A stretch of 64,000 nucleotides of DNA from an uncultured Alphaproteobacteria bacterium (lineage in GTDB: Bacteria; Pseudomonadota; Alphaproteobacteria; JALCBB01). The notes beneath the pieces were generated by a model. It saw nothing but the letters and a program-made list of their open reading frames with translations. It had not been told where the DNA came from and searched no databases. Below, piece after piece: positions 1 through 64,000 of the stretch. The stretch lies in NCBI GenBank assembly GCA_958267355.1, contig OY279575.1:852335-916334 (forward strand), in the 5' to 3' direction. Both the position numbers and the translations under genes were made by a program. Every line of letters starts with the position of its first letter. Positions within the stretch are counted from its first letter, which is position 1.

Positions 1-3000
1 TCGTCACCGTCTTCGTATACGGAACCCTGCCATTCGCATCCGCCGTGCCCGTAGTCGCCCAGCCGCCTCCAGACAAAATACTACGCATACCCGTCGCCGC
101 CGCCGTAACCGAAATCTGCAGCCCAACCGTAACAGGCGAGCTACCAATCGGATTCCCACCAATAGAAAACTGCGGGAAAAGCCTTTCCATATCGCTCTCA
201 AAGACCGTCACCTCACCTTGAGCAACAAACCCAAAAGCTGGATCTTCGTTATCCAAAACCGTTATCGGAAGGCGCGTCTCCACACTGCCAACACGCACCA
301 AAGCCGTGACAATCGGCGTACCACTAGCAGAAGCACCGCTGTCTGGGTCTGTCCGCGTGCCTGAGGCGTTGACAAACGACAGGTTAAAAGTCGGACGCTC
401 ATCCGGAGGAATAGCGGCTATATCGGCGTGGCCGTAGCCTTCTTTGAATTCTACGATGAAGCTGTTCGGCGTTCCGCTAACAGCTGACACCGAAACCTTG
501 TTGCTGTCTAAAGTCGTGGAAGTGTCTTGCGCAACCCTCAACTCCACGCCCGAAACACGGATGTTAGAAGCCAAGAAAGTGATTGTCGCCCTTGAGTCAG
601 CCCCAAGGAAAACATTATTTGGAATTCCCGCGTCTAGGTAGCCCTTGCCGATTGTGGCGGCTGGGTCTTCATCCAGAGGCTCGGTTACGCTCATCGTGAA
701 GACAGGATTAAACGCCGACGCCGAAGGCTCAACCTGCGTTACGGAGTTGTCCGTGGGTTGCTTGAAGGCAACAGCCCTTCTTTGCAGAGCCGCGTTATAG
801 ACAGGGATTTTGTTTTCCAGCTCGGTTCCGCTGGCGAATTCTAAGTCTGCGTGTCCGCGGGTGTCGGCGGCGGAAACGCGCTTGCTATCCGTCTCGACGA
901 AAGGCACATCTACGCTGAAAGCTTCACTCTTGCTGTTATCATACGGACCCGATGAGCCAATCCTGAAGCCCATCTTGATTTCACGGCGGGCAGACAAGAA
1001 GGAATCTCCTTCAGGCGTGGCGGCAAGGACAAGCTGCGTGCTGGGTTCTTCGCTCGCCAGCGTCAGGTGCTCGGCAAAGGGCTTGGTGGAGCTTAGGCGT
1101 AGCCACAGGCGGCTTCCCCTTTCTACGCGGCTTGGCAGTCCGCTGAGCCACTCGCCTGTTGGGAAGGTTGTCAAGGTGTCGGAGAAGTTGTCGTCCGCCC
1201 CCTCAGTAACAGGAGCAAAACTAAAGTGCTCAAACGACACCTGCGCGTTATCAGGAACAGCAGCAGTGTTGATATCGTCGTCGGTGATGATAAAGGTTAG
1301 GGTTGTGCTTGCCACATTCGCACCATCGGCGGCAGTGGCGGCAGGGTCACTATTGATCTTATCGTCGCGCACATAGCCTTTCGGAGTCAGCAGTACCTTG
1401 AACTCGCGCTTGCCTTCTATGGTGTTGTTGTTCCGCCAATAGGAATCGCTTGGCATTGTGATGGCGATATTGGTGCCGCTGAGTTTGAATCCGACTTGGC
1501 CGAAGGCGTTGCTATTTTTCCAGTATCCGAAGGCTTCTGCGCCTTGGGCGACGCCTGAGAAAATATTCCCTGCGGAGTCCTTGAGTGTGGGAGCTGCGCC
1601 TGTATATTGGTTTATGTTTAAGCAAGTTTCGCTGATGCAGTTTTCTTCTACGGTGTCTGCGCCATCTAGGATGGTGGCAATGTAGTTAACCTGTCCGCCT
1701 TGTGTGCCGCCTGACTTTGCGATTTCGGTTGCGAAGTCGCCGCTTCCCGCTAGGTTTGATCCGGGCGAGGACAGGTTGATGATGAAGATCCCGCTTTCGG
1801 GGATGAACGACTCGGATAACACAAGGCTGGTGCCATCTTCGCTGACTTCCGCCGAAGGAAGAGCCGAGCCTGGGGTCGCTCTGGCGGAGCTCCGCGCACT
1901 TGTGATTTTTGGTGCGAAGAGGTCTCCGTCAATGTAGTTCATTGCGAAGGTTCGTTGTATGGCGGATCTTTCGTTGCTGGTGTCGCTTGTGCCTGTGATG
2001 ATATCCACGAGCGCGCCAGTGGTCTGACTCGCTTCAGAGACTGTGAAAGTCGCGTCAGCAGGAGAAATTTCTGCACCCGTGCGAGCGGTGACGGTTACAG
2101 TTCTCGTAAGAGTCGGCGATGCGCTTCTTCTGAAGGTGACGCTCGTCGGAGAGAGGGTAAATTTGTTGGTGCCTCCTGCTGTGAGCCGCACAGTGTAATC
2201 GCGGCTTAAGCCTTCAAGGCTATTCATTGTCAGGGTGATTGTACCTCTACGCTGTGAGGTTGTGTATGCGACATTGCCTGTTCTTATTGCGCCATCTTCT
2301 ATGACGGCTGTGGGTGAGGCAACGGTGAGTGTGAGCGGATCGTCGTCGGTGATTCTGCCGATGATGTATTTGGTGTCGCCGATGCCGAAGCTTGGAGCGT
2401 TGGTGATTTCTAGTGCGAAGTATTCTATGGGCTCAATGAGTTCGTCATCAAGGATGGTAACCCCAACATCGGCGGTTAAGTCGCCCTGTGCGAAGGCGAC
2501 GACTCCGTTATCGTCTAGGGAGAAGTCTGCGCCGAGCGTGGCGAGGGGCAGGTTGGCGAGGCTTGTGGTGGTTCCGTCTCCGTTATCTACTTTGAGTCTG
2601 TTGAGCGCGGTTCTGTCGGAGAGCGAGACTGCAGAGACAGTGACATTGCTATCGGCGACTGCGACATTTGTTAGGTTGAGTGTGAAGGCGGTGTTTGTAT
2701 CGTCTGGGTCTTCAGTGACGGTGATGGCTCTGGCGAGCAGTCCGCTTTCGCTTGGCGGTTCTTGGAAGCTGATGACATTGTCGTCGTCGGCGATGGTGAC
2801 GGTGACGCTGTTTTGCGGCGGATTGGCTTGAGTGAAGGGGTTTGGCAGGGTTGAGGGCAGAGAGACGGTGAAGGTTTCTAGGGGTTCGGCGGTGGTGTCG
2901 TCTATGAGTCTGAGCGGTACCCTGAGGCTTGCGGGGGTGGAGACGGAGGGGCTGGCGGGTATGTTGACTACGATTTGGTTGCTGGGTGCGGTGTAGTCGC

Positions 3001-6000
3001 CACCTTGGGTGGCACCGCTGACGGGGGTGAAGGTCAGGGCAATTGGGATTGCGTTTGCCCGCGTTGAGGGCCCGACATAGAGCAGCAGGCTTGCGTTGGC
3101 GTCGCCTTCAGAGAAGGTGACAGCGGAGGGAGAACCAGCAACGCCAGACGATAGCGTTATGAAGTTTGCGACATCTTGGTCTACGATTTTGACGATGGCG
3201 GCGTTGGTGGGAGCGGGTGTTCCGCTATTTGGCTTGACGATGTGGCTTAGGGGGGCGGTTCCGCCTGCGCTTCCCGTTTTACGCTGAATGGATTTGATTT
3301 TTATGGTGAAGAATTCGTTTCCTTCAACGCCATCAAATCCTGAGATTGGATTGATGGGCAGGTCTACGGTGGCGGTTTGTGTTGCGTCTCCAGCGTTGGC
3401 TTGCGTGAAGGTTACGGAGACTTTTGACGCGTCGTTATTGACGACTTGTGCGTAGTCGGCGGGGCTTGTGGCGGCTTGTCTGCCAGCGGGAGGTGCGCCG
3501 TATTCAAAGTAGACATCGGCGATGACTGTTTGGTTTGCGGCAGTGAGTGCGCCGTTGCGTTGGAGCGTGAGTGTGAGAGTTCCGCCGCCTTCATCAATGT
3601 TGTAGAAGCTTTCGTCGTCGTCCATGCGGCCGCCTTGTCCGTCGGTTCGGTCAAGGATGGTGACCAGCCCTGCTTCTGTGGCGGTGTTGAGTGTGATTGT
3701 GTTTTGTGCGGCTTCGGTAGTGCCGTGTGTTTTGCGTTTGAATTCGTTACTTCTTACATTTACGAGTTCAAGGGTTAATGTGGTTACGCCTTCGGTGGTT
3801 TGGTCTTGTGCGAAGGCAAGGGTTGTTGAGGCGACTTGTGCGCCTTCTGAGCTGGCGGCGAGGGTAAATCTGTGGCGTCCTGAGGCGGGTGGTTGCGCTC
3901 CTTCGTAGCCAAATTCGCTTAGGGCGGCTCCTGTCTTTCTATCAATTCTGAAAGTCTGTGCTTTTTCGCTGACCTTGCTTAAGTGGACATAGATCGGCAC
4001 ATTTTGCCCTTCGGCGATGTTGGAGACGGCACTTTCGGCTGCTGTCCGCGCGTCGGCTGTGTTGGCGGTGAAGTCGGCGGCTTCTGGTGCGTCTGGGCTG
4101 AGGGTTAGGAGTGCGACGCCATTTGCGGTGCTGTCGGCGAAGGTGATGACCCGCGAGCGTTCGCTGATATCGGAGGGCAGGCTGAGGCCTCTATTGGCGG
4201 GTTCTATTCTGTCTAGGGTGAGTCTGAGTGCTTCTACTTCTTCAATGATTTCGTCGGCGATGATATCAATGAATTGGATGCTTGTGGGCAGGGTTCCGCC
4301 TGTGGCTAGGTTGAAGGTGCCTATGGTATCGGTGAGGAAGATGGTGTTTCCGTCGCTGTCTAGGTTTCTGGTGCTGACTTTGTAGTCTCTGGCTTCTAGC
4401 GGATTGTTTCCGTCTTCGCTGTATCCAGTGGCGGTGAAGTAGAGGGTGTAATTGATGTTGTTGGCGGCTGGCGCGGTGAGTTCAAAGTAGTCGGTGACAT
4501 TGAGCGTGGCGGCTTCGCCTGAGGGGGCGGGATATTTGTTGCCTGCGGTGCGTGCGTTTCCGCTTATGGTGTCGGCGGTTCCGATGTTGCTTTTGAAGTT
4601 GACGGTGTTGCTGTCTTCGTAGAGGGTGAAGTTGCCTGTGACTTGTTCGTGTGTGATGGGTTTGTATCCTTCGGGAGCGGTGAATCCTGACCCGTCGGTT
4701 TTGGTTCGCACTGTGGCGGTGAAGGCGCGATTGAGGAAGGTGGAGGCGGTGCCAGCGACATCGTCGTTGGCGAGGTTGAGCGTCCACTCGTATCGTCCGT
4801 TGTTGTAGGTTGAGTCGCGGGCGGTGAGGTAGGCGTTTCTGTCGGTGCCACTGCCTTCTTGTAGCGAGGCTGTGAAGGTGAGGAATTGGTTACCCGTGGC
4901 GGCGGTGTTGATATCTTCGTCGTTAGGGGGCAGAGCGGCACCACCGAGCGGTCTGAGGAACATTGTGACTTCGCGTGGTGTGGCGGAGTCTTCTAGGGCT
5001 GAAGTGGCGACGGTGTCATCTACTTCAAATTTGATTTCGTATGAGGTTTGGTCTGCGTCTTTGACGGCGACTGTGCCGATGTAGGGCGTGTTGGTGGCGG
5101 CGTCGGTTTGTGTGAAGCCTGTTCCTGGGCTGAATTTGTCGGCGGGCGTGGGTTCGGAGAGTTCTACTTCAACGCTGGTGGTTCCTCCGTCTCTGGCGGC
5201 TTGTCCGAGGCCGATATCAAATACGGCGACGATGGGAGAGACTCCAGCGGGCAGGTTTAGGGTTCCGTTGTTGTGGGTTCCTGTTGAGTTTGAGAGGGTG
5301 ACGCCACTGGTTGTGCCTGTGGCGAGGCTGACATTTCTGCTGCTGTCTCCTGTGGTGAGGAAGCTGGTTCCTGCGTTGGCGCCGCCTGAGATGGTTTTGC
5401 GGAATTTGATACCGACATTTGTGGCGGTGGCGAATTCTGCGCCATTAAAGGTGAGGATATATCTTCCTTTGGCGGCGGTTGGGTTACTGCCGCTGACTCC
5501 GCCTTCGGTGATGGGGGTGGCGGTGGGTGTGGTTGCGCTCCAAGTGGCTTCTATGGCGTCTTCTGAAGTGATGGTGACTGCGAGTGTGGATTTTTTGGTG
5601 ATTTTGAATTCTTGTCCGCCGACGGATAGGTCTGCGATGGTTGCGCCGTTGTTGTTGGTTTCTGGATCAACGACGAGGTCAAAGGTTTCGTTTGTTTCAA
5701 CGAGGTCATCGTTATTGATTTTGAAGAACAGGGTGTTGATTTTTGAGCCGTCTGAGGCGCCGTCTTTTTCGTAGAATTTGAGCTTGGCTCCTGTGATGGA
5801 GTTAACCCCGCCATTGACATTGGCGATACTTGCGTCTGCTAGGTTGACGAGTGTATTTGAGCCGCCGCCTGCGTAGTCTATTTGTATGGCGCCGAAGTCG
5901 CTATTGGTGAGCGTGCTGGATGGGTTGCTGATATAGATATGTTTTCCTGTGCTTAAGTCTACTTCGTATCCGCTGTCTCTGGGGCTGGCGATATCGCCTG

Positions 6001-9000
6001 CGCGTGTGAAGGTGAGTCCGAAGCCTTCGTCGCTTTCTGCGACTGTGATGGGGTATTTACCGCTTACGAGTGCGGGCAGTGCTGCACTGGCGAGCTCGCC
6101 TGTTCCGACGACTTGGCTGAGGTTGAGTGCGCCGCCTTCATCGGCGAGTTTGAGGGCGAGTTTGAATTTTGCGCCTTCCACGCCGCCTGCGTGGTAGCAG
6201 CCTGTTTGCGCGTTGGCGGCGGCGGCGGGTTCAACCAGCGTGGAGCACCCGAGGTGTCCGAGGGCGGTGATTTCAAAGTTGACGGTTCCGCCGCTTTCAA
6301 CGATGGAGTCTTCTTTGATTGTCAGCTTCAGCGGGATATTGGTGAGCGAGGTGGCGGCACCTGTGCCTTTTTCTACTTCAACGATGTAGGCACCGTTGCC
6401 TGTTGTGATTGGGGTTAGGGTTACATTCCGCGGCGAGCCATCAAGGGTGATTTCGTAATCGGCACTGGTGAAGTCTGCGGGTGGGCTGACGGGTTCAATT
6501 TTGATTTTCAGGGGTGCGCCCCCTGCTGACTCTGCGGTCTTGAAGGCGGCGGCGGAGCTTGCGGCTTTGTGGGCTTTGGTGAGGACAACCCAGAAGTCCA
6601 GTTCTGTGGCATCGTCTTCGCCGAGGGCTTCGCCGCTATTGAGTACGACGGTGGCTTTTTCTGTGGGGGTAGAGCCAGCCGCCGCACTTGGATAGGTATT
6701 AGAAGTCGTAGAAAGCGCGATATTGGCTTTATCGTTATCTTTGATTCTTAGATTGGCAACAGTTTGACTTGCCACCCCCTCAACCGAAGCCCCCCTGTTC
6801 GCGGGCCCGATGGAGGTAATCCGCAGGGGTACGAAACGATTGCCGTTGATAATGCCAAGGTCATCGTCGGTTATGAGAGGGAAGCGAACCACGCCATCTG
6901 GGGCAAGCGTTGCGGTTTCAAAGCTTGGCGAGGCGGCATAATCTTCCCCTGCAACGGCGGCGGGGAGTGGCAGATCGCCCGTTGCAGTAGTATCAAAAGC
7001 AATCGTGTATGTATTGTCTCCTTCGGCGGTAATGGCTACGCCATCGGCTAGAAGAAGCGAAGCCCCGCCCGCTGTCCCTTCAATCACATCGTAGAAAGTA
7101 AAGTCTTTGGTGAGTGCATCACCAACAGCCGAGCGCGCGTAGGGGGCAGGTTCTGTAACTGTCCCTGCCTTGATGCTGAAATCGTTGTCGACATCATCCA
7201 TACGGATATATTTAACGCTACTGGTAGTGGCGGCAATTTCAGCATGATTACTTGGCGGCGTGGCAGTAATTGTATCGGTGGGATAGCCGATACCACTAGC
7301 CGTGACAGGACGAGTAGATTGAATACGGAACTTTTTCTCTTGCTCGTTTTGGTTAAAGGTAAGGGTAATATCACTGCTGGTACTGGGGGCAGTGGTAATC
7401 CCTGAAGCGATTTTCAGATTGCCCGAAACCCCGACCGTTATAGCCACGGGGGTACTGCTGTCCCAAGGTCTATCAAGCCTGGCAACTACGGTGCCAATAT
7501 ATGCAGCACCAGCAGCTACCAAGTACACTTCGCCTTCGTATACGGCACCTTTAGTAAGATAAACTGGCGACCCACCATCCCATGCTGCTGTCGAGAATGG
7601 TGGAAGCGGATTTGGAATTTCAAATTCCAGCGTTATGCGGTTTAGATCGGAGTCTTTAACATCCACTTCGCCTTTGAGCTTGGAATCATCGTCTGCGTCT
7701 TCTGCCAGTCCTGTGCCGATGGCGCCGAGTCCTTTGGGTTTATCCACCCGCATAAAGACTTTGGTGAGCCCGCCATCGTTGCCTGTTGCCCCCAAGCCGA
7801 CATCAAAGAACACCTTCACGGGGTCAGTTCCTGCGGGCAGAGTTAGAGTGCTTCCGCTTAGGGTTACCCCTGCTGTTGTGTCGGTAGCCCCTGAGCCTGC
7901 GGCTCTGAGCTTAACCGCCGCACTTGAGCCTACATTGCCGATGGTGAGTGCGGCTTCGGCGTCAGCGTCTTTCTGTTTGGAGAAGGCAATTTCTAGGCTT
8001 TCTGCTGCGGCGAAGTCTCCCCCTGCGAAGGTGATGCCATAGACGCCATCGGTCGCCCCTGTGTTGCTGGCGTTGCCTTCAATCACTTCGGTTGTGGTTG
8101 CGGCGGTGGCGGTCACTTCGTCAGCCAGATCCACTGCCAGCACGAGCTTTTCGCCGCCGATGGCGGCAGGATGATAACAGCCGACTTGCGCGGCTTCTTC
8201 TGTGGCGGGTTGCAGTACTAGGGCACCGCTATCGTCTTTGCATCCAAGATGCCCGAGTTCGGTTATGGCGAAGATGACTCGTCCGCCGCCTTCAACATTG
8301 GCATCTTCTGTAAGCTTAAACGACAACGGAATCGTTTGGAGCGATGGATTGGAAAAGGAAAAACTCTGCTTTGCAATTGAAACGATATAGGCGCCTTTTC
8401 CGTCACTAATCTCTTTGATTTCAACCCCATTGGAGCCTCCTACGCCTACCAGTGCAAGCGTGTAATCCTCTGCGGTAAAGTCAGCAGGAGAAGTAATCGG
8501 CTCAATTTTCACCTGTAGCGGTGCATTACTCTCCGAGACTGCATCATAAAAGGCACTGGCACTTCTTGCATTAAGCCGCTTAGAGAGGGCAAGGGTAAAG
8601 GCAACAGCATCATCGTTTTCATCTACGACTCCGTCATTGAGTTTGATAACGGCTTTTTCTGCGTTGGTGGTTCCTGACAGGCTAGCCAAGTCTGGAATTC
8701 CAACCGAATTTGAAAGCGCGATATTGGCTTTATCATCGTCTTTCAGCCTTACATATTGAGACGTTTGATTGCCTATAGCCACAGCACTCGCACCCCGCCT
8801 TGCGGGATTGATACCAACTGCAGGAGCGACAGCACCAATCCTCAGATTCATATAGCGATCACCATTGATATAATTATCACCATTGCCTACAGGCAAAGTA
8901 ATCGTGCCATCGGCTTTCAGCGTTGTCGCCGCACCCTCTATCTCAAAGGGGAAATCATAAACATCAGCAATAAAAGCTCCAGGCTGTGGCGAACCTGCCC

Positions 9001-12000
9001 CTCGGCTCCAATTAATCGTGACTGTGTATTCGTTTCCGTCTGGTGCGGTAACTTCTGCCCCGTCTGCTAGGACAACATCAAACGATGCATCTCCCTCGGT
9101 CGCTTCATAAACATTAAAGTTGGCTGTAGTCTGTCGCTGGTTGGTACTATCATAGCCCGTAGGAACATTTTCAACCGCGACTGTTCCCGCCTTGATGGTG
9201 AAGTTGTTATCGTTATCCATACGGAAATAATCAGCCGTAGCATTCGTATCGGCGATAAACTCCGCCAATGCATCGGACACCGTTGGATCTGCCGTAATTG
9301 TCGTCTCAATAAAGCCCGACGCTGTGTTTTGATTGCCACTCGTGGAAGCGTCTTCATCGGCTTGCGTAAGCGCAGACTGCACAAAGAATTCTTTTTCGGT
9401 ATCGCCTTTCGCAAAGTTCAAAGTTATATCGGCTTGCAAGTCTGGGAGTGGGTTGCCTGGGGCTGGTTTCGTTAGGTTGATATTTAAGTTGCTTCCTGCA
9501 CCACCAACACCGACAGCAACAGGCAAAGCCGTGTCTGACTCCCACGGGCGGTCAAGCACAACCCTGAATGTTTGGATGGGGTTTGAAGTCCCTTGGTGTT
9601 CATAGATAGCCGTTTTATCTGCTGAGTGATAGACAGCAGACACACCAGTGATATCATCGTCATAGCCCCAAGTTGTGGTTGCATCAAAGCCACTGCTGAC
9701 GAATTCAACCTTCACGCGGTTCAGGTCAGCATCTTTGACAGAAACTTCGCCGACAAGCTTGGAATCATCGCCATCTTTTTCCTCAAGCTCGCCTGTGGCG
9801 GCACCGAGTCCGTTGGGTTTATCCATCTCCACTTCAATGGTGGTGAGTCCGTCGTCGTTATCGGTTTTTCCGCCTAACGAGACTGCAAACTTGACGACAA
9901 TTTCGCTTTCGCCAGTGGGCAGGGTTGGCAAGGTTAAGGTACTGCCTGACAGGCTTACCCCTGCTGTGCTTCCGCCTGTTCCTGTAATCAGCTTGACCGT
10001 GTTGTTGGCGTTGGTGCCTGTGCCACTGCTGAGCGGCAGGACTTCGCTAGCGGCACCTTCCTTGCCTTTGTCTTTATGCTTGGTGAAGGAGATTTGCACC
10101 TGTTGTTCTGCGACGAAGTCTCCACCTGAGAAGGTGAGTTCATAAATACCGTCTCCGTAAGTGGCGGAAGTAATCCCGCCCCCTTCAATCACCTCGGTGG
10201 TGGTCTCGGCTAAGACGCTAGGCTCGGCGGTAAATTTGAGAGCAACCCGCCACGGGGTTTGACCGATGGCGGCTTGCTGATAACAGCCGTGGCTGCTGCC
10301 GTAGGTCTTGATGGTAGGCAGATTGGTGGGCTGCCACCAATTCAAGTCGCTGGTACCGCAAGTAAGCGGACCCAAAGCCTTTGTGCTAGTGGCGGCATGC
10401 CCTACGATACCGAAGGTATGGGTTGCGGCGGCGTCTGTGGTGTCGTCTTTTTTCAGGCTGATAAGAAGCGGGATAATCGTTTCTGAAGTGGAAGTTGCCT
10501 CGGTTGTATCTTTGCGGTCAATCCTGACGATATATCCTGAGGGGTCGTTTGCACCGCTAGCAACGACTTCTACGCCTTCAACTCCGCCTTCAACGCCGCT
10601 TTGGGTTGGATCGCCGAGCTTGATTTCGTAATCACCACGGGTTAGCCCCCCCGACAGCGGAGCAATCCGCACTTGCACGGGTTTGCGATTTGAAGAATAG
10701 ATGTTGGCTCTGTGGGCTTTTTCTAAGAGCAGATAGAAGAGCTGTTCGCTTCCTTCAACGACGGGGTTTCCGTTGTTGAGGTTTGAGGTCAGGTCGGCGT
10801 TATTGACACCCGCCGCCGCAGGCAGAGTTGGATACGCCGCAGTCGTATGCACCGCCACACTAGCGGCGGGGGTTTCGTCTCTGATGGTGACTAAGAAATT
10901 TCTTGCCGCGCCCACATTGACGCCGCGTTTTGCGGGTTCAACGCTGATTCCGTTTAGAGATACTCTGCGCGTGCCATTGATGAAATCATCGCCAGGAAAC
11001 TCTGCCAGCCCCGTAATTGGCGTGGCAGGATCAAGACTATCTACTCCAACGCCTTCGGGTACAAGCAGATAGTCACTGCCCCCTATCGCAACAGGAAGCG
11101 TAGTTGTTGCGCTAAATCCAAGTGCCTTGACTGTGTATTTCTGCCCCGCAGGAGCGGTAACCGCCGTACCTGTCCCTTCGTTGGGCGTGTTGTTGTTGAG
11201 CGATACCGCAAGCTCGCTACCTTCAGAGAGGGTAAAGCCGCCACGGGCAACATTGAAGACATTGTTGTTGTCAAAGCGCACATGCTTTGCTTCGGCGGTT
11301 TGGTTTAAGAAGTTTGCGGAGTCACTCCGTGCGTCAATGGCGAGCGGCGTTGCGGTGATGGTGGTTACGCCTTCTGCGGTGCCTTCTTTTGCGGTATCAC
11401 CTGCGGAGCCGCTCATTCGCACATAGAAGATTTTTTCGGTTTCTTGTCCTTGTACGAATCTGAAGCTAAGCGGATTTCCGTCTGTGGCGACTTCTGTTCC
11501 GAATGAGATTCCAGTTGCCGTTGAGATTTGCGCGACTTTGGCGTTGGTGGCGGCGTTGGTGGCGGTCATGCTGACATGGAAGTCAGCTGCTCCTGAGTCT
11601 AGCGCCCGTGAGAGCTTGAGCGTTCCCCTGCGTATTTCGTTTGTGCTGCCTTGCAGCTCGTAGAGCGTTTTCTTATCGGTGGAGGTATAGAAATTTTCTG
11701 TGCCGCCCCACGAGCCTGTGAGTTCGTCAAACTCCAAGATGACGCGGATTTTGTCGTAATCAACGACTCCGACTTCGCCTGCGAAGGGAGACTCTGTCAG
11801 CAGTCCGTTCGGATCTTGCACGACCGCGAAGACTTTGGTTAGCACCGCGTCATTGGTGCTTGTATTGATGAGCGAGATATTGAACTGGGCGGTGATTCCG
11901 CTTGCTAAGTCGCTTGCGGGTATGACCAGATTGTTTCCTTCTATTCTGACATTGTCTGTGCTGGCGGTGGTATCTAGGCTGACCTTGAAGGTGCTTGTGT

Positions 12001-15000
12001 CGTCCTGCCCGAGCGACAAGCTTTGCGGAGCCAACGCCCCCGACCGTTGCGTAAAGGCGATCGGGAAGCTCTGTTCGCTTGAAAAGGTTCCGCTTCCGCT
12101 TAAGTTCAAAGTGTAGACACCAGCCGCGTGAGCAGGACTACCCGACGGCCCTGCTTCGGTGATGGGCGTGGTTGTGCTTGCGGTCAGGCGGGCGGTTTCG
12201 GCTGACTTGATGATGACTTTGATTTCGCGGGTTGTGCCGCCGATTTTTAGCGGTGTGCCGCTGGGAGACGAGTCTAAAGCTCTTGGTGTTGGTGCTATGA
12301 CCAGAGTGAAAGACTCGTCTCCCTCCACTTCGTCATCATCGTTGGTGGAGATGATAAAAGTGTTTTTTGCCGACCCTGCTGACGCGTGTCCTGTTCTAGC
12401 GAGGATTAGATTAATCCCTGCTGTTTCTGTGGCTCCATTGAAGCCCCGCAAGGTGGCGGAGCTGGTTATATCTACGGCGTTATCGGTTGAGCTGTCGCCA
12501 TCGTAATCAATTGAAAATGTGCTGAAGTCATTGATTGTCAGGCCAGGCGACAGGTCTTTGACGGAGACATAGTCGCTGATATCCCAGCTGTATCCGCCAA
12601 CCGTGTCGGTTAGGGCGGTGGAAGCCAGCCGCTCAAGCGAAATGGCGATATCGTCTCCTTCGTTGACTTCAATCACCCCGTCTCCATCGCTATCGCCCAC
12701 GGCGGAGACATTGAGTTCTTGGTTTTCGTCTAGAAGGTTAGCGACCACTTCAAAGCGGTTTGTGCCATCGGGCGAGCCGATGTAATAACAGCCGCCCGTG
12801 CCTTTAGGGATGGATGCAGGCTCCATGTGGCTAGCATCGTTGGTGCCTGTGCCACAGCCGACCCAGCCTAAAGCTCCGACACTTTGACTTCGTATGCCGA
12901 ATGTGATGTCTGCGGCGGGTTCAAGTTCGGCATCTTTTTTGAGCACCAAGAGCAACGGCACGACTGACACTGAAGGCGAGTTCGGATCGCTTAAGTCTTG
13001 GCGGTTAATGTGAATGGCGTAGCCCCAACCATCTCCGTAGCCTGGAACTACGGTCACCCCGGGCGTGGGGCGTGCCAACTGGATTGTATAGTCGGTATGT
13101 TTAAATTCATTCGTTTCAGTAAAGGAGGCGATACGCACTGACAGAGCGGCATCTCTGTGATCGTGGTCGCTATTGATTCTGTGTGGCTTACTTAAGACGA
13201 GATAGAACGGATAGCCCTGCCCTTCCACAAGCCCCGCCCCGCCATTTAGGTATGTTTTCTGTGTTGTGGGGCGGTTTGGCGTTGTTGAGACGAAGATAGT
13301 TCCGACATCGTCGTCGGCGATGGTGGCGGTTATGGCGGTTTGCGCGCTGGAGTCTTGGAAGCTCACGCCGCGATTGTCAGGGCTCACTTCTAACTGGGTG
13401 ATATTAATTCTGCGTGGCCCGTTGATGTAATCGTCATCTTTGACGGAGATAACATTGCTGGTGAAAGCTGCGCTTGGTTCAAATCCTGTGGCTTCGGCGA
13501 AGGGCGTTGCCTCTTGCCCTGGGACGATGATGACATCGCCCGCCAGTGCGGTGGGGGCGTCGGTATCAACCGCAGGAGCGGCGGCATCGGCGATTGTGGC
13601 ACTGACGCTATAGCTTTCCCCTGCAGGAGCGGTAACCGCTCCGCCAGCTGAGGCTAGGGTGATACTTGTGCTACCGCCTTCTGTGATTGCGGCGGAAGCC
13701 ATTGCCATCACATTGTTATCATCCATACGGATGATGCGGATGCTATCGGTATCCGTATCTAGCCCTGAGTGGCTTGCCGCAGTCGGAGTCGTGGTAATGG
13801 TTGTGGTTACGAAGCCTTCGGCGGTTCCGTCACCGCCCGCGCCTGCATTTCTTATGTGGATTGTTTTTTCGGTGTCGTTCTGCGCAAAACTTACATCGCC
13901 ATTCGCCCCGTAGTTCGTGCCGCCATCTGTACTGAACTCAACACCCGTGACATCAGAACGAACCGTAACCGCCAACGCCGTAGATGAAGCCCACGGACGC
14001 GACAGCTTAACCTTAGCCGTATGCCTAGCGTTACCCGACGCTCCCGTAGAAGTTGGTGATTGGCTTTCGTATGAAACCTTTTTGCTAGTCAGTACGGCTT
14101 GCCCGCCCTGCCAGCTTGCACTTGGCGTTAAATCACCAAACTCAATTGAGACGCTGTTGACATCGGCATCATCAATATCAATTGGCCCCAAACGATAATT
14201 CGCTTCCCTGTTACCCTCATGCAGTGTGAAGCCCCTAACAAAGCTTCTGTCTCTATCAAAAATATCGTTTTCAGCAAAATACATCCACATTGTCACGGTG
14301 GTTTTTCCGCCATCGCTGACATAATCACTATTTCTTCTAATCTCACCATTAGGTCTTAATAGGTTAGTTCTTGTGTTGATGTTAAAGACAATCTTGATAG
14401 GCTCATTCGCGGGCACGGTCACAATATCGCCCTTATCAACCGTGTCAATTTGGCCATTTTCTGTGCGATAGGTAACGCCAGCCGTGGTCTGTGTTGCGTC
14501 AAGGGTGACTTGCCCTTGTCCTGGCCTGTTGGTTTTCGTGAAGCCAGAGTCACTACCCGTGACATCAAATGAATCAGCAGGATTCAGGAACAGATCTTCG
14601 CTCCCAGTTTGCGTTCTAGGATCGGGCCCCACGCTCCAAAATTCAATTCGCATTTTCTGCGGCTTAGAGAACATTGGCCCCTTGGTGAAGTCTAGAACAT
14701 ACTGACCTGCAGTAGAGCCTTCAACAATTGCCCTTTGTGTGTAGGCTTCCACAAGCGGAATTTCGCTTGACTTGATGGTGACGGTGATGCGGGTTTCTTC
14801 GCTGATCATAACGGTTTTGTCGCCGACCTGTGCCTGCACAGGAGTCGGAGTCTTAGCAATGACCAGCGTGAAGGTTTCGTCTTCTTCAACCAGATTATCT
14901 TTCTCGGTGCCGATGATTAGCGTGTTGCTATTGGAGTTTTCTGACGCATGCCCCAGCCGCCCCATCACCAATTCAATGGCTCGGGTTTCGGTTTCTACAG

Positions 15001-18000
15001 CCCCGTCAGGGTCGGTCATTCCTTTGAGGGAGAAGTTATCAATTTCTATGGGTCGTGCTGCCCCGTTTCCGTCGTAATCAATCGCCGTGTAATCGGAGAA
15101 ATCCGCTTGCGTCACGGCATTGCTATTCGGAAGCTCCACCGAAACATAGGAGCTGATATCAAACGCGTAGCCATCAACAGTCGGAGTCAAATCACCCGCA
15201 GGCTCACGGGTAAAGCGAATGGCTAGATCTTCACCTTCATCAAGGGTTATCGCACTCACCGCCTTGCCCGTGGTGTCGGTGACGCGCAAGTCGCCTGTTT
15301 CGTCTGCCAGCGTGGCGGCTAGGGTGAAGGGCGCACCATTGACCGCTCCTGCGCGATAACAGCCTGTATCGCCATTGGCGGTTGCGGGCTCAACCAAAGT
15401 GTCACAGCCCAAATAGCCCAGATCGGTAATCTGCCACTCAACCGTGCCGCCGCCTTCGGTGATGGAGTCTTCAGTAAAGTCAATCTTCAACGGAATGCTC
15501 TTGACCGAAACATCGCTGGCGGCGGCTCCGCTATTTTGCCGCTGTACGGCGATGGTGGCTTCACCTTTACCGCCTGCTCCGCTCGCTTCGTAGCTCACCG
15601 TCACGCCATCGGTGGATGCACTTTCGTCAATTTCGTAATCCGCCCCTGTAAAGCCGCTTGGCACCGAAGAAGGCGACAGCTTGATAATCAGGGGAGCGGT
15701 ACCACCGCTATCAGTCGGATTCGCGCGATGGGCTGTGTCTAAGACGATATGGAAGTTCTGCTCGGCACCTTCGCTAAGCGCACTGCCTCCATTCAACGCC
15801 ACCACCCGCCCCGTGGGATAAGTCGCCGTCAAAGAAGGCGCAATCTTACCCAAATCATTGTCGGTAATTTTAACAGTGACAGGAGTCTGCTCCGTCGCTG
15901 TCGGACTCGCCAAATTCGCCGCTTTCGGTCTTGCCTTAATCCCGCGATTGTCAGGGTCAATCTCTGCATGGGTTATGACGACATACCTGTCGCCATTAAT
16001 AAAATCATCACCCGAGCCACGATTTCCGCCAAACTGCACCTCGGAATTTGTTGCACTCGGCGTTAGGGGGTTGAATGCGCCAAAGAAATCTTGAGCTTCA
16101 CTTGCATAATCCTCCTGCGCACCTGGAACAGCTTTCGGAAACAGAGCCGACTCACCCATTTTATAGTTAACGAAATAATGTACATTGCCACCACTGCTAA
16201 TCGTTGGCTCACTGGAAGGGGCGGCAACTCCGTCACTGCTGTAGGGAATGTCAAGAAGTTCTCCTTCTTCCACCTCTAAAGTACTGCTTGCGTCAAGAGA
16301 GAGAATATTGTCATCGTCCATCACGACGAACTTGGCAATCACAGGGTCAGAAGAAAAGTCTGTTGCATCGTCTCCGTCTGCATCTTTGCGGGGAGTCGCC
16401 AAAGCCTGAATCTCATTGACCCGAAAACCATCTGCCGTGCCATCGGTTTGCGCCGCCTTGGTGCGAACACAGAAGAACAGCACTTTCGTATGATCATTAT
16501 CCCCTTCGGTGGTCTCGGCAGTGTAGCTTAAGGTTTTCGTAGCCGCGTAATCACCATCGCTCGTGGAACAAGCCCCACTTTCAGTCGCATCTGCCACTTC
16601 CATAAGGGCAGGGGCGGTAATTACGATATCAACATTGCCGCCATTTCCATCACCGTCTTGTGCCAACAAGACCTGCGTCAGAGACGCCCGCACCTTATGC
16701 GGAGCCTTTTGCGCTAAGTCTTCATAAAGTTCATCTCTATCGTCATTGACGACAACAGCACCAGACTGCCAATTCTGTGCCGTGGATATAAAAGCGAGGA
16801 CAACGCGGTTCTGGTCGGCATCCTTGACGCTGTAGTTTTTCGTCAAGCCCGCAGAAGGGACTTCCAAGCCCGTGAAGGTTAAGGCAGAGCCCGCTGGATC
16901 TGGAGTCGCCCTTGGCTCAACCTTTTGCGGCAGACGGGCGAAGGCTCCGTCTTTGTGGTTAAGTTTGTATCCCGTTTTGAAGCGCACCCTGTCGTTGCTG
17001 GGGCTTGTCCCCACGGCAAAGGTCAGGAAGTTGCCCGAAAGCCGCGTATCTACCTTGTCGGTGCCGCCTTCCTGAACCGTGGAGCCATCCGTCGCCACTT
17101 CATAGGCAATTATATCGTCTAGCTGTTGGTCGTCATTCCGCGCTCTTCCAACCCAAGTGATAAGTGGCTTCGGCACATAGAAAAGATACGACTCCGCCAA
17201 CGACTTGCCCGTAGGAATTGCCAAGTCCAAAGTCAGCGAGCCTTGCTGCTTATCCGCGACTGGATCACCTTCGTCGTTGGTGGCTTCAATCAGGTCAGCG
17301 TCTTTGCCAGCCACAAAGGTCAGTGTCGGAGTCGCCTCATCCGCAGTATCATTGCTCCACTCTTGAACCAGCGGAGTCTTATCCACGCGAACTTCTTTGC
17401 CATTAATCGTGTCAGGAACTTCCGTGCTCGCCACATCCCTCAAGACCAGATTAAAGCGGCTTTGTGTGTCTTCGCGGGTGATGTAGTCATCATCGTAGGT
17501 AACAGCAACCGTCGCCGCACCCGTAGCCCCCGTAAAGGTCAGCGTTTTCGGCGTTTTGCCCGTCCCGCTGGTGCTTGCGTCATTGTCAAAGTCATAGCCC
17601 GCCGCCACCGCCAGACTATTCACAGGATCCGATTCATCCACGCCCTGCGTAATCGGAGCGGGCGTTTCTAAGACAACTTCAATATCCCCCGTATCCGTCA
17701 AATCAGGAGCCACGCCCGTAACCGTGCCTTCAGGGTCAATCAAGCGAATCTTAGCGTTTAGAGTCTCTGCCGTGCCTTCTGTGCCCGTGGCTCTCTGATT
17801 TGTATCCTGCCAAGAAATCTCCGCCCCCTCAGCATTCGCAATCGTCAGCCCATCCTTCTCGTCAAAGTAGCCAGAATTCGTGCCCGTAGGATTCTGCGTG
17901 GTCTTGCGGTCAGCAAGCCCTGCGATAGAATCATCAGCAAAGATACGGATGACAACATTATCCAAGCCATCTAAGGCGTGGTTTCCGCCAACAGGAATCG

Positions 18001-21000
18001 TAACTGTGTCAGATACAGCCTGCCCCTCGGGAATGAATCCAGCGACTTCGTAGCCATAGTTCGCCGACACAGTTGGATAATCTGGATTACCATTTGCCGT
18101 TATTGCCGCCAAGACTGTAGTTTGATAATCCGTCGCGTCTAGAAGTGCTTTCGCTCCCCCCGAAGTCGCTGTTGAATCCACCCAGAAAGCCGCAAAGGAC
18201 ATCCCTGTATCAGACCCCAACGCCGTCACCACATCTTCTGTCGTAGCCCGCCGCCCCTCTTTCCTTAACTCAACTTGGAACTGAAGGTCTTGCCCTTCGG
18301 TCAGAGTGATACTGTCATCACCAACAAGCCCAATGGACAAGTCGTTGCTGATGTACTCAACATCCTGATCGATTTCTTCTTTTGTCCGCGTGTCAAAAAC
18401 ATCCGAATTGGAATCCGTGTGGAACTTCACCCCGATATTAATCGGTCTCTGCGCATCACCAAAACTCTCATCAGTAGAGCGCAACTCAATCACCCGCCTG
18501 TCGGTCTCCTCGTTCTTAGGAGTCGGACCCGAGCCATCAGGCAACGGAAGCGCGTTGGTGAGCGGAATCTGCGCGCCCTTGGTGCCATCAGCCGTAAAGA
18601 CTAAGCCGCTACCTATATCCGCACCCGTAGCGTCAAGAATATGCGCCTCAACATCGTTGTTATTCGCTGACCCCAAACCCGCAAGCGTAATCCGCACCCG
18701 TGCGGTGTTGTTTCTCCGCTCGTTTGCGTTTGCTCCCTTGTTCACGCCTTCAAAGTTTTTATCCACCGTCAAGAAAAACGAAATCGTGCCCTCTTCAGAA
18801 AGAGTCACTTCAGCATCATCACCAAGAAGCTCACCCTGCGTAAAGCCGCCATTGCCATCACTAACCCGCCGATACAACTGCAACTTCACGCGGTCGTCAT
18901 CTACAATCGCAATCTCCGTAACACCTTTTTTGACACCATTGACCCCCAAGCCACGGTTCGCTGGTGCCTTCGCAAGAAGGCTCGGCAAGACACCCTTGCT
19001 GTCAGCGACAATCCGCTTGAGTTCAAAAGTCTTCGCCGCCGCATCAACAAGCTCGTTGTTCTCAATCTGCACAGGGAAGTCCGCATAGTACTGCCCCGCA
19101 GGAATCGTCACCGTCCGCGGGAAAGTCTCAGGCTTCACCCGATCGTTGGTGTTAAAAGTATTGGCAGAGTTGCCCGCATCTATAAAGAAAGTCAGCGGAC
19201 GCTCCAAAGCAAGCTGCTTGGTTGCGTCATTTATGCCTGCTCCAGTGGCTGAGTGCGAAGAAATACGCAGAACATTCAAAGACGGATCATCACGATTTTC
19301 CTCCAACTCATTCGGCACACTCAAACGGAAAAACGGCAGGTCATCATCCGTAATCACCGTCCGCGAAGTCAAAGACACCCCTTCGTTGGCAACATAAACA
19401 TTGTCAGGCAACACCGCCCGCACAGTTAAAGTCTCTGTGCCTTCCGCCAAATTGTCAGCGTTAATCGGAATCGTCAGACTCGCCGTATCATCAGCCGTAT
19501 CTGAATTATCTCCCGCAAAAAGCAACACGCCAGAAGCAACACTCGGATCCCCAAAGTCAGCCGAATTCGCATCATCACTACGCGCATTAATCACAATCGG
19601 AATCTGAAGCTCACTACCCGCCGCCACCGCATCACCCGTGTCAGCCATCGTGACCGTCACCGTCACATCCGCCGTGCCCGAACTCGGCTCGGCTATCGTC
19701 GGCGTAACCGTTATGCCCTTAAAGGTCTGCGCCGCCGTATCACCCGCCTCAACATTCGCGGCAATCTTGAACTCAATTTCAGCAAGAGACTCGTACGTAG
19801 CAACAAGATTCTGATCGCCAAAATCACCCAGCACCAAGGTAAATTTTTCTTCAGGCTCGGTATCATCATCAGGCAAAATCTTTATCTTCACAAACAGATT
19901 ATGTAGCGTATCTGGAGTCGTCAAAACGCCCCCCGAAGGAACTGACTCCGTCACCAAAGAAGCTTGATCAATCTCAAAATCCACCCCCTCTTCGGCAACA
20001 CCGCGTTGGATCGGAATCTTTTTAACTTCAAGCGGTACTGTTATGTCGCTCTGCGATGCAATCGCAGTCGGAAATTCAACAAGCAGGGCAAGATCAATCT
20101 CTAAAGGCTCGGACTCAGGCTCTACAAACGGGTAGCCGCTACCCGTAGATATATTCGGCAAGGCACCTGTTTCAGGATTCGCACTATCCGAAGGGTTCCC
20201 TGGGTCATAATCAAATGTAATCTCACCTACTGTCGCTCTCGTTGACTTCTTGCTGTCGAGCGTCAAGGTTACATCCGAACGCTCAACCGTGCCTGTGGTG
20301 TCATAGGCAAAGAGAGTCGGAAGCTGCTCTGTTGTCTCATCCGTAGTGATAGAAACAGGCCTTGGGAATAACTCTATCGCTACCGTCTCACCATCAATAC
20401 GAACATCCTTACCCATAATCTCAACATCAGCGGTGTAGTTGATAACATCATCTGCAGGATTGTCTGGCGTTCCACTGTTATCGGTAAAAGTCTCTAAAGT
20501 AACTTCATAAAGCCCCTGCTCCGCACTGACCAGCGTGGCACCACTCACAACTTCATAAGACCCTGCCCGCGCACCCGCCGAATTGACAAACTGCAAAACC
20601 GCCCGCACAGGCCCGACTCCCTCAGCAGGGAAGGTTACTCCCGTATCGTCACCACCACCGCGCTTTTTATCGGCTCCTAAGTCTAAGAGTTCAGCACCAA
20701 CTTCTAAAACCACCGAGGCATCATCGGTTTCGGCTCCATCTTCTCCTTCACCGAAAATCGCTACCGTAATATCATTGTCTCCTATAACAGTGGCACTTGC
20801 CTCACCACTGCGCTGCTTATAGGCAACAGGAGCAAGCGAAAAGGCAACAGATCTCTCACCCACTTCATAAGTAGCCGTCACGACACCATTATTATCAAGC
20901 GCATTCGTGCCCGCGACAGGAATCTCCACCGTTATCACACCCGTCTGCGGGTCAAACTTCAAAGGCGTAACCGCCAAAGTCGTACCATAATCACTCGGCG

Positions 21001-22552
21001 TTTCAGGGGCGGCAGGCACCATCCGCACATTAATCATAGACGGGGCAGTCACCGTGGCACGTGGAACAGCCTTGATTGCTACATAAGTCTCTAACTTCGC
21101 TTCTCCCCCTTGCTTCAAGACAAAACGGTCAGTCGTAGCCATACGCCTACGATTGCCATCTTGAGTCACATACAAGGAGTGCACCTCATACCGCTCTGGC
21201 CCCGTCGTAGAACCCATCGTATCAACAAGGTAATCAACATCACGCGGAATAGATGGCAACTCCACCGTCGTAATACCGAAAACAGGGTCTGTAGTCGCAA
21301 CAGCCCCCCGCTTGGGCTCTATTCCGTTCGGTGGAAGGGGCGATCTGTCTATAGTGCCATCAGGATTACGTGTTCCTGTACTTGCTGGGGTACCACCACG
21401 TGGAGTCTCTTTAGGCTTTATGACTTGCTTATCATCGCCGCCGCCACCGCCGCCGCCGCCGCTTTCGTCAGTCAGAATCAAAGCCGCCAAGGCGACAATC
21501 CCCACCGACAAAGCCGGACGCTCGCGAATAGGATCAAAAATCCCGCCTTCGCCTTCCTTGCTCGCCTGACGAAGCCGCTGACGCTCGCCCGTTAGACGAT
21601 ACTCAAAACCCAGCTTCCAAGAATCACTCGCCTCGCTACTCGGAGTGCGACTACGGGCATAATCTCCATACAAACGCACCGCAGGATGCGCCTGAAAACT
21701 CAAACCAACACTCTGCGACTCGCCAAGGCTAATCCCGCCAATCGTCTTACCCGCATCCAAGTCACCCGGATCACGCCACTCAGACGCCGACAAGTTCACC
21801 GACAACCTGTCACCAATAGACCGCCGCAACTTGGCATTCCAACCACCAAGAACGCGCTCGTAGCGACCATCGGGCCCACGCCGCGGACCCGTCAAAGGCT
21901 GATGCAATGTCGCCGACAAGAAAGTCGGACCACCACGCCACTCCGCCCCAAGCGATGCACGTTGGTGTCCGTAATCGGTGCTGCGATCCAAAAAGACCGA
22001 GCCACCCACCGTGCCCAAATTCTCTATCCGCCGACGGGCTACATAACCCAACGAAACATCGTTGCGGTTCTGCTGAAGATCATCCGTCCATTGACGGAAA
22101 CCAGGCTGTAAAAAACTGCCCCAGTTGGCTTGATTCTCCACCAACGGAATCACCGCCGATACCGACCCGCGGATCGGCGAACCCTTCTGCCAATTAAACG
22201 AAGACTGCAAACTAAAATTCTGTCCCCAACGCGCCCGACCCGCTTCCTGCAGATTGTCGCTAATCAAACGCAAAACATAATTCCGCGCCCGACTATCCGC
22301 CTGACCGCGGACATATCCTTTAATCTCTTCGTTTTCGCTCTTCTGCGATGGCGTGCCACTGCCGCCAAACCGTGCATCCAACTCCTTCGGAGAGTCCAAG
22401 CCGAACTTGTCACCCGTCTGGGTGTTCAGCAAAGACTTGTCCTCACCAAGCGACGGCCCAGACAAAAACAATACCGACAGCACCAACGCCGCCATAGACG
22501 CAGCTAATGCGCCTACCTTTGCCTGTCCTCTCAGCGAACGGTTACTAACCAT
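1..22552 (-). CDS. giant inverse autotransporter adhesin (intimin/invasin type), C-terminus beyond the left edge
   Basis: The frame is open from an ATG at 22552 to the left edge (at least 7,517 codons); I checked the frame at about 22.5, 12.5, 6.0 and 0.05 kb and it is the same. GAGGAGA at 22563-22569 lies 10 nt before the ATG. The N-terminus has a signal peptide (residues 1 to about 36, ending near SGPSLGE), then a roughly 300-residue beta-barrel region (about 60-360) with blocks such as DVSLGYVARRR, DYGHQRASLGAEWR and LHQPLTG, shared with the 727-residue protein at 23975-26158. A poly-Gly linker follows (about 21440-21470). The rest is passenger: many beta-rich segments ending in Calx-beta-like signatures (ITDDD, VTIADDD, DDDYI). 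By family knowledge the barrel sits in the outer membrane and exports the downstream passenger to the surface (type Ve secretion). No intimin-type C-type lectin end can be judged because the end is outside the window. Family call is firm; ligand unknown. Confidence 0.88.
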   Translation of the reverse strand, partial: MVSNRSLRGQAKVGALAASMAALVLSVLFLSGPSLGEDKSLLNTQTGDKFGLDSPKELDARFGGSGTPSQKSENEEIKGYVRGQADSRARNYVLRLISDNLQEAGRARWGQNFSLQSSFNWQKGSPIRGSVSAVIPLVENQANWGSFLQPGFRQWTDDLQQNRNDVSLGYVARRRIENLGTVGGSVFLDRSTDYGHQRASLGAEWRGGPTFLSATLHQPLTGPRRGPDGRYERVLGGWNAKLRRSIGDRLSVNLSASEWRDPGDLDAGKTIGGISLGESQSVGLSFQAHPAVRLYGDYARSRTPSSEASDSWKLGFEYRLTGERQRLRQASKEGEGGIFDPIRERPALSVGIVALAALILTDESGGGGGGGGDDKQVIKPKETPRGGTPASTGTRNPDGTIDRSPLPPNGIEPKRGAVATTDPVFGITTVELPSIPRDVDYLVDTMGSTTGPERYEVHSLYVTQDGNRRRMATTDRFVLKQGGEAKLETYVAIKAVPRATVTAPSMINVRMVPAAPETPSDYGTTLAVTPLKFDPQTGVITVEIPVAGTNALDNNGVVTATYEVGERSVAFSLAPVAYKQRSGEASATVIGDNDITVAIFGEGEDGAETDDASVVLEVGAELLDLGADKKRGGGDDTGVTFPAEGVGPVRAVLQFVNSAGARAGSYEVVSGATLVSAEQGLYEVTLETFTDNSGTPDNPADDVINYTADVEIMGKDVRIDGETVAIELFPRPVSITTDETTEQLPTLFAYDTTGTVERSDVTLTLDSKKSTRATVGEITFDYDPGNPSDSANPETGALPNISTGSGYPFVEPESEPLEIDLALLVEFPTAIASQSDITVPLEVKKIPIQRGVAEEGVDFEIDQASLVTESVPSGGVLTTPDTLHNLFVKIKILPDDDTEPEEKFTLVLGDFGDQNLVATYESLAEIEFKIAANVEAGDTAAQTFKGITVTPTIAEPSSGTADVTVTVTMADTGDAVAAGSELQIPIVINARSDDANSADFGDPSVASGVLLFAGDNSDTADDTASLTIPINADNLAEGTETLTVRAVLPDNVYVANEGVSLTSRTVITDDDLPFFRLSVPNELEENRDDPSLNVLRISSHSATGAGINDATKQLALERPLTFFIDAGNSANTFNTNDRVKPETFPRTVTIPAGQYYADFPVQIENNELVDAAAKTFELKRIVADSKGVLPSLLAKAPANRGLGVNGVKKGVTEIAIVDDDRVKLQLYRRVSDGNGGFTQGELLGDDAEVTLSEEGTISFFLTVDKNFEGVNKGANANERRNNTARVRITLAGLGSANNNDVEAHILDATGADIGSGLVFTADGTKGAQIPLTNALPLPDGSGPTPKNEETDRRVIELRSTDESFGDAQRPINIGVKFHTDSNSDVFDTRTKEEIDQDVEYISNDLSIGLVGDDSITLTEGQDLQFQVELRKEGRRATTEDVVTALGSDTGMSFAAFWVDSTATSGGAKALLDATDYQTTVLAAITANGNPDYPTVSANYGYEVAGFIPEGQAVSDTVTIPVGGNHALDGLDNVVIRIFADDSIAGLADRKTTQNPTGTNSGYFDEKDGLTIANAEGAEISWQDTNQRATGTEGTAETLNAKIRLIDPEGTVTGVAPDLTDTGDIEVVLETPAPITQGVDESDPVNSLAVAAGYDFDNDASTSGTGKTPKTLTFTGATGAATVAVTYDDDYITREDTQSRFNLVLRDVASTEVPDTINGKEVRVDKTPLVQEWSNDTADEATPTLTFVAGKDADLIEATNDEGDPVADKQQGSLTLDLAIPTGKSLAESYLFYVPKPLITWVGRARNDDQQLDDIIAYEVATDGSTVQEGGTDKVDTRLSGNFLTFAVGTSPSNDRVRFKTGYKLNHKDGAFARLPQKVEPRATPDPAGSALTFTGLEVPSAGLTKNYSVKDADQNRVVLAFISTAQNWQSGAVVVNDDRDELYEDLAQKAPHKVRASLTQVLLAQDGDGNGGNVDIVITAPALMEVADATESGACSTSDGDYAATKTLSYTAETTEGDNDHTKVLFFCVRTKAAQTDGTADGFRVNEIQALATPRKDADGDDATDFSSDPVIAKFVVMDDDNILSLDASSTLEVEEGELLDIPYSSDGVAAPSSEPTISSGGNVHYFVNYKMGESALFPKAVPGAQEDYASEAQDFFGAFNPLTPSATNSEVQFGGNRGSGDDFINGDRYVVITHAEIDPDNRGIKARPKAANLASPTATEQTPVTVKITDNDLGKIAPSLTATYPTGRVVALNGGSALSEGAEQNFHIVLDTAHRANPTDSGGTAPLIIKLSPSSVPSGFTGADYEIDESASTDGVTVSYEASGAGGKGEATIAVQRQNSGAAASDVSVKSIPLKIDFTEDSITEGGGTVEWQITDLGYLGCDTLVEPATANGDTGCYRAGAVNGAPFTLAATLADETGDLRVTDTTGKAVSAITLDEGEDLAIRFTREPAGDLTPTVDGYAFDISSYVSVELPNSNAVTQADFSDYTAIDYDGNGAARPIEIDNFSLKGMTDPDGAVETETRAIELVMGRLGHASENSNSNTLIIGTEKDNLVEEDETFTLVIAKTPTPVQAQVGDKTVMISEETRITVTIKSSEIPLVEAYTQRAIVEGSTAGQYVLDFTKGPMFSKPQKMRIEFWSVGPDPRTQTGSEDLFLNPADSFDVTGSDSGFTKTNRPGQGQVTLDATQTTAGVTYRTENGQIDTVDKGDIVTVPANEPIKIVFNINTRTNLLRPNGEIRRNSDYVSDGGKTTVTMWMYFAENDIFDRDRSFVRGFTLHEGNREANYRLGPIDIDDADVNSVSIEFGDLTPSASWQGGQAVLTSKKVSYESQSPTSTGASGNARHTAKVKLSRPWASSTALAVTVRSDVTGVEFSTDGGTNYGANGDVSFAQNDTEKTIHIRNAGAGGDGTAEGFVTTTITTTPTAASHSGLDTDTDSIRIIRMDDNNVMAMASAAITEGGSTSITLASAGGAVTAPAGESYSVSATIADAAAPAVDTDAPTALAGDVIIVPGQEATPFAEATGFEPSAAFTSNVISVKDDDYINGPRRINITQLEVSPDNRGVSFQDSSAQTAITATIADDDVGTIFVSTTPNRPTTQKTYLNGGAGLVEGQGYPFYLVLSKPHRINSDHDHRDAALSVRIASFTETNEFKHTDYTIQLARPTPGVTVVPGYGDGWGYAIHINRQDLSDPNSPSVSVVPLLLVLKKDAELEPAADITFGIRSQSVGALGWVGCGTGTNDASHMEPASIPKGTGGCYYIGSPDGTNRFEVVANLLDENQELNVSAVGDSDGDGVIEVNEGDDIAISLERLASTALTDTVGGYSWDISDYVSVKDLSPGLTINDFSTFSIDYDGDSSTDNAVDITSSATLRGFNGATETAGINLILARTGHASAGSAKNTFIISTNDDDEVEGDESFTLVIAPTPRALDSSPSGTPLKIGGTTREIKVIIKSAETARLTASTTTPITEAGPSGSPAHAAGVYTLNLSGSGTFSSEQSFPIAFTQRSGALAPQSLSLGQDDTSTFKVSLDTTASTDNVRIEGNNLVIPASDLASGITAQFNISLINTSTNDAVLTKVFAVVQDPNGLLTESPFAGEVGVVDYDKIRVILEFDELTGSWGGTENFYTSTDKKTLYELQGSTNEIRRGTLKLSRALDSGAADFHVSMTATNAATNAKVAQISTATGISFGTEVATDGNPLSFRFVQGQETEKIFYVRMSGSAGDTAKEGTAEGVTTITATPLAIDARSDSANFLNQTAEAKHVRFDNNNVFNVARGGFTLSEGSELAVSLNNNTPNEGTGTAVTAPAGQKYTVKALGFSATTTLPVAIGGSDYLLVPEGVGVDSLDPATPITGLAEFPGDDFINGTRRVSLNGISVEPAKRGVNVGAARNFLVTIRDETPAASVAVHTTAAYPTLPAAAGVNNADLTSNLNNGNPVVEGSEQLFYLLLEKAHRANIYSSNRKPVQVRIAPLSGGLTRGDYEIKLGDPTQSGVEGGVEGVEVVASGANDPSGYIVRIDRKDTTEATSTSETIIPLLISLKKDDTTDAAATHTFGIVGHAATSTKALGPLTCGTSDLNWWQPTNLPTIKTYGSSHGCYQQAAIGQTPWRVALKFTAEPSVLAETTTEVIEGGGITSATYGDGIYELTFSGGDFVAEQQVQISFTKHKDKGKEGAASEVLPLSSGTGTNANNTVKLITGTGGSTAGVSLSGSTLTLPTLPTGESEIVVKFAVSLGGKTDNDDGLTTIEVEMDKPNGLGAATGELEEKDGDDSKLVGEVSVKDADLNRVKVEFVSSGFDATTTWGYDDDITGVSAVYHSADKTAIYEHQGTSNPIQTFRVVLDRPWESDTALPVAVGVGGAGSNLNINLTKPAPGNPLPDLQADITLNFAKGDTEKEFFVQSALTQADEDASTSGNQNTASGFIETTITADPTVSDALAEFIADTNATADYFRMDNDNNFTIKAGTVAVENVPTGYDSTNQRQTTANFNVYEATEGDASFDVVLADGAEVTAPDGNEYTVTINWSRGAGSPQPGAFIADVYDFPFEIEGAATTLKADGTITLPVGNGDNYINGDRYMNLRIGAVAPAVGINPARRGASAVAIGNQTSQYVRLKDDDKANIALSNSVGIPDLASLSGTTNAEKAVIKLNDGVVDENDDAVAFTLALSKRLNARSASAFYDAVSESNAPLQVKIEPITSPADFTAEDYTLALVGVGGSNGVEIKEISDGKGAYIVSIAKQSFSFSNPSLQTIPLSFKLTEDANVEGGGRVIFAITELGHLGCKDDSGALVLQPATEEAAQVGCYHPAAIGGEKLVLAVDLADEVTATAATTTEVIEGNASNTGATDGVYGITFAGGDFAAAESLEIAFSKQKDADAEAALTIGNVGSSAAVKLRAAGSGATDTTAGVTLSGSTLTLPAGTDPVKVFFDVGLGATGNDGGLTKVFMRVDKPKGLGAIGTGLAEDADDDSKLKGEVDVKDSDLNRITLEFEIPNPLPPFSTAAWDGGSPVYLTKGAVYEGEVYLVAAGAAYIGTVVARLDRPWDSSTPVAITVGVSGNLKIASGITTAPSTSSDITLTFNQNEQEKKFRIQSTRPVTASGIGYPTDTITATPPSNHAEIAATTSSVKYIRMDDVDNDFSIKAGTVTEPAPYARSAVGDALTKDFTFYDVIEGTAGGASLLLADGVAITAEGDNTYTIAFDTTATGDLPLPAAVAGEDYAASPSFETATLAPDGVVRFPLITDDDLGIINGNRFVPLRITSIGPANRGASVEGVASQTVANLRIKDNDKANIALSTTSNTYPSAAAGSTPTEKATVVLNSGEALGEDDATELDFWVVLTKAHKAASSAAAFKTAESAGGAPLKIKIEPVSPPADFTSADYEITLDGSPRNVTLTPITTGNGAYIVEVEKGTGAATSLTNIPLKLTIKEDSIVESGGTVNFEITALGHLGCSTLVEPAAAANAQTGCYHAGGVEGAKFKLALKLADEGGALNLSQVVGTGELASAALPALVSGKYPITVAESDEGFGLTFTRAGDIASPRDSGYEVDLSTGKHIYISNPSSTLTNSDFGAIQIDYAGGGSNTLVNLADASIANVNGGVNSITGAKLKFYEKDGASDGSKINTLFFKINNDDLVETNETFDLVVDPETNNNGATIADLSVGGQEFKITKKSTLAVTITSEDAIEATWSATTPTATPITEGGVSGSNPTAAKGRYILTFNGAEFATATNVGIKFRKTISGGANAGTSFLTTGDSSRNVSLATGTTSGVTLSNSTGTHNNGTLNLPAGVSPIVAVFDIGLGQAARDGGTTSVEVELSEPTPADKFSPGTGFTQTDAATNTPYIGTVAVKDADQTSYEIKFEVDDTVATSALEDSATPREVTMFLRPLGGAALPPNDEDINTAATGNQFLTFTASLQEGSGTDRNAYLTARDSTYNNGRYEWTLNLANDDVAGTASTFLNRAFTATVRTKTDGSGFTAPEGYKPITHEQVTGNFTLYEDSNTVNFKSNIGTADTISGNARTAGNKYPAPSGEAATLNVTDYFELTAPAANNINYTLYFTATGYSEDGNNPLEARDYKVSTRNLDSDGNTIFLTDTIGTFNLATGGTLPTSIQFIDIIADEIIEEVEALRLTLDRIEPANRGLSLPSDISERSRVITFADSTANGVALLTLSPDAPEAADFTANTADARTAAESAVSNIAEGQNVPIYVHLSKVSEKAQTFRIDRKTGAALSEFGYEGAQPPASGRHRFTLAASSEGAQVASTTLAFAQDQTTEGVTTLTLELVNVRSNEFKRKTHGTTEAAQNTITLNTATEAGLVTILDRTDGQGGRMDDDESFYNIDEGGGTLTLTLQRNGALTAANQTVIADVYFEYGAPPAGRQAATSPADYAQVVNNDASKVSVTFTQANAGDATQTATVDLPINPISGFDGVEGNEFFTIKIKSIQRKTGSAGGTAPLSHIVKPNSGTPAPTNAAIVKIVDQDVANFITLSSGVAGSPSAVTFSEGDANASLLLYVGPSTRANAIPIALTFTPVSGATQGGDYTAPSNQIVVNIPASPSVSTPASLRVPLRLIDDTTAEPLETFTVSLPSTLPNPFTQANPPQNSVTVTIADDDNVISFQEPPSESGLLARAITVTEDPDDTNTAFTLNLTNVAVADSNVTVSAVSLSDRTALNRLKVDNGDGTTTSLANLPLATLGADFSLDDNGVVAFAQGDLTADVGVTILDDELIEPIEYFALEITNAPSFGIGDTKYIIGRITDDDPLTLTVASPTAVIEDGAIRTGNVAYTTSQRRGTITLTMNSLEGLSRDYTVRLTAGGTNKFTLSPTSVTFRRSASPTLTRTVTVTARTGAEISPADATFTVSEASQTTGALVDIITGTSDTSNERSAIQRTFAMNYIDGDLFAPKITSARSSARATPGSALPSAEVSEDGTSLVLSESFIPESGIFIINLSSPGSNLAGSGDFATEIAKSGGTQGGQVNYIATILDGADTVEENCISETCLNINQYTGAAPTLKDSAGNIFSGVAQGAEAFGYWKNSNAFGQVGFKLSGTNIAITMPSDSYWRNNNTIEGKREFKVLLTPKGYVRDDKINSDPAATAADGANVASTTLTFIITDDDINTAAVPDNAQVSFEHFSFAPVTEGADDNFSDTLTTFPTGEWLSGLPSRVERGSRLWLRLSSTKPFAEHLTLASEEPSTQLVLAATPEGDSFLSARREIKMGFRIGSSGPYDNSKSEAFSVDVPFVETDSKRVSAADTRGHADLEFASGTELENKIPVYNAALQRRAVAFKQPTDNSVTQVEPSASAFNPVFTMSVTEPLDEDPAATIGKGYLDAGIPNNVFLGADSRATITFLASNIRVSGVELRVAQDTSTTLDSNKVSVSAVSGTPNSFIVEFKEGYGHADIAAIPPDERPTFNLSFVNASGTRTDPDSGASASGTPIVTALVRVGSVETRLPITVLDNEDPAFGFVAQGEVTVFESDMERLFPQFSIGGNPIGSSPVTVGLQISVTAAATGMRSILSGGGWATTGTADANGRVPYTKTVT
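6195..16330 (-). repeat. five long modules (about 2.0-2.6 kb) inside the giant adhesin
   Basis: Two protein anchors recur in step. Anchor 1 is a Gly-Cys-Tyr motif at about 6195, 8173, 10280, 12786 and 15357 (spacings about 1980, 2110, 2510 and 2570 bp), always followed by a short Gly-rich turn and preceded 14-33 residues earlier by a second Cys after a Leu-Gly or similar motif. Anchor 2 is an Asp/Asn-rich strand (for example RMDDVDNDF, RMDNDNNF, RMDDNNV, VMDDDNI) at about 7197, 9221, 11275, 13722 and 16318. Between anchors the order of subdomains is the same, with conserved pieces such as RVDKPKGLGAIG-like, NGDRYV-like and ANRGA/NRGI-like segments. The nucleotide sequence has diverged, so the modules are old rather than recent copies. 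Confidence 0.8.
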
Positions 22553-22777
22553 AAAAGTTAAGTCTCCTCAGACCGACAACAAACTGACACCACTCAAGAC
22601 TCGCAAAGCGTTCAAAAAAACAAGCTTACGCCCCCTCGGGTTCAGCCTTGTTGGGCAAGCAACTCCGCGTAGGAAGTATAACGCGAAATCACCGCTTCCT
22701 CTCACACAGAAAACCCGCCCCATCCAAGGGAGACTTTACAGCAGAATCCCCACGGACTTGTCTATGCGATTCCGTGA

Positions 22778-22805
22778 AATATACAGAAAACCCTGAAACT
22801 TGCAA
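22778..22805 (-). promoter_or_regulatory. possible sigma70-type promoter for the giant adhesin
   Basis: On the minus strand TTGCAA (22805-22800) and TATATT (22783-22778) are separated by 16 bp, about 225 bp before the adhesin start. This is a good match to a vegetative promoter by eye, but such matches are frequent in AT-rich leader sequence. Confidence 0.35.
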
Positions 22806-22923
22806 GGCAGAACCATCCCGCAGAATGCCTATAACTTCTTGTTCTACTTATGTTCTAGTTGCGCCCTAGCCCCACCAGAAAAACCGCCGAGGTATCAGCT
22901 CCTTCGCATAACTGCCTGTTTTT

Positions 22924-22956
22924 AGCGCAATTTCAGCGCAATTCTAGCGCAATTCT
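22924..22956. repeat. 11-bp direct repeat, three copies, between two divergent genes
   Basis: AGCGCAATTTC, AGCGCAATTCT and AGCGCAATTCT follow one another without gaps, about 160 bp before map and 370 bp before the adhesin. An 11-bp phase puts the copies on about the same face of the helix, which fits a protein-binding array; it could equally be one more of the slippage-type arrays found in this window. Confidence 0.55.
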
Positions 22957-23114
22957 CTAGGTAAACCTCACTGGAAACGCTCTAAGTTCCGCTTGCCTAC
23001 GCCACCGCCCAGCCAAATTCACCCGAAAAAGTCCCGCAAAAAACCCCGCCACCGAAACAACTCTTTACACAGAAACTCACAAAAACTCCGTGCAGGTGCT
23101 AATACTCACAAACA

Positions 23115-23927
23115 ATGCCACGGACACAACGCACAACAACTCCGCAGGGCATAACCCTGCACTCCGCCGAAGACGCACAGGCAATGCTGGCAGCAGGAAA
23201 ACTCGCCGCCGAAACGCTCGATCATATCAGCTCTGCAATCACCCCTGGAATTTCCACAGGCGAAATTGACTCCCTGTGCCACAACTTCATCGTCAGCAAC
23301 AACGCCATACCCGCAACACTCGGCTACAAGGGCTATCCGAAGTCGTGCTGTACCTCGGTCAACCATGTTATCTGCCACGGCATTCCCGACGACAAAAAAA
23401 TCCTAGAAGACGGAGACATCTTAAACATTGATGTAACCGTAATCCTAAATGGCTGGCACGGCGACACCAGCCGTATGTTCCTAGTCGGCGAAACTTCCGT
23501 GCTTGCCCGCCGCCTAGTCCAAACCACCTGGGAAGCCATGATGTGCGGCATTGAAACCGTACGCCCCGGTGCAACACTCGGCGATATCGGAGCCGCCATC
23601 CAAGAACGCGCCGAAGCCGATAGGTTTTCCATCGTCCGCGAATTCTGCGGACACGGACTCGGCCGCGTCTTCCACGATGCACCCAATATTCTGCACTACG
23701 GCAGACGCGGCGAAGGCTTAGTCCTAGAAGAAGGTATGTTCTTCACCATTGAACCCATGCTCAACGCAGGAAAACCCCACGCCAAAATCCTACGCGATGG
23801 CTGGACTGCAGTCTCACGCGACAGGTCTTTGTCCGCGCAATTTGAACACTCACTCGCCGTGACTTCTAGCGGCTTTGAAATCTTTACCCTCTCACCCCGT
23901 GGCTGGACTCATCCACCTTACACTTAA
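23115..23927 (+). CDS. map: type I methionine aminopeptidase
   Basis: The product removes the N-terminal methionine from nascent proteins in the cytoplasm. The 270-residue length is usual for the bacterial type I enzyme. The five metal ligands are all visible: D106 (NIDVT), D117 (GDTSR), H180 (GHGLG), E213 (TIEPM) and E244 (FEHS), plus the substrate-contacting H88 (CHGI). No zinc-finger N-terminal extension is present. The gene stands alone on the plus strand, divergent from the giant adhesin and convergent with the second adhesin; in many alphaproteobacteria map is near radC, and here the second adhesin lies between them. Confidence 0.97.
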   Translation: MPRTQRTTTPQGITLHSAEDAQAMLAAGKLAAETLDHISSAITPGISTGEIDSLCHNFIVSNNAIPATLGYKGYPKSCCTSVNHVICHGIPDDKKILEDGDILNIDVTVILNGWHGDTSRMFLVGETSVLARRLVQTTWEAMMCGIETVRPGATLGDIGAAIQERAEADRFSIVREFCGHGLGRVFHDAPNILHYGRRGEGLVLEEGMFFTIEPMLNAGKPHAKILRDGWTAVSRDRSLSAQFEHSLAVTSSGFEIFTLSPRGWTHPPYT

Positions 23928-23974
23928 GAAACACAGCTAAACCACACAGCTAAACCCAAATACCTAATTCACAA

Positions 23975-26158
23975 TTATTGATTCAGGGTAATCGTAACTC
24001 TGCTAAAAAAAGAAGAAGAAAAAGTCGGAATCCGCTCGCTCGTTCCGTCTCCTTTTATGTACTCAATCGGCGGAACTTCAACCGTTACTACAACTTGTTG
24101 GCCGTTGGTCGTAACAGTCTGCTTCGTAAATCGAAAATTACCCTGAAAGGCACTCGCCACACGCACCATAGGCACTTCCCACACCCCAGCCGCAACCTTG
24201 CGCACACCCGCCCCCGTAATCGTATAGGAGTCTTCAGTCGCTCCCGCTGAATGGGCAAGACGCACATAGGCTTTGAAAGCCCGCACCTGCGCAGGAAAGT
24301 TTATAAAATTAGAAGTCTTAGCCCTGCCGCCAGCAGGGGCTTGTCCAAAATTCTCAACAAAGATACGCAAAGGTGCCGTAGCCCCCGCACCGCCAAAAAC
24401 CCCCCTATGAATATTGCCAGAAATGCTCCGACTCACGTTTGTGGCTCCCACCGTCAAGAGCTGTATCGTGATAAGCCCCGCCATCGGATTCACCGTACCT
24501 GCAGGCGTGATCGTGCCCGCGTTGGTGCCACTTCCTGCCAGACGAACCCATGCAGTAATTTCACCCGTTTCTGTGTCAGGACTCAAAGTCCCTATGGATT
24601 GCGTCGCCGCAATGGAACTTGCCTCTACAGGAACCAAACGCACACCAATTTCCGATATCGCCGCATTGGCACGATGCTTAATCGCAAAAGTCATCTCCAG
24701 AGTCGTCTCACCACCCGCAGGCACACGGAAATACTCCGTGTCGGCTTGCGCCACAGACGCACCCGCACCCTGCTGAACCGCAAGCGACTGCAAGTCATAG
24801 TCCGTGCCTGCCACCGCCGAACCCATAAGCGAAACCCGATAGGCAGTCGGCTTCGCAACAGAAACCAGCTGCACCCGAACCTTAATAATCTTATCGGCAT
24901 CTCCCGAACTTGCAGGACGGGTAACGGCTCCTGCGGCAAGGTCTTGCCCCGCCGCATCTACAATCCACACCACTGCATCCGCCTGCGGACAAGAAACCCC
25001 ACCACGCGCACAAGTTTTAGGCTCAGTTTCAGTAGGTGCAGATTTTTTATCTTCATCTAAATCGGTTAGGGCAAAGGCGGCTAGGCCATAGACTCCCATC
25101 GCCAGCAACGGATGATTACGCACAGGATTGTAAATCTTTCCCGCATCTTCATCTCCTGCCGCGGATAGCTTCTGCCGCTCACCAATCAAGCGATATTCAA
25201 ACCCAAGCTCATACGAACTGTTACGCTCACCTTGGGCTAAACGATTGCGGCTATAACCTCCGTAAAGATGCAACGCAGGACTCGCCTGATAGCCCACAGT
25301 CGCCTTGTGCGTCGTACCCAAAGCAACAGCCTGCCCCATCGTCTTGCCTGCCACCAACTTACCCTCTGAGCGATTGCCATCACGCCAAGTCGTTGCCTCA
25401 AAGCCAAGGTCAAGCCGCGAGCCCACAGACCGCCGCACCGTAGCAGACCATCCCGCCAATACCCCTTCATACCGCCCATCAGGAGTGCGAATTACTCCCG
25501 TGAGCGGCTGATGCAGTTGCGTGGAAAAGAAATTTGCCCCGCTACGCCACTCTGCCCCAAGCGAAGCCCGTTGGTGTCCGTAATCGCCACGATCTAAGAA
25601 CAACGAACCACCAAGCGTGCCGTATCCCTCAACCCGCCGACGTGCCACATAGCCCACAGACACATCTCTACGCGACTTCTGCAAATCATCTGTCCATAGA
25701 TTTAAGCTGGGCTGTAAAAAACTGCCCGACAAAAAATTGCCTTGGTGGTCTTGTCCTTGCGCGAGCGGTACTACCGCCGACACCTGCCCCCGCACAGCTG
25801 TGCCTTTGCTCCAAGTCAAAGCCGAGTCTAGGCTGAAGTTTTCTCCGAACTGCCGCATACCCGCTTCGCGCAAACTGTCCGTGAATAGACGCAAGGCATA
25901 GGTACGAACGCGACTGTCAGCCTGTCCGCGCAAATATTCGGTTTTACTCTCCGTTGATGGAGTCCCACCACCAGCAAGTCGTGCGTCTAACTCTTGTGGC
26001 ACATCCAAGCCGAAGCCAGAACCCGTCTGGGTCAACAGAAATTTCTCCTGCCCCAAAGATGGTGGCGACAGCACCAAAACAAACAACAGCAAAGCAGACA
26101 AGACCACACAAAGCGCACGGAACTTCACCTGTCCTGCCAAAGAAGCGATAGCAATCAT
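23975..26158 (-). CDS. short inverse autotransporter adhesin, paralogue of the giant one
   Basis: 727 residues. The open frame can be extended to an ATG at 26176, but that ATG overlaps the Shine-Dalgarno sequence GGGGAGG (26168-26174), which is correctly placed for the ATG at 26158; alignment with the giant adhesin start (MVSNRSLRGQ versus MIAIASLAGQ) also favours 26158. A signal peptide (1 to about 36), then a barrel region (about 60-345) closely related to that of the giant protein (SVGYVARRR, DYGHQRASLGAEWR, LHQPLTG), then a linker with a Cys pair (KTCARGGVSC) and a roughly 340-residue beta-rich passenger. It has no Calx-beta-like array. Role inferred: surface adhesin or a minimal partner of the giant one. 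The nucleotide similarity of the barrel regions (for example around 21950 and 25555) shows duplication. Confidence 0.85.
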   Translation of the reverse strand: MIAIASLAGQVKFRALCVVLSALLLFVLVLSPPSLGQEKFLLTQTGSGFGLDVPQELDARLAGGGTPSTESKTEYLRGQADSRVRTYALRLFTDSLREAGMRQFGENFSLDSALTWSKGTAVRGQVSAVVPLAQGQDHQGNFLSGSFLQPSLNLWTDDLQKSRRDVSVGYVARRRVEGYGTLGGSLFLDRGDYGHQRASLGAEWRSGANFFSTQLHQPLTGVIRTPDGRYEGVLAGWSATVRRSVGSRLDLGFEATTWRDGNRSEGKLVAGKTMGQAVALGTTHKATVGYQASPALHLYGGYSRNRLAQGERNSSYELGFEYRLIGERQKLSAAGDEDAGKIYNPVRNHPLLAMGVYGLAAFALTDLDEDKKSAPTETEPKTCARGGVSCPQADAVVWIVDAAGQDLAAGAVTRPASSGDADKIIKVRVQLVSVAKPTAYRVSLMGSAVAGTDYDLQSLAVQQGAGASVAQADTEYFRVPAGGETTLEMTFAIKHRANAAISEIGVRLVPVEASSIAATQSIGTLSPDTETGEITAWVRLAGSGTNAGTITPAGTVNPMAGLITIQLLTVGATNVSRSISGNIHRGVFGGAGATAPLRIFVENFGQAPAGGRAKTSNFINFPAQVRAFKAYVRLAHSAGATEDSYTITGAGVRKVAAGVWEVPMVRVASAFQGNFRFTKQTVTTNGQQVVVTVEVPPIEYIKGDGTSERIPTFSSSFFSRVTITLNQ

Positions 26159-26247
26159 TGAGCAATTCCTCCCCATCGGATGGCATAGTTTAGCAACTAA
26201 AGAAATAGGTGAATTATTTTGTTGCTTTGCATCCTGTAACCATCAAG

Positions 26248-26298
26248 TTTGTTAGTTAAATTAATCTAACTAACAAAAAACACGAATTTTGTTAGTTA
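26248..26298. promoter_or_regulatory. operator-like triple of the 11-mer TTTGTTAGTTA
   Basis: TTTGTTAGTTA occurs at 26248-26258, in exact inverted form at 26267-26277 (8-bp spacer) and again in direct form at 26288-26298. It lies 90-140 bp upstream of the second adhesin start, in its expected promoter area. The inverted pair could form a hairpin in RNA, but the third copy argues for a protein-binding site. No regulator gene is adjacent. Confidence 0.5.
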
Positions 26299-26399
26299 GC
26301 AATAAAAAGGTATGAAAAAACAATGAAATTCTGTAATTCCCTAGAATAAACTCCAGAATAGAGCCGAAAACAGCCCAGAATAGCCCCAAACCCCGCCCT

Positions 26400-26560
26400 G
26401 ACCTACCGCCAAGCCTTACCCCTAATCCTTGCCTTACCCCTAGCCTCTAGCCTTACCCTTAGCCCCTAGCCTTACCCCTAGCCCCTAGCCCCTGCCTTAC
26501 GCCTAATCCCTGCCTTACCCCTAGCCTCTAGCCTTACCCCTAGCCCCTGCTATCGCCCCC
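26400..26560. repeat. degenerate C-rich tandem array (CCTTACCCCTAGCC-like)
   Basis: Irregular repetition of CCTTACCCCTAGCC and CCCCTAGCC units over about 160 bp in the gap between the second adhesin and radC. No gene and no hairpin of terminator type is seen in it. Confidence 0.7.
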
Positions 26561-26686
26561 TACTATCGCCTGTGTGTTCTGTGTAGATTTGCCCCGATTT
26601 CGCCTGAAGTCTGCCAACACCATAGGCAAAAACTGCTAATACTTGTTTTATTGGCTGGTGGTTAGGTGCTGGCTCTGTGTCTTCTT

Positions 26687-26746
26687 GATTTGCCCGTTGA
26701 TTTACCCGTTGATTTGCCCGTTGATTTGCCCATTGATTTACCCATT
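26687..26746. repeat. 12-bp tandem array before radC
   Basis: Five adjoining copies of GATTTGCCCGTT with single substitutions, ending about 20 bp before the radC start. Confidence 0.8.
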
Positions 26747-26767
26747 CGTTTACGCTGATTTAGCTCC

Positions 26768-27484
26768 GTGGAAAGCTCTACTACTACTGCTAAGCCTGTT
26801 TCTGGCAAGGAACACCAGACAGGACACCGCGAACGACTCCGCGCTCGCGTTGAGCGAGTCGGAGCCGAGTCACTTGAAGATTACGAGCTTCTAGAATTTT
26901 TGCTTGCCTATGCCCGTCCGCGTGTGGATACCAAGCCGCAAGCCAAGAAGCTATTGAAGGTGCATGGTTCGTTGGCGCGGGTTTTGAAGAAAGAGTCCAA
27001 CGCCATTCAGCGGGTTGATGGAATTGGCACTACTTCGGCTCTGTTGCTACAAGTCGTCGGAGAAATCGCTGTTCGTGCGGCCCGTGATGAAGTAGATCCA
27101 AAGAAAATTGTCTTTGCCAACTGGGAAAATGTAAAACGCTATATGCGTGCTAAGTTCAAAGGCGAGCGCAAAGAAATCTTTCACATCTTCTACCTGGATG
27201 CAGCCAACAAGCTACTGGCTGATGAAACTTTGTCGCGTGGCACGGTGGATCGGACGGCGATTTACATCCGTGAGATTCTTGAACGTTCCCTGCACCACGG
27301 AGCCACGGCGATTATCCTGACCCACAACCACCCCAGCGGAAACCCCGACCCGTCAGTGGAAGACATCAATATGACCCGCGAAATTGCCAAAGCCATCGGA
27401 CAGGTTGATATTGAACTCCACGACCACCTGATTGTTGGCGGAACAGGCAAGATCGCCAGCTTCAAAGACCTTGGACTGCTCTAA
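26768..27484 (+). CDS. radC: RadC family JAB/MPN-domain protein
   Basis: 238 residues with an N-terminal helix-hairpin-helix-like part (about 20-105, including RVDGIGTTSA) and a C-terminal JAB1/MPN domain. The JAMM-type metal motif is complete: H186, H188, S196 and D199 in HNHPSGNPDPSVEDI. Start taken at GTG 26768 because the family N-terminus begins near here (HRERLRARV follows); no good Shine-Dalgarno sequence is visible. The biochemical role of RadC is not settled; a DNA repair or recombination role was once proposed but is doubtful. Confidence 0.92.
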   Translation: MESSTTTAKPVSGKEHQTGHRERLRARVERVGAESLEDYELLEFLLAYARPRVDTKPQAKKLLKVHGSLARVLKKESNAIQRVDGIGTTSALLLQVVGEIAVRAARDEVDPKKIVFANWENVKRYMRAKFKGERKEIFHIFYLDAANKLLADETLSRGTVDRTAIYIREILERSLHHGATAIILTHNHPSGNPDPSVEDINMTREIAKAIGQVDIELHDHLIVGGTGKIASFKDLGLL

Positions 27485-27690
27485 CCCCCTGCCTTGTTTA
27501 GCCTTACCTTGTTTAGCCTTACCTTGTTTAGCTTTAACCTTGTATAACCCTACCTTGCTTAGCCTTAACTTGTTTAGCTTTAACCTTGTATAACCCTACT
27601 TTGTTTAGCCCTACCTTGCTTAACCCGTACCCTGTTTAGCCTTACCTTGTTTAGCCTTACCTTGCTTAGCCCGTACCTTGTTTAACTCCA
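27485..27690. repeat. 15-bp degenerate tandem array after radC
   Basis: About thirteen imperfect copies of TTAGCCTTACCTTGT fill the whole gap between radC and the next gene. The array leaves no room for an independent gene; the promoter of the next gene would have to lie inside it or further upstream. Confidence 0.85.
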
Positions 27691-27723
27691 TCTTCCTTGT
27701 TAACCCCATCTTCTAGAGGTTTT

Positions 27724-28659
27724 ATGACCCGTACTGTTTTATCTTCTGCGACACGCGAAGTTGTTATTGGCTTTGACGAGCCTTTCTGCATCATCGGCGA
27801 GCGCATTAATCCCACAGGACGCAAAAAGCTTGCTGCTGAAATGGTGGCGGGTGATTTCTCCACTGTGGAAGCGGATGCAGTAGCGCAAGTCCGTGCGGGA
27901 GCGCGCGTACTTGATGTCAATGCGGGAATTCCGCTTGCTGACGAGCCTGCGCTTCTTGCGAAGTCTATTGAGCTTGTGCAATCGCTTACTGATGTGCCGA
28001 TATCCATTGACTCTTCCATTGTGGAAGCGTTAGAAGCGGGGCTTGCGGTCTGCAAGGGCAGGCCATTACTGAACTCGGTCACAGGAGAAGAAGAGCGATT
28101 GGAGTCTGTTTTACCGTTGGTGAAGAAGCACGAATGTGCGGTGGTGGCGATATCCAATGACGAGACGGGAATTTCTGAAGATCCTGATGTACGTTTTGCT
28201 GTTGCTAAGAAAATTGTTGAGCGAGCGGCTGACCATGGGATTAAGCCTGAAGATGTAGTTGTAGATCCGCTGGTTATGCCGATTGGTGCTTTGGGTGGAG
28301 CGGGCAGGCAAGTTTTTACGCTTGTCCGTCGTTTGCATGATGAGCTTAAGGTGAATACGACTTGCGGAGCGTCTAACATTTCGTTTGGCTTGCCGAACCG
28401 CCATGGCTTGAACGCGACTTTTCTGGCTATGGCGGCGGGAGCGGGTATGACTTCGGCGATTTTGAATCCGTTGCACGAAGAAGAAATGGCTGGCGTTCTT
28501 GCCTCGGATGTAATGCTTGCCAAGGACAAAGACTGCACCCACTGGATTAAAAAATACCGCGCTCCCACCGAAGGAGCAGGTGAATCAGGCGGAGCAGAGC
28601 GGCGGGCAGGTGGCAGACGCGGTGGCAGGGCGGCACGGGTTGCGGCTCCTGCGGCTTGA
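27724..28659 (+). CDS. methyltetrahydrofolate:corrinoid methyltransferase (pterin-binding domain protein)
   Basis: 311 residues from the ATG at 27724, preceded by AGAGG; an upstream TTG at 27697 is in frame but lies in repeat-derived sequence. The protein is a single pterin-binding TIM barrel of the AcsE/MtgA/MetH-middle-domain type: IGERINPTGRK near the N-terminus, DVNAG, SNDETGI, DPLVMPIG and ASNISFGLPNR. It would move the methyl group of methyltetrahydrofolate to or from a corrinoid protein in the cytoplasm. It is followed 33 bp later by an ASKHA corrinoid reactivator, so the pair belongs to one B12-dependent system, either a split MetH (pterin-binding subunit) or a methylamine/betaine demethylation system; the corrinoid and substrate subunits are not in the window. 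The C-terminal 30 residues are an Arg/Gly-rich tail not typical of the family. Confidence 0.85.
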   Translation: MTRTVLSSATREVVIGFDEPFCIIGERINPTGRKKLAAEMVAGDFSTVEADAVAQVRAGARVLDVNAGIPLADEPALLAKSIELVQSLTDVPISIDSSIVEALEAGLAVCKGRPLLNSVTGEEERLESVLPLVKKHECAVVAISNDETGISEDPDVRFAVAKKIVERAADHGIKPEDVVVDPLVMPIGALGGAGRQVFTLVRRLHDELKVNTTCGASNISFGLPNRHGLNATFLAMAAGAGMTSAILNPLHEEEMAGVLASDVMLAKDKDCTHWIKKYRAPTEGAGESGGAERRAGGRRGGRAARVAAPAA

Positions 28660-28692
28660 CCTAGCGGGGCTACGGACGCGACAGCAAGGCGC

Positions 28693-30762
28693 GTGGCGGT
28701 GAGCGGGCATAAGATTGTTTTCACGCCTTCGGGCAAGCGTGGCGTTGTTGCGGCGGGCACGACTCTGCTGGAAGCTGCGCGTACATTCGGCGTGGATTTG
28801 GACTCGGTCTGTGGTGGGCGGGGTATTTGTGGCAGGTGTCAGGTGGTTCCGACTTTTGGTTCGTTTGCCAAGCACGGGATTGAAAGCCAGGCAGAGCATT
28901 TAAACGCGCCTAACGAAGTTGAAGCTCGCTATGCCACGCGCAAGCCCTTGGCGGAGGGAAGGCGGCTTGGCTGTCAGTGCAAGGTATCGGGAAACTTGGT
29001 TGTGGATGTACCTGAGTCTAGTCAGGTGCATCGTCAGGTGGTACGCAAGCGGGCTGAAGTTCGGGCGGTGACGGTGGATCCTGTTGTCCGTCCGCTGTAC
29101 TTGGAAGTAGAAGAGCCTGATATGCACCATCCCAGCGGCGATTGGGAGCGTGTACTGACTGCTCTAGCCAGCCAATGGGAAATTGACACGCGGGCTGTGA
29201 CGATTGCTCCTACGGCTCTTGACGAGCTACAGACGGCTTTGCGGGCGGGCAAGTGGAAGGTTACGGTTGCGCTCCACGAAGAGCGGCATGGAGCGACGAC
29301 AACAGGCCACCGTGTTTTGGCGGTTCGTGCGGGTTTCCACGACACCTTTTATGGAGTCGCGATAGATATTGGCTCAACCACGATTGCCTGTCACTTGGTG
29401 CGTCTTGCTGACGGAGAAGTTGTAGCTTCGTCTGGGGCGATGAATCCGCAGATACGGTTTGGTGAAGATCTGATGAGTCGGGTTTCCTATGTGATGATGA
29501 ACGAAGGAGGCGAAGCCGAGTTAACCCAAGTTGTGCGTGAAGCCGCTGACACGGCGATTGCTGAGACCTTGACGGAAGCGGAAGTAGATACGAAAGACTT
29601 GGTGGCGATGGTGTTTGTGGGCAATCCTGTGATGCATCACTTGTTTCTTGGTTTGAATCCTGTTGAGTTGGGCGGTGCGCCTTTTGCTTTGGCATTGAAC
29701 TCGTCTATTACGACTCCAGCGACTTCGTTGGGCTTGACCCAAGGAGCGGGCGCAATCGCTTACCTCCTGCCTTGCATTGCGGGTCATGTCGGAGCTGATT
29801 GTGCGGCGGTGATTTTGTCAGAGACTCCACATACCCGTGATGAAATAACGCTGGTGGTAGATGTAGGCACGAATGCTGAAATCGTGCTGGGCAACAAGGA
29901 GCGGGTATTGGCGTGTAGCTCTCCTACGGGGCCAGCTTTTGAAGGGGCGCAAATTTCCTGCGGACAGCGTGCGGCACCAGGGGCGATAGAGCGGGTGCGG
30001 ATTGACCGTGAGACTTACGAGCCGCGTTTTCGGGTGATTGGCTCGGAGAAATGGTCGGACGAAGAAGGCTTTGCCGAAGAAGTTGCAAAGCTAGGCGGAG
30101 TCACGGGCGTATGTGGTTCGGGCATTATTGAAGTGCTGGCTGAACTCTTTTTGTCGGGAGTCATTCTTACCGATGGCACAATTGACGGAAGGTTAAGCGA
30201 CAGGTGCGAGCGTATTGTCAGCGAAGGGCGCACTTTTGCCTACAGCTTGTATGAGCCGAGCGAAGCCGAAGCTCCGACTTTACGGATTACCCAGAATGAT
30301 GTGCGCGCGATTCAACTTGCCAAGGCGGCTTTGTATGCGGGTGTGCGCCTGCTAATGGATAGACGCGGCGTAGAGCAAGTAGAGCGCATCCAGCTTGCTG
30401 GGGCTTTTGGCAGTCACATTGATGTACGTTATGCGATGGCATTGGGTATGGTACCCGACTGCCCCCTTGATAAGACTTCGGGAGCGGGCAATGCCGCGGG
30501 CGAAGGCGCACGGATTGCTTTAGTCAACCGTTCTGCTCGTGCTGAAATTGAAGAAGTGGTGCGGCGTGTAGAAAAAATCGAAACTGCGGTGGAGCCACGT
30601 TTTCAAGAACACTTTGTCGCCGCGATGGCCTTCCCCCACGCCACCGCCCCCTTCCCCAACCTCGCCAAAACCCTCCACCTCCCCCCTAAGTCAGCCCCTC
30701 CTGCCTCAACTAACGGCGACTCAACTGGCGCCAGAGGCGGGCGGAGAAGGCGAAGAAATTAA
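28693..30762 (+). CDS. corrinoid activation/reactivation protein: 2Fe-2S ferredoxin plus ASKHA ATPase domain (RACo/RamA-like, DUF4445)
   Basis: 689 residues. The N-terminal plant-type 2Fe-2S domain has C40, C46, C49 (CGGRGICGRC) and a further Cys pair near 96-98 (GCQC). The ASKHA domain follows a linker: AIDIGSTTIACHLV (phosphate loop), VDVGTNAEI, CSSPTGPAFEGAQ and a C-terminal QLAGAFGSH block. Family members reduce inactive Co(II) corrinoid back to Co(I) at the expense of ATP. Start GTG 28693; GTG 28699 is an alternative. The last 15 residues are Arg/Gly rich (GARGGRRRRRN). The 3' end overlaps the convergent reverse transcriptase gene by 53 bp. Together with the gene before it, this suggests a split methionine synthase or a related demethylase. 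Confidence 0.88.
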   Translation: MAVSGHKIVFTPSGKRGVVAAGTTLLEAARTFGVDLDSVCGGRGICGRCQVVPTFGSFAKHGIESQAEHLNAPNEVEARYATRKPLAEGRRLGCQCKVSGNLVVDVPESSQVHRQVVRKRAEVRAVTVDPVVRPLYLEVEEPDMHHPSGDWERVLTALASQWEIDTRAVTIAPTALDELQTALRAGKWKVTVALHEERHGATTTGHRVLAVRAGFHDTFYGVAIDIGSTTIACHLVRLADGEVVASSGAMNPQIRFGEDLMSRVSYVMMNEGGEAELTQVVREAADTAIAETLTEAEVDTKDLVAMVFVGNPVMHHLFLGLNPVELGGAPFALALNSSITTPATSLGLTQGAGAIAYLLPCIAGHVGADCAAVILSETPHTRDEITLVVDVGTNAEIVLGNKERVLACSSPTGPAFEGAQISCGQRAAPGAIERVRIDRETYEPRFRVIGSEKWSDEEGFAEEVAKLGGVTGVCGSGIIEVLAELFLSGVILTDGTIDGRLSDRCERIVSEGRTFAYSLYEPSEAEAPTLRITQNDVRAIQLAKAALYAGVRLLMDRRGVEQVERIQLAGAFGSHIDVRYAMALGMVPDCPLDKTSGAGNAAGEGARIALVNRSARAEIEEVVRRVEKIETAVEPRFQEHFVAAMAFPHATAPFPNLAKTLHLPPKSAPPASTNGDSTGARGGRRRRRN

Positions 30763-32908
30763 TTTTTTTATCTTCTTTCTTGTTCTCCTGCTTCTCATCC
30801 GTATTCTTCTCATCCACCTTCTTTTCAACCACCTTCTTTTTATTTACCCTTTTCTTATCTTTCTTTCTTTCTTCGTAATCTGCTATCGCACAAGAAATTG
30901 CATCCCATACAGGCTCAAATCTAGAAAAATCAATTTCATACTGTTTTTGGCGAATACCTTTAGCGAGGATTGTTTTACCATAGTACTGCTTTTTATCGTC
31001 TGAACTATTGTCTGAATCGTATGAAAATTCCATGTCACCATTATCCCCCTTCTTCTCGCTCAAGCATTCTAGGGGTAAAAGATCTTCTATCACACATCTT
31101 TCATTTTTAAAGATATTTTCACTAGGCGGACTCACACTTGTTCTACCTTCCGCTATCTTTGGCAAAGAAAGAATGTAAAAATGAGGCTTAAGGAATCTTA
31201 AAATGCAACTATTCTCTTCTGGCAATTCTATGCCTTCTTCTCCTTTAGCATCCCAAAAACTTTTACCTTTTTTATCTCTATCAACGAGAAAAATTACAGG
31301 TTTTTCTAGATAAGGGAATGTCCAATGAATTTTGCTGTGTTCCTTATCGTATTTCTTATGAAATTTTTTAACTCTATCTAGTAATTTATACATAGCATCA
31401 ACCCCTCCATCTAAATTAAGTAATTTATATATTAAGGGCTTAAAGTTGAAAGTTTCACTTTCGTTGTTTCTTTTGCTCCCCCTTTTATTAGATTGAGGAA
31501 AAAAATTAATCGTGTATTTGTACTTGTCTTCACCTTTTGCTGAAGAAGAATATGAAGATACAAATTGTGCATACTTGCCCATAGCAAATAGAGTAGGGAA
31601 TTCTTCTGTGTCAACGAACAATTTTTTTAATGAACATTTTAGATAAATTACATCTGTCTTACCCTCACAGACAATTATTGGCTTTGGATGAATCATAAGC
31701 ATCTTAAACAATACGAAATTCGCATACATCTTATGAATTCCTGTTAGATTGTCTGATTGTGGTTTTACAGGAGAGGGCCACCCCCTTGAGTGATATATAT
31801 GCCCGAGCCTTCCTTCTAAGCGCGCATAAGTTCTCAGTTCCTTTCTTGTCGATCTATTCGAATCACCAGAAGGAAATTTTACCTCTTCTATTCCTTTCGT
31901 ATATAAGGTGTGAAGCATAGCTCTTGTTTGCCGATAGTATATTTGTGAAACATTTACATGTTCGTTGACAACTAGTCCTGTAACACTTTGGCGGCTTCTT
32001 TTATAACTTAGTCGGGTTTTAGAGTGATTAATCTTGAATCCTGCATTCTCAACTTCTTTTTGAAGTTCCCTACTAACACGCCACTTTTTATCTCTTCCAT
32101 GGCCTTCGGAAACAGCTATAGAAATTGGAAAATTTTCGGAATAAGTAGAGAAGGTAATATCATCAGCATAGCGAGAGTATGTGCATTCGTGTGCCTTTGC
32201 CATCCTTAAAAGATGCAAATCTAATATCTGCCCAATCAAATTTGAAATCACAGGCGAGCAAGGACTCCCTTGTGGTAAATACCACCTATCAGAACGCTCT
32301 TGGTAACAAGAGAGGCGTGCGATGCCTATCGCCACCTCTCCCCTGAGTCTAAAATCTCTGCTTTTTGTGAGATACCCAAATACGCGTTGAAAATATATGG
32401 AGGGGAAAAAGTTCTCTAAGTCAAAATTCAAAATACACCTCTTGCCTTTATGAATGTGTGCGTTGCTATGCGGTGAATGGCTCGGCCTAAACCCATGGGA
32501 TAAAGAAGTAAATTTTTTTTCTGGCTGGTTTTTCTTAATTCTTAATTTTTTTAAATTTCGTTTTTCTAATTCTTCATAACATTCACTTAGCACAAACGCT
32601 AATTTCCTTTGAATGAATTTAAGCTCCTCGCAAGGCGCATGAATTCTGCGTTCACTCCCATCTTTCTTCTTTATAGAAATTTCACGATAATTAGAATTTC
32701 TTGTTATGTAAGGAACTTCAAAAAAACTGTCATAAAATTCCTTTATGGATAGTTTGTGTATGAATAAGCGTTGGCTTGCGGGTAAATTTTCTGTAAGAAT
32801 TTTCCAAAGACACTCTTTTGTTTGCGCATTGTGTAGCGCATCGATGTATGGAGTTTCTGATTTATCCAATCCTTGAGAATCTCTGATCGGGTGACGTATA
32901 TCGGACAT
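30710..32908 (-). CDS. retron reverse transcriptase with C-terminal TOPRIM-like domain
   Basis: 732 residues from ATG 32908 (GAGGG about 10 nt upstream; a TTG at 32914 is in frame). RT motifs in order: the retron hallmark NAHIH (149-153), FDLENFFPSI, QGSPCSPVISN, catalytic YADD (247-250) and the retron region-Y motif VTG (309-311). A second domain starts near 410 with VCEGKTD (E415, D419) and later has FLVDRDKKG (D543, D545), the acidic residues expected of a TOPRIM nuclease fold. This architecture matches RT-TOPRIM retrons such as Ec67, in which msDNA plus RT-effector acts against phage. The last 60 residues are a Lys/Glu-rich low-complexity tail. The gene is clearly AT-richer than its neighbours, pointing to transfer. 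Its ncRNA lies immediately upstream at 32934-33166. Retron identity is firm; the TOPRIM call rests on motifs only. Confidence 0.92.
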   Translation of the reverse strand: MSDIRHPIRDSQGLDKSETPYIDALHNAQTKECLWKILTENLPASQRLFIHKLSIKEFYDSFFEVPYITRNSNYREISIKKKDGSERRIHAPCEELKFIQRKLAFVLSECYEELEKRNLKKLRIKKNQPEKKFTSLSHGFRPSHSPHSNAHIHKGKRCILNFDLENFFPSIYFQRVFGYLTKSRDFRLRGEVAIGIARLSCYQERSDRWYLPQGSPCSPVISNLIGQILDLHLLRMAKAHECTYSRYADDITFSTYSENFPISIAVSEGHGRDKKWRVSRELQKEVENAGFKINHSKTRLSYKRSRQSVTGLVVNEHVNVSQIYYRQTRAMLHTLYTKGIEEVKFPSGDSNRSTRKELRTYARLEGRLGHIYHSRGWPSPVKPQSDNLTGIHKMYANFVLFKMLMIHPKPIIVCEGKTDVIYLKCSLKKLFVDTEEFPTLFAMGKYAQFVSSYSSSAKGEDKYKYTINFFPQSNKRGSKRNNESETFNFKPLIYKLLNLDGGVDAMYKLLDRVKKFHKKYDKEHSKIHWTFPYLEKPVIFLVDRDKKGKSFWDAKGEEGIELPEENSCILRFLKPHFYILSLPKIAEGRTSVSPPSENIFKNERCVIEDLLPLECLSEKKGDNGDMEFSYDSDNSSDDKKQYYGKTILAKGIRQKQYEIDFSRFEPVWDAISCAIADYEERKKDKKRVNKKKVVEKKVDEKNTDEKQENKKEDKKINFFAFSARLWRQLSRR

Positions 32909-32933
32909 TATCAAGTAGCCCTCAAAAAGTTAG

Positions 32934-33166
32934 GTGCTTACAGGCACACAACCGAGATCCAATTATGAACAACCAATGCTAAAACACATTAGCTATCTCC
33001 AAACAGGAGCAAGGTCAGGCGGCGCATAGTGGCTAGAAGAGCCACTCTGCGCCGCTGGTGAAGCGCACTAAAGATGGCGAAGCCAGATTTTGTGCGCTTC
33101 ACCACGGGATACCAACAGATTACATCATATGCCGCGAATCGCGACAATAACTCTGCCTGTAAGCAC
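32934..33166 (-). ncRNA. retron msr-msd RNA region
   Basis: Directly upstream of the RT, same strand. The ends are a perfect 13-bp inverted repeat: GTGCTTACAGGCA (plus strand 32934-32946) and TGCCTGTAAGCAC (33154-33166), the expected a2 and a1. Between them, read 5' to 3' on the minus strand, are a small stem-loop (33134-33148, ATT loop), a long hairpin with a 12-bp perfect outer stem (33057-33103), a second long hairpin with about 15 bp and one mismatch (33019-33055) and two weaker hairpins (for example GCTAA/TTAGC). The residue after a1 is G (complement of C33153) in the context AGGCAG, as I remember for the branching G of Ec67. Which hairpin belongs to msr and which to msd is inferred only. 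Confidence 0.82.
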
Positions 33167-33243
33167 GGGGGAAATTTGGCTGGGCTTTATGGGGGAGTCA
33201 AGGGCAGGAGCTAAATTAATTGCGGAATTCTTCTTGTGGTGGG

Positions 33244-34092
33244 TTAGGAGCAGATGGCTAGAAGTTCTTCTAGGTCAGAGGCGATGGAGAGTAGGTCTTG
33301 GGGGCGGGAGAGGCGGTGGGCTGCGTCTTCAAGTTTGGTGAAGCGTAAGTCAGGAGAGTCAATCGCTTCAACGATTGACTGGGTGCGTTCCCACGGTACG
33401 GCTTCGTCCTGCGCACCCCAGATGACACGCACAGGAAACGGCACAGGGATTTTACTTCCGTCTAATAAAGATAAGCCGTGGTCTTCGTCTAACAGCTTGG
33501 CACTGACAGGCAAGCCCGGAAAACGCTCGTAATAGCCTTGCTGTTGTAAGTCGCGTTTGTGCTGGTCGGTCATGGCTGCTCGTAGCGATAGGTGAAAGTC
33601 CAACGAAGGAGCTAATAACAAAGCCCCCGCCACCCGCTCGGGTCTTTGTAAGCCCAAGAGCAAGCTAAACCATCCGCCCATGGACGAGCCCACCAAAATC
33701 TGCCGCCCCGTTGTAAAAGCATCAAAGCAATCACGAGCGTCTGCGTACCATCCGCCAAGTGTGCCGTCTAGGTATTCGCCTTCGCTGGCTCCGACGCAAC
33801 GGTAATCTTGGCGTAGGCAGGTGCGCCCTGCCCTGCGAGCAAGATAGTCGGTAAAAACCGCTTTGGTGCCTTCCATATCGGAGGCAAGCCCCTGCAGATA
33901 AACCACATTCGGCTTGCCGCCTGCACCCGCTCGCTCAAGCTGTCCCGCAGGCGGACGCACCGCCAAACGCGGCTTGCTTTGCCGCTCCCAAAAATACGGA
34001 GCTTCACCATTCACAGGCGACTCCAAATCCCCGATTGGCACCGCAGGATGGGCTACCCCTCCCGCCGCCGCTACTTTTTCGTATAGACGCAT
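33244..34092 (-). CDS. alpha/beta hydrolase
   Basis: 282 residues from ATG 34092, which has GGGAGA 9 nt upstream. The open frame extends to 34155, but the extra 21 codons are the translated 10-bp repeat (34113-34152) and a poor match to any family. The nucleophile elbow GSSMGG carries the Ser; the Asp is in GAQDEAVPW and the His in DAAHRL, giving a complete triad. The fold and spacing resemble small cytosolic esterases/thioesterases of the ABHD10-like group; the substrate cannot be told. It is transcribed away from thrS and lies next to the retron, but its base composition is that of the host genes, so I see it as a host gene, not part of the retron. Confidence 0.85.
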   Translation of the reverse strand: MRLYEKVAAAGGVAHPAVPIGDLESPVNGEAPYFWERQSKPRLAVRPPAGQLERAGAGGKPNVVYLQGLASDMEGTKAVFTDYLARRAGRTCLRQDYRCVGASEGEYLDGTLGGWYADARDCFDAFTTGRQILVGSSMGGWFSLLLGLQRPERVAGALLLAPSLDFHLSLRAAMTDQHKRDLQQQGYYERFPGLPVSAKLLDEDHGLSLLDGSKIPVPFPVRVIWGAQDEAVPWERTQSIVEAIDSPDLRFTKLEDAAHRLSRPQDLLSIASDLEELLAICS

Positions 34093-34112
34093 AGGCGTGT
34101 TTCTCCCTAGAA

Positions 34113-34152
34113 CTGCTTGTGTCTGCTTGTGTCTGCTTGTATCTGCTTGTGT
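34113..34152. repeat. 10-bp tandem array upstream of the hydrolase
   Basis: Four adjoining copies of CTGCTTGTGT, one with a substitution. Read on the minus strand it is open and gives a false N-terminal extension of the hydrolase. Confidence 0.85.
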
Positions 34153-34489
34153 CATCCACTTATAGCCCCGTGGGTATAGTGGCTATATAAGCCCCGTGGG
34201 CTGACTTGCCTCCGACTCTATCAGCCAAAGGGCAAGTCTCACAACAAAACCCCCCATCTTGCGAAAAATCGCAAATTTCGCCAATATCAGAGCAACAGAA
34301 ACCTACCGAGACTCTATTGAACTATGACTCTCTCGCCGTGCCTATAAATCCGCGCGCCCATACTGCGCGACGCTCTGCACGCCTGACCTTGTTGGTCTTA
34401 AATCGGTTGGTCTTAAATCGGTTGGTCTTAAATCGGTTTGTCCTAAATCGCGATACTGCTGTTGTCATGACTCTGCACGCCTGCTGTCC
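34153..34489. other. divergent intergenic region between the hydrolase and thrS
   Basis: About 340 bp with no supported gene. It contains the 15-bp array at 34392-34451 shortly before thrS. I see no T-box-like leader and no convincing terminator. Confidence 0.55.
34392..34451. repeat. 15-bp tandem array before thrS
   Basis: Three identical adjoining copies of TTGGTCTTAAATCGG and one variant copy, ending about 40 bp before the thrS start. Confidence 0.9.
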
Positions 34490-36436
34490 GTGAGTAGGGG
34501 GGAGTCCATCTCCGTCAGCCTGCCTGACGGAGCCACGCGCAGACTTCCCGCGCAGGCTTCGGCACGCACCCTTGCCGAGTCCATCTCGGCGGGACTCGCC
34601 AAGCAAGTCGTGCTGGCTTGCGTTAATGGCGTGCTACAAGATCTCGCCAAACCCCTAGACAACGGCGCACAGGTAGAGCTGCTCAAACGCGATGACCCAC
34701 GGGTTTTACCTGTCCTGCGTCACGACACCGCCCATGTGCTGGCACAAGCCTTCAAGGAGCTGTTTCCGTCGGGGCAAATTACTTTTGGTCCTGAGACCGA
34801 AGACGGGTTTTACTACGATTTCGCGACTGAGCGTCCGCTTACGCCCGAAGACCTAGAGCCACTGCAAACGCGGATGCAAGAAATCGTCAAACGCAACCTG
34901 CCAATTGAACGCGAAGAGTGGAGTCGCGACCAAGCCATTGCCTACTTCAAGTCTATTGGCGAGACCTATAAAGCCGAGCATATTGGCTCCATTCCTGAAG
35001 GCGATGTTATCTCCATCTACCGCCAAGGCGACTGGCTAGACCTGTGCCGTGGTCCACACCTGCCCTCCACAGGAGCGGTAGGCGATGGCTTCACCCTAAC
35101 CCACATCGGCGGCACCCATTGGCGCGGAGACCCCAACGGCGACCCGCTACAACGTATCTACGGCACTTGCTTTCCTGACAAGAAGGCATTGAAGAAACAC
35201 CTAGAGCTACGGGCAGAAGCCGAAGCCCGTGACCATCGCCGCCTTGGCCCCGCAATGGATCTATTCCACTTGCAGGTGGAAGCTGTTGGCTCAGTGTTTT
35301 GGCATGCGAAGGGCTTGGCTCTGTGGCATACGGTAGAAAATTATATCCGCCGCAGGCTCGCCGCTGACGGATACCAAGAAGTGCGCACTCCGCAGCTGAT
35401 TGACCGCACCCTGTGGGAAGCGTCAGGCCACTGGGAGAAATACCGTCCGAATATGTTCATCGCCGAAAGCGAAGACCGCACCCTTGCGGTTAAGCCGATG
35501 AACTGTCCTGGGCATGTGCAGATTTTCCGTCAGGGGATAACTTCGTATCGCGACCTGCCCGTGCGTTTGGCGGAATTTGGCTCGTGCCACCGCAACGAAC
35601 CCAGTGGAGCCCTACACGGCATGATGCGCGTACGGGCTTTCACGCAGGACGATGCACATATCTTCTGCACCCGCGAACAGATCGGAGAAGAAACAGCCCG
35701 TTTCTGTGCGCTTTTACGGAGCGTCTATGAAGACTTTGGCTTTCCTGATGCGCATATTAAGTTTGCTGACCGTCCTGACCAACGAGTCGGGTCAGACGAA
35801 ACCTGGAATCAAGCCGAAGCAGCATTGCGTGAAGCCGCACAGAGTGCAGGCTTACCTTTCTCTGAAGACCCAGGTGAAGGTGCGTTTTATGGCCCCAAGC
35901 TGGATTTCTTCTTACAAGACGCATTGGCTCGGGTTTGGCAGTGCGGTACCTTTCAGTGCGATTTTGTCTTACCCGAACGGCTTGGAGCTACCTACATCGC
36001 GGCTTCGGGCGAGAAGGAGACTCCTGTTATTCTGCACCGTGCGATCTTGGGCTCGTTGGAGCGTTTTATCGCAATCCTGATTGAAAACTATGGCGGAGCT
36101 TTACCGCTTTGGCTTGCTCCGACACAAGCCGTAGTCGCTACGATTACCGAAGCGGCTGATGGCTGGGCAAATGAATTTGCCGAACAACTCCGTAGTGCGG
36201 GCTTGCGGGTAGAAACAGACCTACGCAACGAAAAGATTTCCTACAAGGTACGCGAGCATAGCCTTAGCAAAGTGCCTTGCATCTTCACCCTGGGTGCGCG
36301 TGAAGCCGAAGAACACTCGGTCACCCTACGCCGCTTTGGCAACCAGGAAAACCAAACCTTCAGCACAAGCCAAGAAATCGTGGAGCAACTACGCCAAGAA
36401 GCTTTGCCTCCTGATCTGCGGCGGGCTGAAGCTTAA
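34490..36436 (+). CDS. thrS: threonine-tRNA ligase
   Basis: 648 residues, the normal full length. An N-terminal TGS domain (1-65), the editing domain with H78 and H82 (RHDTAH), the class II catalytic core with motif 2 region (SCHRNEPSGALHGMMRVR), the zinc Cys in MNCPGH and a C-terminal anticodon-binding domain (from about 540) are all present. It charges tRNA-Thr in the cytoplasm. Start GTG 34490 follows the family N-terminus; no strong Shine-Dalgarno sequence. thrS is followed by infC, the order also known from enterobacteria, but rpmI and rplT are not next. Confidence 0.97.
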   Translation: MSRGESISVSLPDGATRRLPAQASARTLAESISAGLAKQVVLACVNGVLQDLAKPLDNGAQVELLKRDDPRVLPVLRHDTAHVLAQAFKELFPSGQITFGPETEDGFYYDFATERPLTPEDLEPLQTRMQEIVKRNLPIEREEWSRDQAIAYFKSIGETYKAEHIGSIPEGDVISIYRQGDWLDLCRGPHLPSTGAVGDGFTLTHIGGTHWRGDPNGDPLQRIYGTCFPDKKALKKHLELRAEAEARDHRRLGPAMDLFHLQVEAVGSVFWHAKGLALWHTVENYIRRRLAADGYQEVRTPQLIDRTLWEASGHWEKYRPNMFIAESEDRTLAVKPMNCPGHVQIFRQGITSYRDLPVRLAEFGSCHRNEPSGALHGMMRVRAFTQDDAHIFCTREQIGEETARFCALLRSVYEDFGFPDAHIKFADRPDQRVGSDETWNQAEAALREAAQSAGLPFSEDPGEGAFYGPKLDFFLQDALARVWQCGTFQCDFVLPERLGATYIAASGEKETPVILHRAILGSLERFIAILIENYGGALPLWLAPTQAVVATITEAADGWANEFAEQLRSAGLRVETDLRNEKISYKVREHSLSKVPCIFTLGAREAEEHSVTLRRFGNQENQTFSTSQEIVEQLRQEALPPDLRRAEA

Positions 36437-36540
36437 CCGCAACTCCTGAAGCAACGAACGCGAGACGGACAAACCAACACGCAAACCGATAAAACAACAA
36501 CACAACACAAAAACCCGAAACAACAAAAGGAGACAAGACC

Positions 36541-37299
36541 ATCGCTAAGTTTCGTGCTGACCGCACGCCGCCGCAGATAGGCGGGCCGCGTGCCAATGAA
36601 AGAATTACTGCACCCCAAGTGCGTCTGATAGATGAAAGCGGCGAGAACATCGGCGTTGTTTCGCTAAAAGATGCTTTAAGCCGTGCTGAAAATGCGGGCT
36701 TAGACTTGGTGGAGATATCGGGCAATGTTTCGCCGCCTGTATGCAAAATCCTAGATTACGGACGATTCAAGTACCAAGAGCGCAAACGCCAAGCGCAAGC
36801 ACGGAGCAAGCAGAAGACTTCTGACCTAAACGAGGTGAAGATTCGTCCGAATATTGAAAAGCACGATTACGAAGTGAAGATTCGCACGATTGAGCGGATT
36901 CTTGAACGCGGTGACCGTGCGCGGCTGGTGGTGCGTTTCCGCGGACGCGAAATCATGCGCCAAGACCTTGGCGCAGAAATTTTGCGCAAGATTGTTGAAG
37001 ATATGTCAGAAACCGTGCGCATTGAACAGCTCCCCCGCAAGGAGGGAAGACAACTGGTTATGGTCTTGGCAAAACGTATGGGCGGAAGCAAAGCCAATCC
37101 TGAAGAGATTAATCCTGCGCATTTTCGTGATGCTCCGATTGTGCCGTTGCAAGCTGAGCCCTATACGCCTACTTCTGAAATCCTGCACGAGGAATCGATT
37201 GCTGCACCCCCGCCACCGCCTGACACAGAAGGCACAGACGGAGACGGATTAGAAGAAAAACCCGAACCCACCGAAACCGTGCGGAGTAGCGAACTGTAA
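36541..37299 (+). CDS. infC: translation initiation factor IF-3, starting at ATC
   Basis: 252 residues. No ATG/GTG start fits: the first GTG in frame (36619) would delete the first 26 residues of the conserved N-domain. An ATC at 36541 lies 8 nt after AAAGGAGA (36526-36533) and gives an intact IF-3 N-terminus (AKFRADR, then GGPRANERITAPQVRLID). IF-3 genes are known for rare start codons (AUU in E. coli), which allow IF-3 to reject its own mRNA when it is abundant; the same autoregulation is inferred here. Core motifs PPVCKILDYGRFKYQ and the C-domain RPNIEKHDY are present. The C-terminus is about 65 residues longer than usual and is Pro/Glu rich. Confidence 0.93.
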   Translation: MAKFRADRTPPQIGGPRANERITAPQVRLIDESGENIGVVSLKDALSRAENAGLDLVEISGNVSPPVCKILDYGRFKYQERKRQAQARSKQKTSDLNEVKIRPNIEKHDYEVKIRTIERILERGDRARLVVRFRGREIMRQDLGAEILRKIVEDMSETVRIEQLPRKEGRQLVMVLAKRMGGSKANPEEINPAHFRDAPIVPLQAEPYTPTSEILHEESIAAPPPPPDTEGTDGDGLEEKPEPTETVRSSEL

Positions 37300-37324
37300 A
37301 ACCGCAACCCGCCTTATATCTGCT

Positions 37325-38245
37325 ATGACAATCCGTATCTTCCTAGACGGAGCCACAGGCACCACAGGCTTAGAAATTGACAAGCTTCTAGGTGCGGAGT
37401 CTGCCTTTGAAGTCTTGCGTCTGCCCCACGAGCAACGCCGTGATGAATCGGCTCGGCGTGAAGCCCTAGCAAGGAGTGAAGCGGCGGTGCTGTGTCTTCC
37501 AGATACGGCAGCACGCGAAGTCGCGGAGTGGGCACAGGAAACCAACACGCGGCTCCTAGATACTTCTACAGCGCACCGTATCGCTCCTGAGTGGGTTTAT
37601 GGCTTTCCTGAGCTAACTAGAGGGCAAGGCGATAGAATCGCCTCTGCGGGGCGCGTAGCGAACCCTGGGTGCTATTCCACGGGCGCACTAGCACTTTTGC
37701 GTCCCTTGGCAGAATCGGAGCTACTGGCACCGAACTGGACTCCAGTCTTTCACTGCGTCTCAGGCTATAGCGGCGGGGGCAAGCAGATGATTGCCGATTT
37801 TGAAGAAGCCCAAGGGGCACAGGCGACAAATAACTTCATCGCCTACGGACTCAACCTACGCCACAAGCATCTACCCGAAATCAACGCCCACGGCGGGCAT
37901 AGTGCTACGGCACTGCTGTTTCCGTCAGTCGGCAGGTTTTATCGTGGAATGCTGGTCTCCCTGCCCTTGCCCAAAACTGCTTGGCAGAAGTCTTGCCCTA
38001 CCCTTGCCGACTTACAATCCATCTACCGCACCCACTTCAGCGAGTCGTCCTTGATTGAAGTAGCAGAAACAGAAACCGTAGAGCAGCTGAACCCCGAAGC
38101 CCTAAACGATACCAATCGGCTCAAGATCTCTGTCTTTGCCGATGTAGAAACCGACTCTGCCTTGGCTGTAGCCTGCCTAGACAACTTAGGCAAAGGTGCC
38201 GCTGGAGCCGCCGTGCAAAATCTCAAGCTTATGTTCGGAAATTAA
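37325..38245 (+). CDS. argC: N-acetyl-gamma-glutamyl-phosphate reductase, type 2
   Basis: 306 residues, the size of the short (type 2) ArgC. The NADP-binding start (FLDGATGTTGLEI) and the catalytic C116 in ANPGCYSTG are present, as is the C-terminal HKHLPEI block with the conserved His. It reduces N-acetylglutamyl phosphate to the semialdehyde in arginine synthesis. It starts 25 bp after infC on the same strand and may be cotranscribed. argJ of the same pathway is 5 kb downstream. Confidence 0.95.
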   Translation: MTIRIFLDGATGTTGLEIDKLLGAESAFEVLRLPHEQRRDESARREALARSEAAVLCLPDTAAREVAEWAQETNTRLLDTSTAHRIAPEWVYGFPELTRGQGDRIASAGRVANPGCYSTGALALLRPLAESELLAPNWTPVFHCVSGYSGGGKQMIADFEEAQGAQATNNFIAYGLNLRHKHLPEINAHGGHSATALLFPSVGRFYRGMLVSLPLPKTAWQKSCPTLADLQSIYRTHFSESSLIEVAETETVEQLNPEALNDTNRLKISVFADVETDSALAVACLDNLGKGAAGAAVQNLKLMFGN

Positions 38246-38268
38246 GCTGTGGCGAATTCTGCAGAAGC

Positions 38269-38721
38269 TTAGCCTGTTCCCGTAGAGCCAAAGCCACCAC
38301 TTCCGCGTTCAGAAGTCGGAAGTGCATCGCACACTTCCCAAGTGAAAGAAGCAAGCCGCGCAATCACCAATTGTGCGCACCGTTCGCCACGTTTTATCAC
38401 CACTTCTTTTTCGCCCCAATTAATCAACACCGCTTTAATCTCACCCCTATAATCCGAGTCAATCGTACCGATACCATTCACCAGCCCTACCCCGTGCTTG
38501 GCGGCTAAACCACTGCGTGCCCGCACCTGTGCTTCCCATCCTTGCGGCAGGGCTATCGCCACGCCTGTCGGCACCAGCTTGTACTGCCCCGGAGCCAATA
38601 CAACTTCTTCAGCCGCATATAGATCACATCCCGCCGCTTCAGCCGAAGCCGCAGACGGTAAGGGCAAGTCTTGCCCGTGAGCAAGTTGCGTAATCGCTAC
38701 GCGAGCAATTGAGTCATTCAT
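38269..38721 (-). CDS. dut: deoxyuridine 5'-triphosphate nucleotidohydrolase (dUTPase)
   Basis: 150 residues, normal for the trimeric enzyme. The five motifs are recognisable: AAGCDLYA, RARSGLAAK, NGIGTIDSDYRGEI, RCAQLVI and the Gly-rich C-terminal arm ending in GSGGFGSTG. It hydrolyses dUTP to dUMP and keeps uracil out of DNA. It starts 15 bp after the coaBC stop and is the last gene of the minus-strand run bolA-grxD-coaBC-dut. Confidence 0.97.
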   Translation of the reverse strand: MNDSIARVAITQLAHGQDLPLPSAASAEAAGCDLYAAEEVVLAPGQYKLVPTGVAIALPQGWEAQVRARSGLAAKHGVGLVNGIGTIDSDYRGEIKAVLINWGEKEVVIKRGERCAQLVIARLASFTWEVCDALPTSERGSGGFGSTGTG

Positions 38722-38736
38722 TATCTTGCCCAGGGT

Positions 38737-39969
38737 TTACGAACGGTGCGAAAAATAATCGGCTATCCGATGGGTCAGAGCTTCAGCAATCGCTTGCTTG
38801 GGTGCGCGTTGCCAAACTTCTACACCCGAGTCTGATAAAAGCGCGATTTGATTTTCGTCTCCTCCCAATACACCGCTTGCGGCAGAAATATCGTTGGTTA
38901 GAATCCAATCGCAGTTCTTAGCCTTGCGCTTTGCTTCAGCGCGCGCAAAACGCTCCTGCTCTGTGCCTGTCTCAGCGGCAAAGCCCACCAACAAGGAAGG
39001 GCGAATTTCAGCCGTCGTGCCAAGACGCGCCAAAATATCCGTAGTCTCACGCAAAGCCAAGGAGTCGCCATAGTTTCCGCGTGGCGGCTTGCCTTGCTCT
39101 CGCGTTGCTGGCCGCCAATCGCTGACTGCCGCCGCACAGACCGCCAAATCACGTCGCGACACGGCTAGGCAAGCGGCTTCCATTTCTTCGGCTGTTTCTA
39201 CCTCTATGCGCTCTGTGCCGTAAGGAGCAGACAAACCCGTCGGAGCTGACACCAAGCGCACTTTGGCTCCTGCCTGTGCCAAGGCTTCAGCAATGGCATA
39301 GCCCTGCTTCCCCGACGAGCCATTAGAGATAAAACGCAGATCATCTAACCGCTCACGGGTAGCCCCTGCGGTGACAAGTGCTGTGCGTCCTGCCAATAGC
39401 TTGTCGTGGGTCAAAGCCTTGGTCACGGCTTGTAGAATTACTTCTTGCTCGGCGAGTCGTCCTTGGCCGACTTCTCCGCAGGCCATATCGCCTTCGGCGG
39501 GCGGAATGATACGCACACCCCGTGCCACCAAAGCCGCCAGATTGCCTTGCGTGGCAGGATGACTCCACATAGACGGATTCATCGCTGGTGCCATCAGCAC
39601 CTGTCCGCTTTGTTCGGCGCCTTCGTAGGCAAGCAGAGTTGTTGTCGCTAAGTCGTCAGCGCGTCCTTGCGCGGCGCGGGCTAGAAAGTCCGCCGTGGCG
39701 GGGACAACCAGAAAGCAATCGGCTTCACGCGCCAAACGGATATGGCCGATACTGGCTTCTTCCTCCACCGAGAAAAGATTTTCGCTCACGGGCTTGCCCG
39801 TCAGAGTGGCGAGCGAAAGCGGAGTGATAAATTCTGCTCCGCCTTTTGTCAAAATTGCTCGCACTTCGGCTCCTTGGCGGCGTAGAGCCCGCGCAAGGTC
39901 TAGGGCTTTGTAGGCGGCGATACCGCCGCCGACTACGAGCAAAACCCGCTTACCTTCAAGCGGAAGCAT
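38737..39969 (-). CDS. coaBC: bifunctional phosphopantothenoylcysteine decarboxylase/synthase
   Basis: 410 residues. The N-terminal flavoprotein CoaC half (GGGIAAYKA start) has the catalytic H76 (SIGHIRLA), the PATADF and APAMNPSMW segments and C164 ([11 protein letters not shown]). The CoaB half begins near 185 ([17 protein letters not shown]) with the nucleotide-binding [11 protein letters not shown] region. It makes 4'-phosphopantetheine for coenzyme A. Its first 14 bp overlap the end of grxD, indicating translational coupling. Confidence 0.97.
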
Positions 39970-40291
39970 TAGCGGTTAATCCGCGTTCGGCGAAGTAGGT
40001 TTGCAGCTCGCCCGTCTCTAGCATCTCACGGATGATATCGCAGCCGCCAACAAATTCGCCCTTCACATACAACTGCGGAATTGTCGGCCAATCAGAAAAG
40101 TCTTTAATTCCTTGGCGTAGTTCTGGGTCTTCCAAAACATTTACATCGCGGAAATCTACATTCAGTCCGCGCAGGATTTGCACCACAACATTAGAAAAAC
40201 CGCACTGCGGCATCTGCGCCGTGCCTTTCATATAGAGCACAACAGGATTTTCTTGCACTTCAGTGCGGATACGGGTTTGCATATCAGTCAT
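39956..40291 (-). CDS. grxD: monothiol glutaredoxin (Grx4/GrxD family)
   Basis: 111 residues with the CGFS active site (QCGFSN), the KGT motif before it, [16 protein letters not shown] and the GGCDI glutathione site. Monothiol glutaredoxins carry a 2Fe-2S cluster and work with BolA proteins in iron-sulfur delivery and iron sensing; bolA is immediately upstream, which fits. It overlaps coaBC by 14 bp. Confidence 0.96.
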
Positions 40292-40319
40292 GGTTCTTTC
40301 CTTTTACTCAAGCGTTGCG

Positions 40320-40553
40320 CTACTCGGGCGTTGCGGTTTGGATGGCAAGTGCGTGTAAAGCTTCACCGAGTTCTTCCTTTAGTGCGTCATTGACCATTCG
40401 GTGTTGTTCAACACGGTTTTTGTCTTGGAACGACTTTGAAACAACGCGCAAGGCGTAGTGGTCTCCGTCTCCTGCTAGGTCTTGCAGAGTCACCTCTGCA
40501 TCAGGAAACGCCGCTAGCACCCGCGCGCGGATTTTTTCTGCACTCACTGCCAT
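40320..40553 (-). CDS. bolA: BolA family protein
   Basis: 77 residues with the BolA fold features: the GDGDHYALRVVS segment, FQDKNRVEQHRMVND helix with the conserved Arg-His, and the LHALAIQT end. This short form with GDGDHY is closer to the IbaG/BolA-like group that binds monothiol glutaredoxins; the downstream grxD, 28 bp away, supports that partnership. Known partners share a 2Fe-2S cluster at the interface. Confidence 0.93.
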   Translation of the reverse strand: MAVSAEKIRARVLAAFPDAEVTLQDLAGDGDHYALRVVSKSFQDKNRVEQHRMVNDALKEELGEALHALAIQTATPE

Positions 40554-40664
40554 AAGTCTGCCATACCTTGTTGTTCGTCTTGCTCTGCTTGCTTGCTTTG
40601 CCTTGCTGGTGCGTCTTGCCTTGCTTTACGCCGCTATTCTAACACACGCCCAGCACGCGGTAGC

Positions 40665-43334
40665 TCACACAACTCGCCCGTGACACCGCTTATACTTCAT
40701 ACCCGAACCACACGGACAAGGCGCATTGCGTGGCACCTTACCCCAAGTCTCTGGGCGTTCAGGATCCATAGCCTCACCCGTGGCATGGGTGATTGTGCCC
40801 CCTGTTTGTATACCTCCACCACGAGCGGCAGCTCCGAAGATTTGCGGTGGGGGTGGTGGCGGCTCTTCTTGGCGTAGCTCAACATGCGACAGAAGAAATA
40901 CCACCTGCTCACGGATACGCTCTAACATATCCGAGAACAAAGCAAAGGCTTCTTGCTTGAACTCATTAAGCGGGTCACGCTGTCCGTAAGCCCGCAAGCC
41001 AATACCCGAACGCAAACCATCCAACTGCTGTAAGTGATCTTTCCATTGCCGATCCACAACATTCAACAGAACTTGTCGCTCCACAGTACGCATAAGCTCA
41101 GGCGTAAAAGTTTTTTCTTTTTCCTCCGTACTGGCACGGTGCTGCTCCGCTATACGCTCTGCCATCGCATCGGCAGATACGCCTTCTTTCTCCCACGTTT
41201 CTAGTGGCAGGTCCAAGGCAAAGAGTCGCCTGCACTCTTCGTGTAATCCCGTTAGATTCCACTCGCCCCGCCCTTCGGGCAAGAATTCTTCTGGCATCGT
41301 GGTGTATAGAGTCTCACGAAACTCCCGCACCATCTCTGACAAATCTTCACTGCCAATTACTTCGTGGCGTTGTCCGTAGATGATACGGCGTTGCTCGTTC
41401 ATTACATCATCGTACTTCAGCAAAGTTTTGCGTATCTCAAAGTTACGCGCTTCCACCTTTTGCTGTGCCTTCTCTAACGCCTTACTCACCCACGGATGCG
41501 CTATGGGCTCACCTTCAGGCAAGCCTAGCTTACGCAAAACCGTGTCTAATCTTTCGGAGGCAAAAATACGCAACAGATCATCTTCCAACGATAAATAAAA
41601 CTTGCTGGTGCCAGGATCTCCCTGCCGCCCCGAACGCCCACGGAGCTGATTATCAATCCGCCGACTCTCGTGCCGCTCTGTGCCAAGGACAAATAATCCG
41701 CCGCTCGCCACAACTGCGCTATGGGCTTCCGCCACTTCAGCACGGATAGCACCTTCACGCTGCTTGCGCTCTCCACCTGTGACTTCTTCGTCAATTTCGG
41801 TAGCAACCCGCATATCGGCATTGCCTCCGAGCTGAATATCGGTACCCCGCCCCGCCATATTGGTTGCGATGGTAACGGCTCCTGGCTGACCTGCTTGGGC
41901 GATGATCAAAGCTTCCCGTGCATGACTGCGAGCATTCAATACTTCGTGGGCTATCTTCTCACGCTTCAACAAAGCCGATAGTGCTTCACTGCGCTCTATG
42001 GACACCGTACCAACCAGCACAGGCTGTCCTGCCATCTGACAGGTGCGGATCTGCTCTAAAATCGCCGCGTCTTTCTCTGCTGTTGTGCGGAAGATCTGGT
42101 CTTCATAATCTTCGCGCACGACTTCCATATGGGTTGGAATTTCTGTCACGCCAAGTTTGTAGATTTCTTCAAACTCGGCTGCTTCTGTCAGTGCTGTGCC
42201 TGTCATTCCTGACAGCTTCGGATAGAGCCGAAAGAAGTTCTGATAGGTAATCGTAGCCAGAGTCTGATTTTCGCGTTGGATTTCTACTCCTTCTTTGGCT
42301 TCTAGGGCTTGGTGCAATCCTTCGCTAAAACGCCTTCCTTCTAAAACCCGACCCGTGAATTCATCTACGATGAAAACTTGATTATCTTTCACTAGGTATT
42401 GCACATCACGCTCAAACAAAGTGTGTGCGCGCAAGGCTTGCTCTACATGATGCAGGAGCTGAACATTCTGCAGCTCGTATAAGCCACTTGTTTCTTCCAA
42501 AAGCCCTGCTCTACGCAAACGCGCTTCGGCTTCTTCTACACCTTCCTCGGTCAGAGTAACTGAGCGGCGCTTTTCATCTTTTTCGTAGTGTATCGGCTTC
42601 AAACCACCAATCTGCCGCGAAACATCAACATACAGGGACGAAGATCCGTCACTCGGGCCCGAAATAATCAACGGAGTCCGCGCTTCGTCAATCAAGATGG
42701 AATCCACTTCATCAACAATTGCAAAGTTATAGCCACGCTGTACCGCTTCATCGGTTTGGTATTTCATATTGTCGCGCAGGTAATCAAACCCTAGCTCGCT
42801 ATTCGTGGAGTAAGTAATATCCGCCGCATATTGTGCCTTGCGGGTTGCATCGTCCAAGCCTGGCACGATGCACCCAACGGACAAACCAAGCAGGTTATAG
42901 ATCTGTCCCATCCATTCGGCATCACGCCGTGATAGGTAATCATTCACCGTGACGATATGCACTCCCTTACCCGACAGAGCATTGAGCGAAGCCGCCAGAG
43001 TAGAAGACAAAGTTTTGCCTTCCCCTGTCTTCATCTCGGCGATACGCCCACTGTGGAGAGTCATTCCGCCCATCAGCTGAACATCAAAGTGGCGCTGTTC
43101 TAAGGTGCGTTTTGCTGCTTCGCGCACCAAGGCGAAGCACGGCACTAATAATTCGTCTAGCGGCTCATCTGCTTTGGCGCGTTGGCGCAGGTTGGCGAAG
43201 CGCTCCCGTAGCGCGTCGTCGGACAAGGGCTCTAACTCGGGTTCCAGTGCGTTGATGGCTGCGACTGAGTCGTTCAGACTCTTCAGTGCGCGTGCATTTG
43301 CATCGGGAACAAAACGGCGAAATGTATCTAGCAC
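40665..43334 (-). CDS. secA: protein translocase ATPase SecA
   Basis: 889 residues, full length. Walker A MKTGEGKT at 101-108, DEAD-like [15 protein letters not shown], the second nucleotide-binding fold with [13 protein letters not shown] and GRSGRQGD, and the C-terminal SEC-C zinc motif [14 protein letters not shown]. It drives preproteins, including signal-peptide adhesins such as the two encoded here, through SecYEG. The start is GTG 43334 with only a weak Shine-Dalgarno sequence. It is divergent from argJ, a common alphaproteobacterial neighbourhood, and precedes bolA by 111 bp (a short CTTGCTTTG-rich gap). Confidence 0.98.
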
Positions 43335-43592
43335 AGGAAAGCTCTATTGTTAGCGTTTGGCTTATCTACAGATAGATGGGGCTTGTCGCACGGATTTGCA
43401 ACCCGTAGCGGAGTGTAATCTGTTGTTTGAACTTAGCGGCTTGTGGCGGGTTGGATTTGCCTGTGTGGTTTTGTCTGCGCGGACTTGTCCCTATGGTCTT
43501 GCCCGTGTGGTCTTATCCGTATGGTCTTGTCCGTATGGTCTTATTCGTGTGGCTTGTGCAGAAACCCTTTCAGTTAGGCTAGACTTGCCACT
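43335..43592. other. divergent promoter region between secA and argJ
   Basis: 258 bp that must hold the promoters of both genes. A 14-15-bp array (43491-43552) takes up the part next to argJ. Open frames crossing the region are shadows. Confidence 0.5.
43491..43552. repeat. 14-15-bp tandem array before argJ
   Basis: Four copies of TATGGTCTTGTCCG with substitutions, then a partial copy, ending about 40 bp before the argJ start. Confidence 0.8.
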
Positions 43593-44840
43593 ATGGCTGT
43601 TTGGAAAACCCCTCCGCCGTCGGCGTTGCCTGCGATTGACGGACTCACTATGGCGACGACTCGCTGTGGTGTTCGGTATCGTGGGCGTGATGATCTTGTG
43701 CTTTTTGCGTTGTCGCAAGATAGCACAATCTGCGGACTCTTCACACGCAACGCGGTCAAGGGCGAGCCTGTCATCTGGAGTGCCACCCACACGCGCAATG
43801 GCAGGGCGCACGGACGCGGCTTACTTGTTGTTGCGGGCAATGCCAATGTGCAGACAGGAGCCGAAGGCAAGAAAGCCTGTCATTCTTGGGCGCGGGCGGT
43901 GGCGGCTGGGCTTGGTTGTTCGGCGGATGAAGTTTGGTTATCGGCGACGGGAGTTATCGGAATGGCTCCGCCTGCGGGAAAAGTTGAACGTGGTGTTGAG
44001 TCTGCTGTGAAGAATTTAAAGCCGCGTGATTGGACTCGAGCGGCGAAGGCGATTTTGACGACTGACACGGTTCCGAAGGCAGCTGGATGCACGGTGCGTT
44101 TGGGGAGTGGCAAAACTAGCGAACGAAATACGACTGTGCGGATTGCGGCGATTGCCAAGGGTTCGGGAATGATTGCGCCTGATATGGCGACGATGCTGTG
44201 CTTTGCTTTTACGGATGCGAAGCTTGCGCCTTCGGTTTTGCGGCAATGTTTGCGTGAAGCAGGAGCGATTTTCTCGCAGGTAGATGTGGATACCTATCCT
44301 TCCACGAGCGATATGGTTACTTTGGCGGCGACGGGCAAATGCGGAGCAGAGATAAAATCTTTTACGGATCCGCGACTGAAGAATTTTCGCAAGGCTTTGT
44401 GCGATATTTTTGAGCAGCTTGCGTTATCGTTGGTGGCTGATGGCGAAGGTGCAAGGCGTGTGATTGAGCTTAGGGTTACGGGTGCTGCTAGTGCTCAACA
44501 GGCTGAGCGTATTGTTAGGGCTTTGGCGGCGGCTCCGTTGGTGCGTACGGCGTTTACGGGGGCTGATCCGAACTGGGGCAGGATTGTCCAGACTGCGGGA
44601 GCTGTTGCACCAAGCTTGAACGCGGCTCGTCTTTCGGTGCGGATTGGCTCGGTTTGGGTATCAAAGAGCGGTGCACCGTACGGCGGAGCTTCTAACGAAA
44701 GGCGGGCTAAGGCGATTATGCGTGGCAAGAGTTATTCTGTGACTTTAGATTTGGGCAAATCGCGTGGAGCCACTGCACGGCGTTTTGTCTGCGACTTAAC
44801 CGAAGACTACATAGAGATTAACGGTTCGTATAGAAGCTGA
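43593..44840 (+). CDS. argJ: bifunctional glutamate N-acetyltransferase / N-acetylglutamate synthase
   Basis: 415 residues. The self-cleavage site is KGSGMIAPDMAT-ML with nucleophile T200, which becomes the N-terminus of the beta chain; the family usually has Asn where Asp187 of this motif stands (APNMAT versus APDMAT). NPNWGRI-like ADPNWGRI and the C-terminal EDYIEINGSY are present. It recycles the acetyl group in arginine synthesis. Next to mutT as in many alphaproteobacteria. Confidence 0.95.
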   Translation: MAVWKTPPPSALPAIDGLTMATTRCGVRYRGRDDLVLFALSQDSTICGLFTRNAVKGEPVIWSATHTRNGRAHGRGLLVVAGNANVQTGAEGKKACHSWARAVAAGLGCSADEVWLSATGVIGMAPPAGKVERGVESAVKNLKPRDWTRAAKAILTTDTVPKAAGCTVRLGSGKTSERNTTVRIAAIAKGSGMIAPDMATMLCFAFTDAKLAPSVLRQCLREAGAIFSQVDVDTYPSTSDMVTLAATGKCGAEIKSFTDPRLKNFRKALCDIFEQLALSLVADGEGARRVIELRVTGAASAQQAERIVRALAAAPLVRTAFTGADPNWGRIVQTAGAVAPSLNAARLSVRIGSVWVSKSGAPYGGASNERRAKAIMRGKSYSVTLDLGKSRGATARRFVCDLTEDYIEINGSYRS

Positions 44841-44917
44841 CCAACTTTGTACGCTTAACAATTCCTTTAGCCAGTCTAACGCAAAAAAATAATTTATATC
44901 CTTATCTCCACCTATCC

Positions 44918-44998
44918 ATATTAAAAAATATTTACTCTATATTAAAAATACTTACTCCATATTAAAAATATTTACTTCATGTTAAAAAATATTTACAC
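44918..44998. repeat. 20-bp AT-rich tandem array, four copies
   Basis: Four adjoining copies of ATATTAAAAATATTTACTCC with small changes. Confidence 0.88.
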
Positions 44999-45025
44999 TA
45001 AGATTTGATTTACCCCAATACTATA

Positions 45026-45120
45026 AGTTTGAGGAGAATTTAAAATTGGCAATTAACACCCATACACCGCCACAAGCAGATTTGCCTGCACAGACAGGCT
45101 TGCCCTTGCGCGTTGCCGTA
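45026..45120 (+). pseudogene. duplicated leader and first codons of mutT (truncated copy)
   Basis: This stretch repeats the mutT leader and first 25 codons at 45267-45361 with a constant offset of 241 bp and only a few differences (for example GATTTGCCTGC versus GATCTGCCCGC). It includes GAGGAGA and the TTG start, but the frame ends after AVST at the stop formed where the downstream array begins (TCAACCTGA). It could still be translated as a peptide of about 28 residues ahead of the true gene. Confidence 0.85.
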
Positions 45121-45258
45121 TCAACCTGAAACAATCACTACATCAGCCTGAAATCATCAACTACACCAGCCTGAAACCATCAACTACACCAGCCTGAAAC
45201 AATCACTACATCAGCCTGAAACCATCAACTAGATCAACCTGAAACAATCACTAGACCT
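45121..45258. repeat. 22-23-bp tandem array, six copies
   Basis: Units beginning CCTGAAAC at 45125, 45147, 45170, 45193, 45215 and 45238, alternating between two versions (CAATCACTACATCAG and CATCAACTACACCAG). It sits exactly between the two copies of the mutT start. Confidence 0.9.
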
Positions 45259-45286
45259 GTATTATATGTTTGAGGAGAATTTAAAA

Positions 45287-45739
45287 TTGGCAATTAACAC
45301 CCATACACCGCCACAAGCAGATCTGCCCGCACAGACAGGCTTGCCCTTGCGCGTTGCCGTAGCTGTTGCGCTATTAGACAGCGATGGGCGGGTACTGGTG
45401 CAACGCCGTCCTGAAGGAAAGTTTATGGCAGGCTTTTGGGAATTCCCAGGTGGCAAACCGCAACAAGACGAGTCACCAGAACAAGCTTTAATCCGTGAAG
45501 TGCATGAAGAGCTAGGGCTCAAGTTAGAACAAGCCTGTTTAGCTCCTTTTACTTTTGCTTCGCACACTTACGAAGAATTTCACCTGCTACTTGCTCTGTA
45601 TGTCTGCCGCAACTGGCAGGGAGAAATTACAGCCAAAGAAAAACAAGAATTGCGCTGGATATTTCCCAACCGCCTAAACGAAGTGGAGCTATTACCCGCT
45701 GACATACCCCTTGTCGCGGCGTTACGAAGTTTTCTTTAG
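45287..45739 (+). CDS. mutT: 8-oxo-dGTP diphosphatase (Nudix, MutT type)
   Basis: 150 residues from the TTG at 45287, 8 nt after GAGGAGA; an ATG at 45266 is in frame but overlaps that Shine-Dalgarno sequence and is not kept in the upstream duplicate. The Nudix box is complete: GGKPQQDESPEQALIREVHE followed by ELGL. FWEFPGGK before it is typical of MutT. It removes oxidised guanine nucleotides. The 3' end overlaps the convergent methyltransferase gene by 18 bp. Confidence 0.93.
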   Translation: MAINTHTPPQADLPAQTGLPLRVAVAVALLDSDGRVLVQRRPEGKFMAGFWEFPGGKPQQDESPEQALIREVHEELGLKLEQACLAPFTFASHTYEEFHLLLALYVCRNWQGEITAKEKQELRWIFPNRLNEVELLPADIPLVAALRSFL

Positions 45740-46708
45740 GTTTTGGTGCACAGCTTCTTGGCCTTGTGCGCCTAGTGATTGGGTTAAAGATTGCTCTGCT
45801 GTGCCTGGACGCATTGGGCTTTGCTGGTCTGCCGCTGGAGCCCAAGCCGTTATATAGATCACTTCAAAAGTCTCGCGCTTATTGCCTGCTTGCCAAAGCC
45901 GCTCTACTTCGTCAAACAGCTTGCGCGGACTTACCGTGCGACGGCGCACAGACAGGCTATTGCTGACTCCGAAAGCGCGGAGCTCGTGCATCAAGTCATG
46001 TGCTGAGTCCCAAGAGTGGTGCAGACTATCGCGCTCTAGTACGGGCAGGGCAAAGCCTGTGCTTTGCAGTAGCCTGCCTAAGTCCGCAAGGTCAGGAAAA
46101 GGCGCGATATGGGCTTCCGCTCCGCCGTATAGGCGTGTTTCGGCTTTTAGGAAGAATTGGCGTAGCCCTGACAGGGTTTCGGGTCCTGCAACGCTTGCCA
46201 AGAAAAGCCCGCCTGGGGCTAGCAAGCCGCGGACAAAAGCCAAGACCCGTGGCAGGTCATTCTGCAGGTGTAAAGAAAGGTGCGAAATCACCAAGTCGCT
46301 CTTGGCGTACTGATTGTCTTGTGGATTGGTGGGTTTATCCCCTGTTTTGGTGGGTGGATACGATTGTGGCGGGTTTGTTGCGCTCTGGGGCGGAGTATCC
46401 TGAAGCAGAGTCAGTTGTTCGTTTGTAATCTGTAGGAAATTCTCCTTTGAGAAATTTGCACTTAGTCCGCGCTTGGCGACTTCCCACGGCAGACTCGGAT
46501 GACTTGCCAAGTCGGTCACCCGCACGAACTTGTCGCGCTGGTTGGGATGCAGGTCTTCAAGGCGGGCGAATAAATCGCTTGCGACTTGGTGGCTGATTCT
46601 ATGGAGTCCCCTATGCGCGACAGTGGTCTTATTGTCCGCCTGAGTGCTACGGCGGACAAAGCGCAGTTGCGCCCGCACATCAAAGGTCTGCGAGAAGTTG
46701 GGCTTCAT
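45722..46708 (-). CDS. BioC/NDUFAF5-like SAM-dependent methyltransferase
   Basis: 328 residues from ATG 46708 (a GTG at 46729 is also in frame; neither has a good Shine-Dalgarno sequence). The family start FDVRAQLRFVRRST, the middle segment SDLVISHLSLHLQNDLP, the LAPGGLFLASVAGPETL block and the C-terminal EVIYITAWAP match the alphaproteobacterial methyltransferase/hydroxylase related to NDUFAF5 and BioC. The glycine-rich SAM motif I is not visible. Between motif regions lies a Pro/Gln/Ser-rich insertion of about 30 residues with internal repetition (PPQSATNPPQSYPP). Substrate unknown. Divergent from comF, whose longest frame overlaps its 5' end. Confidence 0.75.
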   Translation of the reverse strand: MKPNFSQTFDVRAQLRFVRRSTQADNKTTVAHRGLHRISHQVASDLFARLEDLHPNQRDKFVRVTDLASHPSLPWEVAKRGLSANFSKENFLQITNEQLTLLQDTPPQSATNPPQSYPPTKTGDKPTNPQDNQYAKSDLVISHLSLHLQNDLPRVLAFVRGLLAPGGLFLASVAGPETLSGLRQFFLKAETRLYGGAEAHIAPFPDLADLGRLLQSTGFALPVLERDSLHHSWDSAHDLMHELRAFGVSNSLSVRRRTVSPRKLFDEVERLWQAGNKRETFEVIYITAWAPAADQQSPMRPGTAEQSLTQSLGAQGQEAVHQNLKKTS

Positions 46709-46732
46709 ATCCGCCAGTATAAACACCACAGG

Positions 46733-47581
46733 GTGTTTTTAGGTGCACGGCAGATCGCGGCTGACCTTGCCGATGGCTTACTGCCGCCTGCTTGTCTAAC
46801 CTGCGATACGCCGCTCTTGGATGATGGAGCCGAACACTGGCACTTTTGCACTCCTTGTGAGACGCAGCTGATTCATCTGGCTGATCCGCTGTGTGATATC
46901 TGTGGTGTTACTTTGCGTCCGGATATGCCGGTGAAGCCTGAACCTGAATGGTTTACTGTTTGCCAAGAGTGCAAGCGTCATCCGCGGGTTTTTGTTAAGG
47001 CGCGTGCGCCTTTTGCTCATACGCACACGGGCAGGCGGCTTGTGCTTTCCCTCAAGCGCGGACATCGCTTTCGGGTTGCGCGATGGATGACTCCGATTTT
47101 TCTCAGCACCTGCGCGGATGTAATCACGCCTTCAGAAGTTATCGTGCCTGTGCCGCTTTCTAGGCGCAGACTTTTACGCCGCCGTTTCAATCAAGCTGCT
47201 TTGCTTGGGCTGCACCTTGCGCGGGCGACGGGGCTTCCGCTTATTACGCATTCGCTGGTGCGGGTTCAAGACACTTCCAAACAAGTCGGACAATCCTACC
47301 AGCAACGATATGCAAATGTTGCGAAGTGCTTTGCGGTTGTGAATCCTGAGTTGGTGGCGGGCAAGCGCGTGTTACTGCTGGATGATGTGTTGACCAGTGG
47401 CGCGACTGCCAATGTGTGCACCGAGACTTTACTGCGGGCAGGAGCGCACGAAGTGCGTGTGCTTTCTATATCGCGGCGTTTGCGTGGGTTTGGCTTTGGC
47501 GACTCACCGCCACGTTTGCTTTCTCCTGCTGAGCGTGGGATTACAAGTTCTGCTGTAGAGCGTGATAGTATCGCCGAATGA
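46733..47581 (+). CDS. comF: ComF family amidophosphoribosyltransferase-like protein
   Basis: About 282 residues from GTG 46733; the frame is open back to 46586, but that part lies opposite the methyltransferase start and shows no family similarity. Zinc-ribbon-like Cys pairs (CLTC, CTPC, CDIC, CQEC) precede a PRTase domain with the PRPP loop VLLLDDVLTSGAT. Family members are linked to DNA uptake in naturally competent bacteria; the biochemical role is unclear. The last 4 bp overlap the next gene (ATGA). In many alphaproteobacteria a glutaredoxin gene lies between comF and the nitrilase; it is absent here. Confidence 0.88.
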   Translation: MFLGARQIAADLADGLLPPACLTCDTPLLDDGAEHWHFCTPCETQLIHLADPLCDICGVTLRPDMPVKPEPEWFTVCQECKRHPRVFVKARAPFAHTHTGRRLVLSLKRGHRFRVARWMTPIFLSTCADVITPSEVIVPVPLSRRRLLRRRFNQAALLGLHLARATGLPLITHSLVRVQDTSKQVGQSYQQRYANVAKCFAVVNPELVAGKRVLLLDDVLTSGATANVCTETLLRAGAHEVRVLSISRRLRGFGFGDSPPRLLSPAERGITSSAVERDSIAE

Positions 47582-48471
47582 CTGACTCGCGAGAAAATGT
47601 TTCTGATCTGGTGCGGGTTGCGTGTCTGCAGCTTTCAGGAAGCGAAGATGTAGCGGCAAGCTTGGCGCAAGCGCAAGCTCTGCTGGAACAGGCGGTGCGG
47701 CAGGGAGCGCAATTTGTGCTTACCCCTGAGGTTAGTAACTTCATCTCGGGAGATAATTCTGCGATTTTGCGCCTTGCCCGCACGGAAGAAGAAACGGAAT
47801 TTCTTTCTGCTTTTCGGCAAGCGGCGCGAGACCATGGGCTATGGATTTTAATTGGCTCGTTATTGGTGCGTGACTCGAGCCATAGGGACAGTGGCGCAGA
47901 CAAGGTGCAAAATCGCTCTTTTCTGCTGGACGACACGGGAGCCATTGTTGCGCGTTACGATAAGATTCACTTATTTGAAGCCCACCTGAAAGAAGACAGA
48001 GTCTATCGCGAAGCTGATTGGATGCACGGTGGTGCGCTTGCCAAGGTGGTGAAAACACCGTGGGCGCATTTAGGGTTATCCATTTGCTATGACTTGCGTT
48101 TTCCGCATCTCTATCGTGCCTTGGCGCGCGCAGGAGCCGAATGGCTTGCTGTGCCTTCTGCTTTCACCCAGGCTACGGGTGTTGCGCACTGGCATACATT
48201 GTTAAGGGCGCGAGCGATTGAAAACGGAAGCTTTGTCTTGGCTCCTGCTCAATGTGGTGTGCATAGGAGCCAGCGGGAGGGCAAACAGAGCAATTCGCGG
48301 CGTACCTATGGGCATTCGCTTATTGTGGCTCCTTCGGGCGAGATTTTGCGGGAAGCCGACGGAGAGACTCCGACTTGCCTAGTGGCGGATATAAGCCTGA
48401 ATGCTGTGGCGGAAGCGCGGAAGCGTATTCCGTCCCTTAATCACAATCCTGATTTTACACTTGAAGCTTAA
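47578..48471 (+). CDS. carbon-nitrogen hydrolase (Nit1-like, probable deaminated glutathione amidase)
   Basis: 297 residues with the nitrilase triad: Glu in TPEVSN, Lys in RYDKIHLF and Cys in SICYDLRFP. The DLRFP and AFTQATGVAHWHTLLRARAIEN segments are characteristic of the Nit1 branch, which hydrolyses deaminated glutathione. Start ATG 47578 overlaps the comF stop by 4 bp, so the two are coupled. Convergent with mlaC with a 4-bp overlap. Confidence 0.9.
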   Translation: MTDSRENVSDLVRVACLQLSGSEDVAASLAQAQALLEQAVRQGAQFVLTPEVSNFISGDNSAILRLARTEEETEFLSAFRQAARDHGLWILIGSLLVRDSSHRDSGADKVQNRSFLLDDTGAIVARYDKIHLFEAHLKEDRVYREADWMHGGALAKVVKTPWAHLGLSICYDLRFPHLYRALARAGAEWLAVPSAFTQATGVAHWHTLLRARAIENGSFVLAPAQCGVHRSQREGKQSNSRRTYGHSLIVAPSGEILREADGETPTCLVADISLNAVAEARKRIPSLNHNPDFTLEA

Positions 48472-49109
48472 CTGCCTGCGCGGCGTTGTAGTTCTAAGAT
48501 TAAGCCTTCTATTCCTACGCGAGCGATAACGGCGCTGAATTCCTCACGCAAGGTAAGGCTTAGGCTTACGCCTTCTATCTTTGCGTCAATTACTTTGTAT
48601 GCGCCTGATTTGGTGCGCAGGACGCGCCACTCGGTATGTGCTTTTTCACCACTTGCGGTTTGTACATAGACTGCGGCGGACGCGATTTGCTTGTGTTTTC
48701 CATCGGGCATAAAGTCTTGTGCTTTTAGGGGTGGCCCGTTGTAGCGGGCAAACAGCGGAGCAAATTGTCTTGCCATTGCTACGCCGAAGGCTTCTTGGAA
48801 TGCGGTTTTTTGTGCGGGTTTTGCTCTGCGCCAATGGCGGGCTAGGACGAAGCGGCTGATGGCTTCTAGGTCAAAGTTTTCCATTAGCAGATTGGCGAAG
48901 ATTTTTTCGCGCTCGCGCTGGGAAACGGATTGATCGCTTAGCAGGCGTGTTGCTTCGTTTCCGAGGTTAGAGATGAAGGCAAGGGTGGAGTCTTCGTCTG
49001 CCTTCTCGGCGGCTTGTGTGGGGCTTGGAGCAAGGGCTGTGGCGAGTGCTAGGGCGAGTGCCAGCACTGCCGCTAGGGCGGAGATTTTTATGGAGAGTTG
49101 GCTTGGCAT
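48468..49109 (-). CDS. mlaC: MlaC-type periplasmic phospholipid-binding protein
   Basis: 213 residues from ATG 49109, which gives a proper signal peptide (SIKISALAAVLALALALA, cleaved near TQAAE). The frame is open back to 49184 but the extra part is not hydrophobic-leader-like. The mature part has the MlaC features FANLLMENFDLEAISRFVLARHW and SAAVYVQ/TEWRV-like strands and a C-terminal VEGVSLSLTLREEF-like block. It shuttles phospholipid between MlaA in the outer membrane and the inner-membrane MlaFEDB ABC complex. mlaA lies 500 bp upstream on the same strand; mlaFED are not in the window. Confidence 0.88.
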   Translation of the reverse strand: MPSQLSIKISALAAVLALALALATALAPSPTQAAEKADEDSTLAFISNLGNEATRLLSDQSVSQREREKIFANLLMENFDLEAISRFVLARHWRRAKPAQKTAFQEAFGVAMARQFAPLFARYNGPPLKAQDFMPDGKHKQIASAAVYVQTASGEKAHTEWRVLRTKSGAYKVIDAKIEGVSLSLTLREEFSAVIARVGIEGLILELQRRAGS

Positions 49110-49608
49110 GATTTCGCTCGGGTATTGCGCTTGGGGTATTGCGCTCGTGGAGAGTCGTTCAGGCGATTCGCTTGATTCTAGCACGAGCAGGAAGCCAGAG
49201 AGGCTAGAAGTGGGTTTATGGGGGGTTATGGGGGTTTATGGGGGTTTAGGGGGGTTTAGAAGGCTAGGAAGAGCTTAGAAGGGGCTAGAAGGGCTTAGAA
49301 GGGGGCTAGAAGGGGCATAAAGGCTTTGCATGGAGCAAAACACCAGACGGAGGCAAAGCGGCTACACAGAGCCACCAGAAGGGCTTGTAGCCCCATCACA
49401 GCCCTGAACTCTAGCTAAAGCCCGCCACAGCCCTGCACAGACCCCACAGCCCTGTATCCCACAGCCGCGCATTCCATAGCCCTGTACAGACCCTACAGCC
49501 CTGAACTCTAGCTAAAGCCCCCGTAGCCCCATACACGCCCTACAGCCCTTTATAGCGGCAGCCCTGTATAGCGGGCGAATATTGCCCTTGTTTCTTACTC
49601 TGCCTTCA
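49110..49608. repeat. gap between mlaA and mlaC filled with degenerate repeats
   Basis: 499 bp. 49203-49310 is G-rich with GGGGTTTATG and AGAAGGGGCT-like units; 49380-49570 repeats CAGCCCTGTACAGACCC- and CTCTAGCTAAAGCCC-like segments. No gene, tRNA or clear terminator is visible. Confidence 0.7.
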
Positions 49609-50553
49609 CTACTCTGTCTTTTCTGTTGCCTGACGGGCACGGAAATCCAGCACATAGTCCCTACAGGTTTCGGCGATTCTAGCTTTACGGTTCTGCCGAT
49701 ACAGGGAGCGAGTTGTTATATAGGGGTCTAGCGAAGTTGCGTCTATATGATCGGTTACATCTAACAGCGAAGCGCGAGTCTGTACTGCATCTACGCCGAT
49801 TGTGCTCCACTGGATTGCTTCGCGGTTATCTTCTTTGACCTTGAGTGCTTCTAGGGTTTCTTCTTGTGCGTCAGGGAGCAAAAACTCGCCGACAGTGCCT
49901 GCGCCATCGCGCACACCTGAAGGCCCTAGAATGGGCAGGACTAAATATGCGCCTTCCCCTGCTCCCCAAACGCCGAAGGTTTGTCCTAAGTCTTCATCGC
50001 AACGTGGAAAGCCCATTGAAGTTGCGGGATCAGCGAAGCCGAAAACGCCGATTGTTGTGTTGAGCAGGAAGCGTTCTGTGGTGTCGGCGGCACCTGCTCC
50101 GTCTCCTGCGAGCAGACTGCTTAGGGCGGAAAAGGGTAATTTCCAGTTGGAGACAAAATTTCGTGCGGCGTTATCTATGGGTTCGGGAATTAGAAAATTC
50201 CATGCCTTTGCGGCGGGACGCAGAAGCATTGCATCTAGGGCGCGATTGAATCCGTAGGAAACGCGATTGACTCCTTCAAGCGGATCCTTTGCCGAGTCGT
50301 CTTCTCTATTGCTTGACTCGTCGTGTTCTTCGGCTCCGAGATAAGCGTCTTCTTCTACGCCGAACAGTGCGTCTAGGGGTATTGTGTCCTGTGCCTGTGC
50401 TGGCGGGGTGGCAGAAGCCAGCACTGCCAAAGAGAAGAGCGCACAGAAGAGCAGAGGGAAGAGCAGAGAGAAGAGCGGAGAGCAGAAAAGCGAGAGTAGA
50501 TTTACGCGAAAGAACGCTTTACAAAAAGCCTGCACATATATGAAAGCACCCAT
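49609..50553 (-). CDS. mlaA: MlaA/VacJ family outer-membrane phospholipid protein
   Basis: 314 residues from ATG 50553, with GGTGGGGG just upstream and a long hydrophobic leader (LLSLFCSPLFSLLFPLLFC) behind it. The frame stays open to 50703, but those 50 codons translate the 12-bp array (FRRKFRRQFRGKF and so on). The mature part is a typical VacJ domain: DPLEGVNRVSYGFNRALD, RNFVSNWKLPFSALSSLLAG, RFLLNTTIGVFGFADPA, DEDLGQTFGVWG and DPYITTRSLY. An acidic segment of about 25 residues precedes the domain. It removes phospholipid from the outer leaflet; MlaC is encoded downstream. Confidence 0.92.
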   Translation of the reverse strand: MGAFIYVQAFCKAFFRVNLLSLFCSPLFSLLFPLLFCALFSLAVLASATPPAQAQDTIPLDALFGVEEDAYLGAEEHDESSNREDDSAKDPLEGVNRVSYGFNRALDAMLLRPAAKAWNFLIPEPIDNAARNFVSNWKLPFSALSSLLAGDGAGAADTTERFLLNTTIGVFGFADPATSMGFPRCDEDLGQTFGVWGAGEGAYLVLPILGPSGVRDGAGTVGEFLLPDAQEETLEALKVKEDNREAIQWSTIGVDAVQTRASLLDVTDHIDATSLDPYITTRSLYRQNRKARIAETCRDYVLDFRARQATEKTE

Positions 50554-50576
50554 GGAAGCCCCCACCGAAATACTTG

Positions 50577-50648
50577 GAAATTGTCTGCGAAATTGTCCGC
50601 GAAATTTCCCACGAAATTGCCTACGAAATTTCCTGCGAAATTGTCTGC
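50577..50648. repeat. 12-bp tandem array upstream of mlaA
   Basis: Six copies of GAAATTGTCTGC with substitutions. Because the unit is a multiple of three, it is open on the minus strand and codes a false Arg/Phe/Gln-rich N-terminal extension of mlaA. Confidence 0.9.
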
Positions 50649-50740
50649 TTCCATAGAAGTTACAGATGGTTTTTATGGTAGCATAGTGGAGTGATTTTTT
50701 CAATCTTCACGCTTCGTTAGTCTTGGGCTATTGTGTTGCT

Positions 50741-51712
50741 ATGCAGTTGAAGTTTTGCCTTGATTTTGAGAAGCCGATTGCGGAGCTGGAAGCGCAGTTA
50801 GCTTCTTTGCGTTCGCAGGCGGGTGCGAGCGATCCTGATGGGCAGCTTGGTATGGAAGATGAAATTCGTCGTTTAGAGGCGAAGGTTCATAAATTTCTTG
50901 ACACGACCTATGCGTCTTTGTCGCCGTGGCAGAAGTGTCAGGTGGCGCGACATCCTGATCGTCCGCATGCGCGGCGGTATGTGGATTCGCTTTTGACAGA
51001 CATTGTGCCGTTATCTGGGGACAGGCTTTTTTCTGAAGACACGGCTTTGATTGCGGGGCTTGGACGTTTTGACGGTACGGCGGTGGCTTTTTTGGGGCAA
51101 GAAAAGGGTGAAGGTATGGAAGGCCGTATTCGTCATAACTTTGGCATGTTGCGTCCTGAGGGATACCGCAAGGCGCAACGGATTATGGATTTGGCTGAGC
51201 GGTTTCGTTTGCCTGTGCTTGCCTTTGTGGATACGCCCGGGGCCTATCCTGGTGTGGGGGCTGAAGAGCGGGGGCAAGCTGAAGCGATAGCTCGGACGAT
51301 TGAGAAGAGTCTGCGTTTGAAGGTGCCGATGATTTCTGTGGTGATTGGCGAAGGCGGCAGTGGTGGAGCAATTGCTTTGGCGACTGCCAATCGTGTGAAT
51401 ATGTTGGAGCATGCGATTTACTCGGTGATTTCGCCTGAGGGGTGTGCGTCTATATTGTGGCGTTCGGCTGAGAAGATTCGCGATGCTGCTGATGCGTTGG
51501 GTTTGACGGCGAAGGTTTTGTTGGATTTGCGCGTTGTTGACCGTGTTATTACCGAGCCGATTGGTGGAGCGCATCGTAATCCTGAAGCTGTGTTGCGTAC
51601 GACTCATGAAGCGATTGCGAGTGACTTGCGTGATTTGTCTTCTTTGTCGTCGGAGCAGGTGGTGTCTGGGCGGCGGGCGCGTTTTTTACAATTCGGAGAT
51701 GGAATTGCTTAA
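50741..51712 (+). CDS. accA: acetyl-CoA carboxylase carboxyltransferase, alpha subunit
   Basis: 323 residues from ATG 50741 (the frame opens at TTG 50723). The family start LDFEKPIAELE, TPGAYPGVGAEERGQ, EGGSGGAIAL and SPEGCASILW are present. With AccD, it transfers CO2 from carboxybiotin to acetyl-CoA. accB and accC are encoded 3 kb downstream on the other strand; accD is not in the window. Confidence 0.97.
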   Translation: MQLKFCLDFEKPIAELEAQLASLRSQAGASDPDGQLGMEDEIRRLEAKVHKFLDTTYASLSPWQKCQVARHPDRPHARRYVDSLLTDIVPLSGDRLFSEDTALIAGLGRFDGTAVAFLGQEKGEGMEGRIRHNFGMLRPEGYRKAQRIMDLAERFRLPVLAFVDTPGAYPGVGAEERGQAEAIARTIEKSLRLKVPMISVVIGEGGSGGAIALATANRVNMLEHAIYSVISPEGCASILWRSAEKIRDAADALGLTAKVLLDLRVVDRVITEPIGGAHRNPEAVLRTTHEAIASDLRDLSSLSSEQVVSGRRARFLQFGDGIA

Positions 51713-51761
51713 TCGTTTGCCATCTTTCGCTTAAGCTTTTTGTTATGGTTTTGGTGTGGCT

Positions 51762-52853
51762 ATGCGACTTACTCCTGAACTTTTGCTGCAGGCCTATGCT
51801 GTGGGAGTCTTCCCTATGGCGGAGTCGCGCAAAGCTGACTCCTTACACTGGGTAGCTCCTGAGCGGCGTGGTCTTTTATCTCTTAATCAGTTTCATGTGC
51901 CGCGTCGTTTGTTGCGTACTTTCCGTAGTGGAAAATTTTTCTGTACGCTCAATCATGCACCCCACGAAGTGATTCACAACTGCGCTACGGCGCATGGTGA
52001 AACTTGGATTAACCGAGAAATCGAAGAGCTCTATTGCGGGCTTGCGACCCGTAAGACCGTTCATTCAATTGAAGTCTGGCAGAACTTAGAAGCTGATACA
52101 GAAGCCACCACGCTATCTTTTGTAGCGGAAGGTATGCACAACAGTACGAAAGGGTTTATGCGGGAAACAATTAAATCCGCTAACGAAAATACCCATAAGG
52201 AAAGTACCGATAAGGAAAACACGAATACTAAAAACACTCCCAGAGAAAATTCCTATAGGGAAGAATCTATGAAGGAAATAATTAAAGCCGCAAATGAAAA
52301 TACCCATAGCGAAAATACCCATAGCGAAAACACCAACAAGGAAAATACCCATAATAAAAATTCCCCCAGAGAAAATTCCCATAGGGAAAAGTCTATGAAG
52401 GAAATAATTAAAGCCGCTAATAAAAATACCCATAAGGAAAATACCAATAAGGAAAATACCCATAATAAAAATTCCCCCAGAGAAAATTCCCACAGGGAAG
52501 AGTCTATGAAGGAAACAATTAAAGCCGCAAAAAATCGCCCTACCCTTGTGGGCGGGCTTTACGGATTATCTTTAGGCGGAATCTTTTTTGGCGAGTCTAT
52601 GTTTTCGCTTGCGCGTGATGCCAGCAAGGTTGCACTGGTAGAATTGGTTTTGCGCTTACGCCACGGCAGATTTGTTTTACTGGATACGCAGTTTTTAACT
52701 CCGCATTTGGCACAATTCGGAACAGAAGAAGTTTCACGCGAAGCCTATCAAGAACAACTTGCCAAAGCTCTGACAATATCCGCCACTTTATCTTCTTCTT
52801 TCACAGACCAAGACCGCGCCCGCTTGCTTACTGAAATTACCCCTCACGATTAG
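51762..52853 (+). CDS. aat: leucyl/phenylalanyl-tRNA-protein transferase with a large repeat insertion
   Basis: 363 residues from ATG 51762 (GTG 51756 also possible); the family is usually 200-250. The N-terminal part (LLLQAYAVGVFPMAES, WVAPERRGLLSL, TWINREIEELY) and the C-terminal part (LVGGLYGLSLGGIFFGESMFS, DTQFLTPHL) are well conserved. In ordinary Aat VEVW is followed almost at once by LVGG; here about 150 residues lie between, most of them three tandem repeats plus a partial fourth (Asn/Glu/Lys/His-rich, each starting MKEIIKAA or similar). The insertion replaces a surface turn, so activity may be kept. The enzyme marks N-terminal Lys/Arg proteins for ClpAP. Sure of family, not of function. 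Confidence 0.9.
   Translation: MRLTPELLLQAYAVGVFPMAESRKADSLHWVAPERRGLLSLNQFHVPRRLLRTFRSGKFFCTLNHAPHEVIHNCATAHGETWINREIEELYCGLATRKTVHSIEVWQNLEADTEATTLSFVAEGMHNSTKGFMRETIKSANENTHKESTDKENTNTKNTPRENSYREESMKEIIKAANENTHSENTHSENTNKENTHNKNSPRENSHREKSMKEIIKAANKNTHKENTNKENTHNKNSPRENSHREESMKETIKAAKNRPTLVGGLYGLSLGGIFFGESMFSLARDASKVALVELVLRLRHGRFVLLDTQFLTPHLAQFGTEEVSREAYQEQLAKALTISATLSSSFTDQDRARLLTEITPHD
52158..52535 (+). repeat. in-frame 111/126-bp tandem repeat inside aat
   Basis: Units start at 52158, 52269, 52395 and 52506 (lengths 111, 126, 111 and a 30-bp partial). Within each unit a smaller NENTHKE/ENTNKENTH-type period of about 15 bp is visible, and the second unit is longer by one such period. 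The block is AT-rich and keeps the aat frame. Confidence 0.93.
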
Positions 52854-52905
52854 CCCGCGCAGATTATCCTTCACGGACTACCCTTCACAGATTACCCTTC
52901 ACTCA
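52854..52905. repeat. short 15-bp array between aat and accC
   Basis: About three copies of GATTACCCTTCACAG-like sequence at and after the aat stop, running into the end of accC. Confidence 0.65.
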
Positions 52906-54253
52906 GGACAAGCCGCCCAGCCTTGCGGCTACGCTCTAGCCAGCCCGTATCGTATTGCCCCGAAGAAAATTCCGCGTCTTTCAGGATTGCGCGAAACAGC
53001 GGCAATGTGGTTTCAATGCCATCTACAACCGTTTCATCCAAAGCCCGAATGGTGCGAGCAATTGCGTGGTCTCGGTCTTGTCCCCAAACGATCAGCTTGG
53101 CAACAAGGCTATCGTAGTGGATTGGCACGCTATAACCCGAATACAAAGCACTATCTATACGCACCCCTGCTCCCCCTGCTGGATGATAGCTCCGCACATA
53201 GCCAGGGCTTGGCATAAAAGTTTCAGGATCTTCTGCATTCACACGGCATTCAATCGCGTGGCCTGTAAAGCTGACCTGGTCTTGTGTCAAAGCAAGCGGC
53301 TCGCCGTAGGCAATTTTGATTTGCTCGCGCACCAAGTCTAAGCCCGTAATCGCTTCGGTAATTGTATGCTCTACCTGAATGCGGGTATTCATCTCAATGA
53401 AATAAAATTTACCATCGCCATAAACAAATTCTAAAGTGCCTGCTGAGTCGTAGCCCATATTCTGCATTGCTTCTACAGAAAGTGTCAAAAGCCGTTCGCG
53501 TACTTCTGGTGGCAGACCTGCTGAAGGGGTTTCTTCCAAAAGTTTTTGATTGCGCCGCTGAATTGAGCAATCGCGCTCGCCCAGATGTATCACTGCGCCT
53601 TTTGTATCTCCTAGAATCTGTACTTCAATATGCCGCGGATCACGAATGAATTTCTCTAGGTAGAGTCGCCCATCATTGAACGCGCCTTCGGCTTCGCCAC
53701 TGGCTAGGATCCAACAGCGTTCTAGCTCGTCGGCGGACTCCACTACCTGCATGCCGCGTCCGCCGCCCCCTGCTGCTGCTTTGAGCAAGACGGGATAGCC
53801 GCATTCTTTTGCCAGCTCCCGTGCTTCTTCAGGAGACGAAAGCGCCCCTGCGCTTCCTGGCACTACGGGTAAGCCGATTTCTTTGGCTAGGGTACGGGCG
53901 GCGATTTTGTCTCCCATGGTGCGGATATGCTCCGCTGAAGGCCCGATAAACGCCAAGCCGTGTTCGCGCACCTTGTCGGCGAATTCTGCATTTTCGGAAA
54001 GAAACCCGATCCCTGGATGAATCGCATCTACATCGGTGATCATTGCGGCACCGATGACTGCAGCTTGGTCAAGATAACTTTGCCGTGCTGGAGCTGGACC
54101 AATGCAAACACTTTCATCGGCGAGTCGCACATGCATTGCGTGGTCATCGGCTTCGGAGTGGGCGGCGACTGTGGCGATTCCGAGCTCTTGGCAGGAGCGC
54201 AGAATACGCAGAGCTGACTCACCGCGTCCTGCAATCAGTATCTTGGAAAACAT
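52892..54253 (-). CDS. accC: acetyl-CoA carboxylase, biotin carboxylase subunit
   Basis: 453 residues from ATG 54253, which gives the family start MFSKILIAGRGESALRI; the longer frame to 54307 adds only repeat-derived codons. The ATP-grasp glycine loop AAAGGGGRGM, the HIEVQILGD and EMNTRIQVEHTITEAITG blocks and the biotin-carboxylase C-terminal domain are all present. It carboxylates the biotin of AccB. It lies directly downstream of accB; the gap contains a 14-bp repeat with an ATG in every copy. Confidence 0.96.
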   Translation of the reverse strand: MFSKILIAGRGESALRILRSCQELGIATVAAHSEADDHAMHVRLADESVCIGPAPARQSYLDQAAVIGAAMITDVDAIHPGIGFLSENAEFADKVREHGLAFIGPSAEHIRTMGDKIAARTLAKEIGLPVVPGSAGALSSPEEARELAKECGYPVLLKAAAGGGGRGMQVVESADELERCWILASGEAEGAFNDGRLYLEKFIRDPRHIEVQILGDTKGAVIHLGERDCSIQRRNQKLLEETPSAGLPPEVRERLLTLSVEAMQNMGYDSAGTLEFVYGDGKFYFIEMNTRIQVEHTITEAITGLDLVREQIKIAYGEPLALTQDQVSFTGHAIECRVNAEDPETFMPSPGYVRSYHPAGGAGVRIDSALYSGYSVPIHYDSLVAKLIVWGQDRDHAIARTIRALDETVVDGIETTLPLFRAILKDAEFSSGQYDTGWLERSRKAGRLVLSEG

Positions 54254-54283
54254 GGGTTGGAAAACATGGGTTAGAAAACATGG
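54245..54283 (-). repeat. 14-bp repeat with three ATGs at the accC start
   Basis: Two exact copies and one partial copy of GGAAAACATGGGTT (plus-strand sense). On the coding strand ATGs occur at 54253, 54267 and 54281, in three different frames; only 54253 is in the accC frame. Confidence 0.85.
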
Positions 54284-54320
54284 ACTTGCGTTGTGCGCCT
54301 GCTCCACAGAGCGCAGGGAA

Positions 54321-54821
54321 TTACTCTATTACGACCAGTGGCTGACCGTATTCAACGGGCTGGCCATCGGCGACCAGCACCTTTGTTACTGTGCCGCTCC
54401 GTGGTGCGGCGAGCGGATTCATAACCTTCATTGCTTCAATAATCAGAAGTGTATCGCCTTGGGCGACTTGGCTTCCTGTGCTGACGAAGGTATCGGCTCC
54501 GGGTTCAGGAGCCAGATAGACTGTGCCGACCATGGGCGATGGCACGGCGTTTTGCGAAGCTTCTGTATCACTGCCTGCTTGTGCGCTGACGGATTGCGCT
54601 CCGTGGTCGGGAGGCGAAGTCAGCGGCGTAGCAGGAGCCACAGGCACGGCACTTGTTGGCATATGTCCTGCTAGGGTTAGCGAGACCTTGCGGGCTTCTC
54701 CACGCGGAAAGGTCTCGGACACATAGAGCGAGCCAATTCCCTGTTCGCGCATTAGGTTTGCCAAGGTTTCAAGGGTTTTGTCGCGCTCGCCGCCGAGCCA
54801 ATTTGTCTTTGGGTTTGCCAT
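54321..54821 (-). CDS. accB: biotin carboxyl carrier protein of acetyl-CoA carboxylase
   Basis: 166 residues: an N-terminal region, a Pro/Ala/Thr-rich linker (about 55-90) and a C-terminal biotinyl domain with the attachment motif EAMKVMN and the acceptor Lys. The order aroQ-accB-accC on the minus strand is the usual alphaproteobacterial arrangement. Confidence 0.96.
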   Translation of the reverse strand: MANPKTNWLGGERDKTLETLANLMREQGIGSLYVSETFPRGEARKVSLTLAGHMPTSAVPVAPATPLTSPPDHGAQSVSAQAGSDTEASQNAVPSPMVGTVYLAPEPGADTFVSTGSQVAQGDTLLIIEAMKVMNPLAAPRSGTVTKVLVADGQPVEYGQPLVVIE

Positions 54822-54839
54822 AGTCCTGTAAATCTCGCT

Positions 54840-54960
54840 TTTTGAATTGCGGAGTCTCTACCTTGGAGTCTTCAACTTGAAGCCTTCAGCTTGGAGTCTT
54901 CAATTTGAAGTCTTCAATTTGGAGTCTGTACTCGGAGTCTCTAAGCCTTAAAGTCTGTAC
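54840..54960. repeat. 14-bp array between aroQ and accB
   Basis: Imperfect copies of TTGGAGTCTTCAAC over about 110 bp. The array fills the gap between the two genes; no promoter is evident. Confidence 0.75.
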
Positions 54961-54974
54961 AGAATGCTTGTTGC

Positions 54975-55571
54975 TTAACGCTGTTTGCGTGTGGTTTTTT
55001 TGGCGGACTTTTTACGCGCAGACTTTTTCGCAGCTTTCTTAGTTGCTTTCTTAGCTGTTTTCTTTTTTGCGGTTTTCTTAACCGACTTCTTGCTTGCGCT
55101 CTTGCCTGTTGCTTTTCGCGTTGCTGGATGGCTTTGACGCGCCAGAAACTCTAAGGCGAAAAGATAGCCTTGGGTGCCGCATCCGTTGACGACAGCGGCG
55201 GCTTCTGCGCTAATGACTGAAGTGTGGCGAAACGGCTCACGCGCATAGATGTTAGAGATATGCACTTCAACTGTTGGCACGCCTGCTTCTTTTGCGTCCA
55301 TCATGGCATCACGGATTGCATACGAAGTGTGCGCGTGGGCTCCTGGATTTAAAATCAACCCGTGCGCCCGCACTGCCATGGCTTCTTGGATCCAATCGAT
55401 CAGCTCGCCTTCGCGATTGCTTTGGCGTGCGATTAGCGAAAGTCCTATGGCTTTGGCGCGATGGGATACTTTGGCTTCAACTTGAGCCAAGGTTTCTGAG
55501 CCGTAGATTTTTGGGTCGCGCTTGCCGAGCCAGTTTAAGTTTGGCCCGTTCAGCAGGTAGATCTGCGTCAT
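54975..55571 (-). CDS. aroQ: type II 3-dehydroquinate dehydratase with a Lys-rich tail
   Basis: 198 residues from ATG 55571; the family is about 145-150. The catalytic domain is complete: LLNGPNLNWLGKRDPKIYG (Arg and Tyr), ILNPGAHAHTS and VEVHISNIYAREPFRH. It dehydrates 3-dehydroquinate in the shikimate pathway. Residues 151-198 are a tail of KKTAKK/KKSARKK-like repeats resembling histone H1 tails; the DNA coding for it is tandemly repetitive (about 54990-55110). The frame upstream to 55673 is not supported. Confidence 0.93.
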   Translation of the reverse strand: MTQIYLLNGPNLNWLGKRDPKIYGSETLAQVEAKVSHRAKAIGLSLIARQSNREGELIDWIQEAMAVRAHGLILNPGAHAHTSYAIRDAMMDAKEAGVPTVEVHISNIYAREPFRHTSVISAEAAAVVNGCGTQGYLFALEFLARQSHPATRKATGKSASKKSVKKTAKKKTAKKATKKAAKKSARKKSAKKTTRKQR

Positions 55572-55676
55572 AAGAGTAAGGAGTAAGGGAGTCGCAAAAG
55601 GTGGAGCCAAATGCTGGCGTGGCACAAGTTTTAGCACAGGGGCGGAATCTGCGCAAAATCGCCTGTCTTGCAATCT

Positions 55677-55741
55677 TTATAGCAATTTTTATAGTAATTT
55701 TTGCGGCGATCTTTGTGGCAATCTTTACGGAAGCCTGCACG
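55677..55741. repeat. 12-bp array between aroQ and bamD
   Basis: About five copies of ATCTTTATAGCA-like sequence with substitutions. It codes a false hydrophobic IFIAIFIVIF-like stretch ahead of bamD in the longest open frame. Confidence 0.8.
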
Positions 55742-55822
55742 GACTCCATCGGCGATATGCTGTGCGGGTTTCCGTGGTATAGTCTGGAAAACACCACGGA
55801 TTCTGCCTACCTTTACCTCCTT

Positions 55823-56638
55823 ATGCTTTCTATTCCTCAAGCTGCTGTGCGACTTCTTGTGCTGGCTGTGCTGGTGGCGAGCCTGACTGCCTGTGCGGCT
55901 CGCGATGAAGTTGATCCCTATGCTGGACGCGAAGCCGAAGATCTATTTGCCGAAGCCGAAGGGCTACTGGCGGACGAAGATTTTGAAGAAGCGGCTGAAG
56001 TCTATAACGAAGTAGAGCGTCAGCACCCACATTCGCCCTTGGCGCCGCGTTCGTTGTTGTTGTCGGGTTATTCGCACTACAGCGACCAGAACTACGGACA
56101 AGCCTTAATCACCTTCAATCGTTTTATTGATTTGCATCCGGGTAATGTGCAGATTGACTATGCGTATTATTTGCGGGCGATTTGTTATTACGAGCAGATT
56201 TCAGACATTGAGCGCGACCAAGAGATGACTCGTCTTGCTTTAGATGCATTGGATGATTTGGTTGGTAGATTTCCTGAAAGTGAATATTCGCGTGATGCGC
56301 AATTGAAATCAGAGCTTGCGTATGACTTGCTAGCGGGAAAGCATGTTTCGGTTGGGCGGTTTTATCAAAAGCGCGGGGATTGGTTAGCGGCGATCAATCG
56401 CTTCAATGTAGTCGTGGAGCAATACGACACCACGACTCACACGCCTGAAGCTTTACACCGTCTTGTGGAGTCGTACCTGGCTCTTGGGCTGGATGGTGAA
56501 GCACGGCGCACGGCGGCAATTTTAGGCCATAACTATCCTGACAGTGAGTGGTATCACTATTCGTATGCTTTGGTTCAGGGTGCGCCTTTAGAAGACGACT
56601 CGCCTGTGCTTGAGCGGGCGTTTCGTGGTTTGTTTTGA
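55823..56638 (+). CDS. bamD: outer-membrane assembly lipoprotein BamD
   Basis: 271 residues from ATG 55823, which gives a lipoprotein signal peptide with lipobox LTAC. Five TPR-like repeats follow (for example EEAAEVYNEVERQHPHSP, GQALITFNRFIDLHPGN). BamD is an essential part of the BAM complex that inserts beta-barrel proteins, and the barrels of the two adhesins here would be clients. The frame is open back to 55601, but that part is the 12-bp array. ligA begins 15 bp after the stop. Confidence 0.94.
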   Translation: MLSIPQAAVRLLVLAVLVASLTACAARDEVDPYAGREAEDLFAEAEGLLADEDFEEAAEVYNEVERQHPHSPLAPRSLLLSGYSHYSDQNYGQALITFNRFIDLHPGNVQIDYAYYLRAICYYEQISDIERDQEMTRLALDALDDLVGRFPESEYSRDAQLKSELAYDLLAGKHVSVGRFYQKRGDWLAAINRFNVVVEQYDTTTHTPEALHRLVESYLALGLDGEARRTAAILGHNYPDSEWYHYSYALVQGAPLEDDSPVLERAFRGLF

Positions 56639-56650
56639 GTTTTGTTTTAG

Positions 56651-58975
<2,325 letters not shown>

Positions 58976-59003
58976 TGAAGTGCCACAACGGAAGGATTCA
59001 ATC

Positions 59004-59699
59004 ATGAGCGAAAAGCAAACAGCAAAAACTTGGGACTTACCCACCCGCCTGTATCACTGGATCTTGGCTTTGTTGATTGCGGGGGCACTTATCACCTCGC
59101 AGGTTGAGGAAAGCTTTAACCCGACGATTCCCGTGCACCGTACAATTGGTTTGATGATTTTTGGTGTGATTATATTTCGTTTGCTGTGGGGCTTTTTTGG
59201 CAATGCGCAGGCACGGTTTAGAAACTTCCCGCTTTTTCCTTTACGCAGAGTCAGGCAAGATGTGGCGACTCTGGGTGTGGGAGGCAAGCCGCAACACTGG
59301 AAGGGACATAGCCCAATTGGTTCTTGGTCTGCTGTGGCGTTGTTGCTCTTGATTGGACTACAAGCCACCACAGGGCTTATGACCCAAGACGATATTGTTG
59401 TTGTTGGCCCGCTTGTCTATTACCTGCCGAATTCTGTAGTGGTGTTTGCGACGCAGACTCACTATCTTCTGCCGAAGTTTTTTATCCCACTGATTGCGAT
59501 TCACATCTTTGCGGTCTTCTGGCATGAATATGCAAGGAAGCACAAGATCTTGAAGGCAATGTTTGTGGGTCATCGCCCCAAACCCCCTGACGCACAAGCC
59601 GATGCAATCCCGCAAGAAGAAGCTGAAAGGCCTATGCTTGCCCTTGGCATTCTGCTCCTTGCCGCCTTGGTCTGCGTGGGCTTGTACCTGCTCTATTAG
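59004..59699 (+). CDS. cytochrome b561 family membrane protein
   Basis: 231 residues from ATG 59004, 7 nt after AAGGA; the frame is open back to 58962. Four to five membrane helices, with heme-ligand candidates H18 (LYHW), H45 (PVHR) and two in the third and fourth helices (QTHYLLP, IAIHIFAVFWHEY). A last hydrophobic helix is at the C-terminus after a Pro/Ala-rich loop. It probably passes electrons from the quinone pool to periplasmic c-type cytochromes; two cytochrome c' genes follow on the opposite strand. Confidence 0.85.
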   Translation: MSEKQTAKTWDLPTRLYHWILALLIAGALITSQVEESFNPTIPVHRTIGLMIFGVIIFRLLWGFFGNAQARFRNFPLFPLRRVRQDVATLGVGGKPQHWKGHSPIGSWSAVALLLLIGLQATTGLMTQDDIVVVGPLVYYLPNSVVVFATQTHYLLPKFFIPLIAIHIFAVFWHEYARKHKILKAMFVGHRPKPPDAQADAIPQEEAERPMLALGILLLAALVCVGLYLLY

Positions 59700-59740
59700 C
59701 CCCGTTAAGCCCCTGCCCTGCCTTAAACACCCCTTACAGG

Positions 59741-59929
59741 CTCTACAAGCCGCCCAGAAGCCTTACAGCCACTCACAAGCCTTACAAGCCACTCACAAGC
59801 CTTACAAGCCACCCACAAGCCTTACAAGCCACCCACAAGCCTTACAAGCCACTCACAAGCCTTACAGCCACTCACAAGCCTTACAAGCCGCCCACAAGCC
59901 TTACAAGCCACTCACGGGCTTTACGAGCA
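59741..59929. repeat. 20-bp tandem array between cytochrome b561 and cytochrome c' genes
   Basis: About nine copies of GCCTTACAAGCCACTCACAA, some with one base missing or a C/T change, filling the convergent gap. Open frames here translate the repeat only. Confidence 0.92.
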
Positions 59930-59952
59930 AAGCGGCTTGTGAAAGGCGGTGA

Positions 59953-60501
59953 TTATCGCTTGGCACGGAAAGTGCGGTGACAGGCTGAACAAGTAGCTCC
60001 GATACGCTCTAGCGAAGCCGAAAGCTCTGCTGTATCGGCGGCGAGTGCATCTAGTGCGGCTTGTTCTAGATCGGCGGCACGGCTTACGAATTCGTCGGGC
60101 TTTTCCCAGATGATTGGCAAAGCCCCTTCCTTGTGCGGAGGCAAAGCCGAAGTGTCAGGATGAAACCCGTGCGGAATCTCTCGTGCGTAGGCTACAATCC
60201 TTTGTAGCTCGGCTTGCACTGTTTCTTGATTAGGGGATTTCGCACGGGCAAGTCTGCCGAGTCCATGGCTGATTTTGCCGAGTCCGCGAAAGACACGATG
60301 GCGATGCGCGTCTGCTTCATCAACAGCAACAGTTGCATCGGCTAGATCAAAGCCAACGAGTTGTGGCTTGCTGTCAAAGACTTCGTCCGCCGCCAAAACG
60401 GAAGGTATCGCCACCACAATCGCACTTCCCAGAACACTTACCAGCACACTTCCCAGAACAAGGGAAAAAGCGATTGCGCGTATTTTTTCTCCTGACTGCA
60501 T
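59953..60501 (-). CDS. cytochrome c' (class II c-type cytochrome)
   Basis: 182 residues from the second of two adjacent ATGs (AGGAG 6 nt upstream). A signal peptide (1 to about 38, VLAADE) precedes a four-helix protein with the heme motif CSACHRTFR at the extreme C-terminus, the hallmark of class II cytochromes c. The PHGFHPDTSALP segment is shared with the neighbour paralogue. Periplasmic electron carrier or gas-binding protein; the exact partner is unknown, but the cytochrome b561 gene next door is a good candidate. Confidence 0.88.
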   Translation of the reverse strand: MQSGEKIRAIAFSLVLGSVLVSVLGSAIVVAIPSVLAADEVFDSKPQLVGFDLADATVAVDEADAHRHRVFRGLGKISHGLGRLARAKSPNQETVQAELQRIVAYAREIPHGFHPDTSALPPHKEGALPIIWEKPDEFVSRAADLEQAALDALAADTAELSASLERIGATCSACHRTFRAKR

Positions 60502-60518
60502 CATACTCTCCTACTCTC

Positions 60519-61064
60519 CTAGCGTCTTGCTCTAAAGGGTTTATGACACGCCGAACAGGTAGCAGCGATACGCTCCAAGGAAGCCGAAAGCTCGGCAGGG
60601 TCGGCGGCAAGTTCTGCTAAGGCGGCGTGTTCTAAAGCGGCGGCGGCGGCAACAAATTCATCGGGGCGTTGCCAAATGGCTGGCAGGGCTCTGCGTTTTG
60701 GCAGATAGACCGTGTCAGGATGAAAGGCTTGAACAACTTCGCGAGCGTAGGTAACGATGGTTTGCAACTCCTCGCGGATGACAACAGGGTCAGGGGAATC
60801 TTCGCGGGCGACTCTGCTTAACTTTTTCATACTTTCGTTCAGTCCGCTAAAGACCCGTTTGCGAAAGGCTTTTACATCGCGTAGCGGCACCGTGCCTTCG
60901 CTCAAATCAAATTCACCAATCTGCGGAGTCGCTACAAAATCTTCATCTGCACTTTCATCTGCAGTTGCTCCATCTGCCAGCAAAACAGAAGTAGCCAACA
61001 ACAAGACCGCCACACAAAATGCCACGCCAAGGCTCGGGGCAAGAAATTTTCTGCGTACCTGCAC
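60519..61064 (-). CDS. cytochrome c' paralogue
   Basis: 181 residues from GTG 61064, with GGGGGA 5-6 nt upstream. The frame is open to 61247, but that extension translates the tRNA-Val gene (the familiar MVEVTGSIPVRP peptide) and cannot be real. Signal peptide VAFCVAVLLLATSVLLADG, then a four-helix protein ending in CSACHKPFR. Similar to the gene that follows 18 bp downstream in length, in the FHPDT and ELSASLERI-ATCSACH blocks; a tandem duplication. Confidence 0.87.
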   Translation of the reverse strand: MQVRRKFLAPSLGVAFCVAVLLLATSVLLADGATADESADEDFVATPQIGEFDLSEGTVPLRDVKAFRKRVFSGLNESMKKLSRVAREDSPDPVVIREELQTIVTYAREVVQAFHPDTVYLPKRRALPAIWQRPDEFVAAAAALEHAALAELAADPAELSASLERIAATCSACHKPFRARR

Positions 61065-61108
61065 TTGTTTCCCCCGCCTGTTTCTTCCGCTTGTCTCTCT
61101 GCAAAAGC

Positions 61109-61183
<75 letters not shown>

Positions 61184-61264
61184 GCCACACCAAACTGTAC
61201 AGAAGCTTTACAAACTGCACTTTACCCCCTAGCGCAGAATAATGCACCCCTAGCCGCCTTGCCT

Positions 61265-62375
61265 TTATCGGCTTTCTTGTATTCCTTCCTTGGCAAGTGC
61301 GGCTTCTAGGAAGTCATCTAGGTCTCCGTCAAGGATTGCATCCACCTGTGCCGACTCTAACCCCGTGCGTGCGTCTTTGACCATACGGTAGGGCTGTAAA
61401 ACATACGAGCGGATTTGGTGCCCCCAAGAAATATCGCTCTTAGACGCCGACTCGGCTTGGACTTCTTCCTGACGGCGACGCATTTCAGCTTCAAACAAAC
61501 GCGAGCGCAACATCGCAAAAGCCGTAGCCCGATTGCGGTGTTGCGATCTATCCGATTGACACTGCACGACAATACCGCTCGGCAAGTGGGTTATGCGTAT
61601 TGCCGAGTCGGTGCGATTGACATGCTGTCCGCCTGCACCACTGGCACGATAGGTATCTATCCGCAGGTCTTTGTCTTGAATCTCTATCGCCACCGAGTCA
61701 TCTACGACAGGCCAAACCCAGACACTGGCAAAAGAAGTGTGGCGGCGTTTATTCGCATCAAACGGACTAATCCGCACCAAGCGATGCACTCCCGTCTCAG
61801 GACGCAACCAGCCAAAAGCATATGCCCCTTCAATCCGTAGCGTGGCAGATTTCAAACCCGCTTCTTCGCCTTCGGACTCGTGCAAGATTTCTGCTTTGAA
61901 GCCACGGTGTTCTGCCCAGCGTAAGTACATACGCTCTAGCATACTTGCCCAATCTTGTGCTTCCGTACCGCCCGCCCCTGCGTTGATCTCTAGATAGGCA
62001 TCGTTGGAGTCAGCTTCTCCCGCCAGCATCGCCTGCAAAGCCAACTGCCGTGCCCGTGCTTCGGCTTGCCGCAAAGCTTCTTCGGCTTCCTGCAGGCTTG
62101 CTGCATCGCCTTCGGCTTCGGCTAAGTCTAAAAGAGTCTCCGCATCGTCACGGGCGGTTTGTAAATCTTGTAGAGCTGTGATTTGCTCCGCCAATACGCC
62201 GCGTTCGCGCAAGACACGCGCAGCAGCTTCAGCATCATCCCAAAAATCAGACGCGGAAGATTGCGCGTCTAGCTCGGCAAGACGCGTCTCAGACCCACGT
62301 GCGTCAAAGCCTCCCCCGTAGGACCTGCAGGGAACGCGATAACGACTCAGATAAAGCGCGATGTTCGGGGCGCAT
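61265..62375 (-). CDS. prfB: peptide chain release factor 2 with programmed +1 frameshift
   Basis: The gene is in two frames. From ATG 62375 (GGAG 9 nt upstream) 23 codons end in CTT (62309-62307) followed by TGA (62306-62304). Just before it is GGGGGAGG (62317-62310), so a GGGGG anti-SD pairing site stands 3 nt from CTT, as in E. coli. A +1 shift reads GAC and continues 345 further codons to 61265, total 369 residues. The main part has [19 protein letters not shown], the RF2 codon-recognition motif here represented in [11 protein letters not shown] (the usual SPF being in [14 protein letters not shown]), and the catalytic GGQ in [12 protein letters not shown]2 reads UGA and UAA; low RF2 lets the shift occur. 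Not a pseudogene. Confidence 0.95.
62304..62317 (-). promoter_or_regulatory. prfB +1 frameshift site
   Basis: Coding-strand sequence GGGGGAGGCTTTGAC: a Shine-Dalgarno-like stretch, slippery CTT, in-frame TGA and a following C. This is the standard autoregulatory element of RF2 genes. Confidence 0.95.
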
Positions 62376-62497
62376 TGGCGTTAACTCCGTGCGTAGTTCT
62401 GCAAGCCAACGGGGGCTCAAAAACAATACGCCCCAATCTACGAGCAAAGCTTCCACCCGTAAAGCCCCCATCCGTAAGGAGGCAAATTGTACTCCGC

Positions 62498-64000
62498 CTA
62501 ATAAAGCCCTTGTATCTCTAAAGTTTCGGCACGGGTTTCGCCTGGTTCTTGTCCGACTTTAAAGGCTTCTAGGATTGCGCCCTTGTCGTCAGCCGTGGCA
62601 GTTTTTCCTGTCTGTTCCGACACCCAACGCAGACGCACATCAGGCGGAACCCGAAACGGACGCGCAGGTGTACCCGCCAACGCCTCAGCCATAAACTGCT
62701 TCCAAGCAGGAAGTGCTGCTCTGGCTCCTGACTCGCGACTGCCCAAAGAACGCGGCTGATCGTAGCCAACATAGACTCCCGCCACCAAATCAGGAGAAAA
62801 CCCAACAAACCATGCATCAATAAAATCATTCGTCGTGCCCGTCTTGCCCGCCAACGGACGATTCAATTCACGCGCACTTTGTCCTGTGCCGCGTTGGATT
62901 GCTCCTTCCAAAATGGAAGTGATCTGATAGGCACTGGCAGGGTCAGTACGGTGCTTGCGCGTTTCTGCCAGTATCGGCGGCGGTGCACCACTACGCACCC
63001 GCTTGAGAGTTGCAAAGGCTTCCGCTTCGCTGTTGCCTGAGTTGCCTGAGTTACCTGAGTCGTTCGGCGTATTCGCACCATCGGTATCACTCACGCAGTT
63101 TTCGCACGAACGCGGATCAGCACGATATAGCGTTGTTCCGTGGCGGTCTTGAATCTTCTCAATCAAAGTTGGCGTAATCTCACGCCCACCATTAACCAAC
63201 GAGCCATAGGCGACTGTCAGGTCTAGCAAGGTGACTTCGCCTGCTCCTAAGGCAAAGGACAAAAACGGCGGTAGGTCTTCAAAGATGCCAAAACGCTCGG
63301 CTAGGTCAGCGATTTTTTCCATGCCGATTGTTGAAGCCAAACGCACAGTCATAAGATTGCGCGATTTCTCTACACCGACTCGCATCGGAGTCAATCCGTA
63401 AAACTGGTCGCTCTGGTAGTTGAGCGGTTTCCACTTCTCTAACCCCGGACCTTGGTCAGCAACGAAAGGTGCATCCAATATGAGCTGAGTCGGATTCATT
63501 CCTTCTTCTAATGCTGCTAGGTAGACAAAAGGCTTAAACGCCGAACCCGTCTGCCGCAAGGCTTGGGTAGCGCGATTGAACTCACTTGTCTCAGGAGAAA
63601 ACCCACCCACCATTGCCAGCACACGCCCGCTGTGGGGGTCTAGGGCTATCAAGCCACCATTAACCAATGGCACTTGTCGCACTGCATAGGAAGTGTCTTC
63701 AAGTTGCTCTACAAGGATTACATCGCCCACTGCAGGACGCGTTTTACTCCGCGAGGAAAATATCCACTGCAGGGACTCCTTGCCTTCAATCGCACCTGCC
63801 GTACCATTAGCAAGAGTGAAAGCAAGCTGCGACTCCGACACCGTGTTCAAGCGGGCAAGTTGCCAGCCTGTTGCTCCTGCGGGTAGCTCTATTTCAGATC
63901 CCCGCGCAAGCCAGACCGATTGCGGAACACTTCGGCGGATTGCTCCACGCCATCCGTGGCGGCGGTCATATGCCAAGATGTTATCACGCAAAGCCCGTTC
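62498..64000 (-). CDS. mrcA: penicillin-binding protein 1A (bifunctional peptidoglycan synthase), N-terminus beyond the right edge
   Basis: The last 500 codons are in the window. The first visible part (ERALRDNILAYDRRHGWRG) is the linker after the transglycosylase domain; the transpeptidase domain has the nucleophile motif TGSAFKPF, SRNLMTVR (SxN) and AGKTGTTNDFIDAWFVG (KTG). An insertion rich in Asn/Ser/Gly (DSGNSGNSGNSEAE) lies between transpeptidase motifs. It crosslinks peptidoglycan in the periplasm. The gene is upstream of prfB on the same strand, as in other alphaproteobacteria. Confidence 0.95.
   Translation of the reverse strand, partial: ERALRDNILAYDRRHGWRGAIRRSVPQSVWLARGSEIELPAGATGWQLARLNTVSESQLAFTLANGTAGAIEGKESLQWIFSSRSKTRPAVGDVILVEQLEDTSYAVRQVPLVNGGLIALDPHSGRVLAMVGGFSPETSEFNRATQALRQTGSAFKPFVYLAALEEGMNPTQLILDAPFVADQGPGLEKWKPLNYQSDQFYGLTPMRVGVEKSRNLMTVRLASTIGMEKIADLAERFGIFEDLPPFLSFALGAGEVTLLDLTVAYGSLVNGGREITPTLIEKIQDRHGTTLYRADPRSCENCVSDTDGANTPNDSGNSGNSGNSEAEAFATLKRVRSGAPPPILAETRKHRTDPASAYQITSILEGAIQRGTGQSARELNRPLAGKTGTTNDFIDAWFVGFSPDLVAGVYVGYDQPRSLGSRESGARAALPAWKQFMAEALAGTPARPFRVPPDVRLRWVSEQTGKTATADDKGAILEAFKVGQEPGETRAETLEIQGLY

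Follow-up and report, generated by a model that had tools for sequence, protein, structure and literature searches.

Computational analysis of an uncultured Alphaproteobacteria bacterium (JALCBB01; assembly GCA_958267355.1) supported, on sequence grounds, a real and complete-looking type I-C (Eco2/Ec67-type) retron, known in kind and with an msd of unusual size and structure. The window, i.e., the whole stretch of DNA analyzed, spans 64,000 nt (OY279575.1, positions 852,335-916,334 of the forward strand) and carries the locus on its minus strand in the order a1, msr stem-loop, long hairpin 1, long hairpin 2, a smaller stem-loop, a2, and the open reading frame (ORF) of the reverse transcriptase (RT). 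The retron type is already known, and the single unusual trait is the presence of two extra long hairpins in the template RNA that were absent from the approximately 100 relatives compared. The locus is likely to be a type I-C retron, probably acquired horizontally, that has an enlarged msDNA and works as proposed below.

RT-Toprim protein

The ORF at 30710-32908 (minus strand) was open over 732 codons and encodes a 732 amino acid fusion of an RT domain (residues ~65-385) and a Toprim domain (~405-680) followed by a Lys-rich C-terminal tail. The NAxxH and VTG motifs named in the original prediction were recovered as NAHIH at 149-153 (N149-H153) and VTG at 309-311 (V309-G311), giving with YADD at 247-250 the motif combination of a retron RT. 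The Toprim catalytic residues E415, D419, D543, D545, and E608 were retained, including those in the EGKTD (415-419) and DRD (543-545) motifs, as was the invariant K645. The best PADLOC model was RT-Toprim_I-C (9e-145, residues 67-691) and the NCBIfam Ec67-fusion family NF038237 scored 491 bits against a curated cut-off of 450. Pfam listed RVT_1 alone for this protein, such that support for the Toprim domain comes from the retron models that cover the full length, from the catalytic residues, and from the match in fold. The nearest sequence with a solved structure was Eco2/Ec67, and the five best PDB matches of an AlphaFold2 model (mean pLDDT 78) were all Eco2 chains with E-values down to 2e-44. 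The alignment to these chains spanned both domains with low overall TM-scores (0.47-0.48 by target length) that may be put down to a differing relative placement of the RT and Toprim domains in the model.

A maximum likelihood tree of 144 RTs placed the window protein inside a 96-row RT-Toprim I-C clade (SH-aLRT 99), as anticipated for a retron RT, on a long terminal branch (1.15) with no supported close neighbor. Its closest relative (L009) was ~45% identical over the RT domain, and searching genome contigs and viral contigs directly with the protein revealed no close relative. The PADLOC and NCBIfam models, RT tree, Eco2 fold, and msr homology agreed with the earlier view that the fused Toprim domain is the effector and that a separate accessory gene is dispensable. 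Four further RT-Toprim-like proteins (L012, L101, L112, and L122) fell outside the main I-C clade, had no GAGT-flanked repeat found upstream, and are possibly further subtypes. The Eco2-type protein of Escherichia coli NCTC8623 (L130) was numbered such that E374, D378, D460, D462, and E515 fit the published residues (PMC12405507); its residue 562 was Asp rather than the catalytic Lys named in that study, and a conserved Lys was present at 546.

The msr module and its family

RT-Toprim loci were gathered from GTDB genomes, IMG/VR, plasmids, phages, and E. coli, and the region upstream of each RT was searched, with the collection of relatives using a profile of nine of them. The resulting alignment (A2) held 71 I-C loci, from which a 5'-module profile was built with the window left out. 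The predicted perfect 13-bp inverted repeat was confirmed, with a1 (GTGCTTACAGGCA, 33154-33166, minus strand) fully complementary to a2 (TGCCTGTAAGCAC, 32934-32946, minus strand), and when the 501 nt around it were shuffled 1000 times with dinucleotides preserved, a perfect 13-bp repeat at a span of 100-350 nt appeared only twice. The a2 arm ended 25 nt before the ATG of the RT ORF, placing the region directly upstream of the RT as described. The final ten bases of a1 (CTTACAGGCA) were the same in a1 of loci L051, L063, and L065.

After a1 came the predicted branching guanosine (33153, minus strand) in a CAGA context (33155-33152) that aligned with L130 at rG15 of Eco2, CAGA being the priming context reported for Eco2 (PMC6868368). 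The small stem-loop expected after a1 was present at 33146-33130 (33130-33146, minus strand) as the single short msr stem-loop of I-C retrons, with 7 bp and an AUU triloop (TGTCGCG-ATT-CGCGGCA). The 5' profile of the 71 relatives matched the window at 33163-33120 (E = 3.7e-7), including this stem-loop, with no other good match in the 64 kb. The full covariance model (R1) had the same locus as its best and only match (E = 0.011). In the 71 loci, the a1/a2 helix and msr stem-loop covaried strongly, with 99.2% of cells paired and 427 cells changed on both sides compared to 115 in shuffles; the a1/a2 share of this signal was partly selected for by the search and the stem-loop share was not. The stem-loop itself was paired in 98% of cells, with six of its seven pairs changed on both sides. 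The stem covariation, 5' profile match, covariance model match, and CAGA context together make the homology of the msr to the I-C family secure at the sequence level, and a1 and the stem-loop were conserved in the homologous msr of related loci as the original prediction demanded.

In Rfam, no match reached the gathering thresholds, such that the msr homology was shown with a purpose-built model. The 3' part of the ncRNA was not recognized by the family profile. A weak Rfam match of hairpin 2 to a viral microRNA family was taken as chance, as was a family-like AGAGTG inside the same hairpin (33049-33044, covariance model placement), the perfect a2 lying further on.

The enlarged msd and its readings

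Both predicted long hairpins were real, with hairpin 2 at 33019-33055 (minus strand; 16-bp arms, 94%) as foreseen and abutting hairpin 1 at 33056-33104 (minus strand; inverted repeat with 23-nt arms, 87%), one nucleotide wider at each end than the earlier 33057-33103. A third, shorter stem-loop close to a2 (32969-32996, minus strand) was present in the RNA minimum-energy fold, and the folding energy of the whole msr-msd region as RNA was -118.6 kcal/mol (z = -10). Comparison with the homologous Eco2 ends (dT1 to dC67, via L130) set the limits of a putative msd template of ~171 nt (32948-33118, minus strand), predicting an msDNA with its 5' end at 32948 and its 3' end near 33118. By the same mapping rule, the relatives had msds of 59-130 nt (median 69) versus ~170 nt in the window. 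The a1-to-a2 span was 233 nt compared to 119-151 nt in nearly all of the 107 Toprim-tagged loci in which a repeat was detected, and the msd DNA fold reached -46.4 kcal/mol against -13.4 kcal/mol for the next among 101 relatives. Other long-span outliers within the I-C clade were the L098:2400 region of Streptococcus ovis (189 nt) and L089 (160 nt), I-C retrons whose longer ncRNAs indicate that the length of the msd is not fixed across the family. A 302-nt span at L100, from a more distant group, was probably due to a false repeat.

Further departures lay at the predicted start and end of reverse transcription. The window had GUGU beside a2 (GTG before a2 where relatives had GAG), and the A of GAGU, which by the numbering adopted here is the template of dT1 in Eco2, was invariant in the 71 relatives of A2. 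The position of Eco2 F46 was Ile (I77), where all 40 aligned relatives have Phe, and that of R184 was His. In Eco2, R184 contacts the priming G and F46 stacks on the first uncopied template base, with F46 to Ala lowering msDNA output (PMC12405507). These three changes may have co-evolved where reverse transcription begins and ends, or may be signs of decay. The window departed from the GAGU before a2 and, by its predicted ends, from the msd of ~60-90 nt typical of I-C relatives, and the atypical GUGU and predicted long msd weaken the label of a typical I-C retron, not that of I-C itself. The earlier statement that the region looks as an msr-msd locus must holds for its elements and fails for the usual I-C appearance, in which the two long hairpins have no counterpart.

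In the favored reading, the transcript would fold with a1 pairing to a2, and the RT would bind the 7-bp msr stem-loop, prime from the 2'-OH of guanosine 33153, and copy the RNA from 32948 towards ~33118. The product would be a branched msDNA of ~170 nt with two long DNA hairpins, compared to ~67 nt in Eco2. By analogy with Eco2, whose RT-Toprim is kept inactive in a complex with its msDNA and whose Toprim domain cleaves RNA once released (PMC12405507), the window RT-Toprim and its msDNA may form an autoinhibited complex. Attack on the msDNA by a phage nuclease or other factor would then free the Toprim domain, which might cut RNA and stop phage growth. Toprim RNase activity and anti-phage defense have been shown for Eco2, with DenB of T4-like phages thought to degrade the msDNA (PMC12405507) and tRNA given as the Toprim target in later work as cited in PMC12956279. 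With engineered msds, the Eco2 RT yields RT-DNAs of 134 and 140 nt, and of 166 nt at a low level (PMC12956279), such that a natural product of ~170 nt is possible and a large msd is plausible for an I-C RT by analogy. Evidence against this best explanation includes the distance to the closest relative (~45% over the RT), the lost invariant A, the F46 to Ile and R184 to His changes, the long terminal branch, which relaxed selection would equally explain, and the unrecognized 3' part of the ncRNA.

An RT that goes no further than the base of the GC-rich hairpin 2, yielding an msDNA of ~71 nt (33018 to 32948) and leaving both long hairpins as RNA within an enlarged msr, was considered unlikely. 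Such a product would be near the family median of 69 nt, the great stability of the hairpin block could stop the RT, and the equivalent of F46, by which Eco2 holds the first template base left uncopied, is changed (I77). However, the sequence at the usual stop (TATGATGTAATCTGTTGG), past the stem-loop, is still family-like, and the Eco2 msr bridges two protomers with 9 nt between its stem-loop and the duplex, leaving no obvious room for an 86-nt RNA hairpin pair. Retron RTs also normally copy through the hairpins of the msd.

The same low probability was given to a decaying retron, in which a palindromic insert invaded the ncRNA and msDNA is no longer made though the ORF remains open. The changed priming-site and RT residues would agree with decay, the long RT branch would also fit relaxed selection, and removal of the 86-nt hairpin pair leaves an ncRNA of 147 nt that is within the 119-151 nt of the family. 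In contrast, the ORF runs intact over its 732 codons and keeps every catalytic residue, a1 and a2 are perfectly complementary across 13 bp, and the msr stem-loop is intact. Moreover, the hairpins had no other copy in their own genome and matched nothing in plasmids, phages, or IMG/VR. A deletion scan for a clean insertion into an ncRNA of family type did not single out the hairpin boundaries, and deleting 86 nt there gave no better family profile score.

A further-reaching form of the favored reading, itself of low probability, is a replaced sensor, in which the two-hairpin msDNA of ~170 nt, started at U in place of the invariant A and ended by an RT that lacks the conserved Phe, would be tuned to a trigger other than the ssDNA nuclease DenB. 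Such a trigger could be a nuclease specific for structure or for double strands, or a phage protein that binds hairpins. Finally, the hairpins might be terminators or attenuators of the hydrolase gene at 33244-34155, which shares the strand of the retron and lies 77 nt upstream of a1, and not belong to a retron RNA. This reading was disfavored and is highly improbable, as neither hairpin was followed by a T-run and both sit between a1/msr and a2 of a recognizable retron. Scans for sigma-70 promoters and terminators found nothing.

Genomic setting and comparison with known systems

The 16S rRNA placed the host in the Alphaproteobacteria, with best matches of 85% to Microvirga and Azospirillum. 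Its order was represented by two genomes in the collection, of which the second (G001), the only related genome, was without the RT and had contigs that break at the RT-locus junction. A G+C content of 36.7% in the RT gene versus 56% in its flanks suggests that the retron locus was acquired horizontally. Many Alphaproteobacteria, among them Sinorhizobium, Rhizobium, Mesorhizobium, Methylobacterium, and Brevundimonas, carried type I-C loci, as did members of other phyla; retrons of this kind are not rare in a bacterial group for which the original prediction knew of few described. The neighboring genes examined were housekeeping or metabolic, and no second defense gene is needed.

The C-terminal tail of RT-Toprim overlaps by 53 bp (30710-30762) the 3' end of a convergent RACo-like gene (28693-30762). 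On the plus strand at 27697-30762, a pterin-binding methyltransferase-like gene precedes this RACo-like ferredoxin/ASKHA gene for corrinoid activation, a pairing suggestive of corrinoid-dependent methyl transfer in the host alphaproteobacterium. Further left, a single minus-strand open frame of >7517 codons (2-22552) runs off the left end of the window. Its N-terminal part matches the inverse autotransporter beta-domain (PF11924, 1.2e-13), two other tested segments had no Pfam match, and it is probably a giant surface adhesin. A second, smaller inverse autotransporter beta-domain protein (23975-26176, minus strand) adjoins it.

Among retrons with a fused effector, type I-C is one of the commonest kinds (PMC12405507). 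Eco2 was the only type I-C retron found with solved structures (cryo-EM 9lm3, 9i2f, and 9s1f). The Eco2 msDNA is proposed to hold the Toprim domain shut and to be destroyed by a phage nuclease, and a natural member with a >2x longer, duplex-rich msDNA would offer a direct test of whether the msd is a freely exchangeable sensor. As an I-C RT adapted to templates that are long and structured, the window RT may also be useful; engineered Eco2 copies such templates poorly at 166 nt.

The window shares with Eco2 the RT and C-terminal Toprim fusion with the same catalytic residues, and an upstream ncRNA with a1/a2, the CAGA priming context, and one short msr stem-loop. It differs in a protein that is ~31% identical overall, an N-terminal extension of ~31 residues, the Lys-rich tail, the Ile and His at the F46 and R184 positions, no counterpart of the R332 trimer loop, a predicted msd of ~170 nt with two long hairpins versus 67 nt, and GUGU versus GAGU before a2. 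The I-C relatives L009, L051, L063, L065, and L040 of Sinorhizobium pRmeGR4b have the same msr stem-loop design, with RT-domain identity to the window of up to 45% (L009) and, in L051, L063, and L065, the shared a1 ending; their ncRNAs of 119-151 nt are without the long hairpins, and GAGT at a2 is kept in all but a few. The myxobacterial Mx162 and Sa163 have msds comparable in length to the predicted one of the window (162 nt in Mx162) but belong to a different RT group; their RTs are extended at the N-terminus, with no Toprim fusion described there (PMC6868368). Eco2 with aptamer inserts in its msd (PMC12956279) resembles the window in that an I-C RT reads 134-166 nt, with those msds being engineered and the predicted long msd of the window natural.
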